Position numbers and translations under genes: made by a program. The notes beneath the pieces were generated by a model that ran no database searches, was not told where the DNA came from, and worked only from the letters and a program-made list of their open reading frames with translations. A stretch of DNA of 40,315 bases from a virus: positions 1 to 40,315 of IMG/VR virus record IMGVR_UViG_3300017971_000473; one strand, written 5' to 3'. Every line of letters begins with the position of its first letter. Within the stretch, counting starts at the first letter, position 1. Below, one piece after another: positions 1 through 40,315 of the stretch.

Positions 1-362
1 CACCCCCGCCACCACCGGGGCCGAAAAAAATAGTGGTGATCGAGGAAACGTCACAGTCTACGCCCAAGCAACGGCGGACAATCGATCTACTAAGGGAATG
101 GGCGGACAATCAGGGAATCGACTACCGACTAACGGACAAGGACGTAAAGACGGAAACGGGACAGCGGCCCGAGTGGTTTGGTCCTTTCCACCAATTTTGG
201 GCGACGTCGGACGTCAAAAGCAAACTGCCCGTGGTGCTAGTCGGAATCCCGGGTACGGGTGAAAGTGAAACCCACGTTTTGGCCGTGGCGGCCATGGAAG
301 AACATAGCGTGGACAAGATTGTGGAAGCCATCCAACCATACTTGGACAAGGGGGGCAAGTAA
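1..362 (+). CDS. C-terminal half of secreted Ig/thioredoxin-like protein (continues from right end)
   Basis: The frame is open from base 3 and encodes a Pro-rich stretch ending GPKK, followed directly by VVIEETSQST and about 110 further residues. A GTG at 33 could be called a start, but it has no ribosome binding site. The same Pro-rich linker, ending GPEKK, closes the open frame at the right window edge (39879-40315), so I read the two as one gene. The segment resembles a thioredoxin fold: beta strand VVIEE, a helix RTIDLLREWAD, a LPVVLVG strand with a candidate cis-proline, and a final helix. The CxxC redox pair is absent, so it is probably a non-catalytic domain. The stop overlaps the next start (TAATG), which implies coupling to the papain-like gene. 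The thioredoxin assignment is inference from pattern, not a search. Confidence 0.7.
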   Translation, partial: PPPPPGPKKIVVIEETSQSTPKQRRTIDLLREWADNQGIDYRLTDKDVKTETGQRPEWFGPFHQFWATSDVKSKLPVVLVGIPGTGESETHVLAVAAMEEHSVDKIVEAIQPYLDKGGK

Positions 363-1120
363 TGACACGACAAGCAAGACCGGCCCACGTGTTCCCCGGT
401 GGTTGTCTTCCCCGTGTGTCGAAACCTGGCGAATGGTTCCCAACCTTGAAAGAGGCGGGTATTGAAGTTATCCCGCGTTCCGAATGGCGGGGGCTGATTG
501 CGTCCGGCATCGGGCTGCGTCGGCACGTGCCCAAGATTTTCGACCAAGACGGTATGGGGTCATGTGCGACTGAGTCCAGCACGCAAGCGGTCCAAGTCGT
601 CCGGGAATTTCAAGGCCAACCGTTCGTCCGGCTAAACCCGTGGTTTGTGTACTACCACACCAAGGTGGGCGGCGGCGGGTCCAATATCGACACCAACCTC
701 CGTTTCATGCAAGAAAAGGGGGTGGCCCCGTATGCGGTGTGGCCACGGTCCAAGCGGCTGTCCCGGCCATCATCGGAAGCGTACGAGGCGGCTAAGAATT
801 TCCGCATTGACGAGGTGTACGATATAACCAACCGCGACGAATTCGCCAGCGCGTTGCTATACGGCTTTCCGGTCGTGTACGGGCGTCGTGGCCATTCCAT
901 CCTTGCGGTGGAAATGCTAGACGACGACAAATTCATTTACGCCAATTCGTGGGGGAATTGGGGGGACAATGGTTTCGGCAAGGACGGATTACAGCGCGAC
1001 GTTTACCGATCGTACGGTATTTGGGCGTTGCGCACCGTCGTGGAGTGTGAACGGTGTGACCCGGATTGGATAACGGACCGGGGCGCACCGGAAGACAACC
1101 GGCCCGGGGCGGCTGAGTAG
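362..1120 (+). CDS. papain-like (C1 family) cysteine peptidase
   Basis: 252 aa. The catalytic layout of the C1 papain family is visible in order: oxyanion Gln62 and nucleophile Cys68 in DQDGMGSCATES, His178 in GRRGHSILAVEM, and Asn195 in YANSWGNWGDNGFG. The last motif matches the papain NSWGxxWGxxGY signature closely. There is no signal peptide and no long propeptide, although residues 1-55 could act as a short pro-region. It sits between a secreted protein and two small membrane proteins at the end of the late gene block, where tailed phages usually keep lysis genes. A role in cell-envelope breakdown is inference. Processing of virion or host proteins is the alternative. Confidence 0.85.
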   Translation: MTRQARPAHVFPGGCLPRVSKPGEWFPTLKEAGIEVIPRSEWRGLIASGIGLRRHVPKIFDQDGMGSCATESSTQAVQVVREFQGQPFVRLNPWFVYYHTKVGGGGSNIDTNLRFMQEKGVAPYAVWPRSKRLSRPSSEAYEAAKNFRIDEVYDITNRDEFASALLYGFPVVYGRRGHSILAVEMLDDDKFIYANSWGNWGDNGFGKDGLQRDVYRSYGIWALRTVVECERCDPDWITDRGAPEDNRPGAAE

Positions 1121-1221
1121 GGCGCAGGGTTCGGCGTCGTCGTCGTCCCCCACTTGACGCCCCTCCATCGTCCGGGGGCGGCGGCGGCGCGTACCAATTG
1201 AACAAGGGAACGGGTAGAATT

Positions 1222-1434
1222 ATGGCGTTGGCGTGTGTTATCTGGTTGGGCGGTTTTGTCCCAACCTTAGCGTGGGCCATGTGGGTGGCGGACGCGTGGA
1301 AAATCCACGACCCCGTGTCCGGCATTTCATGGACCCGGCGAATGGGCGGCGCGGCCATGATGGCGGCGATATGGCCCGTGTGGTTGCCATACTTGGCGGT
1401 TGTCTACATTGCGGACAAGCTGGGGTGGCGTTAG
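1222..1434 (+). CDS. small membrane protein, possible holin/lysis accessory
   Basis: 70 aa from the ATG at 1222. A TTG at 1198 would add eight residues but has no clear ribosome binding site, while the ATG has AAGGGA upstream. Two hydrophobic segments are visible, about residues 2-20 (ALACVIWLGGFVPTLAWAM) and 45-65 (around MMAAIWPVWLPYLAVVYIA), separated by a short polar loop. No family is recognised. It lies directly after the papain-like peptidase, and size and context fit a holin or a lysis accessory, but small phage membrane proteins are numerous in this genome and the role is unproven. Confidence 0.6.
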   Translation: MALACVIWLGGFVPTLAWAMWVADAWKIHDPVSGISWTRRMGGAAMMAAIWPVWLPYLAVVYIADKLGWR

Positions 1435-1444
1435 GGGTGGTGAC

Positions 1445-1858
1445 ATGCGGGCGTTGCGTCGTCACACATGGCAAATACGACAAACGGCGGCCCGGTGGCG
1501 GGCGGCGAATAGACTAGAAAGCGACACCATGACACAAGCACTTTTTCCGGTCATTATCGCGGGGGCCATTGGTCTAATGGCGTGGATCCCGGTGGCCCAA
1601 GTCCCCGTGGAGTCCACCACGCTTGAGTGGATAGCCAAGCTGGGCGCGGAGGCCATTGTCGGCGTGGTATTGGTCATTCTTGTGTGGCGGCTGATTCCCA
1701 AAATGCAAGCGGACTACCTGGACTCACTAACGGAAATTGTGGCCCGATACGAGGCCCGGGAAAAAGCCATGTGTGACAAGATGGACGCGTTTAGTGAGAC
1801 GTTAAACGATCTACGGATACAATGCGAGCGGCGGGGACACACACACCATACGGAATAG
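1445..1858 (+). CDS. membrane protein with cytoplasmic coiled coil, holin-like
   Basis: 137 aa from ATG 1445, ten bases after the previous stop. An internal ATG at 1529 would give a 109 aa protein that starts just before the first membrane segment and is equally possible. Two hydrophobic segments follow (about ALFPVIIAGAIGLMAWIPV and AIVGVVLVILVWRLIP), then a charged alpha-helical tail (SLTEIVARYEAREKAMCDK) likely to form a coiled coil. Two transmembrane helices with a charged cytosolic tail is a common holin layout. The two candidate starts recall dual-start holins, which is speculation. It is the last gene before a strong terminator. Confidence 0.6.
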   Translation: MRALRRHTWQIRQTAARWRAANRLESDTMTQALFPVIIAGAIGLMAWIPVAQVPVESTTLEWIAKLGAEAIVGVVLVILVWRLIPKMQADYLDSLTEIVARYEAREKAMCDKMDAFSETLNDLRIQCERRGHTHHTE

Positions 1859-1878
1859 GTCCACCCGCCAAACGCATA

Positions 1879-1919
1879 ACGCCCCCACGTCCGGCCATCG
1901 GGACGCGGGGGCGTTTTTT
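1879..1919 (+). terminator. Rho-independent terminator closing the plus-strand late block
   Basis: Arms 1879-1892 (ACGCCCCCACGTCC) and 1901-1914 pair with a single A-C mismatch around an 8-base loop and run into six T (1914-1919). It lies between convergent genes. Read on the minus strand there is no comparable T tract, so it mainly serves the plus-strand genes. Confidence 0.9.
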
Positions 1920-1941
1920 CGTGCTCAGATTGCGCCACGCG

Positions 1942-2289
1942 TTACGTGGTGCGTTTCTTCCGGCTGGGCGTCTTCCGGGCGGCTTTCTTCTTGGCGGGCG
2001 TCTGGCGGCCCCGTGCGGCCCGTTTCGGCGTGGGCGGTTCGTCCGGCGCGTCGGGCAATCGGTCCCCGTCCCCGGGCTGGCCATCTTCCACGATCAACTC
2101 GTCGTCGTCGTCGATACCCGGGCGGAATTCGTCCGGGTCCGGCGCGTCCATTTCGTCATCCGGCGGCCCGAACAACTCGTGGCGGGCGTCGGCCATCCCA
2201 CCCCGGAACGCGTCCACGACGGCGTCCCGTGTGTCGGCCCGCAATTCGTCCAACTCGTGGCCCATGTTGAGCATTTCAAACAATCCCAT
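1942..2289 (-). CDS. hypothetical protein, acidic centre with Lys/Arg-rich tail
   Basis: 115 aa, ATG at 2289 preceded by the strong ribosome binding site CGGAGGATGAC. The N-terminal 45 residues are probably helical (LFEMLNMGHELDELRADTRDAV). Then comes a strongly acidic, Pro/Asp-rich stretch and a basic C-terminal tail (PAKKKAARKTPSRKKRTT) of the kind seen in histone H1-like and other nucleic-acid-binding proteins. No family is recognised. It is the last gene of the minus-strand early block. The basic tail suggests DNA or RNA contact, but that is inference only. Confidence 0.7.
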   Translation of the reverse strand: MGLFEMLNMGHELDELRADTRDAVVDAFRGGMADARHELFGPPDDEMDAPDPDEFRPGIDDDDELIVEDGQPGDGDRLPDAPDEPPTPKRAARGRQTPAKKKAARKTPSRKKRTT

Positions 2290-2290
2290 G

Positions 2291-2587
2291 TCATCCTCCG
2301 TTGTGGTTGTGCGGTCGATTGGAAGGGCTGACCGCGTGGCCCGTTATTCGTCGTATTCTTGCGGCGCGCCAACGACCCCGGCGTGTCCAGAAAAGCGGGG
2401 GGGGGTCGTCGTCGTGGTACAACACCCACGCGGCCAGACTGTTGGGGCCAAGGCGTTCACGGGCGGTGTGCTCGGCTGTTTCGGCGGCGGCGTGGGCGTT
2501 GGGCGCGAAAATCAACGTACGTTCCGCCAAGGACGACGGCCCCACCACTAGAATGGTTAACCAGTACATGCGATGGGAGCGTTTCAT
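2291..2587 (-). CDS. small hypothetical protein, reading frame possibly shifted at a G9 run
   Basis: The ATG at 2587 overlaps the stop of the upstream gene (ATGA), implying translational coupling. The first about 65 residues (MKRSHRMYWLTILVVGPSSL, later NSLAAWVLYHDDD) look like normal coding sequence. At a run of nine G on the plus strand (2397-2405) the frame as written continues into an Arg-rich stretch ending NRPHNHNGG at 2291. A one-base change in the run would instead give a tail ending GAPQEYDE with a stop at 2344, which looks more like real protein and resembles the acidic C termini of neighbours. Either a sequencing indel or real slippage could explain this. Function unknown. Confidence 0.5.
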   Translation of the reverse strand: MKRSHRMYWLTILVVGPSSLAERTLIFAPNAHAAAETAEHTARERLGPNSLAAWVLYHDDDPPPLFWTRRGRWRAARIRRITGHAVSPSNRPHNHNGG

Positions 2588-3261
2588 TCGTCCCCCCCGT
2601 CGTCGTCGTCGATATGGGGCGGTTCGTACGACCCCACGACCGGCGGGGCCAACGGGGCGGCGTCCCAACATTCCATGAACGCGTGGACAATGGCCACCCC
2701 CTCGTCCGCGTGGCGGTCGACACAACCGCGTTGAGGCGTCCCCAACGCGGACATGGCGACGTCCCACGGGCTGGCCCCGTCGGCCATGTCGGACACCGGG
2801 CGGTTTTCGGCGGCCACCCGTCGAAAGCCACCCGGCGGCGTCCATTCGTGGAAAATGAGCAACCGCGCGCCAGTCACACACACTCGGACGTCGTGTCGTA
2901 CGGCCCGTGCGGCGTCGTAACTGGACACGGCGGCCCGATGGGGCAAGGCCCCCACGGCGGCCACGGCGCGTTCCCACGCTTCCCGGTATTCTTTATAGTA
3001 CGCGGCCCCGGCGTCGGACGCGGCGTCGTGCCACGTGAACACGCGGCGGGGGGCTAGTGCCATTTTCTTGGCCCATTCGCGGGCGGGGTCGTTGTCGATT
3101 GTCGAAAACGCCCGCACGACGTCCACCCGGTTGGTGGTGGTGTCTAGTCGCATGGCGTGGACAAGGCCCCCCGGGCTAATTGCCACAAACGCTTGGAAAC
3201 GCCCGGCGTCGTATCGTCCGACGGCGTCTAGCGGGTGGAGGGTGGTTACGTGTCGCGTCAT
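2584..3261 (-). CDS. hypothetical early protein (225 aa)
   Basis: The start is the ATG at 3261 (MTRHVTTLHPLDAVG), preceded by AAAGGACAAACAGAC. An upstream in-frame ATG at 3360 would overlap the previous gene and is rejected. The protein is a mixed alpha/beta sequence without membrane segments, with a probable beta region around FQAFVAISPGGLVHAMRLDT, a helical centre (YYKEYREAWERAVAAVGAL) and an acidic tail (IDDDDGGDE). No family was recognised. It lies in a minus-strand operon of small genes each with its own ribosome binding site, the usual setting for early host-takeover or anti-defence proteins, but nothing in the sequence proves such a role. Confidence 0.7.
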   Translation of the reverse strand: MTRHVTTLHPLDAVGRYDAGRFQAFVAISPGGLVHAMRLDTTTNRVDVVRAFSTIDNDPAREWAKKMALAPRRVFTWHDAASDAGAAYYKEYREAWERAVAAVGALPHRAAVSSYDAARAVRHDVRVCVTGARLLIFHEWTPPGGFRRVAAENRPVSDMADGASPWDVAMSALGTPQRGCVDRHADEGVAIVHAFMECWDAAPLAPPVVGSYEPPHIDDDDGGDE

Positions 3262-3349
3262 GTCTGTTTGTCCTTTCGGTTGGTGCCCAATTGTTGGGCT
3301 GCTCAATTGTTGGGCGGGGGCCATTTCGACGACCCCCGGTGGTGTAGTC

Positions 3350-3517
3350 CTATTCGCCAAGGTGTCTAGTTAGTCGCGTGTCCGATTGGGATAGGCGACG
3401 TGTTCCGGGGCGTCCAGCAACGAATGCGTAGACCGGGCGGGGGAAGTTTTCAAAGCCAAAGGCCACATTTAGGGCCAATCGGCGGACGGCGTGGGCGGTT
3501 GTGTGCGTGTCTTCCAT
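3350..3517 (-). CDS. small hypothetical protein (55 aa)
   Basis: ATG at 3517 with a good ribosome binding site (CAGGAG eight bases upstream) and a TAG stop at 3350-3352. The sequence is MEDTHTTAHA followed by a basic stretch (VRRLALNVAFGFENFPRPVY). No domain is recognised. The spacing to neighbours (one base to the upstream gene, 88 bases to the downstream start) and the strong ribosome binding site support it as a real gene of the minus-strand early operon. Confidence 0.6.
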   Translation of the reverse strand: MEDTHTTAHAVRRLALNVAFGFENFPRPVYAFVAGRPGTRRLSQSDTRLTRHLGE

Positions 3518-3518
3518 C

Positions 3519-3923
3519 TTATTCTCCTGTTGCGTCCGGCGTCCAGACGGCGGCCCATTCGGCGGCCAGTGCGGACCCGGTGGGGTTGTTGAGCGTGGCC
3601 CATCCGGCGGGCGGCTCAGGGTTGACAGTGGCGACGTGGACCAATTCCTCGGCGAACACGTCCCCCCATTCGGCGGCGTCCTTGTCCCCGGCGTCGACCA
3701 ACTCACGGGCCAACGCGTTGTGGTAAAGGAAAGCGGCCCCGGCGTTGTGTGTGCGGCCAGCGGCGGACCGGGCGGCCCGGATGGCGTCCGAGGCGTCGAG
3801 TGGGGCGAACGACGGCGTGTCTATGGGCATGGCCACGACGTGGACGCGTCCGTGGTGGATGGCCACGCAAATGGCCCACCCGGCGCGAAACCGGACTGTC
3901 TTTCGGCGGGGCTGGCTAGACAT
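3519..3923 (-). CDS. hypothetical early protein (134 aa)
   Basis: Start chosen at the ATG at 3923 (MSSQPRRKTV), which has AAAGGGGG upstream and overlaps the end of the preceding gene by eight bases. The longer frame to 4037 would overlap that gene extensively. Visible parts are a beta-rich N terminus (FRAGWAICVAIHHGRVHVV), a helical centre (ASDAIRAARSAAGRTHNAGA) and a conserved-looking AEWGDVFAEELVHVATVNPE. The layout FRAGWAICVA...VHVVAMP is reminiscent of the beta region in the 2584-3261 product, so the two may be distant paralogues. No known family recognised. Confidence 0.65.
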   Translation of the reverse strand: MSSQPRRKTVRFRAGWAICVAIHHGRVHVVAMPIDTPSFAPLDASDAIRAARSAAGRTHNAGAAFLYHNALARELVDAGDKDAAEWGDVFAEELVHVATVNPEPPAGWATLNNPTGSALAAEWAAVWTPDATGE

Positions 3924-4221
3924 TGGCGGCCCCCTTTCGTCCCAATCCCTTGGCGTCGAGGGCGGCGTCCTGGATGGCGACGGCCAGCGCGTGGACGTCG
4001 TCCGGGCTGGCGTGGTCGCAAGCGTCACGCGGGACACCCCATTCCTCCGGGCGGAAGTCCAAGACGTTGCGCCACGCGTTGTTTTTGTCCAGCGACATAA
4101 CGCGGACGTGGCCCGTGTCGCATAGCATCAGGAACGCGGCCAATTGGTACGTGTTGGCGAATTGCGCCAACTCACGGTCCCCGGTGGGGGTCCATCCATA
4201 CACGCGATAGGTCAAAAACAT
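3916..4221 (-). CDS. hypothetical early protein (101 aa)
   Basis: ATG at 4221 preceded by CACAAGGAGAATGCC, a leader shared in near-identical form with the starts at 5535 and 5051. The product starts MFLTYRVYGWTPTGDRELAQ and has a mixed alpha/beta pattern with a helical C terminus (DDVHALAVAIQDAALDAKGL). No family recognised. The stop overlaps the next gene's start by eight bases, so the two are probably translationally coupled. Confidence 0.7.
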   Translation of the reverse strand: MFLTYRVYGWTPTGDRELAQFANTYQLAAFLMLCDTGHVRVMSLDKNNAWRNVLDFRPEEWGVPRDACDHASPDDVHALAVAIQDAALDAKGLGRKGAANV

Positions 4222-4289
4222 GGCATTCTCCTTGTGTGGGTCGTCCAGCAAGGGGCCACACAACCGCGTGTGGCCCCGTCTGACGCGTT

Positions 4290-5051
4290 CTAGTCGTGTT
4301 GGGGGTCCGTGGGGTGGGGAAGGAACGCGGTGGCGTCCTGGGGGCATTCCCGGGCGGTTTCGGCGTGGGCGTCGGCGACGTCGGCACACTCGGCACACAA
4401 CCACCCGTCCACGTCGTTGGACGCGTTGCGGGCGTCCACGGACTGACCGCAACCGCTGCACGCGGTTATGTGGACGCGGCGGCGGATTTCGCCCGGCTGG
4501 CGGTCCGCGTGTTTGGCGTTGAACGCGGCGGCGTGGGCGGTGTCGCCACCCATGTGGCCCGTTACGACGTCGTGAATGGCGTCCAGTCGGCGGACGGTCA
4601 CCACGTCGTGGCGTTTTGCGGCGTCCAGTTGGTCACGGGCAATCTGACGCAACACGGCGGTGGCGATGGCCCACGGCGTTTTCCCGGCGTCCTTGTCGGG
4701 GCGTCGTTTCATTTGCCAGTGGAGACCCTCCTCGTCCACCCACGGCCCCAACGCGGCGGTGTTGACCTCACCAAACCCGAATTGCGCCAAGGCGGCGGCC
4801 AGACCGCGCGGCCCCTCGCCACCATACCCCCACGCGAAACCGCTAAACACGCCCACGCCCTTGGCCCCGTAAAACCAGACCTCCGCGACGTTGGCCCCGT
4901 GTTCGTTCTTGCGGACGCGTCCTTGGACCATGTGGACCGGCCCAATTCGTCCGTGGATGGCGTGGACGGCGTCCAAGCTAATGCGCGTCACGCCCCCCGC
5001 GTTGTCGTGGTGGCGTCGTTCGTTCCCGTGTTGTGTCGTGGTGATGGCCAT
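4290..5051 (-). CDS. hypothetical protein with C-terminal zinc ribbon
   Basis: 253 aa, ATG at 5051 preceded by CAAGGAGAATCAGAT. The N-terminal half is probably beta-rich (VHMVQGRVRKNEHGANVAEV, VWFYGAKGVGVF). A helical middle follows (PWAIATAVLRQIARDQLDAA). Near the C terminus two Cys pairs, CSGC and CAEC, are separated by about 18 residues, the spacing of a zinc ribbon, and the tail is His/Asp-rich. No overall family is recognised. It is the second gene of the minus-strand early operon. A nucleic-acid or protein-binding role through the zinc ribbon is plausible but inferred. Confidence 0.7.
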   Translation of the reverse strand: MAITTTQHGNERRHHDNAGGVTRISLDAVHAIHGRIGPVHMVQGRVRKNEHGANVAEVWFYGAKGVGVFSGFAWGYGGEGPRGLAAALAQFGFGEVNTAALGPWVDEEGLHWQMKRRPDKDAGKTPWAIATAVLRQIARDQLDAAKRHDVVTVRRLDAIHDVVTGHMGGDTAHAAAFNAKHADRQPGEIRRRVHITACSGCGQSVDARNASNDVDGWLCAECADVADAHAETARECPQDATAFLPHPTDPQHD

Positions 5052-5115
5052 ATCTGATTCTCCTTGAGTGGGGAAGATGGCCCCGGGCGTTGTGCCCGGG
5101 GCGTGTGGTGCGTTT

Positions 5116-5535
5116 CTAGTCGCGTGGGCGGGGCGGGATCGGGCACCCGGTGCCGACGTTTCCGACCGGCTGATGCGAACCTCGCTCGAACCACAATTCG
5201 GTCAAGTCGTCGTCCGTCGGTCCGTGTTCCTTGGCGGCGTCGATGGCGTCCCGGATGACGCGCCACGGGGTTTTGGACACAATCGCGGTCCGGTCGTTCA
5301 AGTGGCGGTCAAACAGAATTCGGGCGGCCACGGCGGCGGCCAAGTGGTAGTCTTCAAAGCCTTCAGCGCTGACGGTGTCGGGCATGTTGCGTGTGATGTT
5401 CGCCACCACGAATTGGCACAGTTCGCGGTACATGTCGGGAACGCGGCCCGACATGTCGCCAAGGCGGTCAACCATGGAATTAGTCATAAGTCGGCGGGCG
5501 TCGGCGGCGGTCAAAGTCGCGGGGTTGCTGGGCAT
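5116..5535 (-). CDS. hypothetical protein, first gene of the minus-strand operon
   Basis: 139 aa, ATG at 5535 with CACAAGGAGAACGAC upstream. The protein is mostly helical (ARRLMTNSMVDRLGDMSGRV, MYRELCQFVVANITRNM, EDYHLAAAVAARILFDRHL) with a Pro-rich end. No family recognised. As the promoter-proximal gene of the leftward operon, and the one nearest the operator cluster at 5598-5714, it would be among the first proteins made if that promoter is early. It has no evident helix-turn-helix, so I do not call it a repressor. Confidence 0.7.
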   Translation of the reverse strand: MPSNPATLTAADARRLMTNSMVDRLGDMSGRVPDMYRELCQFVVANITRNMPDTVSAEGFEDYHLAAAVAARILFDRHLNDRTAIVSKTPWRVIRDAIDAAKEHGPTDDDLTELWFERGSHQPVGNVGTGCPIPPRPRD

Positions 5536-5593
5536 GTCGTTCTCCTTGTGAGGGTGGCGGGCGTCGTTTGCCCGTGTGTGTCATCTGTAGTAG

Positions 5594-5622
5594 AGTGTAC
5601 GGGGAATCCCCGTAAGCGTCAA
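5594..5622 (-). promoter_or_regulatory. leftward sigma70-type promoter with operator in its spacer
   Basis: Read on the minus strand: -35 TTGACG (5622-5617), a 17-base spacer, and -10 TACACT (5599-5594). The spacer contains most of the palindrome TACGGGGAATCCCCGTA (5598-5614), so a bound dimer would block polymerase. It is placed correctly to drive the minus-strand operon that begins at 5535. Confidence 0.65.
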
Positions 5623-5631
5623 TACCAATAA

Positions 5632-5660
5632 CCGGGAATTCCCCGTATTCCGGGTTTTTT
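5632..5660 (+). terminator. possible terminator hairpin between the divergent promoters
   Basis: CCGGGAAT (5632-5639) pairs with ATTCCGGG (5647-5654) with one G-G mismatch around a 7-base loop, followed by six T (5655-5660). It would insulate the rightward promoters from upstream transcription. It overlaps operator-like site 2, so the hairpin could also be a by-product of operator symmetry. Confidence 0.45.
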
Positions 5661-5687
5661 GCCAATTCCGGGGAATTCCCGTAAAGT
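5659..5687 (+). promoter_or_regulatory. rightward promoter 1 with operator in its spacer
   Basis: -35 TTGCCA (5659-5664), 17-base spacer, -10 TAAAGT (5682-5687). Operator-like site 3 (core 5671-5680) occupies the spacer. It would drive the DNA-metabolism operon starting at 5779. Confidence 0.5.
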
Positions 5688-5692
5688 TGCTA

Positions 5693-5722
5693 TGGACATA
5701 CGGGGCGGCCCCGTGCTACATT
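5693..5722 (+). promoter_or_regulatory. rightward promoter 2 with operator in its spacer
   Basis: -35 TGGACA (5693-5698), 18-base spacer, -10 TACATT (5717-5722). The perfect palindrome ACGGGGCGGCCCCGT (5700-5714) fills the spacer. The transcript would have a leader of about 50 bases before the ATG at 5779. Confidence 0.45.
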
Positions 5723-5778
5723 GCCACCCGGTGGTCGGTTGTCGGCCACCACAACGACACCCCAAAACGGAGGCGGAC

Positions 5779-5985
5779 ATGTTCATGGTAAAGGCGTTTA
5801 GTGTCACGGCGGCGGTCGTCGTGGTGTTGCGGCTGGTATTCGTGCGGCTGAGTCGACCGGCGAAACCGGCGACGGCGGACGCGGCGGATTGCGGCCCGGA
5901 ATGTGATTGCATCGGCTGCACGGCGGACGCGGAAGCGTGGGCGGGCGTGGCGGCAAAGGAGGCGGCGGATGGGCGCACCAATTGA
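5779..5985 (+). CDS. small membrane-anchored Cys-rich protein
   Basis: 68 aa, ATG at 5779 with GGAGG upstream. One hydrophobic segment near the N terminus (VTAAVVVVLRLVFV) is followed by a basic turn and a Cys cluster CGPECDCIGC (residues about 38-47) that could bind a metal. It is the first gene of the rightward operon, just downstream of the operator cluster, so it should be made early. No family is recognised. A single-pass inner-membrane early protein with a cytoplasmic or periplasmic Cys knuckle would suit an exclusion or signalling role, but this is not shown. Confidence 0.65.
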   Translation: MFMVKAFSVTAAVVVVLRLVFVRLSRPAKPATADAADCGPECDCIGCTADAEAWAGVAAKEAADGRTN

Positions 5986-6460
5986 TCAACCCCAACCATT
6001 GCGTGGTTGGACTATCGCGACGGCGCGACGGGGGCCACGCGCCCCGCTAGACACGGACGACGTGGAAGAACTGACGCGGGGCGTTGCGCAAGCGACCGCT
6101 TACCCGGAAGACGACACGCAAGCGGCTGTTGTTCTGGACGCCATCACGGCGTTGCAATGTCACGGCGTGGCGGTTCGGTCGGAAACGCTGGGGTATTTCG
6201 TGGACCCGGCGTTGTTGCGTCCGATGACGCTAGGCGGCGCGGCACCCAAGGACGCGCCCGGGCGGCCCGTATTCTATCCGGTTCCCGAATTCGCGGAGCC
6301 AAACTACTTGAGACTACACGCGGACACCGTGGCGGTGGTCGTGTTGTGCGTCGGCAACGCGTGGGACGGCCACAAGCGTGTCCGTGTCGCGGAAGAATCG
6401 GCGGAACGCGCGGGCGTTCCGGTCTACTATCTTTTTCCCCCAATTGAGGAGACCAAATGA
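5969..6460 (+). CDS. hypothetical protein with DUF1937/deoxyribosyltransferase-like C-terminal half
   Basis: 163 aa from the ATG at 5969, which has an AAAGGAGG ribosome binding site and overlaps the previous gene. The C-terminal part (ADTVAVVVLCVGNAWDGHKR, then AEESAERAGVPVYYL) follows the pattern hydrophobic strand, Gly-Trp/Trp-Asp, helix with acidic residues, GxPV strand. This pattern is known from DUF1937/DUF4406-type proteins related to nucleoside deoxyribosyltransferases. The N-terminal half is not recognised and lacks the usual YLSTPY strand, so the assignment is tentative. Two clearer relatives lie at 14815 and 16297. Confidence 0.6.
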   Translation: MGAPIDQPQPLRGWTIATARRGPRAPLDTDDVEELTRGVAQATAYPEDDTQAAVVLDAITALQCHGVAVRSETLGYFVDPALLRPMTLGGAAPKDAPGRPVFYPVPEFAEPNYLRLHADTVAVVVLCVGNAWDGHKRVRVAEESAERAGVPVYYLFPPIEETK

Positions 6461-6861
6461 CAACCCGAACATTCATTCTAGTTGACGGGCGGACCGTCTG
6501 TTGGTGCTGTCTGACGGCCAAGCGCGGCGGCGCGGATATTCGCCACGTCGTCGAGCTTGGCCCCCCGGCGTCCACGTGCGCGGTGTGCAACGCTGACGCG
6601 ATGGACGAGCCCGCGTTCGGCATCATGTGTGCCGATTGTGCGGACGTCCTTGTGGCCCCATTGGTCCACCCGTACGACGTGGACAGTGTCGTGGAATACG
6701 TGGGCACGTTGCTTGACGTCGGCGGGTGGCAACCGGCGGGCGGCGGCGCGTGGGTATGCCCCGCGTGCGTGAGACAACGCAACGCCAAGGCGGTGGAAAC
6801 GCTGGCCCGGCGTGCGGCCATTGTCGTGGACCGTCTCAAGGGGGAGGTGGCCCATGTCTGA
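6457..6861 (+). CDS. Cys-rich, probable zinc-binding protein
   Basis: 134 aa, ATGA overlap with the upstream gene. Four Cys pairs are visible: CWCC (about 15-18), CAVC (41-44), CADC (58-61) and CPAC (100-103), with spacing fitting two zinc ribbons. The C terminus is a basic helix (NAKAVETLARRAAIVVDRLK). No family recognised. It sits immediately before the exonuclease and its end overlaps that gene's start, so a nucleic-acid-related role is likely but not demonstrated. Confidence 0.65.
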   Translation: MTTRTFILVDGRTVCWCCLTAKRGGADIRHVVELGPPASTCAVCNADAMDEPAFGIMCADCADVLVAPLVHPYDVDSVVEYVGTLLDVGGWQPAGGGAWVCPACVRQRNAKAVETLARRAAIVVDRLKGEVAHV

Positions 6862-7804
6862 CAAGCCATACACGATAGGCCCAATGGCCACCGATCGGGA
6901 CGCGTGGTTGGAAGCCCGAAAAGGCGGGATTGGCGCAAGTGAGGCGGCGGCGGCGTGTGGCGTGTCCCCGTGGTCGTCCCCGGCTGAGTTATGGGCGCGG
7001 AAAACCGGGCTATTGCCCGACGTCGAGGACAATGACGCCATGCGCATGGGGCGGAAGCTGGAGCCCGTCGTCCTTGACGAATACCGGGAAAGGACCGGCT
7101 ACGCGTTGCGTTATCCTTTCCCGTTGTGCCTTTCCACCCGCCACCCGTTCATGTTCGCCACCCCGGACGCGGAAACCGAATCGGGGGACCGTTTGGTAGA
7201 GGCCAAGGTAACCACATTTCGACGCGTCCACGAATTCGGCGACGAGGGCACGGACGACGTCCCCCCGGATTATCTGTTGCAATGCCAACACCAAATGGCG
7301 GTGACCGGCCACGACCGGGTGGACCTTGCGGTGCTGGTTGACGGGCGAACGCTACGCGTGTTCCACGTTGAACGCCATCAACAGTTGATAGACCGCATGG
7401 TGGCGTTTGAGGCGGCACTATGGCGGCACGTTGAGGGCAACACGGAGCCAGCGTTGGATTTCACGGCCCCGGGCGTGCGTGACGTGCTGGCGGCGTTATA
7501 CCCAGATTCCACGGGCGTTATCGTCCCCGTGGCGGACACGGTCACGGCGTTGTGGGAACGCAAGGACAAGGCGGCCCAAGACGAAAAGGACGCCAAGGCC
7601 CGCAAGGACGCGGCCACGGCGGAATTGCTTGCCATCATCGGCGGCGGCAAGGGCGTGGAATTGCCCGACGGTCGCGTTATATCGCGGTCCATCATTGCCG
7701 ACACATTCGTAACTCAAGACGACGTGGACGCGCTGGCGGCCAAGGTGGGCGGCGTCAAGCGAAAAGGCCACGTCCGAGTGTCTATCCGAAAGGGGAAAAA
7801 ATGA
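6854..7804 (+). CDS. YqaJ/lambda-exonuclease family recombinase nuclease
   Basis: 316 aa, ATG at 6854 with GGGAGG upstream. Matches the YqaJ viral recombinase family of PD-(D/E)XK nucleases: WLEARKGGIGASEAAAACG (residues about 18-36), GRKLEP (66-71, with Glu70), catalytic Asp105 in FATPDAE, EAK at 116-118 (E-x-K motif) and the helix QCQHQMAVTG (143-152). Such enzymes resect double-stranded ends 5' to 3' and hand 3' single strands to an annealing protein. The next gene is that annealer (RecT), which starts in an ATGA overlap. The C-terminal third contains a charged helix (ALWERKDKAAQDEKDAKARK). Confidence 0.9.
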   Translation: MSDKPYTIGPMATDRDAWLEARKGGIGASEAAAACGVSPWSSPAELWARKTGLLPDVEDNDAMRMGRKLEPVVLDEYRERTGYALRYPFPLCLSTRHPFMFATPDAETESGDRLVEAKVTTFRRVHEFGDEGTDDVPPDYLLQCQHQMAVTGHDRVDLAVLVDGRTLRVFHVERHQQLIDRMVAFEAALWRHVEGNTEPALDFTAPGVRDVLAALYPDSTGVIVPVADTVTALWERKDKAAQDEKDAKARKDAATAELLAIIGGGKGVELPDGRVISRSIIADTFVTQDDVDALAAKVGGVKRKGHVRVSIRKGKK

Positions 7805-8907
7805 CGACGGTTAGAGAAATGACCGCATTGATAAAGGCGGACAACGTCCAAGCGGAATTGGCGGCGGGAATGTCCCCACGCATGGGGGCGGCCATCCAAT
7901 ACGTGGCCCATTGTGCGGTGTCGCATATCGCGGCAAACCCGGGAATTGCCACATGTACGTGGCCAAGCGTGTTTTCATGTCTCAAGCGGTGTTGCGAATT
8001 GGGGATCCTTCCGAACGGTGACGAGGCGTACCTTATCCCGTTCAAGGACAAGAAGAAAGGCGAAACCGTTTGTACGCTCATTCCCGGATACCGTGGATTG
8101 GTTAAAACGCTCAAGGCGTGCGGCGTCGTCGTGTCCATAACCGGCGAGTGTGTCTACGAACATGACGCGTTTTCGTTCGGCATGGGCGACGATGAACACT
8201 TACGCCATAGCTGGCCCATGACCGGGGACCGTGGGAAACCAATCGGCGCGTGGGCGCGGGCGGAATTGCCCGGCGGCGGGCGTCAATTCGTCGTTCTGAC
8301 GTTGGACGAAATCGAGGGCGTCCGGCGTCAAGCCAAGAGCCCGAATTCCCCCGCGTGGGCCAAGCATTGGCCACGCATGGCGGTGAAAACGGCGGTGCGT
8401 CGTTTGGTCCGTTTGATTCCCCCGACGTCCCAAGAACAAGCGGCGGCGGTGGCGGACATTATGACGGCGGATAATGCCGAATTCGACGACCACGGAAGCG
8501 GCACCATAGACGCGGACCACGCGGCCCCGTCGTCCGGGTCCAAGGCGGACGAACTGGCGGACGTGCTGGGCGGCACCACGCCCACGGTGGACGAATGGGA
8601 CGACACCCCGGAAGACGCCCCCACGACGACCGACACGCCACCGGAACGTCCGGCCCCCCCGTCGTCCCCGCCAAGCGACGACGCCCCCACGACGACCGAC
8701 ACGCCCACCCAATCGACGTTTGACCGTCTCAAATTGAGCATTGCGGCGGCCATGTCCATAACGGCGGTCAATACGTTGTCGTCTCAGGCGGAAGAGGCGG
8801 CCCACGCGGACGCCATCGACGACGACGAATTGGCCAAACTACGCGGGTTGGCGTCGGACCGCGCGGACGAAATCAGGGCGGCCCGTGGTGAACGTTCCAA
8901 CGGGTAG
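7801..8907 (+). CDS. recT: RecT-family single-strand annealing protein
   Basis: 368 aa. Residues about 30-225 match the RecT family pattern: CTWPSVFSCLKRCCELGILP, then LIPFKDKKKGETVCTLIPGY with RGLVKTLK, and later NSPAWAKHWPRMAVKTAVRR. RecT proteins anneal complementary single strands exposed by the partner exonuclease, here the YqaJ protein encoded immediately upstream with overlapping ATGA. The C-terminal about 140 residues are long, acidic and Pro/Thr-rich with two near-identical DAPTTTDTP stretches, ending in a helical segment. This tail is longer than in typical RecT and may be a disordered linker. Confidence 0.92.
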   Translation: MTTVREMTALIKADNVQAELAAGMSPRMGAAIQYVAHCAVSHIAANPGIATCTWPSVFSCLKRCCELGILPNGDEAYLIPFKDKKKGETVCTLIPGYRGLVKTLKACGVVVSITGECVYEHDAFSFGMGDDEHLRHSWPMTGDRGKPIGAWARAELPGGGRQFVVLTLDEIEGVRRQAKSPNSPAWAKHWPRMAVKTAVRRLVRLIPPTSQEQAAAVADIMTADNAEFDDHGSGTIDADHAAPSSGSKADELADVLGGTTPTVDEWDDTPEDAPTTTDTPPERPAPPSSPPSDDAPTTTDTPTQSTFDRLKLSIAAAMSITAVNTLSSQAEEAAHADAIDDDELAKLRGLASDRADEIRAARGERSNG

Positions 8908-8916
8908 GAGGCCCCG

Positions 8917-9684
8917 ATGAAACGCGAAGGTATCAACCACCCCAAAACCCGGGCGTTGGCCCGGGGGCTGGGGATCCCTCAATACGCGGCGGTCGGGCTG
9001 TTGGAGTGTTTGTGGGCGTTCACGTCCACGGCGGCCCCATGTGGGGACGTCGGCAAGTGGTCCAACGACGAAATAGCCGAGGGGATGTTTTGGGACGGGA
9101 AACCGGACAAGCTAGTGGACGCATTGGTGGCGGCCCGTCTTCTGGACCGTTGCGGCGTCCACCGGCTAGTCGTCCATGATTGGCACGAACACGCGGACAA
9201 GGCAACCCGAAACAAAGTCAACGGGAGGCGTCTAACATTCGTTCGTGTTGAAACGCCCGTTACAATTTCCCCCGCCACGGGGGGGGAATTGTGCAACAAT
9301 GCCCCCATGTCGGGAGATGGGGCACACCCTCCAGGGCCAGGGGCAGGGGCAGAGCCAGGGGCAGGGGCAGTTGTGCATTTCGACGAAATTGAAATTGCGT
9401 TTTCGGAATTCTGGAAACGCTACCCGAACAAGCGAAACAAGCAAACCGCGTTTAAGGCGTTCCAGAAGGCTTGTAAACGCGGCGGCGCGGAAGTGGTGTC
9501 AATCATCATGGAAGCGCTGGAACGCCACGTAGCGGCCTGCCAGGGCGTCGAGAAGCGGTTTATTCCCCACGCGGCCACATGGCTAAACCAAGAACGCTAT
9601 TTGGACGACCCGGAAGACGAAACCGACGACCCCACGGCAACCCCCGGGGACACGTCGGAAGCGGCCCGATTTTTGAACGGCTGA
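8917..9684 (+). CDS. phage replication initiator / replisome organiser (lambda O-like role)
   Basis: 255 aa. The N-terminal about 115 residues look like a winged-helix DNA-binding domain of phage replisome organisers (GIPQYAAVGLLECLWAFTST, WSNDEIAEGMFWDGKPDKLV, ARLLDRC). A Gly/Pro linker follows (PPGPGAGAEPGAGA, residues 138-151). The C-terminal block FWKRYPNKRNKQTAFKAFQK (165-184) and HAATWLNQERYLDD (218-231) is typical of phage replication proteins. The linker-coding DNA contains repeats and a hairpin that look like an origin. No helicase or polymerase gene was found, so host replisome recruitment is expected. Confidence 0.8.
   Translation: MKREGINHPKTRALARGLGIPQYAAVGLLECLWAFTSTAAPCGDVGKWSNDEIAEGMFWDGKPDKLVDALVAARLLDRCGVHRLVVHDWHEHADKATRNKVNGRRLTFVRVETPVTISPATGGELCNNAPMSGDGAHPPGPGAGAEPGAGAVVHFDEIEIAFSEFWKRYPNKRNKQTAFKAFQKACKRGGAEVVSIIMEALERHVAACQGVEKRFIPHAATWLNQERYLDDPEDETDDPTATPGDTSEAARFLNG
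9262..9370 (+). other. candidate replication origin: hairpin plus CAGGGG iterons
   Basis: Within the initiator gene, arms 9262-9273 and 9281-9292 form a 12-bp stem (ACAATTTCCCCC with GGGGGGAATTGT, one G-T wobble) around a 7-base loop. About 40 bases later, 9331-9370 holds four closely spaced CAGGGG/CAGGGGC copies in two pairs. Local composition differs from the rest of the genome, with CAG and GGGG words. Iterons inside the initiator gene's linker region are the arrangement known from lambda O. Confidence 0.5.
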
Positions 9685-9755
9685 CGGTTTCCGTATAGTC
9701 CACCGCAATGGTATTTAATACACTCCCGAACACTTGTTACAGAAAGGGCGGGCAA

Positions 9756-10397
9756 ATGAGCAACGACCCGGCCAACCAACCAATGGACGACGACGGCGCG
9801 GCGGCGTTCGTCAAGTGGCATTGCGGCCACTTCCGCGCGACGTCCTATTGGCTATCCCACGACGCGCCCCCGGGAATCCATTTGACATGGAAAGCGGTAC
9901 TGGCGGACGTGACGTTGGCGGAAGCCAAGGCGGCCACGCTGGCCATGGCGTCCGGCGACATTGAAACCCCCACGGACCCGGCGGCCCATCCCCGGGCAAT
10001 CAAAAGCCACGTTGAGCGTGAACGACGACGCAAGGCCAAGGCGGCCCGGGGCGGCGGTTCGGCCCACGAGGCCACATATCGTTGTCCCAATTGCATGGAC
10101 ACGGGCGTGGTCATTATCTGGCATCCAATCCAAATGGCGGAATACGCCAAGGGCAACACGCCCAAGCGGGACACGGCGGCCACGTTTTGCGTGTGTGAAT
10201 CGGCGGAGTCGGCTGGCAAGGGGACGGGGCGCGACATGGCGACATTCGACCCGGCCCGCCACGTCCGGTTTACTGGGCTAGGCTGGGCGGTCGACGTCAA
10301 ACAACTGGACCGGCCAACGGAAGACACGGAAGACACGGAAGACCATAGCGGCGGGCGCGGTGCCCCCACGGATTGGGATCCCGATACCGAATTCTGA
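9756..10397 (+). CDS. probable replication accessory / helicase-loader-like protein
   Basis: 213 aa, ATG at 9756 with AGAAAGGG upstream. The N-terminal region (about residues 35-80, HLTWKAVLADVTLAEAKAAT then IETPTDPAAHPRAI) resembles the small helical N-terminal domain of phage replisome-loader proteins. A helix ERERRRKAKAARGG follows, then a Cys module with CPNCMDTG and CVC (about residues 109-148) that probably binds zinc. The position directly after the initiator fits a lambda P/DnaI-like role, but there is no AAA+ ATPase domain, so it is not a DnaC homologue. The tail repeats EDTEDTED. Confidence 0.5.
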   Translation: MSNDPANQPMDDDGAAAFVKWHCGHFRATSYWLSHDAPPGIHLTWKAVLADVTLAEAKAATLAMASGDIETPTDPAAHPRAIKSHVERERRRKAKAARGGGSAHEATYRCPNCMDTGVVIIWHPIQMAEYAKGNTPKRDTAATFCVCESAESAGKGTGRDMATFDPARHVRFTGLGWAVDVKQLDRPTEDTEDTEDHSGGRGAPTDWDPDTEF

Positions 10398-10408
10398 GAA
10401 AGGACAGC

Positions 10409-11029
10409 ATGGCAAAGCAACCCGTTTTAGTCATCCCGGGGAAACTGCCCCCGGACATTGTGGAGCACGTCGGGTTTGGGTGGCGGGTCGTCGTTTACGG
10501 CGACACGCCCACGCAAGGATCCAAGAAGACGGCCCCGGTCTACGCCCCGGGTGACCTCAAGCGCTACGGGCGCAAATATGCAACCCCCATACGCCACCAA
10601 ATAGTGGACGAACACGCGGACCGGCTCAAGCGGTTTCGGGCACGCGTCAAGGCGGCCTGTTTCGGCGTCGTGCGTCCGGCGGACATGATACCACGGCCCC
10701 ACCCGGTGGCCATGACCACGACCGTGTGGCTACCCCGGCCCAAGTCGCATTATCTCAAGTCCGGCGACATTCGGCCCGGCGCGTTGGGGTGGCCAACGAC
10801 GAAACCGGACCTATCCAAGCTGGCCCGGGCAATCGAGGACGCGCTAACGAACATCCTTTACAAGGACGACAGCCAAGTGGTCGTCCACAATCAGGCAAAG
10901 CTATACGTTGACCGGGGGGACCACCCGCGCGTCGTCGTTTACGTGCGGCGATGGGTGGACGTCCCGAACAAATACGCGGACTATCGGGAATGGGTCGAAA
11001 CCGAACACGAGGAGGTGAAAGATGGATAA
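10409..11029 (+). CDS. rusA: RusA-family Holliday junction resolvase
   Basis: 206 aa, ATG at 10409 with GAAAGGA upstream. RusA hallmarks are visible: a strand with GDTPTQGSKK (residues 31-40), the metal-binding helix KPDLSKLARAIEDALTN (132-148) and DD at 153-154 in LYKDDSQVV, followed by a lysine strand (NQAKLYV). RusA dimers cut Holliday junctions, so in phages they resolve recombination or branched replication intermediates before packaging. This fits with the YqaJ/RecT pair upstream. The protein is longer than E. coli RusA (120 aa), with an extra N-terminal segment and a C-terminal extension. Confidence 0.88.
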   Translation: MAKQPVLVIPGKLPPDIVEHVGFGWRVVVYGDTPTQGSKKTAPVYAPGDLKRYGRKYATPIRHQIVDEHADRLKRFRARVKAACFGVVRPADMIPRPHPVAMTTTVWLPRPKSHYLKSGDIRPGALGWPTTKPDLSKLARAIEDALTNILYKDDSQVVVHNQAKLYVDRGDHPRVVVYVRRWVDVPNKYADYREWVETEHEEVKDG

Positions 11030-11456
11030 AAAGGATTTCGGCGCGCGTATTCGCGGGCGCATGCAATTATTGGGGCTGACGGCCCGGCAAGTGGCGGAAG
11101 CCAACGACGTGTCGGAACGGACCGTGGAGGAGTGGGTTTACGGTCGATACCTTCCGGCGCTGGACAAGCTGGCGGCGCTGGCCAAGTCCCTCGAAACGAC
11201 GCCCAACCATTTGCTTGGTTTCGTTGAGGCGGACCACGTGGCCAATCCCGGCGTTGCTTCATTCCGGGCGGCTGTTGGCCATGCTCGGGCGGCGGCGGAC
11301 CACCTAGTGGTTGTGTCCGTGGAAGCGACGGAAGACGGGCGAGTTACGCTAGGCGTGTGCCCGGCGGGAAAGACGACCAAGCCAATGGGGCGTCGTCTAA
11401 TCCGGTTCCGGCGTTCGGAGGCGGATGTTCAGAACACGAAAAAGGGGCGGCGATAA
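11022..11456 (+). CDS. XRE-family transcriptional regulator
   Basis: 144 aa, ATG at 11022 with GGAGGTG, overlapping the RusA stop. Residues about 5-60 form a Cro/CI-type helix-turn-helix (ARIRGRMQLLGLTARQVAEA, then VSERTVEEWVYGRYLPALDK and LAKSLETTPNHLLGF). The remaining about 80 residues are unrecognised and basic at the end; no LexA/CI protease domain (Ser/Lys dyad) is evident. It is the only classical repressor-like protein I recognise and hence the main candidate to bind the palindromes at 5598-5714, although it is encoded 5 kb away. Confidence 0.85.
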   Translation: MDKKDFGARIRGRMQLLGLTARQVAEANDVSERTVEEWVYGRYLPALDKLAALAKSLETTPNHLLGFVEADHVANPGVASFRAAVGHARAAADHLVVVSVEATEDGRVTLGVCPAGKTTKPMGRRLIRFRRSEADVQNTKKGRR

Positions 11457-11490
11457 CGCCACCCGCAACACCAACAAAGGACAACCCGAA

Positions 11491-13011
11491 ATGACACAAG
11501 AAAATCAATTCGATATTGAGAACGTCGGACCAATCGCGCGGCTGGCAATCCCGATTCCCGAGGGGGGCGGCGTCGTCGTACTACGCGGACGAAACGGCGC
11601 GGGGAAGTCAACCGCGCTGGCGTCCATCCAATCGGCCATGTCCGACAAAGGCCCACGGGTCCACGCGTCCGACGGACAAAAGCGCGGAACGGTTGACGGG
11701 TTCGGCGCGCGGCTGACCGTCGGGCGTTCGCTCAGGCGGACCGGGGAAATGGAAGTGGACCACCTAGAGGGCAGGCTGAGTATTGCGGCCCTTGTGGATC
11801 CCGGATTGAAAGGCGCGGAAGCGTCGGACAACGCAAGGATCCGGGCGCTTGTCGCGTTGCAAGGCATCCAGACGGACCCGGAGGCGTTCGCCAAACTGGC
11901 CAAGGACGCGGACGAATTCGACACCGTCATGTCCGGCCAAGCGTTGGACGCGGACGTGGTCACGGCGGCGGGCGCGGTCCGGCGGGCGTTCCACGCTCAG
12001 GCCCGGCGATTGGAAGACAAGGCAAACGCGGACATGGCGGCGGCGGACGCCATCATTAAAGAGACCGAGGCGGACCTTGACGCCATCATTAAAGAGACCG
12101 AGGCGGACCTTGACGCCATCCCGGCAACCGACGTGGACCCGGGCGGCGCGCTAGTCAAGGCGGCGGAAGAACTGGCGGCCATCGCCACCATGCGGGACGC
12201 GTACGTGGAAGCGGTCGACGCGGCACAACGGGCCACGGCGACATTGAACACGACCACGCCACCCGCAAACATTGAAGCCATGCAAGCGGCGGAAGACACG
12301 GCCCGGGCGGCGTTCGACGCGGCGGCGGAAGCGGAAGCGGAAGCGGCGGCGGCGCTTGAGGAGGCACAACGGGCCATGGCGGCGGCCACGGACGCCACCA
12401 TGGTGGCCCACAAGCAATTGGACGCGGCCAAGGCGGAAACGACGGCGGCCCGTGCGGCGTCGGCGGAATGGATACGGCTAACTGGCGTCGTTGAGGCGTT
12501 GCACGACGTCCCCCGCGTGACCGACACGGAAGTGGAAGAGGCCAAAGCAAAAACGGAACGGCTTGGCACGGCGGCGGCCAACGCGTCCAAGCGGGCGGAA
12601 CTGTCCGAGCGGCTGACGGCGAATAAGGCCAAGCGGGCGGACGCGTCCGACACGCTCAAGGACGCGGAACGGCTCAGGGACGCGGCACGGGCCACGGACG
12701 ACGTGTTGGCGGCGGCCATCAAGGCGGGTTCCCTCACGGTGGAAGCGGGGCGGCTGGTATTCAGTCACGCCACGCGGGGCGTCGTTCCGTATTCCGAATT
12801 GTCCGAGGGGGAACGCTGGACCATCGCCATAGAGATTGCGGCGGAATATCTGGCGGAAACCGGCGGCGTCCTTGTCGTCGAACAAGGCGCATGGGAAGGG
12901 CTGGACCCCGACAACCGGGAACACGTGGACGCGGAATGCAAGCGTTGCGGCGTGGTCCTATTGACGGCGGAAGCGACCGACGGACCGTTGCGGGTGGAGG
13001 CGGCCCAATGA
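11491..13011 (+). CDS. SbcC/Rad50/SMC-like ATPase with internal coiled coil
   Basis: 506 aa. Walker A GRNGAGKST at 33-41 near the N terminus, a long Ala/Glu-rich coiled coil (about 155-420), ABC-type signature region YSELSEGERW (434-443) and Walker B LVVEQ (461-465). This is the split-head ABC ATPase layout of Rad50/SbcC/RecF, but it is short and I see no CxxC zinc hook. Such ATPases usually partner a Mre11/SbcD nuclease, and none is encoded here, so it may act with the YqaJ exonuclease or the MmcB-like nuclease. The start ATG follows the leader AAAGGACAACCCGAA. Confidence 0.85.
   Translation: MTQENQFDIENVGPIARLAIPIPEGGGVVVLRGRNGAGKSTALASIQSAMSDKGPRVHASDGQKRGTVDGFGARLTVGRSLRRTGEMEVDHLEGRLSIAALVDPGLKGAEASDNARIRALVALQGIQTDPEAFAKLAKDADEFDTVMSGQALDADVVTAAGAVRRAFHAQARRLEDKANADMAAADAIIKETEADLDAIIKETEADLDAIPATDVDPGGALVKAAEELAAIATMRDAYVEAVDAAQRATATLNTTTPPANIEAMQAAEDTARAAFDAAAEAEAEAAAALEEAQRAMAAATDATMVAHKQLDAAKAETTAARAASAEWIRLTGVVEALHDVPRVTDTEVEEAKAKTERLGTAAANASKRAELSERLTANKAKRADASDTLKDAERLRDAARATDDVLAAAIKAGSLTVEAGRLVFSHATRGVVPYSELSEGERWTIAIEIAAEYLAETGGVLVVEQGAWEGLDPDNREHVDAECKRCGVVLLTAEATDGPLRVEAAQ
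12049..12114 (+). repeat. perfect 33-bp tandem duplication in the coiled coil
   Basis: Two exact 33-bp copies (12049-12081 and 12082-12114) each encode AIIKETEADLD, residues 187-197 and 198-208 of the SbcC-like ATPase. Eleven residues is one hendecad, so the duplication lengthens the coiled coil without breaking its phase. Identity at every base indicates a recent event. Confidence 0.95.
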
Positions 13012-13307
13012 TTATGCAATACAACGACCCCGGCGGGAGGCAACCCCCGTTGGGGCGGCGCGTCGATTGTCCCAACGTCCCGTTGTCCATTCGACACGTC
13101 AGCGAACTGGCTAGGCTGTTGCACGTGTCGCTAAGCGTCAAGGTTGGCAACTACCGGGCGTCCGAAGAACGCAAGGACGACCCGGCCCCAATTATCGGCT
13201 TTGATTACAGAGGCCCGGACAATTCGTCGCTGCTAGTCGCGCGGTTTGTGGTCACGGCGTTTTTGTTGGGCGTCGATACCGAAAGGAAGGTGGCCAATGA
13301 CACGTGA
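13008..13307 (+). CDS. hypothetical protein (99 aa)
   Basis: ATG at 13008 overlaps the ATPase stop (ATGA). The N-terminal third is polar and Pro/Arg-rich (YNDPGGRQPPLGRRV). The rest suggests a helix (HVSELARLLHVSLSVKV) and a hydrophobic C-terminal helix (SLLVARFVVTAFLLGV). No family recognised. Coupling to the SbcC-like gene suggests a functional link, but nothing more can be said. Confidence 0.6.
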   Translation: MIMQYNDPGGRQPPLGRRVDCPNVPLSIRHVSELARLLHVSLSVKVGNYRASEERKDDPAPIIGFDYRGPDNSSLLVARFVVTAFLLGVDTERKVANDT

Positions 13308-13554
13308 CACAATCAAGCCCGGCCCGGGCTGGCGTCACATGGGCGGGGCGGTCTACGAACACACAACGGGCGTACGAATCCACGGCGGCGGCCTAATGGC
13401 GGTCATGCCAGACGGGCGAACGGTCGTTGGCGCGGCGTTGTCTATGTCGCGGACCGTGTGGACGTACATTGAGGCGAACGGACACAACCGGCGGCGCGGC
13501 TTAATGGCGTGGGCGTTGTCTGAGTATCGAAAGGGGGCGGCGAATGGCCATTGA
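13297..13554 (+). CDS. hypothetical protein (85 aa)
   Basis: Start at the ATG at 13297 (MTRDTIKPGPGWRHMGGAVY) with GAAAGGAAGGTG upstream; it overlaps the previous gene by 11 bases. The sequence looks like a small beta domain (GGAVYEHTTGVRIHGGGLMA, MPDGRTVVGA) followed by a helix (RGLMAWALSEYRKG). No family recognised. It is part of a run of small overlapping genes between the ATPase and the nuclease. Confidence 0.6.
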   Translation: MTRDTIKPGPGWRHMGGAVYEHTTGVRIHGGGLMAVMPDGRTVVGAALSMSRTVWTYIEANGHNRRRGLMAWALSEYRKGAANGH

Positions 13555-13741
13555 TTGGAAGGGGAAAGCGTGGGCGGCCATTGACACGATTATGAAAGCC
13601 AACCCGGACGCGGGCGTGGAAGAATTGCGGGTTCTATTGCGGGACGCGTACCCATTCGGCGAGCGGAAATACCACCCCTACCGGGTTTGGTTGCGGTGTG
13701 TCAAGGTTGCTTTGATCGGTCGCGAAAACGGCCAATGGTGA
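13544..13741 (+). CDS. small hypothetical protein (65 aa)
   Basis: ATG at 13544 preceded by GAAAGGGGGCG, overlapping the previous stop. The sequence (IDWKGKAWAAIDTIMKANPD, EELRVLLRDAYPFGERKYHP, YRVWLRCVKVALIG) is helical and resembles small basic phage proteins that occur in replication regions. No named family could be assigned. Confidence 0.6.
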   Translation: MAIDWKGKAWAAIDTIMKANPDAGVEELRVLLRDAYPFGERKYHPYRVWLRCVKVALIGRENGQW

Positions 13742-13755
13742 AAGGATGGGACGAC

Positions 13756-14064
13756 ATGGCCAAGAACATTGGCGAATATGTGGCGCGTTGCGACGCGTGC
13801 GGAATCGAAATGAGCAAGACGTTTGAGGGGACCAACGACGAGGGCCGAATAGTGGAGGACGTGGTCGCGGACATAACGTCGTGGTTGCGGCGGCACCATT
13901 GGCGGCCCACGGACGACGGCGGCGATTTATGCCATGTGTGCGCGGAACATCGGATACAACGGCGGGCGGCGCGAATACGGGCGGCGGTGTGCAACGCGGA
14001 AGCGGCGGCCCGGGCGTCGGAATTCGTGGGCGTGGACGACGGGAAGGAGGCGAGTGATGGCTAA
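13756..14064 (+). CDS. small zinc-finger-like protein
   Basis: 102 aa from the ATG at 13756 (MAKNIGEY). An ATG at 13735 would add seven residues. Cys pairs CDAC (about 12-15) and CHVC (about 58-61) frame an acidic, partly beta region (GRIVEDVVADITSWLRRHHW), consistent with one zinc-binding knuckle. The C-terminal helix is Ala/Arg-rich. No family recognised. It overlaps the following nuclease gene by eight bases. Confidence 0.6.
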   Translation: MAKNIGEYVARCDACGIEMSKTFEGTNDEGRIVEDVVADITSWLRRHHWRPTDDGGDLCHVCAEHRIQRRAARIRAAVCNAEAAARASEFVGVDDGKEASDG

Positions 14065-14818
14065 ACGCAAATGGGTGGAGGCGTCCGTATTCGCGGAATT
14101 GGGGAAGCTATGGAAGCGGCCCGCATACGTCCTATTGCCACAAGTGGCGGACGCGACCGGAAGCCAAGCCACGCGACGGGTGGACGCTATCGTGTGCCAA
14201 ACGTTCCCGTCTCGTGGTTTGTGGTTGGCGGGCGTGGAAATCAAATGTCAACGCGGCGATTGGTTGTCAGAACTACGCAACCCGGCCAAGGCGGACGCAA
14301 TCCACAAGTATTGTGACCAATGGTTTATGGCCACGCCCCCGGACATTATCCGGCCCGGTGAACTACCGGACGGGTGGGGCCACGTCGTCGTGTCGGAGTA
14401 TTCGGCCCCACGGGTACGCGTCAAGCCCAAGCCCAACCCCAACGTGGTGGCGTTAGACGTCGGCTTTGTGGCGGCGGTGTTGAGGCGGGCGGACGAGTCG
14501 GGCGCGGAAGTCCGGGAACAACTCAGGGCGGCGGCTATTGAACAAGCCCGGGCGGAGGTTAGTGGCACCATCGACCGGGCGGAACGCATAACCCGGGAAG
14601 CGGCGCGGGCGTCGACCGACGACGAACGCGTGTTGAAAGCGGCACGCGGACTAAAGGCGGCCACGGGCGTGGACATTGCGGGGTGGACGTCGGACCGATG
14701 GAAGGGACACGAGGCGCTAATCGTCGCAATCCACACCGGGAAGGTGGAAGAACTGGCCAACGCGTACGTGGAAGCGGCGGCCAAGATCAAAACCGCAAGG
14801 GAAAGGGGGGTGAAATGA
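14057..14818 (+). CDS. MmcB-like PD-(D/E)XK nuclease family protein
   Basis: 253 aa, ATG at 14057 with GGAAGGAGG. The N-terminal about 130 residues match the MmcB/DUF-type nuclease fold: RRVDAIVC (Asp at about 39), LWLAGVEIKCQRGDWLSELR (Glu and Lys of the E-x-K motif at about 55-57), then YCDQWFMATPPDIIRPGELP and GWGHVVVSE. The known relative, Caulobacter MmcB, acts in DNA repair. The C-terminal 110 residues are a charged helix-rich extension (EQARAEVSGTIDRAERITRE). It precedes a DUF1937-like protein and an adenine methylase in overlapping frames; a nuclease/methylase pairing is possible but speculative. Confidence 0.7.
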   Translation: MAKRKWVEASVFAELGKLWKRPAYVLLPQVADATGSQATRRVDAIVCQTFPSRGLWLAGVEIKCQRGDWLSELRNPAKADAIHKYCDQWFMATPPDIIRPGELPDGWGHVVVSEYSAPRVRVKPKPNPNVVALDVGFVAAVLRRADESGAEVREQLRAAAIEQARAEVSGTIDRAERITREAARASTDDERVLKAARGLKAATGVDIAGWTSDRWKGHEALIVAIHTGKVEELANAYVEAAAKIKTARERGVK

Positions 14819-15291
14819 CCACGCCCAAGATAACTCTAGTGTCTAACATGTCGGCGTCGTTGTCGTTCGATTTACGACCGGCCAACGACACGGCGCGGCC
14901 AATCGAATTGGTACACAACCACGGGTGGGAATCCTTGGCCATGGAAGCGTTGCGGGACGCCCCGTTGTGGTACTTGTCCACGCCCTACGAATTCGACCGG
15001 GTGGGCCTATACCGTGCCCGGGTCCAAGTGGCACTGGCGGCGCTGGACGCATTGCACGAGGCGGGCGTGTTCGTGGTATCCCCGTTGGTCATGGCCCACG
15101 CCATGGTGGAAACCGGCAACACGTGGTTGGCGGACCGTTGGGTTTTGGACCCGGCGTTGTTGAGCGTGGCCACCGGCGTCATTGTGCTGGACATGCCCGG
15201 GTCCGAGGCGTGTCCCGTGTTCCAGTCCGAACGCAAGTTGGCGAAACGCGATAGTGTCCCCGTCTGGACCATGGAGGCGGTAAACGCATGA
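14815..15291 (+). CDS. DUF1937-like (nucleoside deoxyribosyltransferase-fold) protein
   Basis: 158 aa, ATGA overlap with the nuclease gene. From residue about 46 the family pattern is clear: PLWYLSTPYEFDRVGLYRAR, a helix VQVALAALDALHEAGVFVVS with PLVMAH, a conserved WLADRWVLDPALL, then the strand GVIVLDMPGSE, helix and SVPVW. DUF1937 and the related DUF4406 belong to the fold of nucleoside 2-deoxyribosyltransferases, but phage members are of unproven function. The N-terminal 45 residues are extra. A second copy lies at 16297 and a more divergent one at 5969. Confidence 0.72.
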   Translation: MTTPKITLVSNMSASLSFDLRPANDTARPIELVHNHGWESLAMEALRDAPLWYLSTPYEFDRVGLYRARVQVALAALDALHEAGVFVVSPLVMAHAMVETGNTWLADRWVLDPALLSVATGVIVLDMPGSEACPVFQSERKLAKRDSVPVWTMEAVNA

Positions 15292-16220
15292 CCGAACGCA
15301 TGGACGCAATAGGCAAGGCGGCACGCGACAACCTGGGGACCGGCCACGCGGACCGTGCCCCCGTGTTGTGGTTCGGCGGAAAAGGGAAGCTGGCCCGCAA
15401 GATAGTGCCATTGTTGCCACGTGGGCGTGTGTACGTGGAACCCTTCATGGGCGCGGCGTCCGTGTTTTTCCATCTTCCAAGGCCCCGGCCCGTGGAAGTG
15501 TTGAACGACATAGACGGCGAATTGGTCAACCTGTTTCGCGTGTTGCAATGCCCGGACACGTTCCGGTCGTTCTGTCATCGCGTCACGTGGACCCCGTACG
15601 CAAGGGCTGAGTTTATACGGGCACTTCAAAGCCCGATGGACGCGGACCCGGTCACGCGGGCGTGGGCGTTTTTCGTGAGACAAAACCAAGGGTTTGGCGG
15701 CAAGGCCAACACCCCCGGCGACTGGGGGCGCGTGTTCACGGTGTCCGGCGGGATGGCGGAACAAACCGCCAAGTGGCGGGCGCGGCTGGCAATGCTTCCA
15801 CGGTGGCACGACCGATTAACACGCGTACAACTCGATTCACGGGACGCGCTGGACGTCATCGCCTATTGGGATACGCCCGATACGGTGTTCTATATCGACC
15901 CCCCGTATGTCCACGATACAAGGGCGGGCAACATAGGCGTATACGCGGCGGAAATGTCGGACGCCAACCACGCGGCGTTGGTGGATGCAATCCGGGACGC
16001 CAAGGGGCAATGCGTGGTTAGTGGCTACGCCCACCCGATATACGAGCCATTAGAAACCGGCCCGTGGCGACGGGTCGATTTTGAGACGACAAGCCACGCG
16101 GCGGGACGCGTGCGCGGGTCCAGCATCAAGGACGGCAACGCACCACGGCGGGTTGAAACGCTTTGGATAAAGGAACACGACAACGGACGCTATCCGTTGT
16201 TCGCGGGGCTGGGGGACTAA
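15288..16220 (+). CDS. dam: D12-class (Dam-type) DNA N6-adenine methyltransferase
   Basis: 310 aa, ATGA overlap with the upstream gene. D12-class motifs in order: WFGGKGKLARKIVPLLP (28-44), VYVEPFMGAASVFF (48-61, AdoMet site), LNDID (72-76) and the catalytic DPPY at 204-207, followed by a C-terminal region with IKEHDNGRYPLFAG. These enzymes methylate adenine, often in GATC-like sites. In a phage they protect DNA from host restriction or alter regulation. No cognate restriction gene is evident, although an MmcB-like nuclease is encoded one gene upstream. Target sequence cannot be read from the sequence. Confidence 0.92.
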   Translation: MTERMDAIGKAARDNLGTGHADRAPVLWFGGKGKLARKIVPLLPRGRVYVEPFMGAASVFFHLPRPRPVEVLNDIDGELVNLFRVLQCPDTFRSFCHRVTWTPYARAEFIRALQSPMDADPVTRAWAFFVRQNQGFGGKANTPGDWGRVFTVSGGMAEQTAKWRARLAMLPRWHDRLTRVQLDSRDALDVIAYWDTPDTVFYIDPPYVHDTRAGNIGVYAAEMSDANHAALVDAIRDAKGQCVVSGYAHPIYEPLETGPWRRVDFETTSHAAGRVRGSSIKDGNAPRRVETLWIKEHDNGRYPLFAGLGD

Positions 16221-16291
16221 TGAGCGGTAAGCTCGAAACCCGAAAGACAAAGGGCGTTGTGGACGGTGCAACCTTTAACATGGAGGAGTAA
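16220..16291 (+). CDS. possible tiny ORF (23 aa)
   Basis: ATG at 16220 overlaps the methylase stop (TAATG) and the frame ends at TAA 16291, six bases before the next start. The product would begin MSGKLETRKTKGVV and end FNMEE. Its end supplies the ribosome binding site (GGAGGAG) of the next gene, so it may be a coupling leader and not a functional peptide. Confidence 0.35.
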   Translation: MSGKLETRKTKGVVDGATFNMEE

Positions 16292-16296
16292 CGCGG

Positions 16297-16776
16297 ATGG
16301 GAGCAGTACGGAAGAAACCGAAACCGGACGCCAACACGGGGTCCGACATTGGCGGGGGGTGGCTACTGGCCCCGGCCATGGACACGTCGACGTTTAGTTG
16401 TCGCGACCCGGACCAATGGCCCGGAACGCTGGCGGCGCTCAAGTGGGTGGTGACCATCGGCCCGCACGTTGCGGACTGGGCGGAATTCGCGGCCCCAATG
16501 ATCGAGCCCGTACAACGCGCGGTCCGGCAACTGTCGGCGGCTGGCGTTACGACGTGGTGCCCGGCGTTGTACGCGGCGGACATGCTATCGCCCGGGCTGG
16601 ATAGCAACGCCCGGGAATTCAACAAGTGGTTGAGATTCTACAAAGCGGCGATTAGTGGCGCGGAGGCGGTCGTCGTCGCGGAAATCCCCGGGTGGGAGGA
16701 CATGCGTTGTATGCGAGTTTGTATTGAAATGGCCAGATTGACGGGGCGGCCCGTCTGGCGTATGTGGCAAGCCTGA
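16297..16776 (+). CDS. DUF1937/DUF4406-like protein, second copy
   Basis: 159 aa, start preceded by GGAGGAG. The C-terminal half carries the same pattern as the 14815 product: AGVTTWCPALYAADMLS, then a conserved helix (REFNKWLRFYKAAISGAEAV) and the strand-turn-helix AVVVAEIPGWEDMRCMRVCI with EMARLTGRPVWRMW at the end. The PGW turn and GxPV end strand are typical of DUF1937/DUF4406. The N-terminal region (GGGWLLAPAMDTS) replaces the YLSTPY start of the other copy. Function unproven; nucleotide metabolism or a counter-defence role against nucleotide signalling are possibilities. Confidence 0.62.
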   Translation: MGAVRKKPKPDANTGSDIGGGWLLAPAMDTSTFSCRDPDQWPGTLAALKWVVTIGPHVADWAEFAAPMIEPVQRAVRQLSAAGVTTWCPALYAADMLSPGLDSNAREFNKWLRFYKAAISGAEAVVVAEIPGWEDMRCMRVCIEMARLTGRPVWRMWQA

Positions 16777-16790
16777 AATGGAGGGACGTT

Positions 16791-16982
16791 ATGAATTGGG
16801 AAATTGTATTGGGCGTCAACGTCGTGGCGTTGTGGTTTATCGTGTTCGTCCAGCGGTGGTGGATGGCGGGGCACGCGGAACGGCTGGACGAATTGGGGGA
16901 CCAAGTGGACGCGGTGGCGGGGGAAGTCGTGCGGACCCCGTCAACGGTGTATCGTATCGCCCCCGGACAACTAGAAACCTAG
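16791..16982 (+). CDS. small single-pass membrane protein
   Basis: 63 aa, ATG at 16791 with GGAGGGACG. One N-terminal membrane helix (IVLGVNVVALWFIVFVQ) is followed by a charged helix (GHAERLDELGDQVDAVAGEV). No family recognised. The layout, membrane anchor plus short cytosolic coiled coil, recurs in several small proteins of this genome. Confidence 0.6.
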   Translation: MNWEIVLGVNVVALWFIVFVQRWWMAGHAERLDELGDQVDAVAGEVVRTPSTVYRIAPGQLET

Positions 16983-17008
16983 AACGACGACCGAAAGGAC
17001 AACCCGAA

Positions 17009-17437
17009 ATGAGCAACGGAAGACAAGTAAACCAACTGACGGACGCGGCCAAATTCCAACTGCTGGATTGGTTGCGGGGACTACCGGACGACGTCAAGGA
17101 ATCGGCCACGTGGGACGGATTGGTGGCACGGTGGCAAGGCGAAAACAAACAGCCCGTTACGGCTCAGAACATCCGCAACGTGGCCACGGCGGGCGGCGTC
17201 GAATTGGGGGCCATGCGGACCCGACGGACGCGGCCCATTGACCAAGCGGCCCGGCTGGCGGCGCTGGAACACGACGTCGAACGGATTGCGGAAGAACTGG
17301 ACGCGCTCAAGGGCAAGCTGCTGATGGAATTGCACGCCATAAAGGCGGTGTTGGAAGGGCGGCCCAACGCGACGAACGGCCAACCGGAAGAACGCCACCC
17401 GGACCCGGCGGCCATGCCACTATTTCAAGGAGACTAA
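17009..17437 (+). CDS. hypothetical protein with C-terminal coiled coil
   Basis: 142 aa, preceded by the leader AAAGGACAACCCGAA, identical to that before the SbcC-like gene. The N-terminal half (KFQLLDWLRGLPDDVKESAT, then PVTAQNIRNVATAGGVELG) could be a small helix-turn-helix-like unit. Residues about 80-120 form a heptad-like helix (AARLAALEHDVERIAEELDA). The C terminus is Pro-rich. A DNA-binding role is possible, but no named family is recognised. Confidence 0.6.
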   Translation: MSNGRQVNQLTDAAKFQLLDWLRGLPDDVKESATWDGLVARWQGENKQPVTAQNIRNVATAGGVELGAMRTRRTRPIDQAARLAALEHDVERIAEELDALKGKLLMELHAIKAVLEGRPNATNGQPEERHPDPAAMPLFQGD

Positions 17438-17441
17438 GGCC

Positions 17442-17957
17442 ATGCGCGACATGTACGGGCTATCGGTACGCGCCCCGTGGGCGGGGCTAATCCGGGCGGG
17501 ATTCAAGACGGCGGAAATTCGGACGTGGTCAACCCGCTTTCGTGGAACGCTGTTGATATGCCAGACGGCCACGCCCCGGGTTCACGCGTATAGTGACATG
17601 GCGGGCGCGTGTGTTGCCATCGCCACATTGGGCGACGTCCAACCGTGGGGGGCCGAGGACGTGGCATTTTCCTTGTTCACGCCCCCCGACGACGGCCAAA
17701 CATACTACACGTTTTGGCTAGACAACATCCGGCCCGTGGTTCCGTTCAAAGTCAAGGGCACGCCCCGGTTATGGGGCGTGTCGGACAAGCAACGGGAACA
17801 AGCGGAAGAGGCGGCGGAGGAATTCGACCGGCTGGCGGTGCGGGACGCGGCCCACGGCGGGTTTGCGTTCAGTCGCCACGGGCTAATGTGGGACGCCATG
17901 GTTATGGCGGCCCTGCTTGGCTACACACTAAACCCGAACGGAAGAAAGGCGGTCTGA
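17442..17957 (+). CDS. ASCH-domain protein
   Basis: 171 aa, ATG at 17442 with AAGGAG upstream. Residues about 4-75 match the ASCH/PUA-like domain: LSVRAPWAGLIRAGFKTAEI (Gly-Lys-Thr-like turn), RTWSTRFRGTLLICQTA, and the strand ACVAIATLGDV. ASCH domains are small beta barrels thought to bind RNA or modified nucleotides, and some cleave N4-acetylcytidine. The C-terminal 60 residues are a helical extension (SDKQREQAEEAAEEFDRLAV). Confidence 0.82.
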   Translation: MRDMYGLSVRAPWAGLIRAGFKTAEIRTWSTRFRGTLLICQTATPRVHAYSDMAGACVAIATLGDVQPWGAEDVAFSLFTPPDDGQTYYTFWLDNIRPVVPFKVKGTPRLWGVSDKQREQAEEAAEEFDRLAVRDAAHGGFAFSRHGLMWDAMVMAALLGYTLNPNGRKAV

Positions 17958-17959
17958 CA

Positions 17960-18547
17960 ATGGACCAAGCGGAAGCAATGCGATTGTTGCGTATGAACTA
18001 CGGGAAAGACATTTGGGAACGCGTCACGGCGTCCGTGGTCCCGATGTTCGGAATGTTGGAACACGACGACCCACGGCGGGCGCTGCTGACGGCGGCGTGG
18101 ATATGCCCGGACGTCCCCATGGACTATTGGGCACCAAGGGACACCGGCGGGCGGTGGGAAAGGCTGTCTGACGGCCCACGGCGTGGGGACCACCCCCCGG
18201 GGGTGAGGGCGTATCGTATCCGTCCAAGCTGGCGGCCCGGCCCCGTCGTCGTGGACGGCACTAAACCGTTTGTGGTTACCAACCACGCCACGGGCGTGGA
18301 AACAACGATATGCCCCGTTTTGAGGGAGGGACGGCTAAGGGTGGCATTCAACCACCCCGGGGACTACGGGCGAACGGTGGCGCTCATGGACGCCCCATTC
18401 TACGGCCCGGTGTCCGGTTTCAGATATGTTGGCCCGTACGCATTGGAAGGGGAAGACGGAAAAATGGTTGCCCCGGCCCCCGAGATTCCGCTACACTTGG
18501 CGGAGTTTGTGGCGTTCGAGCGGATAGGCGCGGACGACGACGAATAA
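17960..18547 (+). CDS. hypothetical protein (195 aa), end of the DNA-metabolism block
   Basis: Start at the ATG at 17960 (MDQAEAMRLLRMNY) with GAAGAAAGG upstream; longer upstream frames are shadows of the ASCH gene. It has a helical N terminus, then a Trp/Pro/Arg-rich middle (PRRGDHPPGVRAYRIRPSWR) and a beta-rich C terminus (VVTNHATGVETTICPVLREG). No membrane segment, no recognised family. It is followed by 500 bases of non-coding DNA with a terminator. Confidence 0.65.
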   Translation: MDQAEAMRLLRMNYGKDIWERVTASVVPMFGMLEHDDPRRALLTAAWICPDVPMDYWAPRDTGGRWERLSDGPRRGDHPPGVRAYRIRPSWRPGPVVVDGTKPFVVTNHATGVETTICPVLREGRLRVAFNHPGDYGRTVALMDAPFYGPVSGFRYVGPYALEGEDGKMVAPAPEIPLHLAEFVAFERIGADDDE

Positions 18548-18689
18548 ACGCCCGGGCTGGCGGTCGAAACGTGGGCGTCTAGCATGGACGGCCACGCGGT
18601 AGACATTGCCCCGCGTTCCCCACGCCCCCCACGGAGGCGGTTGTCGCGTTGTAACGACATGGGGGCCAGACGTAACCTCTTTTTTGGGT

Positions 18690-18726
18690 GGGGGCCACGC
18701 TATCTCCTTGGCGTGGCCCCCGTTTT
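18690..18726 (+). terminator. Rho-independent terminator of the DNA-metabolism operon
   Basis: Perfect 11-bp stem: GGGGGCCACGC (18690-18700) and GCGTGGCCCCC (18711-18721), 10-base loop, then G and four T. Confidence 0.9.
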
Positions 18727-18890
18727 CGTGTCCATGCTTGAATATCGGGGTCCAGACTAAAGGAATCGGCCAAAATCCGACGCAACCCACCATCCCGCAA
18801 CGGTTTAGGGGTTAAAGTGGGGGCGGAAGACGGAAAAACGGCCCCGTCTCCACGAACTACGCCCGCGCGCGGGGAATTTTCGGCAATCCG

Positions 18891-18919
18891 TTTGCAATCC
18901 ACGGCTGAGTTGACATAAT
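18891..18919 (+). promoter_or_regulatory. probable late promoter for the virion genes
   Basis: -35 TTTGCA (18891-18896), 17-base spacer, -10 CATAAT (18914-18919), the best sigma70-like match between the terminator and the first virion gene. A TTGACA at 18910-18915 overlaps the -10 but has no good -10 of its own. Direct repeats GCAATCC flank the -35. Confidence 0.5.
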
Positions 18920-19053
18920 GCCCGGTGTCGGCCACATGCGCGCGGGTGGTCGTCTCCTTCCGGTTCCCTATCCGGCGGGGCGTCGTGGGTCCATATCCAC
19001 GGCGTCCCATTCTTCCATGTTCACAACGACCGCGCGGCATGAAAGGCGCGGCA

Positions 19054-19365
19054 ATGTCGGACATTCCAGTGGTAAGCGCAACAAGGGCGATGGCGGACGC
19101 GGTCCGCAAGTTGGCCCGCGTTTTCTTTTCGATCCCGGCCCCGGAAGCGGGCAAGGGTATTACGTGCGTGTTGGTCCAGACACCGGCCAAGCTGAACGCG
19201 GCCCAAGTCACGGCGTTGGAAAACGCCATCGAGGCTATCGCGGGGGCGGGCACGTCCGTGGAAGTGGCCAAAGTGGTTGGCAATGGGGAAGTCCCGGCGG
19301 ACGTGGCGGGCTACACAATCCACGTTCGCGGCAGGGCGGGGTTTGTGCCCGTCAAAAACGCATGA
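19054..19365 (+). CDS. hypothetical protein (103 aa), first gene of the late operon
   Basis: Start at the ATG at 19054 (MSDIPVVSATRAMADAVRKL) with GAAAGGCG; an ATG at 19039 would add five residues. Helical N terminus, then an alpha/beta pattern (GKGITCVLVQTPAKLNAAQV, ALENAIEAIAGAGTSVEVAK, YTIHVRGRAGFVPV). No family recognised. Being first in the virion operon and short, it could be a minor structural or assembly protein. Confidence 0.6.
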   Translation: MSDIPVVSATRAMADAVRKLARVFFSIPAPEAGKGITCVLVQTPAKLNAAQVTALENAIEAIAGAGTSVEVAKVVGNGEVPADVAGYTIHVRGRAGFVPVKNA

Positions 19366-19577
19366 TGGCCACAACCGCGTTTATCCTTTTGTGGTGTGGC
19401 GTCGGCGTTCCATTCGGGCGCATGGCGTGGGCCATCACGGGGGAAGCCAAGCGGCCCCCGCATCGACCACCCATGCCCGTGGGCTGGCGGCTGGCGTCCG
19501 TTGCGGCGGCGTGTCTGGCGTGGCCAGCAATCGTTTTGTTGGGGGTGGCGTACGCAATCAAAGGAGGTGACCGATGA
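19362..19577 (+). CDS. small two-helix membrane protein
   Basis: 71 aa, ATGA overlap with the upstream gene. Two hydrophobic segments: TAFILLWCGVGVPFGRMAWA (about 4-23) and LASVAAACLAWPAIVLLGVA (about 45-64), with a Pro/Arg-rich loop. No family recognised. It is the first of a series of small membrane proteins scattered through the start of the late operon. Confidence 0.6.
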   Translation: MMATTAFILLWCGVGVPFGRMAWAITGEAKRPPHRPPMPVGWRLASVAAACLAWPAIVLLGVAYAIKGGDR

Positions 19578-19849
19578 CGTGGGTGGTGGTTCTAATGTGG
19601 GGCGCGGCCAGCATGGCGGCGGTCTATCTGGCGGCAACGGTTGGGTTGGGCGTCCTGTTGTGGTTCCGTATGCCACGCGACGACGACCCGGAGCCCCCGG
19701 GCTGGCGCTGGCGGCGGGCGTCCATGTGCCTGCGCATGGGGCTGTTGTGGCCCATGTTCCTATTGTGGGGGCTGGCGTCATGGTGGAACGCCCGGACAAT
19801 CAGGCGTGGCGGCCACGACTACGTGGAACGCCCGGACGACTACTCGTGA
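19574..19849 (+). CDS. small two-helix membrane protein
   Basis: 91 aa, start with AAAGGAGGTG upstream, ATGA overlap with the previous gene. Hydrophobic segments VVVLMWGAASMAAVYLAATV (about 3-22, extending to LLWF) and MGLLWPMFLLWGLASWW (about 55-71), separated by an acidic/Pro loop (PRDDDPEPPGWRWRR). The layout is similar to its upstream neighbour, suggesting related function or a duplication followed by divergence. Confidence 0.6.
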   Translation: MTWVVVLMWGAASMAAVYLAATVGLGVLLWFRMPRDDDPEPPGWRWRRASMCLRMGLLWPMFLLWGLASWWNARTIRRGGHDYVERPDDYS

Positions 19850-19859
19850 GGGGGACGAC

Positions 19860-21230
19860 ATGACGCGTAAGTATTGGATTTCCGGCGCGGCTGGCAACCT
19901 GAGCGACGACACCAAATGGTCCTTGTCGTCTAACGGCCCGAACGACACCACGGCCCCGGGCGCGTCGGACGTTGCGGTGTTCGATGGCGCGGGCGGCAAC
20001 AACGGCAATTGCTCATTATCGGCGGACTGTGGAAGCGTGACCGACGACGGCGGCGGTGTGTACACGGTAACCCCGGGCGTTAAGGGGCTGGAATTTGGGG
20101 CGTCCTATACGGGCACGTTTTCCCGTGGTTCGTACGCGCTGGCCATCGGCACGGATGGCATAGCTGCTAGCGCGGCACAAAACGGATGTTTCAACGCGGG
20201 CGCGGGGTTATTCGGCACGTCCGGCCCGGTGAACGGCAACGGGATATCAACGTTCACGTACGGGACGGGCATTTGCGTGTTGACCGGCGGGGCGCTAGGG
20301 AGCCCGGTGACTGCCGATAGTCGGCTATATGGTTGGATTGTCGCGGAAGGTGCCCACGTCCAATTTGGCGCGGCGTTCTACCGGACAGGGGGGCTAACCA
20401 TCCACGGGCAAGCGGAGTGGACAACGTCCATTTTTGCGGCGGCTAGCAGTAAGCTATGGATTGAAGACGGGGCGGTTATCACTGGCGCGGGGACCGTCTA
20501 CGTGGCGGATAATTGCACGTGCCAAGTGGACAACCACACAACGTCTATCGCGCCCACGGCAACGGTCGCGTTTAACACCCCGTCCAGTTGTTCCGGCAGC
20601 GGATATCTCCCCTTGGTCGTGGTGCGAAATTACGGAAGCAACGGAACGGTTGAATTCACCAACACGGGCGGTATCGGCAATCTACAAATGACCCGCAAGA
20701 ACGCGGGCGTACATACGGACATCGACCTAAACGACACGCCAATTTATGGCGACCTGACCGAATCGGCGGACGCGTTGGGCACGTACGGTTACACGGGGAC
20801 GTTTGTTTGGTCGGGCAACGCGGACCAAGAGCAAAGCATACCCAACGCGACCACGACTGCGTCCAGCGAATACGACAAGACGGGCGGAACGCTCACAATC
20901 ACCACGGGCGACGTGACACAAGCGGACGCGTGGGCGGTTGCATCCGGTGGGCTGGCAATAGATGCGGCGTACACTGACGATTGGGACGGCGACGGCAACA
21001 ACCTAGTGTTGGGCGGGACGTTTGCGTGGCCCGGATGCGCGGTCGACCTCTCGGGCGCGGCGTACTTCGCGGGCGAAACGACCATAGCGGCGGGCGGCAC
21101 GCTCACGGCGGATTATTGCTATATTGACGGCGACGAAATAGGGGGCGGTCCCCATGTCGGCGTTACAACCTTGACGGGCGACACGGTAGCGGCTGGCGTC
21201 GTGTGCGTTGCCCTAGCGGAGGAGGAGTGA
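19860..21230 (+). CDS. beta-helix-like surface protein, candidate tail spike/receptor-binding or virion protein
   Basis: 456 aa, ATG at 19860 with GGGGGACG upstream. Low in helix-forming residues and rich in Gly, Thr, Asn and Ala, with short repeating strands (GGLTIHGQAEWTTSIFAAA, LWIEDGAVITGAGTVYVAD, GGTLTITTGDVTQADAWAV) as in right-handed beta-helix or autotransporter-like proteins. The start (MTRKYWISGAAGNLSDDTKW, later ASDVAVFDGAGG) is like a family of phage/bacterial surface proteins with an early W-x-G...W pattern. It precedes the packaging genes, so whether it is a spike, fibre or other surface protein is uncertain. Confidence 0.6.
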   Translation: MTRKYWISGAAGNLSDDTKWSLSSNGPNDTTAPGASDVAVFDGAGGNNGNCSLSADCGSVTDDGGGVYTVTPGVKGLEFGASYTGTFSRGSYALAIGTDGIAASAAQNGCFNAGAGLFGTSGPVNGNGISTFTYGTGICVLTGGALGSPVTADSRLYGWIVAEGAHVQFGAAFYRTGGLTIHGQAEWTTSIFAAASSKLWIEDGAVITGAGTVYVADNCTCQVDNHTTSIAPTATVAFNTPSSCSGSGYLPLVVVRNYGSNGTVEFTNTGGIGNLQMTRKNAGVHTDIDLNDTPIYGDLTESADALGTYGYTGTFVWSGNADQEQSIPNATTTASSEYDKTGGTLTITTGDVTQADAWAVASGGLAIDAAYTDDWDGDGNNLVLGGTFAWPGCAVDLSGAAYFAGETTIAAGGTLTADYCYIDGDEIGGGPHVGVTTLTGDTVAAGVVCVALAEEE

Positions 21231-21231
21231 A

Positions 21232-21570
21232 ATGGGCCAGACGATACCCCACGGGGCGATTGCCAAAAAGCACGAAAACTACCCGGCGGCCAACACGGCG
21301 GCGGTGGTGACTATCACGCCCGCAAGCGGAAAACGGGTCGTGTTGAGGCGGGTTCAAGTGTCGATAAGCGGCACACCGGCGGCGGGCACGGTCGTTACCA
21401 TCACGGTGGGCGGCGTCACCAAATTCAAACAGTACGTAGAAAAGGGGGGGTTGTCCTTTTCGATGTTGGGCGGCTCAGTCCTTGCGGGCAACGCGGACGA
21501 CGTCGTGGTGGTGACCGTGTCGGCCCCCGGGGCGGCGGGGCAAGCCACGTTGGACGTGTGGGAGTGGTGA
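21232..21570 (+). CDS. small beta-rich virion-type protein
   Basis: 112 aa, one base after the preceding stop, with GGAGGAG upstream inside the previous gene. The sequence alternates short strands and Gly turns (AAVVTITPASGKRVVLRRVQ, GTVVTITVGGVTKFKQYV, DDVVVVTVSAPGAAGQATL), consistent with a jelly-roll or Ig-like sandwich. It probably works with the beta-helix-like protein encoded immediately upstream. No family recognised. Confidence 0.6.
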   Translation: MGQTIPHGAIAKKHENYPAANTAAVVTITPASGKRVVLRRVQVSISGTPAAGTVVTITVGGVTKFKQYVEKGGLSFSMLGGSVLAGNADDVVVVTVSAPGAAGQATLDVWEW

Positions 21571-21571
21571 T

Positions 21572-21763
21572 ATGCTAGATATACTGGCGTCCATGCTGGC
21601 CACGTACATGGTGGGCGGCATCATCGCGGGCGTGGTCGCGTTCCAATGCCCGAAACGGAAACACTTAACGCTCCGGCCCCGGCTGTTGTGGGCGGCGTTC
21701 AATTTCGTTGTGTGGCCCGCGACACTTGCGGGCATGGTGTACGATTGGATAACGGGCACGTAG
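21572..21763 (+). CDS. small two-helix membrane protein
   Basis: 63 aa. Hydrophobic segments: ILASMLATYMVGGIIAGVVA (about 4-23) and LLWAAFNFVVWPATLAGMV (about 38-56) around a basic loop (CPKRKHLTLRPR). The GTG-GATATG context supplies a short ribosome binding site (GGAGTGG). First of five tiny consecutive membrane protein genes between 21572 and 22282. Confidence 0.6.
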   Translation: MLDILASMLATYMVGGIIAGVVAFQCPKRKHLTLRPRLLWAAFNFVVWPATLAGMVYDWITGT

Positions 21764-21772
21764 GAGGCGGAC

Positions 21773-21865
21773 ATGTTGCTTTTCCTGTTGTTCGTGCTGG
21801 GCGTTATCGTTGGCGTTGTCGCGGCGGTGGCGTGGGTACTATTCAAGACCGGGGGGCGGCTATGA
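21773..21865 (+). CDS. tiny membrane peptide (30 aa)
   Basis: ATG at 21773 with a perfect AGGAGG ribosome binding site; stop TGA at 21863-21865 overlaps the next start. The peptide is almost entirely one membrane helix (MLLFLLFVLGVIVGVVAAVA, then WVLFKTGGRL). It is below the usual length cut-off, but the strong ribosome binding site and ATGA coupling support it. Confidence 0.55.
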   Translation: MLLFLLFVLGVIVGVVAAVAWVLFKTGGRL

Positions 21866-22071
21866 TAATCGGCGTGGCTATCGGCATTGTGGCCACCATC
21901 GCGTTGGCGGTGGTCGGCCCCTACTTGTGGCGCGGGTTTCAATATGCCCGGCTAGGCTGGGCTATGCGTGGGATAGGGACCGGGCGGTGGTTGCTTTACA
22001 CGGGCACGGTGTTTGCTATCGGCGTTGTGGTGGGCTGGAACGCACGGTTTCTATTTTTGCGGGCGTGGTAA
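21862..22071 (+). CDS. small two-helix membrane protein
   Basis: 69 aa, ATGA overlap with the 30 aa peptide gene. Two hydrophobic segments: IIGVAIGIVATIALAVVGPY (2-21) and LLYTGTVFAIGVVVGW (about 44-59), with a basic loop. The stop overlaps the next start (TAATG). No family recognised. Confidence 0.6.
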   Translation: MIIGVAIGIVATIALAVVGPYLWRGFQYARLGWAMRGIGTGRWLLYTGTVFAIGVVVGWNARFLFLRAW

Positions 22072-22172
22072 TGGGCAGGCGGCGGCTATTCTGGACGGCG
22101 TGGTGGGCGGTCGTGGCGGCCATCCTGTTGGGGCTGGCGGCGGTTGGCATTATCCAAGACATTGCGGGGTAA
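22071..22172 (+). CDS. tiny membrane protein (33 aa)
   Basis: ATG at 22071 overlaps the upstream stop (TAATG). A basic start (MGRRRLF) precedes one membrane helix (WTAWWAVVAAILLGLAAVGI) and a short tail. Topology by the positive-inside rule would be N-in. Support comes from tight packing with neighbours. Confidence 0.5.
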   Translation: MGRRRLFWTAWWAVVAAILLGLAAVGIIQDIAG

Positions 22173-22174
22173 CC

Positions 22175-22282
22175 ATGGGCGTTGAATTTCTGGCAATCAT
22201 TGCGGCGGCGGTCGCGGTGGGGTGTTTCCTTGGCGTGTCGGCGGCCAACCTTGTGTGGTACGCGTTGACGCGGACCAAGTAG
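22175..22282 (+). CDS. tiny membrane protein (35 aa)
   Basis: ATG at 22175, two bases after the previous stop. A single membrane helix (VEFLAIIAAAVAVGCFLGVS) is followed by AANLVWYALTRTK. The positive charge at the C terminus suggests the opposite orientation to the 22071 product. Last of the five-gene membrane cluster; the packaging genes begin ten bases downstream. Confidence 0.5.
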   Translation: MGVEFLAIIAAAVAVGCFLGVSAANLVWYALTRTK

Positions 22283-22292
22283 GGGGGAAGAC

Positions 22293-22715
22293 ATGGCGAA
22301 CTATGGCACGGACGCGGGCATTAGGTCCATATTCGGGTCCGACAACGTGGACGCGTGGGCGGACCTAGACAACGACCAAGACGCCACCAAGATGGCGGCC
22401 CGGATTGCGGAGGCCATCGACGACGCGGAGGCCGATCTACACGACCGGCTAAGGGGCGGACCGTACACCATCCCGATTTCTGGCGGCGCGGCTTCCACGA
22501 CCATGGCCCGGTTGGCTAACACGCTGGCGGGCGTTCTGTTGTACGAGGCCCGTGGCGTGGTCGACATGGACCCGGAAACGGGCCAACCAATCGACCGGCT
22601 GGCGGCCCATCGAAAACGCGTCGTCGTGACCGTTGAGCAAATACGCTCCGGGGAACGCGTGTTGGACGCGGCGTTGGACGGGGACGTATCCACGGGGCCA
22701 TCCGTCGTTGAGTAG
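22293..22715 (+). CDS. Mu gp36-like (DUF1320) head-tail connector protein
   Basis: 140 aa, with GGGGGAAG upstream. The helical pattern matches the Mu gp36/DUF1320 family: IRSIFGSDNVDAWADLDND at the start, then AARIAEAIDDAEADLHDRLR, GPYTIPISGG, MARLANTLAGVLLYEARG and a terminal helix with QIRSGERVLD. In Mu-like phages this protein is encoded near the capsid gene and is thought to act at the head-tail junction. Here it lies upstream of the terminase, an unusual order. Confidence 0.78.
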   Translation: MANYGTDAGIRSIFGSDNVDAWADLDNDQDATKMAARIAEAIDDAEADLHDRLRGGPYTIPISGGAASTTMARLANTLAGVLLYEARGVVDMDPETGQPIDRLAAHRKRVVVTVEQIRSGERVLDAALDGDVSTGPSVVE

Positions 22716-22723
22716 GGGACACC

Positions 22724-23263
22724 ATGGCCAAGTCCAAGCCACGAAAACCGTTGACCGAACACCAATTGGCACGCGTCGAGGCGCTAGCTTATGACGGGCT
22801 GACCAATGGCGAAATTGCGTTGACGTTGGGGATCCCGAAAGTCCAGTTGACGGCGGACGGCGGGGTGGCACTGGCCCGGGGGCGGGACGCCAAGGCAACG
22901 ACCGTTGGCGAGGACGTGTTGCGGCTGGCGGCTCAGGGTATGACTGCGGAAGACATAGCGTTATTGGTGGGCATGTCACGCACAACGCTTTATAAGCGCT
23001 TCCGGCCACTACTGGACCGGGGGCGGGCAATGCGTAACCAGTCGTTATTGGAGGCCATGTTCGACACGGCGGTAAACGACCGATCGGCACAAATGCAAAT
23101 CTGGCTGTCAAAGCAATGGTTGGGTATGCGTGACCCGGAACGGGAACGCCCGGACGTCGAGGGGCAATCGGCGGACGATCTACGCCACGAACTGGCGGCC
23201 ATGGAAGCGGCCACGCGTGTGGACCCGCCAACGGAAAACACCACGGACGGGGGCGGGCAATGA
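22724..23263 (+). CDS. terS: terminase small subunit (HTH)
   Basis: 179 aa. Two helix-turn-helix-like segments are visible: GLTNGEIALTLGIPKVQLTA and AQGMTAEDIALLVGMSRTTL (residues about 70-90), followed by a helical region (RAMRNQSLLEAMFDTAVNDR, then WLSKQWLGMRDPE) that is typical of small terminase/phage DNA-binding proteins. The ATGA overlap with the large subunit supports the call. It would recognise the packaging initiation site and stimulate the large subunit. Confidence 0.82.
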   Translation: MAKSKPRKPLTEHQLARVEALAYDGLTNGEIALTLGIPKVQLTADGGVALARGRDAKATTVGEDVLRLAAQGMTAEDIALLVGMSRTTLYKRFRPLLDRGRAMRNQSLLEAMFDTAVNDRSAQMQIWLSKQWLGMRDPERERPDVEGQSADDLRHELAAMEAATRVDPPTENTTDGGGQ

Positions 23264-24537
23264 ATTGGGAAACGCTACGTTACCACCCCGTCCAGCAGGC
23301 GGCGTGGCGGTCAACGGCCCGGTTTGTGGGCATCCACGCGGGGCGCGGCTCAGGCAAAACCATGTTGGCTAAGCGCAAGCTGGCGTTGGAAGCGCTGAAG
23401 CCCACCCGTGACCGTCGGCTCTTGTTCTACGTGGCCCCCACCACGCAGCAGGCTAAGCGTATTGCGTGGGACGACATGTTGGAATTACTAGACGGGTACG
23501 TGGCCCGCGTGATGATTTCGGATAGCTACATAGAAACCGTGGTGGGACACCGTCTCTACGTTTGCGGGCTGGACAAGCCAGAACGTATTGAGGGCAAGCA
23601 ATACGCGTTTGGCGTTTGTGACGAGTCTAGCGACCTCAAGTCACGCGCGTTTGAGCGGTCGATTCTTCCGGCGCTTATCGACGTTCCCGGCGGCTGTTGG
23701 CGAATTGGCATTGGCAAGCGGCACGGACCAAGCGGCCCGGAATTCCGCCAATGGTGCGTTGAGGCCCCCAACGTGGCGGACCGGGAAGTGTTCACGTGGC
23801 CAAGCGGCGAAATAGCCAACGCCCAAGTGGTGGCGGCGGCACGCCACGGAATGGACGCCCGGGACTACCTGGAGCAATTCGGCGGCGATTGGTCGGACGG
23901 TGGCGGCGGCATCTATCACGCGTTCCACCGTGCCCACAACGTGCGACCGTGCGCGTACGATCCCCACCGGGAAATTGTCGTGGGTATGGATTTCAACGTG
24001 GACCCCATGTGTTGGACCTTGGCCCATGACTACGGGTCACGGTTGGAAGTGTTCGCGGAGGTCTTCTTGAGGGACACCAACACCCCGGCGGCGCTGGACG
24101 TCCTACACGGGCGATATCCACGCCATCGGTCCGGCTGGGCGTTCTACGGGGACGCGGCGGGACGCGGTCGACACACAAACGCGGACGTGACCGACTACGC
24201 GCTAGTCAACAACGACCCGCGATTTATTGAGGCGGGGCGTACAATCAACTACCCACGGGCCAACCCACGGATTGCAACGCGTTTCGCGACGGTCAACGCG
24301 TTGTTGTGCAATGCGGACAACGTCCGGCGGTTGTACGTGGACCCGGGCTGCGTTCATCTAATACGCGACCTTGAGGGGCTGGCGTACATACCGGGGACCA
24401 ACGACCCGGACACAAGCGGAAATATCGGCCACATGGCGGACGCGCTGGGCTACCCGATAATGTTTCTCTATCCCATGCCCGTGGTGGCCACGGTTGGAAG
24501 CGTGGGCGTTTACGACATGGACACGCAAGGGGTATAA
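23260..24537 (+). CDS. terL: terminase large subunit
   Basis: 425 aa. ATPase: Walker A AGRGSGKT (27-34), Walker B FGVCDES with Asp121-Glu122. Nuclease: GMDFNVDP with Asp244, and downstream acidic residues (FYGDAAG at about 294-300, then NADVTDYALV). This is the standard two-domain packaging motor that pumps DNA into the prohead and cuts it. The length is normal. It is followed three bases later by the portal gene. Confidence 0.95.
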   Translation: MNWETLRYHPVQQAAWRSTARFVGIHAGRGSGKTMLAKRKLALEALKPTRDRRLLFYVAPTTQQAKRIAWDDMLELLDGYVARVMISDSYIETVVGHRLYVCGLDKPERIEGKQYAFGVCDESSDLKSRAFERSILPALIDVPGGCWRIGIGKRHGPSGPEFRQWCVEAPNVADREVFTWPSGEIANAQVVAAARHGMDARDYLEQFGGDWSDGGGGIYHAFHRAHNVRPCAYDPHREIVVGMDFNVDPMCWTLAHDYGSRLEVFAEVFLRDTNTPAALDVLHGRYPRHRSGWAFYGDAAGRGRHTNADVTDYALVNNDPRFIEAGRTINYPRANPRIATRFATVNALLCNADNVRRLYVDPGCVHLIRDLEGLAYIPGTNDPDTSGNIGHMADALGYPIMFLYPMPVVATVGSVGVYDMDTQGV

Positions 24538-24539
24538 CA

Positions 24540-25880
24540 ATGGGCATTCGGCAAATGACGGGCGACGTGCTGGGCAAGCTGGCGGACTGGATGAAACCCT
24601 CCGGCACGGACGCGGAAACTACGGGAAGCCAAACCGGCGGCCAAACCGTTGGAATGGACGACGGGGTGAGTGAATACGACAGGGCGAACGCATACGCCCT
24701 ATATCGGGATATTCGACGGCTTCCCACGGTGGCGTTGGCCCGGGCGGTGGCGGTGGCCCCAATCATCGCGGCGGACTGGGCGGTGGAAGCGGACGACGAC
24801 GCCCCGGCGGGAATGGCGGACCTTGTCGAGGACGTGTTCACGAATCAACGGCGGGAACTGTTGGAGCCCGCGTTGTTTTTTGGATACCTTGACTATGGTT
24901 GGTGCCCGTTTGAAAAGATCTGGACCGAACGCGACGGCGCGTATGTAATACGCAAATTCAAACCCCTCCTCCACGACCTAACGTCCATCGTCGTGCGGTC
25001 CGATAACGGGGCGTTTCTCGGGTTTGCTCAGGGCGACACGCGGTTGGCGTTACCCGACACGCTGTTGTTTAGCTGGCGTGTTGAGGGCACCAACTGGTAT
25101 GGGGAATCCATCTATTCCGGGTTGCATCGTCACGGGCTGTTTGACGCGTGGCTAGACGCCAACGCGTCGGCGGGTCGTTACGACGTCAAATTGGCGGGGC
25201 GTATTATCGTGTGTCGCCACCCTCAAGGGCGTTCAAGGATCCGGGGCGTTGAGAAAGACAACGACCAAGTGGCGAGAGACCTATTGAGCGACGTCAAGGG
25301 AAGCGCGGGCGTAGTGTTGCCATCCACCCCGCAAACCATCGGCGCGGAGACAACGGACGCGTGGTCGTTGGAAATGTTGGAAAGCGGCGGAAGCGGCCAA
25401 CCCGGTTTCGTGGCCCGTCTCAAGTACCTTGACGCCCAACTCGTCCGGGCATTGGTCATGCCGGAACGCGCGGTTCTTGAGGGGTCCACGGGTACGCGGG
25501 CGGACGCGGACGCCCACGGCGACGTCGGGTTGACCGTGGCGGAACTGGCCCATGAACAAGCCACAACGATTGTCAACCGCCACGCGGTACGCGCGGTGCT
25601 GGAATACAATTTCGGTCCAAGCCAACGCGACAAGGCCCGGTTGGTAGCGGCCCCATTGGTCGACGAAAAACGGCGGGCAATGTCCGAAGTCTACGCGGCC
25701 ATTTTGGCCAACCCGGCGGGGGCGTTGGAAGAATTCGAGGCGCTGGACACGTCGGCCATGCGTCAGACAATCGGTCTACCGGAAAAGACGGGCGGGGACT
25801 ACGCCACGGAAGGAATGGACCCCAACGCCCCGGAAGCGGACGCGGTGGCGGCCATTTACGACACCATCGCGGGGGAGTGA
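24540..25880 (+). CDS. portal protein (DUF935/Mu gp29-like)
   Basis: 446 aa. Matches the DUF935/phage portal family of Mu-like phages: YALYRDIRRLPTVALARAVA, ELLEPALFFGYLDYGWCPFE, KFKPLLHDL, FSWRVEGTNWYGESIYSGLH, later SGQPGFVARLKYLDAQLVRA with VMPERAVLEGSTGTRADADA and a C-terminal acidic tail. It forms the dodecameric ring at the capsid vertex through which DNA enters. The position between terminase and MuF protein is canonical. Confidence 0.9.
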   Translation: MGIRQMTGDVLGKLADWMKPSGTDAETTGSQTGGQTVGMDDGVSEYDRANAYALYRDIRRLPTVALARAVAVAPIIAADWAVEADDDAPAGMADLVEDVFTNQRRELLEPALFFGYLDYGWCPFEKIWTERDGAYVIRKFKPLLHDLTSIVVRSDNGAFLGFAQGDTRLALPDTLLFSWRVEGTNWYGESIYSGLHRHGLFDAWLDANASAGRYDVKLAGRIIVCRHPQGRSRIRGVEKDNDQVARDLLSDVKGSAGVVLPSTPQTIGAETTDAWSLEMLESGGSGQPGFVARLKYLDAQLVRALVMPERAVLEGSTGTRADADAHGDVGLTVAELAHEQATTIVNRHAVRAVLEYNFGPSQRDKARLVAAPLVDEKRRAMSEVYAAILANPAGALEEFEALDTSAMRQTIGLPEKTGGDYATEGMDPNAPEADAVAAIYDTIAGE

Positions 25881-25881
25881 A

Positions 25882-27855
25882 ATGAAAGCGGCGGGGCCAG
25901 TTTCCAAGGCGGACCGACGGTTGGCCAACAGGATAAACGCGGACAAGCGGCCATTGGAACAAGTGGCGGCGGTGGACGCGTTGCGCTGGACCCGGCGAAT
26001 AGTTCGCGACGTCGTGGGCGCGGCCAAGCGCGGCGACGACGTGGAACGCGCGTTGGAGGCGGCTATCTACTCACGGAAAGAAACGCTGACCGCGCTAATG
26101 GTGGCGGCCCATGCGTTGGGCGTCCGGCGGACCCAACTCCAATTCCCCCAACGCGTGCTTGGGCTGTCCGACACGTACAAAGGCGGCGCGGAGGACTATC
26201 TGGCCCGTCAAAAGCTGTTGACACCGGCGGACCGCGCGGAATTGGTGGCGTACTACGGACCGGCGGCGGAACGCGTGTTGGGGGGAATGTATGACGCGCA
26301 AAACACGGCGGCGCGGGCGGCCATTCTGGACGCGGCGCAGGTGGGTATGCACAGGCGACAAGGCGTTGAGGCGGTCAAGGACGCATTGGCGGCGGCGGGG
26401 TTGGCCCCTCAAAACTCATTCACGTGCGAGGCCATCTTCCGCACACAAACCCATTCGGCCTATTCGGCGGGGCGCTGGCAAGTAGCACAGGATCCCGACA
26501 TAGGCGAAATTCTATGGGGCTACAAATACCTGACCGTCGGCGACGACCGCGTTAGACCGGACCACGTGGGGTTTGAGGGTTCACGGCTTCCCAAGAACGA
26601 CCCGTTTTGGTCGTACGCGTGGCCACCCAACGGTTGGGCGTGTCGTTGCGTCACGATAGAAATTCTGGCGGATAGCGACGAGGCGTCTACGATCGAGCCC
26701 CACATGGGCCAGATAGTCGACGGCAAGCCCACGCCCCCGGCTATCCCGTCGGCGTTCATGGTCAACCCGGGGCAAGTGGCCACGGGCGATTATGTCCCGA
26801 CGATCCGGCGGACCAAGTACCGAAAGCACCGAAAGCCCGTAGCGACTGGCAAGCCACAACCCAAGCCTAAGACCAAGCCTAAGACTAAGGCCAAGGCGGC
26901 CAAGGCGGCGGCCACAACGCGGGCGGCTGGCCCGGCACGCGGTTACACGGTCCGCAAGGGACACGCCAAGGTGGGCGACGTGGAAGCGGCCACGGGCCAC
27001 AAGACCATGGACGACGTGGCGGCGCTTCCGGCCCGCAAGAAACTGGAGGAGGCGGGTATTCGGATTGAATACTTGCCGTCCACGGACCCGGACGTGGCGG
27101 CGGCGGTCGAGGCGGTCATCGCGGAACACATTGCGAAATACCCGGCCCTTGCCACATACATGGAAATGGTGGGGACACAACAGACGATTGCAATTCAACA
27201 CATATTGAACTATCACGAAACGGCGGTGGCCCGGCTGGCCCTAATAAGCCCACCGGGGACGCCCGAATATGCAAGGCGGCTGGCCATCCTTGAGGCGGAA
27301 CGGGACCGGCAAATAGCCAAGGCCCAAGCGAAATTCGTTGACGATGCTTTTGCGTCCGCGACACCAACAAAGGGCGTACGCGGCGTCATGGTGGGCGACG
27401 TCATGGGCGATAGTAAGAGCGTATGGAATGCGGAAAAGGCGTCGTCCCATGCGTCCGGGTGGTCCGTATCCAAAAACATGGAGGGGTCCGTCACTCACGA
27501 AATGGGGCACGTTATTGAGTACCGTCTAATGGTCGTCGACCCGGACACGGGAGACATTCTGGACCCCGTCATTAAATCGGCACTTGCCCCGGGCGCGGAA
27601 ACGGAGGCCATGTTCTACTTTAAGAACGTGTCCGACTATCCGGCGGCGGTGGCGTCCAAGGCGGAAACGGCGGTCCAGCAAGCGGCGGGTGGCGGCGGTG
27701 TCGCGGGCAAGCGTGCGCGGAAGCTCACCATAAAGGCCCGGCGGGAAGCCATCGCGGAACTATGGACCGAATACGTAACCCACCCCAACCCGAGACCGTT
27801 GGCCATTAAGGTTGGCAAGCGGCTGGAAACCCTGTTGGCCAAGGCGGCCAAGTAG
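25882..27855 (+). CDS. MuF-type head morphogenesis protein fused to an HExxH metallopeptidase-like domain
   Basis: 657 aa, one base after the portal stop. Residues about 1-270 form a MuF (Mu gp30/SPP1 gp7-like) domain: CEAIFRTQTHSAYSAGRWQV and WGYKYLTVGDDRVRPDHVGF (DDRVRPDH at 221-228) with WPPNGWACRC. A basic Lys/Pro linker (PKPKTKPKTKAKAAKAAA) follows, then a second domain of about 300 residues containing VTHEMGHVIEYRL, whose HExxH motif (His539, Glu540, His543) is that of zincin metallopeptidases. MuF proteins can be ejected with DNA, and MuF fused to toxin or enzyme domains is a known theme. The metal activity is inferred from the motif alone. Confidence 0.85.
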   Translation: MKAAGPVSKADRRLANRINADKRPLEQVAAVDALRWTRRIVRDVVGAAKRGDDVERALEAAIYSRKETLTALMVAAHALGVRRTQLQFPQRVLGLSDTYKGGAEDYLARQKLLTPADRAELVAYYGPAAERVLGGMYDAQNTAARAAILDAAQVGMHRRQGVEAVKDALAAAGLAPQNSFTCEAIFRTQTHSAYSAGRWQVAQDPDIGEILWGYKYLTVGDDRVRPDHVGFEGSRLPKNDPFWSYAWPPNGWACRCVTIEILADSDEASTIEPHMGQIVDGKPTPPAIPSAFMVNPGQVATGDYVPTIRRTKYRKHRKPVATGKPQPKPKTKPKTKAKAAKAAATTRAAGPARGYTVRKGHAKVGDVEAATGHKTMDDVAALPARKKLEEAGIRIEYLPSTDPDVAAAVEAVIAEHIAKYPALATYMEMVGTQQTIAIQHILNYHETAVARLALISPPGTPEYARRLAILEAERDRQIAKAQAKFVDDAFASATPTKGVRGVMVGDVMGDSKSVWNAEKASSHASGWSVSKNMEGSVTHEMGHVIEYRLMVVDPDTGDILDPVIKSALAPGAETEAMFYFKNVSDYPAAVASKAETAVQQAAGGGGVAGKRARKLTIKARREAIAELWTEYVTHPNPRPLAIKVGKRLETLLAKAAK

Positions 27856-27875
27856 ACAACCCGAAAGGATCCCCC

Positions 27876-28124
27876 ATGCAAGAAGCGGCCCCGCAATGCT
27901 ACTATTGTGACAACATGGACGCGCGGACCATCAAGGACGGGCGGCTGTTCATTACGTGCCCCGCGTTCCCGGATGGCGTCCCCGTGTCTATCGTCGAAAA
28001 CAAGCGCGACCACCGGAAGCCATACCGGGGGGACAACGGCGTGGTGTTCACGTCGGACGTTGGACATGGCGGACCGGGCGGTGTCATGGACCGGATTTTT
28101 CCCAAGGATGGGGGGCGAAAATGA
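27876..28124 (+). CDS. small hypothetical protein with Cys motif
   Basis: 82 aa, ATG at 27876 preceded by GAAAGGATCC. CYYC at residues 8-11, with another Cys at about 29 (FITCPAFPDGVP), then KRDHRKPYRGDNGVVF. The PYRGDNGVVF end recalls small proteins of unknown function that accompany phage head genes. Possible zinc site with three or four ligands; role unknown. Confidence 0.6.
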   Translation: MQEAAPQCYYCDNMDARTIKDGRLFITCPAFPDGVPVSIVENKRDHRKPYRGDNGVVFTSDVGHGGPGGVMDRIFPKDGGRK

Positions 28125-28447
28125 ACAACGGACACGACCGGCTATTGACCACGGATGAAATGGCCCGGGAATTACGCGTGGCCCCTGAGACGGTCCGGCG
28201 TCACGCCCGGGCGGGTATCATCCCGGTTTTGCAACTGCTTGGACACAACCGATACGACGCGGACGCGGTTAAAGCGGCCCTAGAGGCCATGGGGACGCGT
28301 CGGACGGCGGACGGGTCCAAGTCCAAGAAGGCGGCCAAGCGGCCAACACGGCGGGCGTCCGGCGGCGGAACGGGCAAGAAGGCGAAAAAGGCCAAGCGCA
28401 AGGCAACAACAGACAACACGGGACCACAAACGGGCGGAAAACGCTAG
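28121..28447 (+). CDS. excisionase/MerR-like HTH protein with histone-like tail
   Basis: 108 aa, ATGA overlap with the upstream gene. Residues about 8-58 are a winged-helix of the MerR/excisionase type (LLTTDEMARELRVAPETVRR, HARAGIIPVLQLLGHNRYDA, DAVKAALEAMG). From about 62 the chain is Lys/Arg/Ala-rich (SKSKKAAKRPTRRASGGG, then KKAKKAKRKA). A sequence-specific DNA binder encoded among head genes is unusual. It could regulate late expression, be packaged with DNA, or act in packaging. Confidence 0.65.
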   Translation: MNNGHDRLLTTDEMARELRVAPETVRRHARAGIIPVLQLLGHNRYDADAVKAALEAMGTRRTADGSKSKKAAKRPTRRASGGGTGKKAKKAKRKATTDNTGPQTGGKR

Positions 28448-28480
28448 GAAATCTGGCGGGGGGCGGGTAAAACCGGCCCC

Positions 28481-29566
28481 ATGCAAACCGTCATCCTCTT
28501 GGACAACGCGACGTCCCACCTATCCCCCGTCGGCTCTTCCGAAAAGCGGGACGGCGTGACCGTGCGACGATACCGAAAAGAAATCATCCGCGTTGGACAT
28601 TTCGTCCACGCGGCGGACGGTATCGAGTTTGACGTGACCCCGGAAACGCTTTCCGGGTGGGCGGCCACATTCGCGGACATGATGGCGAGCGGCAATCGCG
28701 TATCTATCCCCCTTGGCCACAAGGATTGGACCAATCCGGAACGAACACGCGGCACGGTGCTTGACATGTTCGTGGACGGCGAGGGGCTATTCGCCATCAT
28801 GGAATTAGCGGGGGACGACGTGGACCGATACGCGGCCACGTGCGACGTCTCAATTTACGCCCCACAAGAATGGACCGACGGAAACGGGACCACGTACGCG
28901 TGGCCCATCCGCCACGTGGCGATAGTGCCAAACCCGGCTATTCCCGGGCTGGCCCCCTTTGAAGAAATCACGGCGGCGGACGATAGCGAAACCGCCACAT
29001 TAACCCGACACGACGGAGACGAAACCATGGCGTTGGACCTCACCAAGCTGGCGGCGGCGTTGGACATCAAGGAAGAATTGACCGACGACAACGCGGAAAC
29101 GCTGATTATGGCGGCGATTGACACCCTCAAGAAGGCGGCCACCAAGAAGGACGACGACGGCGGCGAGGGGGAAGGGGAAAAGCCCAAGGCCCCACCCGTG
29201 GAAGCGGGCGACACCAAGCCAACGCCAATCATGCTGTCGATGGGACGCAAGGCCCGAACGTCGGAAATCGACGCGTTGGTGTCGGCGGGGAAAATCACAC
29301 CGGCGACGGCCAAAAAGCTGGCCGATCAATACGCGTCGGACGCGGCGGTATCCCTGGCGCTTTCCGGGGACGGCGACGGTTTCGACGCGACCATTAGCGC
29401 GTTGGCGGAACTGCCGGCGGTCCATCTTGGCGGCGAAAAGTCCGGCCCGCAAGTCAAGGGCGTGGAACTGTCCGACGGGAACGCGGACGACGACGCGGCG
29501 GAACTGGCGGCGGCCCAACGCGAGGCGCGAATGTCGCAAGGTTACCCGGTCGACGGCGACGAATAG
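28481..29566 (+). CDS. Mu I-like prohead protease/scaffold protein
   Basis: 361 aa. The N-terminal about 160 residues match the Mu gpI protease family: GNRVSIPLGHKDWTNPERTR, GTVLDMFVDGEGLFAIMELA, CDVSIYAPQEW and YAWPIRHVAIVPNPAIPGLA, with a His (HKDW) and Ser (SIYAP) that are likely part of the catalytic set. The rest is a charged, helical scaffold-like region (LDLTKLAAALDIKEELTDDN, LKKAATKKDDDGGEGEGEKP). An in-frame ATG at about 29029 (MALDLTKL) could give a separate scaffold, as Mu gpZ arises within gpI. No strong ribosome binding site precedes the main ATG. Confidence 0.82.
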   Translation: MQTVILLDNATSHLSPVGSSEKRDGVTVRRYRKEIIRVGHFVHAADGIEFDVTPETLSGWAATFADMMASGNRVSIPLGHKDWTNPERTRGTVLDMFVDGEGLFAIMELAGDDVDRYAATCDVSIYAPQEWTDGNGTTYAWPIRHVAIVPNPAIPGLAPFEEITAADDSETATLTRHDGDETMALDLTKLAAALDIKEELTDDNAETLIMAAIDTLKKAATKKDDDGGEGEGEKPKAPPVEAGDTKPTPIMLSMGRKARTSEIDALVSAGKITPATAKKLADQYASDAAVSLALSGDGDGFDATISALAELPAVHLGGEKSGPQVKGVELSDGNADDDAAELAAAQREARMSQGYPVDGDE

Positions 29567-29623
29567 CCCACGGCCACCACGGACGACGACCAACCATCCA
29601 ACCCCATTTGACGGAGTTTTACA

Positions 29624-30670
29624 ATGTCGGGAATTCCTGGAATCGGAACTAGCAAGGCGGCGGTGGCCCGCGAGGTGTTGTGCAACCCGGGCGGTAAGCT
29701 GGTTGCACACAAGGGCGTTATCGTCGACGGGTCCAAGTCGAGGGACACGCTCAATACGGGCTATCTGGACACGCTCCGGGCGGGGCTGCTGTTGGGCAAG
29801 ATTACCAGCGGCGGCAAATACGCCCCGGCCATCATCGGCAAGTTGGCGGACGATTACGACGCCACGGCGGACACCACCACCATGACCGTCACGGCGGCCA
29901 CGGCGGTGGAATTGGTCCGGCGTGTCGGCGCGTCGGGCACGTTCAAGTTGACCGGCCCCCCGTCGGCTGGCGGGACCGTCCAAACGGTCACGGTGACCTA
30001 TTCGGCGGTCAACGTCACCACGGGCGTGGTTACCATCACGGCGTTGTCTGCTGGCGTCGACGAGGTGCAAACCATCACGTTTGACGCGGCAATGACCGGC
30101 GGCGTGTTGGCCATCACGTACTACACACCGGCGGGCGAGCCCGTGGAAGTCACCACCCCGTGGGATACCAATTGGGCCACGACCATGGCGGCGTGGAATG
30201 TCGCAAGCGTTGCGGCGGCCACGGCGGTCATGGGCGAGGCGTCCAATGGCGCGGTCATGACGGGGACGGCAACGGTTCCGATTTTGACCTATTCGGGCGT
30301 CGGGTTCACGGCCAACCCAATCCAAACGGCGGACGTCGACGTGGATTCCACGACCGGCCCGGAATACGCCACGGTCGCGGAAACCACGGCGGGCGTCACG
30401 GCCACCGGAAACGATTTCATCAACGGCGCGTTGGTGCAACCGACGGACGGCTCGGAAACCATCATGGGGCTGCTGGGCAACCCGTGGGGGTTGAAAGTCA
30501 CCGACGACGACGGGGTAAACATCGACGCCCATTTGGACACGCTAATCATGGGCGGCCAAGTCAACACGGACGTGGTGTTGTACTATCCCACGGACACGTC
30601 GTTGATTGCGTGGATGAAAGCCCAACTCAGGGCCAAGGGGCTGGGGTACGTGTTCTGCGACGACCTGTAG
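29624..30670 (+). CDS. capsid decoration/minor head protein
   Basis: 348 aa, ATG at 29624 with GGAG upstream. The first about 70 residues (AREVLCNPGGKLVAHKGVIV, LRAGLLLGKITSGGKYAPAI) resemble head decoration proteins encoded just before the major capsid gene. The middle is beta-rich and Thr-heavy (TMTVTAATAVELVRRVGA, VQTVTVTYSAVNVTTGVVTI), and the C terminus is alpha/beta. Position between protease/scaffold and major capsid gene supports the role. It is about three times longer than lambda gpD, so extra domains are likely. Confidence 0.68.
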   Translation: MSGIPGIGTSKAAVAREVLCNPGGKLVAHKGVIVDGSKSRDTLNTGYLDTLRAGLLLGKITSGGKYAPAIIGKLADDYDATADTTTMTVTAATAVELVRRVGASGTFKLTGPPSAGGTVQTVTVTYSAVNVTTGVVTITALSAGVDEVQTITFDAAMTGGVLAITYYTPAGEPVEVTTPWDTNWATTMAAWNVASVAAATAVMGEASNGAVMTGTATVPILTYSGVGFTANPIQTADVDVDSTTGPEYATVAETTAGVTATGNDFINGALVQPTDGSETIMGLLGNPWGLKVTDDDGVNIDAHLDTLIMGGQVNTDVVLYYPTDTSLIAWMKAQLRAKGLGYVFCDDL

Positions 30671-30685
30671 ACGCGACGCGCGGGG

Positions 30686-30713
30686 GTGGCCCCGGCGCAT
30701 AACACGGGGCCAC
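30686..30713 (+). other. stem-loop in the leader of the major capsid gene
   Basis: GTGGCCCCG (30686-30694) and CGGGGCCAC (30705-30713) form a perfect 9-bp stem around a 10-base loop. There is no T tract, so it is more likely an RNA processing or stabilising element than a terminator. Confidence 0.5.
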
Positions 30714-30762
30714 AACGCGACGACACGACGACCACACACCATCCAAACCAGGAGTTTTTGAC

Positions 30763-31866
30763 ATGGCGGGAACAACCCTTAAAAACACCCTACGCCCCGA
30801 GGTTATTATGGACCTCGTCAAGGCGACAATGGACATTCCCGGCGGCGTGCTTCCGGCGGCGTTTTCGGCGGCTGCCGTCATGTCCAAGGCGAACAAGAAC
30901 GAGGGGTCATACCTTCGCGTTGACGGTACGCGGCACGTGGCCCGTATCGTTGCGTATGGCAGCCCGGCGGCGGCCCGTGGCATGCGCGGCGTCACCAAAG
31001 TGCCCGTGACCTTGGCCCATACGTACGAAAGCCAGGACCAACCGGGCACCATGTTGTTGGACCTTGAGGGGGAAAACGGCGTGGCGCTTCAGGGAATCGC
31101 CAAGGAGGAGGTGTGGGGCCAGGTAACCCACTTCGCGGGCGGATTCAAGAATCTGCGGACCGTTGCCATGGCGGCGGCGCTGGCCCACGGGGCGGTGTAC
31201 TTTGACGGCGATGGCAACATCCTCCCCGATTCCACGGGCGCGGTCATTTCCGTTGATTTCGGGATCCCGGCGGGGAACAAGGATCAATTGGACGTGTTCG
31301 GCGACGGCGACCTCTTGTCTACCGATTGGACGGCGGCGGCCACGGACATTATCACGCAAATCCGGGACGTCAAAGAGGCGTCACGCAAAAAGACGGGCTA
31401 TCCGTTGGTGTACGCGTTCTACGGGGCCAACATCCCCGGGTACTTGTCCGCCAACACGTCCGTGCGGGCGTTCCTGACGGCCAACCCGCAACTCGCGAGC
31501 CAAGTGTTGGTGGGCGACAACCTACCCGATATTTGCGGGCTGAAGTGGCTACCCTTGGAGTGTTTCTGGAACGACCAAGACGGGACCACGCAAAGCGTCA
31601 TGGACGCGGACCGCGTGGTGTTCTGTCCGGCACCGTCCAAGGATTGGTGGGGGCTGATCGAGGGCAGTTACGCCATCCCAACCAACCACAACGTAACGGC
31701 CAACGCCAACACGGCCCGGTCGTCTCTCAAGACGGTATTCGGTCCGTTCAGCTATGCCACCGTGTCCGACAACCCACCGGGGCTGACGCAATACGGCGGC
31801 GACACGTTCCTCCCGGTCATCAAGGTTCCGGGCGCGGTGTTCATCGGCGACGTCCCGACGTCGTAG
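30763..31866 (+). CDS. major capsid protein
   Basis: 367 aa, ATG at 30763 with a CAGGAG ribosome binding site. HK97-fold capsid proteins of the phage_cap_E type have this size and position; readable pieces are LRPEVIMDLVKATMDIPG, the helix LRTVAMAAALAHGAVYFDGD, GIPAGNKDQL with DIITQIRDVKEASRKK, and a C terminus rich in strands (FGPFSYATVSDNPPGLTQYG). It is bounded by a stem-loop upstream and a terminator downstream, as expected for the most abundant late product. The HK97 assignment rests on context and length more than on single motifs. Confidence 0.82.
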   Translation: MAGTTLKNTLRPEVIMDLVKATMDIPGGVLPAAFSAAAVMSKANKNEGSYLRVDGTRHVARIVAYGSPAAARGMRGVTKVPVTLAHTYESQDQPGTMLLDLEGENGVALQGIAKEEVWGQVTHFAGGFKNLRTVAMAAALAHGAVYFDGDGNILPDSTGAVISVDFGIPAGNKDQLDVFGDGDLLSTDWTAAATDIITQIRDVKEASRKKTGYPLVYAFYGANIPGYLSANTSVRAFLTANPQLASQVLVGDNLPDICGLKWLPLECFWNDQDGTTQSVMDADRVVFCPAPSKDWWGLIEGSYAIPTNHNVTANANTARSSLKTVFGPFSYATVSDNPPGLTQYGGDTFLPVIKVPGAVFIGDVPTS

Positions 31867-31908
31867 CGGGCGGTTCCATCCTTTCGGGTTGTCCCACGTT
31901 GGGACACG

Positions 31909-31942
31909 ACGGGCGCGGGTAGCAATGCCCGTGCCCGTTTTT
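31909..31942 (+). terminator. terminator/attenuator after the major capsid gene
   Basis: ACGGGCGCGGG (31909-31919) pairs with CCCGTGCCCGT (31928-31938) with one G-T wobble, 8-base loop, then five T (31938-31942). A smaller hairpin GTCCCA-TGGGAC lies just upstream (31891-31905). Genes continue on the same strand, so partial termination would raise capsid message over tail messages. Confidence 0.85.
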
Positions 31943-31959
31943 CATAACAGGAGGCCACA

Positions 31960-32451
31960 ATGTCCGGGCGAATTGACACCCTAATGACGTTCACGCAAGG
32001 CGTGAAAGTTCAAAAATCATTCACGTGTCCCAACAGTCAGATAACCGAGGCCATGTGTTCGACGCCATTTTCTGCGTCGGCTGTCAAGGCTCAGCATTGC
32101 AAAACCTATTCCCAGAAGGTGGGAACGGTGGTTGCTGACGACGTGGAAGTAATCCACGCGGCCCGGTCGGCGGGGTCCATTGTGTCGTTTTGCGCTGGCC
32201 ACGTTGGCCCCAACACGGGCGGCAACACGGTGTCGGTCGAACTCAAGAAGAACGGCACCACCGTATTGAGCGCGGCCATATCGTTGGATAGCGGGGACGC
32301 GGCGTATGCTCAAGTAGACGCGACCATTGCGACGGCGGCATATTCGGCGGGCGACGTGTTCACCATCCACGTGGACCAATCAAGTGGCACGGGCGACGGG
32401 ACGGGGTTTTTCGCGGAATTGGTCGTGGACGAAACGGCGGACACGGCATAG
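31960..32451 (+). CDS. beta-rich virion protein of unknown role
   Basis: 163 aa, ATG at 31960 with CAGGAGG upstream. Strand-rich and Ser/Thr/Ala-rich (GTVVADDVEVIHAARSAG, TVSVELKKNGTTVLSAAISL, SAGDVFTIHVDQSSGTGDG) with five Cys in the first half. It has the look of an Ig-like or jelly-roll virion protein. It lies between the major capsid gene and the tail-completion genes, so it may be a head fibre, stopper or decoration protein. Confidence 0.6.
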   Translation: MSGRIDTLMTFTQGVKVQKSFTCPNSQITEAMCSTPFSASAVKAQHCKTYSQKVGTVVADDVEVIHAARSAGSIVSFCAGHVGPNTGGNTVSVELKKNGTTVLSAAISLDSGDAAYAQVDATIATAAYSAGDVFTIHVDQSSGTGDGTGFFAELVVDETADTA

Positions 32452-32463
32452 GGGGACGACCCA

Positions 32464-33030
32464 ATGGAGGGAAAGGTTGTCGTGGACCTCAAGGGGCTGC
32501 AAGCGTACGAGCAAGCGGTCCGGCGTGGAATGCAAAAAGGCCCCGGCCACATGGCGGTGGCGTTCAAGCGGTGGGGCGTCCGCTATCGGTCGTTTTCACA
32601 AAACCGATTTAACACGCTATCCAAGTCCGGCGGCGGCGGGATATGGCCACCATTGGCGGAGGTCACCAAGCGGCGGCGACGGAAGCAGCGTAAAGGGTAT
32701 CGGGGGAAACGACGGTGGGGCCTATTGCGGGATACATCGTTGTTGTTCTACGCGTTACAAGCAAAATTTACGGGGGCGGGCGGCCAATGGGAGCAGGCCA
32801 TCCCCGGGGGAATCGAGGTTGGATACGGCGGGGACGCGGTCCACAAGGACGCGGGCGGCAAGGGCGGAAAGGCGACAATCGCGGACATTGCCATGTTTCA
32901 CCAAACGGGGGCGGGCAACCTACCCGTGCGGGAAATCATCGTGGACCCGGACCCCCCGACAATCACGGGCATGATTAAGGATTTAACGCTCGCGCTCAAG
33001 CGGATTGAACGCGACACGGACAAGGGATAA
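32464..33030 (+). CDS. tail completion/virion morphogenesis protein (Mu gpG / HK97 gp10-like)
   Basis: 188 aa, start near GGGGGACG. The pattern of the phage virion morphogenesis family is visible: an N-terminal helix (LKGLQAYEQAVRRGMQKG), FNTLSKSGGGGIWPPLAEVT with KRRRRKQRKG, a central LRDTSLLFYALQAKF, then IADIAMFHQTGAGNLPVREI with IVDPDP near the end, very close to the family's H-Q-x-G...P-R-x-F/I motif. These proteins complete the head-tail interface or tail end. Confidence 0.8.
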   Translation: MEGKVVVDLKGLQAYEQAVRRGMQKGPGHMAVAFKRWGVRYRSFSQNRFNTLSKSGGGGIWPPLAEVTKRRRRKQRKGYRGKRRWGLLRDTSLLFYALQAKFTGAGGQWEQAIPGGIEVGYGGDAVHKDAGGKGGKATIADIAMFHQTGAGNLPVREIIVDPDPPTITGMIKDLTLALKRIERDTDKG

Positions 33031-33035
33031 CGCCA

Positions 33036-33542
33036 ATGGCAACGGACCCGTTTAGTCTGACATACGCGGCCATTTGGTCGTGTCTTGAATCCAACGCGGA
33101 CCTCGTGGCGTTGGTTCCGGCGGGGAATCGGATACGCTTTGACGGGGACGACCGGGGACCGGACAAGGACGTGTTGACCACGGCGGATTGCCCCCAATTG
33201 CGTGTCGTCGCGGTGTCGGGCAACATCATGACCGCGCGCGATAGCAAGGGCGAAATGGTCCAACGCAACTACCAACTCCAGATAATGACCGGGGACCAAC
33301 GGTTGGACCATCTGTTGTATCCGATCGAGTGGGAAGTCTATCGGGCGTTTATGAATTGGTCCACCCATTTTGCCGGGCTGACGTGGGGCGGGGCGGAATT
33401 CGTCAAGCGTGTGCAAGTCAACACCATGTCGGAGGGTATGTCGCACGTCAACGACGGCGGCGTGGCGGCCAAGGGGTGGGCGGCGTTGGTGGAAATCGTC
33501 GTGGATATGTACTTTAACCGCGCGTCAATCGCGCCATCATAA
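33036..33542 (+). CDS. probable tail terminator / neck protein
   Basis: 168 aa. Alpha/beta pattern of tail terminators: helix SLTYAAIWSCLESNADLVAL, then VPAGNRIRFD, a strand RVVAVSGNIMTARDS, the conserved-type NYQLQIMTGDQRLDHLLYPI followed by EWEVYRAFMNW, and a C-terminal strand GWAALVEIVVDMYF. Its position between tail completion and tail tube genes fits a tail terminator. No exact family recognised. Confidence 0.55.
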   Translation: MATDPFSLTYAAIWSCLESNADLVALVPAGNRIRFDGDDRGPDKDVLTTADCPQLRVVAVSGNIMTARDSKGEMVQRNYQLQIMTGDQRLDHLLYPIEWEVYRAFMNWSTHFAGLTWGGAEFVKRVQVNTMSEGMSHVNDGGVAAKGWAALVEIVVDMYFNRASIAPS

Positions 33543-33554
33543 CAGGAGCAACAA

Positions 33555-34385
33555 ATGACAACCCCCATTACTGGCATCAACGGCGCGGTTGACGGTGTCC
33601 CCGGCGTGGTCAATTGGAACGTGTCCGAAACGCCCAACCTCCAGTCGCGCGGCAACTCAAGCGTGGCGGGGTCCGTCATCACGAAAACCGGCGTCAAGGA
33701 TTGGTCCGGGACGTACGAGGCGGAGGGTGGTGCCCCCGTCCACATGCCCGGCGAAACGTTCACGTTTACGGGAAGCGCGGACGGCTCAGTGGGCGCGACC
33801 GGACCGGCTATCGTCGAATCGGTCACCATCAATTGGGATTGGGAAAACGACGCCATGTTGGGCCATTCGGTCAATTTCGCGGGCAACGGGGCGCTGACGC
33901 GTGGCGTGGCGGCGGCGGTGGACGCGTCGGTAACCATTCCCACCATGTCGTCCGTGTGCGACATTATGACCGGAACGCTCGTGGCGGTCCCCGTCTGGAC
34001 GGCGCTAGAACACTTGCGGACGGCGTCGTTGACCATCACGGCGGCGAACACGCTACAGAAGACAAGCGACACGGCGGGGTGGACCAAGCGGAACGCTGGC
34101 CCCGTCACGGCCAACGGTTCCATTTCCGTGTTCACGGATTCCCCCGCCAATCCGTTGGACCCGGGCGATGAAAACGGTCTCAAAATGTACGTGTCGGCCA
34201 CCGCGTTTTGGCAGTTGCTATGGGCCAAGTGGGGCGAAATGTCCGACATTCGCGTGGACACCAACACGGGCGACATTTTGGGTTGTACGCTGAATTTCCA
34301 GTTCACGGCGGCGGTACTTATCGCGACCGTGGCCACCAAAGGGTCCATAACGGAGCCCGACACCAACGTATTTTGGGGAAGCTAA
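33555..34385 (+). CDS. major tail tube protein
   Basis: 276 aa, ATG at 33555 with ACAGGAG. Beta-rich throughout (GVPGVVNWNVSETPNLQSRG, VKDWSGTYEAEGGAPVHMPG, ETFTFTGSADGSVGATGPAI with VESVTINWDWENDAM, DILGCTLNFQFTAAV). The order tail terminator, tail tube, tail chaperones with frameshift, tape measure is the canonical long-tailed phage layout, which makes the tube assignment strong despite the lack of a named family. No sheath gene precedes it, arguing for a non-contractile tail. Confidence 0.75.
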   Translation: MTTPITGINGAVDGVPGVVNWNVSETPNLQSRGNSSVAGSVITKTGVKDWSGTYEAEGGAPVHMPGETFTFTGSADGSVGATGPAIVESVTINWDWENDAMLGHSVNFAGNGALTRGVAAAVDASVTIPTMSSVCDIMTGTLVAVPVWTALEHLRTASLTITAANTLQKTSDTAGWTKRNAGPVTANGSISVFTDSPANPLDPGDENGLKMYVSATAFWQLLWAKWGEMSDIRVDTNTGDILGCTLNFQFTAAVLIATVATKGSITEPDTNVFWGS

Positions 34386-34421
34386 CGCGGCCCCCTTTTC
34401 ACTTGTTCGATGGAGGACAAT

Positions 34422-34946
34422 ATGGGCGAACATTCAGACGCCACGGCCCCGCGCATGTCATTTGAACATCAGGGCGACACGTTCACGTTATCACCACCCA
34501 CGGACCGGGACCGCGCGGAAATGACCGCGTGGGCGCAGGGCGAAATCCTGAAAATGGCCCGTGAGTCCATCCCGGCGGACGCGTCCCCGCAAGAACGCCA
34601 ACGGCTGACGCGGGAAGCGTACGCCATGGCGGCGGGCGTCACCATGGTGGGCGATTGTCCGGGGGCGGCAATGCTGGCCACCCCGGCGGGGACCGTGCGT
34701 TATATCTGGCAACTACTCAGGAAAGAGCATCGAAAGCTAAAGCTGGCGGACGTCCGTGCAATGGTGGAAGACGACGACACGGCGGAACAACTGGACGTGG
34801 CGTTGACGGTCGTTCTTGGCGGGATGGACGACGACCCGGCGGAAGACGACACGCCACCAAAGGACGGCCCGTTAAAGCCCAAGAAGGGCGGCAAAGGCGC
34901 AAAAAAAAAGGCGGCGCGTCCACCGGGGAAGTCTACCGGGCACTGA
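34422..34946 (+). CDS. tail assembly chaperone (lambda G-like)
   Basis: 174 aa. The ATG at 34422 is preceded by GGAGGA at proper spacing; an ATG at 34410 overlaps the ribosome binding site itself and is rejected. Helical chaperone-like region (RAEMTAWAQGEILKMARESI, VRYIWQLLRKEHRKLKLADV, RAMVEDDDTAEQLDVALTVV), then a Lys-rich end (PKKGGKGAKKKAARPPGK). It ends shortly after a run of nine A from which a longer product can be made by -1 frameshifting. Sits between tail tube and tape measure, the usual place. Confidence 0.82.
   Translation: MGEHSDATAPRMSFEHQGDTFTLSPPTDRDRAEMTAWAQGEILKMARESIPADASPQERQRLTREAYAMAAGVTMVGDCPGAAMLATPAGTVRYIWQLLRKEHRKLKLADVRAMVEDDDTAEQLDVALTVVLGGMDDDPAEDDTPPKDGPLKPKKGGKGAKKKAARPPGKSTGH
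34901..34907 (+). other. -1 programmed frameshift slippery site (A AAA AAA)
   Basis: Nine A at 34901-34909. In the chaperone frame the codons are AAA 34902-34904 and AAA 34905-34907, giving the heptamer A_AAA_AAA; a -1 slip resumes at 34907 in the frame that stays open to 35101. Confidence 0.8.
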
Positions 34947-35101
34947 GTCTCCGATATGGCTGGACCCCCCAACAAATTGCCGACATGACACCGGCCCAAC
35001 AGTTGCTTTACCTGACGGACGGACGCCAAGACGGGCGGGATTTCGTCACGGTCCAGTCAATGCAAGAGGCCCGGCGGTTGCAAGCGGAAATAAGGGGCTG
35101 A
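34907..35101 (+). CDS. frameshift extension of tail chaperone (lambda T-like part)
   Basis: About 64 aa with no start codon or ribosome binding site of its own in the useful region; it is reached only by a -1 shift from the gene beginning at 34422. Sequence KGGASTGEVYRALSLRYGWT, then PQQIADMTPAQQLLYLTDGR and a terminal helix (QSMQEARRLQAEIRG). The RYGWTPQQIADMTPAQ stretch is of the kind seen in the C-terminal part of tail chaperone fusions. The fusion (as lambda GT) recruits tube subunits to the tape measure, encoded one base downstream. Confidence 0.8.
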   Translation, partial: KGGASTGEVYRALSLRYGWTPQQIADMTPAQQLLYLTDGRQDGRDFVTVQSMQEARRLQAEIRG

Positions 35102-35102
35102 T

Positions 35103-36830
35103 ATGCCACATGCAAGCGTAATAACCGAACTGGCGACACGCGACCGGACCACGGGCACACTCAAGCGGATGGGCGGCACCATTCGCGGGTTTGCGGCCCG
35201 GTCTAGCGCGTCCCTCGCCAAGGTGGGGTCCGGTTTCAAAATGGTTGGCGGCGCTATCGGCGGCGTTGCCATGCGGTTGGGCAAGCTGGCGCTGGCGGGC
35301 GGCGCGGCGGCCACGGCCATGGCGGGCGTCGTCGCGGTCCTTTCCGCCAAGGGCTGGGCGGAACAAGAAAAGGTGGAAAAGCGGCTTGAGCAAACCATTA
35401 AAGCCACGGGCGGCGCGGCGGGTTGGACCAAGGACCAACTATTGGACCACGCCAAGGCGCTGCAAAAGGTGACCACGTTTGGCGACGAGGCCATTATCGG
35501 AAGTCAAGCGTTGTTGGCCACGTTCACGTCCATTAAGGGGGACCAATTCAAACAGGCCACGGAAATGGCCATGAACTTGTCAGTTGCGATGGGGCAAGAC
35601 CTCAAGCAATCGGCCATCATGTTGGGCAAGGCCCTTAACGACCCGGCCACCGGATTGTCGGCAATGTCGCGGGCGGGCGTGTCGTTTACTGAGTCGGAAA
35701 AAACCGTCATCAAAGCCATGCAAGAGGCGGGCGACATGGCGGGCGCGCAGACCAAAATGTTTGAAATCATGGCCAGTCAAGGACTTGGCGGCCAAGCCCG
35801 GGCGGAGGCTGAGACCTTCGCGGGGCGAATGAAACAACTCAAAAACACCATAGGCGACGTGGCGGAGCAATTCGGCAAGATTCTTGCCCCGTACATCGAC
35901 AAGGTAGCGGGCGGCTTCCGTAACCTAGTGGCCCGGTTTGAGGGCGACGGCGGCAAGCTGGCGGCCCGCGTGTCGTCCATTGTCGACAAGATAGCCAAGG
36001 CGATAGCGTGGGTGGTCAAAAAACTGGCGCTGGGCGTGGCGGCTGGCGCGGCGTTCGTCCAGTCGTTCAAGGCGGAAGCGGCGGCGGCGTTCGTGACGTT
36101 ATGGTTAAAGGTGCTGCAATTCGTCAACCGCATCAAACACGCGTTTACGCGGACAATCCCGGAAGTCCTAAAATGGATGGCCAAGAATTGGAAGTCCATT
36201 TTAATGGACATGGTCCGGGTCCAAGGCCAACTCCTGATGAACGCGGGAAAGAACATCGCGGCGTTTCTCAAGGCGGCCAAGGACGCGGCGCTAATGCGTG
36301 GTTGGAACTTCCAAGGAACAAACATGTTCGCGGGGCTGGACACGGCCATAAGGACGGAACTCCCAAGACTGTCAAAGCGTATCCCGTCGGTTATGGAAAA
36401 ATCGCTAATGGAAGAATTGCAAGCCCGGCCAATGGGCGCGGCGTTCGGCGTGGCGTTCGCCAAGAATCGAGCCACAATGGACCGCATGTTGGGCGCGTTC
36501 GCGGGGTCCGGCATCCCCGACGGTAGCGGCCAAGGCGGCGGGGCGTTTGTCGGCTCAGGCGGGGACGACGCGGTGGCGGGCGGCACCAAGGCCCGTGGTT
36601 TCGAGGGGCTGGACGCCCTTTATGGACGCATTGCCACGGCGGCCCTTAACGACCCCGTCAAGGCGGCGGCCATCAAGACGGAAGAACACACCAAGCGGGC
36701 GGCGGATGCGGCGGAACGGCAAGCGAGGCTTGCGGAAGACCACCACCGGACCATGGGGCGGCTGTTGGAAGTCATGGAAGCGGAAGAACGAAACAAGCAA
36801 CCGGCGCGGGCGGCGGCGGTAAGGGGCTGA
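35103..36830 (+). CDS. tail tape measure protein
   Basis: 575 aa. Family features: N-terminal helix with Gly/Ala-rich hydrophobic stretches (LGKLALAGGAAATAMAGVVA), then the conserved tape measure block EEK-like helices with TFGDEAIIGSQALLATFTSI, KGDQFKQATEMAMNLSVAMG and MSRAGVSFTESEKTVIKAMQ, a second hydrophobic region (AIAWVVKKLALGVAAGAAFV) and a helical C terminus (RAADAAERQARLAEDHHRTM). At about 0.15 nm per residue it predicts a tail of roughly 85 nm, short for a siphovirus. Confidence 0.92.
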   Translation: MPHASVITELATRDRTTGTLKRMGGTIRGFAARSSASLAKVGSGFKMVGGAIGGVAMRLGKLALAGGAAATAMAGVVAVLSAKGWAEQEKVEKRLEQTIKATGGAAGWTKDQLLDHAKALQKVTTFGDEAIIGSQALLATFTSIKGDQFKQATEMAMNLSVAMGQDLKQSAIMLGKALNDPATGLSAMSRAGVSFTESEKTVIKAMQEAGDMAGAQTKMFEIMASQGLGGQARAEAETFAGRMKQLKNTIGDVAEQFGKILAPYIDKVAGGFRNLVARFEGDGGKLAARVSSIVDKIAKAIAWVVKKLALGVAAGAAFVQSFKAEAAAAFVTLWLKVLQFVNRIKHAFTRTIPEVLKWMAKNWKSILMDMVRVQGQLLMNAGKNIAAFLKAAKDAALMRGWNFQGTNMFAGLDTAIRTELPRLSKRIPSVMEKSLMEELQARPMGAAFGVAFAKNRATMDRMLGAFAGSGIPDGSGQGGGAFVGSGGDDAVAGGTKARGFEGLDALYGRIATAALNDPVKAAAIKTEEHTKRAADAAERQARLAEDHHRTMGRLLEVMEAEERNKQPARAAAVRG

Positions 36831-36831
36831 C

Positions 36832-37626
36832 ATGGGCGCTATCACGGTTCCATTTTCGGAGGTTGTCGGATCCCCGGTCGAAACCATGACCGTAGACGGG
36901 GTAAGCGCGGAGGCCACGTACGAGTGTGCGTGGGGGTTCCGTGCCACGCTGGCCCAACAATTGCTTGCCGACGGCGGCCAACCGTACTACCGAATGGTTG
37001 GTGGCGCGGTGGCCCGGGCGTCGTCCGTGAAAGTCCAACCGGCCACCCAACGCCAAGTCGAGATTGTCGACGGGGTGGCGTCGTACGCGTCGTATGAAAC
37101 GGCCCGGTTGGTTGTGTCGTACACGACCGACGGCCCGGAAGTGGTCGACGACAAATTGGTGGACGAGCGTTTTGAAAAAACCGTTGAATTTATGACGTTG
37201 GACCCGACGGGGTTCCGGTGGGGCGCGACCGGCGACGCGCTGACGGAAGAGGAGGCCCCGGGTAAGCAATTGTGGGGATACACGTATTCGTTGACGTATT
37301 ACAACATCGACCCATTCCCGGGGGACGTGTTCGATTTAGGGGGCATGGTCAACGACGACGTGGTAACTCCGTTTCGTATTCCGCGCGATTTCGCGGCGGG
37401 AACGATGCTGCTTGAGGCCCCCACGATTTCGCGGGCGGTCACGACCGACGAGGAGGAGGCGTGGACCATGGACGTGGTGGCCCGAATTCGGAACGCGGGT
37501 TGGAATAAGTATTGGCGGCCCGGGACGCAATCGTGGGAGTCCATCTACGTACACAATCCCACCACGGACACGTGGGAAGAATACCTGAACTATCCCGAGG
37601 GGGATTTTACCCCCATATTTGGATAA
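36832..37626 (+). CDS. distal tail / baseplate-region protein
   Basis: 264 aa, one base after the tape measure stop. Beta-rich with many aromatic residues (VDGVSAEATYECAWGFRATL, VEIVDGVASYASYETARLVV with SYTTDGPEVVDD, GKQLWGYTYSLTYYNIDPF) and Pro/Asp turns. Position right after the tape measure fits a distal tail (Dit-like) or hub protein, but I see no Dit/Tal motif, so the role is inferred from synteny. Confidence 0.6.
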   Translation: MGAITVPFSEVVGSPVETMTVDGVSAEATYECAWGFRATLAQQLLADGGQPYYRMVGGAVARASSVKVQPATQRQVEIVDGVASYASYETARLVVSYTTDGPEVVDDKLVDERFEKTVEFMTLDPTGFRWGATGDALTEEEAPGKQLWGYTYSLTYYNIDPFPGDVFDLGGMVNDDVVTPFRIPRDFAAGTMLLEAPTISRAVTTDEEEAWTMDVVARIRNAGWNKYWRPGTQSWESIYVHNPTTDTWEEYLNYPEGDFTPIFG

Positions 37627-37635
37627 GGTAACGAC

Positions 37636-39273
37636 ATGGCAAAGCAATGGCGGCCCGGTGACCCCATAACGGCGGGTGACCTTTCCCGGATGGAACGCGG
37701 GGCGGGGCGACCGATCGAGCAACCCGGCGCGTCCATTTCGCGGGACGCGGTGGCGGCGCGGACACCGGCGAAAAGCGGACGCGTTCAAGTGGCCCGGGTC
37801 GTTGGCTATTCGTGCGACGGCGCTAATTCAAGCTATAGCCCGGGCGGCGCTTTGGTCGTGATTGAACGGGAGTTTTCCAATTGGGCGGTGAACGAATGGC
37901 AGGAATTGTCGATACCGTGGTACTACCGAAATAGCTACAACGCGCCCCGCGTTGTGGCCCCGCCAATCACCACGAGCCCCTCGTGGCGCGCCCTGGCAAC
38001 CCCCGACAACCTTCCCGTGTTCCCGGCCCGGTTTGTCCACGGATTGCACGCGGACGGCGTGTTGGGGCCAACACTTCCAACGGCCCCCGTCGGGACAACC
38101 TACACGGAGGGCGGATATTCTAACGTGGTCAACCTTGGCGCGTGGCCCGGGGAACACGTGTTGGTGTCCATGCCATCGCACACCATAACCGGCGAGGCCA
38201 GTTATACGCAACACGTCCCCGGGGCGGTCATTGTGGCGGCGGCGGCCAAGCGCAACCTATGGTTTGCGTCTAGCTTTACGGCCACGGCGTTGACGGTCCA
38301 CAAACCGTTTTCAGTCGTCGCCATGCCCGAGGAGAATTACTTTTCGGCGTCGGCTGACAAGCGGTATGGCGTCACCGGCGGTTGGGTTCCGAAATCAAGC
38401 GCGTACCCAATCCGACAACTGGCGGCCTATGGCGGTAGTGAGTCCACCGGCGTGGAAAGTCTGTTGGCCATGTGTCGGCCCCGTTTCTATCCCGAATGGG
38501 CACGCGTCAAAACGGGGTTGTCGCTAGCGTCCGGCCACGTGTGCGGCGTTGGTCCGTCTGACGGCGACGGGGGCCAGTTGTGGCGGGGGATCCCCGGGTT
38601 TGTCGTGGCCCCGTATGAATTCGACAACGCGGCGTCCGACTACATACCGACAATCACATATTACAACGAGGTATTGGCGGCCAACGACACCATAACGGTG
38701 GCGTCGGTCATGGAGGCCCCGCACGGAACGCGATACGTTGGCAAGGTGGGCGCGTTTACGCTTCCGGGCGGCGCGGCCACGCTAACGTGTGGGTTCTATT
38801 CTGGCGGTTACCAGTGGTACGACGGCGTTACATCGTTTGGCGGCGTCACGCTTCCGGCGTTCACGGTCGTTGCCAAGAATGAAACCGACAAGCAATTGGA
38901 CGCGGGCAACATCGTGGTGTTTGAGGAGGTGACCGAACAAGCGGACGTTGCGGCGGCCACGCGGCGGCGGTACGTTATCCGGGAAGCGGTCAACGCGGCG
39001 GTAAACACTGGCCCGGCGAATTATCCCACAATGCTAAAAACCACGTTGGCGGCCAACCTGTCAAGCGGAAGCGCGACGGCCACCGTGTCGTCGGCGGCCA
39101 CGGTCGTGGGACCGGAACACGCGGCCTATCTGGCCACACCGGGCGGCGGTCCGCAACCGCCGACAAGCGTCAATAACACGGGGCTGTCCGGTAGTAGCGG
39201 CGACAACGCGTTGATTATCGGGAGCCACGACGTTGGCGGCGCGGCCACGTGGTATTTAATACGGGTTTGGTAG
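37636..39273 (+). CDS. tail fibre/tip protein
   Basis: 545 aa, ATG at 37636 with AAGGTAACG. The start MAKQWRPGDPITAGDLSRME is the common opening of phage tail-tip or fibre proteins that attach through a short N-terminal module. The remainder is beta- and Gly/Ala-rich with many aromatics (WQELSIPWYYRNSYNAPRVV, TLTCGFYSGGYQWYDGVTSF), ending IGSHDVGGAATWYLIRVW, which resembles the C-terminal strand of fibre proteins. It is the last clear virion gene and the best candidate for host recognition together with the 19860 product. Confidence 0.68.
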   Translation: MAKQWRPGDPITAGDLSRMERGAGRPIEQPGASISRDAVAARTPAKSGRVQVARVVGYSCDGANSSYSPGGALVVIEREFSNWAVNEWQELSIPWYYRNSYNAPRVVAPPITTSPSWRALATPDNLPVFPARFVHGLHADGVLGPTLPTAPVGTTYTEGGYSNVVNLGAWPGEHVLVSMPSHTITGEASYTQHVPGAVIVAAAAKRNLWFASSFTATALTVHKPFSVVAMPEENYFSASADKRYGVTGGWVPKSSAYPIRQLAAYGGSESTGVESLLAMCRPRFYPEWARVKTGLSLASGHVCGVGPSDGDGGQLWRGIPGFVVAPYEFDNAASDYIPTITYYNEVLAANDTITVASVMEAPHGTRYVGKVGAFTLPGGAATLTCGFYSGGYQWYDGVTSFGGVTLPAFTVVAKNETDKQLDAGNIVVFEEVTEQADVAAATRRRYVIREAVNAAVNTGPANYPTMLKTTLAANLSSGSATATVSSAATVVGPEHAAYLATPGGGPQPPTSVNNTGLSGSSGDNALIIGSHDVGGAATWYLIRVW

Positions 39274-39279
39274 ACATAA

Positions 39280-39307
39280 CCGGGCAACGTGCCCGGACTA
39301 CGTTTTT
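39280..39307 (+). terminator. terminator after the virion genes
   Basis: Perfect 7-bp stem CCGGGCA (39280-39286) with TGCCCGG (39290-39296), 3-base loop, and five T at 39303-39307 after a six-base spacer. The gap before the T run makes it weaker than the other terminators. Confidence 0.6.
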
Positions 39308-39327
39308 CCTTATTGGAGGGTTGTGTA

Positions 39328-39882
39328 ATGAAGTTTCTCGAAATTTTGCGGTTGGTCATGACCAAGGGACAGGAAATCTTGGACCTATTCCGGGAAATCC
39401 CGTTCGACGAAATCACCGACATGCCCGAATGGCGTGACCTTGCCGACGTGCAACGGTGGTGTTTGGCGTTGTGCAAGGGCGCGGACGAGGTGGCGGACCT
39501 GACCGACACGGCGGTGGACGACGACATGGTGGCCCGTGTCCGCGCGTTCGTCGAGTCTGACATGTTCGGCTATGCCCATGTGTTGTTGGTCAACCTGTTG
39601 TTGAACAACGTACCACAAGGCCCGAAACCGGGGACACCGGAGGACACGTTCACCATTCAAATGTTGGACGCCATCAACGCGCCCAAGGCGGACGGCCACC
39701 ACCACGAGGACGAGGCGTTTCCCGTGTGGGTTATCCCGTTGATTATTGAGGGCGTCAAACTGTTGGTGTCGTGGATCCGTACGCGGGACGTCAATTACGG
39801 CGGAACGCCCCCGGCCCCCACGCAACCGAAACCGGCCACGCCCACGGTCGACGACGTGGCGGCGGAGGGGGGTGACGTTTGA
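39328..39882 (+). CDS. hypothetical protein with one membrane segment, lysis-region candidate
   Basis: 184 aa, ATG at 39328 with TTGGAGGG. Mostly helical and acidic (ILDLFREIPFDEITDMPEWR, CKGADEVADLTDTAVDDDMV), then a His-rich hinge (GHHHEDEA) and one membrane helix (FPVWVIPLIIEGVKLLVSWI, about residues 130-150), with a Pro/Thr-rich tail. The stop overlaps the TTG start of the secreted protein gene. Unknown family. The location after the tail genes and the membrane anchor suit a lysis or envelope role. Confidence 0.62.
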   Translation: MKFLEILRLVMTKGQEILDLFREIPFDEITDMPEWRDLADVQRWCLALCKGADEVADLTDTAVDDDMVARVRAFVESDMFGYAHVLLVNLLLNNVPQGPKPGTPEDTFTIQMLDAINAPKADGHHHEDEAFPVWVIPLIIEGVKLLVSWIRTRDVNYGGTPPAPTQPKPATPTVDDVAAEGGDV

Positions 39883-40315
39883 CGCGGTACATTCTCGCTA
39901 TCATCGGGGCGGCGCTGTTGTGCGTCGTCCCCGCGTGGGCTGACGACGGCCCGCCCGTTCAAGTGGCCCCGGGTAGTCCGGTGGCGGTCATCAACGGCCC
40001 CACCCAAACGGACCCGGGCAACCTTTGCGTGTTCACGTCCGACGGAAGCGTGGGCGCTCAATTCAAGTGGGCTATCTTCCCACAAGAAAAGTGGGCTGGG
40101 CGCTACTTTATCGCGGAACAAGGGAGGACGGTCATTTTCGCAAGCAACACCCCGGGCACACTCACGTTGGTGCTGGCCACGTGCGTGGACAACGAGGTGG
40201 CGCTGGCGGTCCACGAAATGACCAACGGCGACGACCCCGGACCCGGACCGGGACCGGACCCCCCCCCCCCCCCCCCCCCCCCCCCCGGGCCGGAAAAAAA
40301 AGGGGGGGGGGAGGG
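39879..40315 (+). CDS. N-terminal half of secreted Ig/PKD-like protein, continues at base 1
   Basis: Starts at TTG 39879, overlapping the previous stop. A Sec signal peptide is clear: MTRYILAIIGAALLCVVPAWA with cleavage expected after AWA, before DDGPP. The mature part (VQVAPGSPVAVINGPTQTDP, VGAQFKWAIFPQEKWAGRYF, GRTVIFASNTPGTLTLVLAT) is a beta sandwich of the PKD/Ig type. A GPGPGPD and poly-Pro linker follows and the frame runs off the window into base 3 (see the 1-362 entry). The product would be exported to periplasm or envelope. Last bases of the window are low-complexity and untrustworthy. Confidence 0.75.
   Translation, partial: MTRYILAIIGAALLCVVPAWADDGPPVQVAPGSPVAVINGPTQTDPGNLCVFTSDGSVGAQFKWAIFPQEKWAGRYFIAEQGRTVIFASNTPGTLTLVLATCVDNEVALAVHEMTNGDDPGPGPGPDPPPPPPPPPGPEKKGGGE
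40260..40315 (+). repeat. low-complexity right edge, degenerate copy of the left edge
   Basis: 27 C, GGGCCGG, 8 A, 10 G, AGGG. Aligned to bases 1-45 (CCCCCGCCACCACCGGGGCC, then a run of 7 A, then TAGTGGTGATCGAGG) it keeps the same order of blocks and nearly the same lengths but with mixed bases replaced by homopolymers, as poor end-of-contig calls would give. Confidence 0.7.

Follow-up and report, generated by a model that had tools for sequence, protein, structure and literature searches.

Does the window, by which we mean the whole stretch of DNA analysed here and the entire viral record IMGVR_UViG_3300017971_000473 (40,315 bases), end in two truncated genes, or do its two edges belong to a single gene? 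A first-pass annotation had proposed the latter, on the grounds that the open frames at either edge are compatible and share the same linker and order of blocks. We conclude that the record is very probably an essentially complete tailed-phage genome that closes on itself and is broken within a single gene, at a C-rich linker.

Overlap between the two ends

The right edge of the window reads ...GACCGGA, then 28 C, then GGGCCGGAAAAAAAAGGGGGGGGGGAGGG, and the left edge reads CACCCCCGCCACCACCGGGGCCGAAAAAAATAGTGGTGATCGAGGA. The 28-C tract (40259–40286, + strand) lies at a linker of proline codons whose true length at that point is not fixed by the record; it is the longest homopolymer of the window, the next longest away from the right end having a length of 9. 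Within the last 57 nt the fraction of identical neighbouring bases is 0.875, whereas it averages 0.304 over the window and nowhere else in it exceeds 0.554. This homopolymer composition, far outside the range seen both in the remaining window and at 234 other locus ends, would favour the view that the poly-C/A/G tail on the right arose in the library (by tailing or from an adaptor) and is unrelated to the left end.

No exact terminal repeat is found in the window (length 0), and CheckV requires at least 20 bp repeated at the ends (PMC8116208). An overlap alignment forced through the right end and the first base matched 40270–40315 to bases 1–46, both on the + strand and without gaps, with 33 of 46 bases identical (72%). 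It scored 20, whereas 1000 random placements averaged 1.4 and never exceeded 10, and the best unrelated ungapped 46-mer in the window reached 27/46 on the + strand and 28/46 on the − strand, indicating that the ends overlap beyond chance once errors are allowed. The order of blocks is common to both ends. Comparing the two ends, as the first-pass annotation suggested, yielded an overlap of 46 nt but not an exact repeat.

The overlapping sequence is of low complexity. Together with the missing exact repeat, and considering that proline-rich linkers can be common in such proteins, this would suit a linear fragment whose ends are two different truncated genes that share such linkers by chance. 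The base-by-base agreement, however, does not stop at the linker, as 21 of the next 30 nt, in non-linker DNA, also match.

At all 13 mismatches of the overlap, the right-hand base repeats its own preceding base. This count alone is not independent evidence, since homopolymer-rich strings show such a property easily; the same rule was satisfied by only five unrelated 46-mers among 80,540, none with more than 23/46 identity. Independent evidence is provided by the transitions between bases in the right-hand copy, all seven of which agree with the left end. A tail added to the DNA would not follow the genome sequence, so the seven base changes, each at precisely the position where the left end carries that base, count against a library artefact, which we consider extremely improbable. 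Positions 40270–40315 are instead a degraded duplicate of bases 1–46 arising from assembly or sequencing, and bases 1–46 are the better-quality copy of the junction, encoding the end of the proline linker and GPKKIVVIEE. Sequencing error accounts for part of the right-end 'linker' P9-GPEKKGGGE: a Pro/Gly linker is present there, as first annotated, but its GPEKK ending is a degraded GPKK, and GPEKK with the following poly-G is an error-degraded GPKK-IVVIEE rather than real sequence.

The gene across the junction

From TTG 39879, which is preceded by GGAGGGGGG, an open frame leaves the right edge of the window. This 5' part of the junction gene (39879–40269, + strand) encodes a hydrophobic N-terminus (hydropathy peak 2.0) resembling a signal peptide, an Ig/PKD-like domain and the start of the Pro/Gly linker. 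The left-edge frame is open from base 3 and stops at 362; this 3' part (1–362, + strand) encodes the end of the linker and a C-terminal domain with a thioredoxin-like order of elements, and no Shine-Dalgarno sequence was found upstream of its first GTG, at position 33. A blunt join of 40315 to base 1 is out of frame and enters frame 2, with a stop at 262. When the overlap is collapsed, 39879–40269 and 1–362 together give 753 bases encoding 250 amino acids, open until the stop at codon 251, and shifting this join by −2, −1, +1 or +2 nt produces an early stop each time. Since in-frame agreement would occur by chance in about one case in three, the restored frame supports the join without proving it. 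Of the proposed compatibility of the two edge frames, the open frames and the block order stand, but the agreement appears only after the 46 nt are collapsed.

The joined gene overlaps both of its neighbours, the preceding gene (39289–39882, + strand) at its start and, by one base at its stop, the gene for a papain-like (C1) cysteine peptidase (362–1120, + strand), so that the join restores one tight same-strand gene run. With the overlap collapsed, the unit is about 40,269 bp long, a value that is provisional because the 28-C tract leaves the true number of linker codons unsettled.

For the C-terminal domain, a low-confidence structure model (pLDDT 55) predicted the order b-a-b-(b-b)-b-b-a. 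The best VIA-align Z score for this model was 3.4, with thioredoxins at 3.2 or below; no Foldseek match fell below E 0.03 and the thioredoxin matches were weak. We do not count the missing better fold match as evidence of a new fold. The CxxC motif of redox-active thioredoxins is absent from the translation of 3–362, which contains no cysteine. Fold matches of the Ig domain included two cysteine-protease inhibitors, 3pnr and 3m88; because these sit amid many unrelated Ig domains, a chagasin-like inhibitor is only a lead.

Relatives, the adjacent peptidase and genome content

Relatives were found via the terminase large subunit of the window (23260–24537, + strand; PF03237 Terminase_6N; phrog_2). 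In the uncultivated virus IMGVR_UViG_3300028607_001332, whose terminase is 40% identical to that of the window, a 246-codon gene lies directly before a peptidase gene of the same strand, and the two overlap. As in the window, its product has a hydrophobic, signal-peptide-like start, a beta-sandwich, a linker (PPPIIPDDPDDPDDPPDIDD, rich in Pro/Asp) and a C-terminal alpha/beta domain. The predicted order common to the two proteins is a beta-sandwich, a linker and a beta/alpha domain whose last elements are two strands and a helix (pLDDT 55 for the window model and 50 for that of the relative). In contrast to the window, where the pair follows the tail genes, the pair of the relative lies upstream of the terminase, and the two C-terminal domains could not be aligned by BLASTP (E 0.91, not significant). 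The resemblance is one of layout, length, gene context and element order, the last predicted from low-confidence models.

When the joined gene was translated and homologues were sought, as had been recommended, we did not see the two halves always as separate genes; one relative carries them as one. This single gene of the same layout before a peptidase gene, the open frame restored by the collapse and the left part lacking a start signal all speak against two different truncated genes, a reading that we regard as highly improbable. A second relative, IMGVR_UViG_3300024429_000004 (45,491 bases, terminase 49% identical), is a closed contig whose ends repeat 127 nt exactly, the trace left when an assembler cuts a closed template at its k-mer length (PMC8116208). 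The proposal that the window closes inside one gene is therefore upheld by the degraded overlap, the reopened 250-aa frame and the intact 246-aa gene, each observed directly, and by the terminal repeat of a relative.

The relative G005 was considered as a possible circular genome and rejected: the 99.9% identical G006 extends 1.2 kb past its end and does not come back to its beginning, which makes G005 a fragment, uninformative on topology. Other structural relatives, L097–L100, stop short of the junction region or reveal no genes of this kind and, among the relatives examined, no close one crosses the exact junction. Neither half of the junction gene gave relatives in IMG/VR, nor did the left half or the joined protein in the phage collection. 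Terminase matches among genome contigs reached at most 33–35% identity and were spread over several phyla, so no host can be named.

The peptidase at 362–1120 has Cys68, His178 and Asn195 in order, and these are invariant between the window copy and the gene of the relative. Against Pfam PF00112 the window copy scored 12.8 bits (E 0.13), below the gathering score of 20.7, whereas the copy of the relative passed this cutoff with 23.0 bits. Weak relatives of the window peptidase (28% identity, E ~1e-8) lie in two nearly identical IMG/VR contigs, the only ones recovered in the peptidase alignment and the only ones matched by the 246-aa protein of the relative. IMG/VR searched with the peptidase alone gave no relatives, genome contigs gave none, and the phage collection gave one distant match, in a 595-kb uncultured phage. 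Together with the exported protein, the papain-like peptidase may make up a lysis or virion-processing unit. More specifically, and tentatively, the junction gene and the peptidase gene might be a two-gene unit of a little-described phage group, in which the exported Ig-linker-thioredoxin-like protein would regulate, tether or help the peptidase in lysis or virion assembly.

Just past the peptidase, 1198–1434 and 1400–1858 each encode a small protein with about two hydrophobic stretches that may span the membrane; both are candidate holin-like proteins. This lysis-like region is followed by a block of minus-strand genes (1942–5535) to which functions are not assigned; the minus-strand gene at 4290–5051 gave no match when scanned against PHROG.

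Genes for terminase subunits, a Mu-type portal, a head protein, a protease, a capsid protein, a connector and a tape-measure protein are present, as are those for RecE, RecT, a replication initiator, RusA and a DNA methyltransferase. This set shows no obvious gap in essential functions, consistent with a complete genome. At 24540–27855, a Mu-type portal and a Mu F-like head gene stand beside a T4-type terminase and a capsid-E-like protein. No transposase or integrase was found among the genes scanned, a subset of those in the window.

Origin of the break and comparison with known closed contigs

CCN codons encode the proline linker, and the assembler would have halted at this C-rich stretch; the 28-C tract is the likely cause of the break. 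Reads running rightward may have lost phase in the C tract, with each weak base called as its predecessor, and the contig would have ended 46 bases past base 1 of its own opposite end. The overlap, thus degraded, would have escaped end-repeat detection, the assembler missing its identity with base 1.

For such a closure the template should have shown no ends in the read data, and it could have been circular, circularly permuted or provided with terminal repeats that the assembler collapsed. The Terminase_6N match is compatible with headful packaging, without deciding for circularly permuted virion DNA. If the virion DNA were instead linear and carried long, fixed direct terminal repeats encompassing the junction gene, their collapse into a closed path would produce the same assembly, and linear genomes replicating through concatemers are known to yield the same end-repeat signal (PMC8116208). 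We consider this form of a closed assembly unlikely, as the C-rich tract alone explains the break, the break falls in a series of overlapping genes about 16 kb away from the terminase genes, and no mark of a repeat boundary was seen.

With closure inside the junction gene as the preferred explanation, the record very probably represents a whole phage genome of ~40.27 kb; its final 46 bases should be removed, and the two truncated genes replaced by a single joined one. Circular contigs cut at arbitrary points are already well known, and the biology is ordinary; the gain is a useful correction of the record and an example of a closed contig missed by exact end-repeat tests because the break sits in a tract that sequences badly.

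Two known phenomena are comparable. Illumina errors are biased to the preceding base, notably after homopolymers, where strands that lag behind go on giving the signal of the earlier base (PMC8002175). The 13 mismatches of the window follow the same pattern; unlike those errors, they occur at the end of an assembled contig and not in reads. Assemblers, in turn, open circular templates at random positions, which leaves a repeat of k-mer length (PMC8116208). Compared to the 'DTR' contigs of CheckV, the repeat of the window is 46 nt long, degraded and missed by an exact-repeat test, but in both cases the ends duplicate since the template closes, and the break is arbitrary and falls inside a gene.
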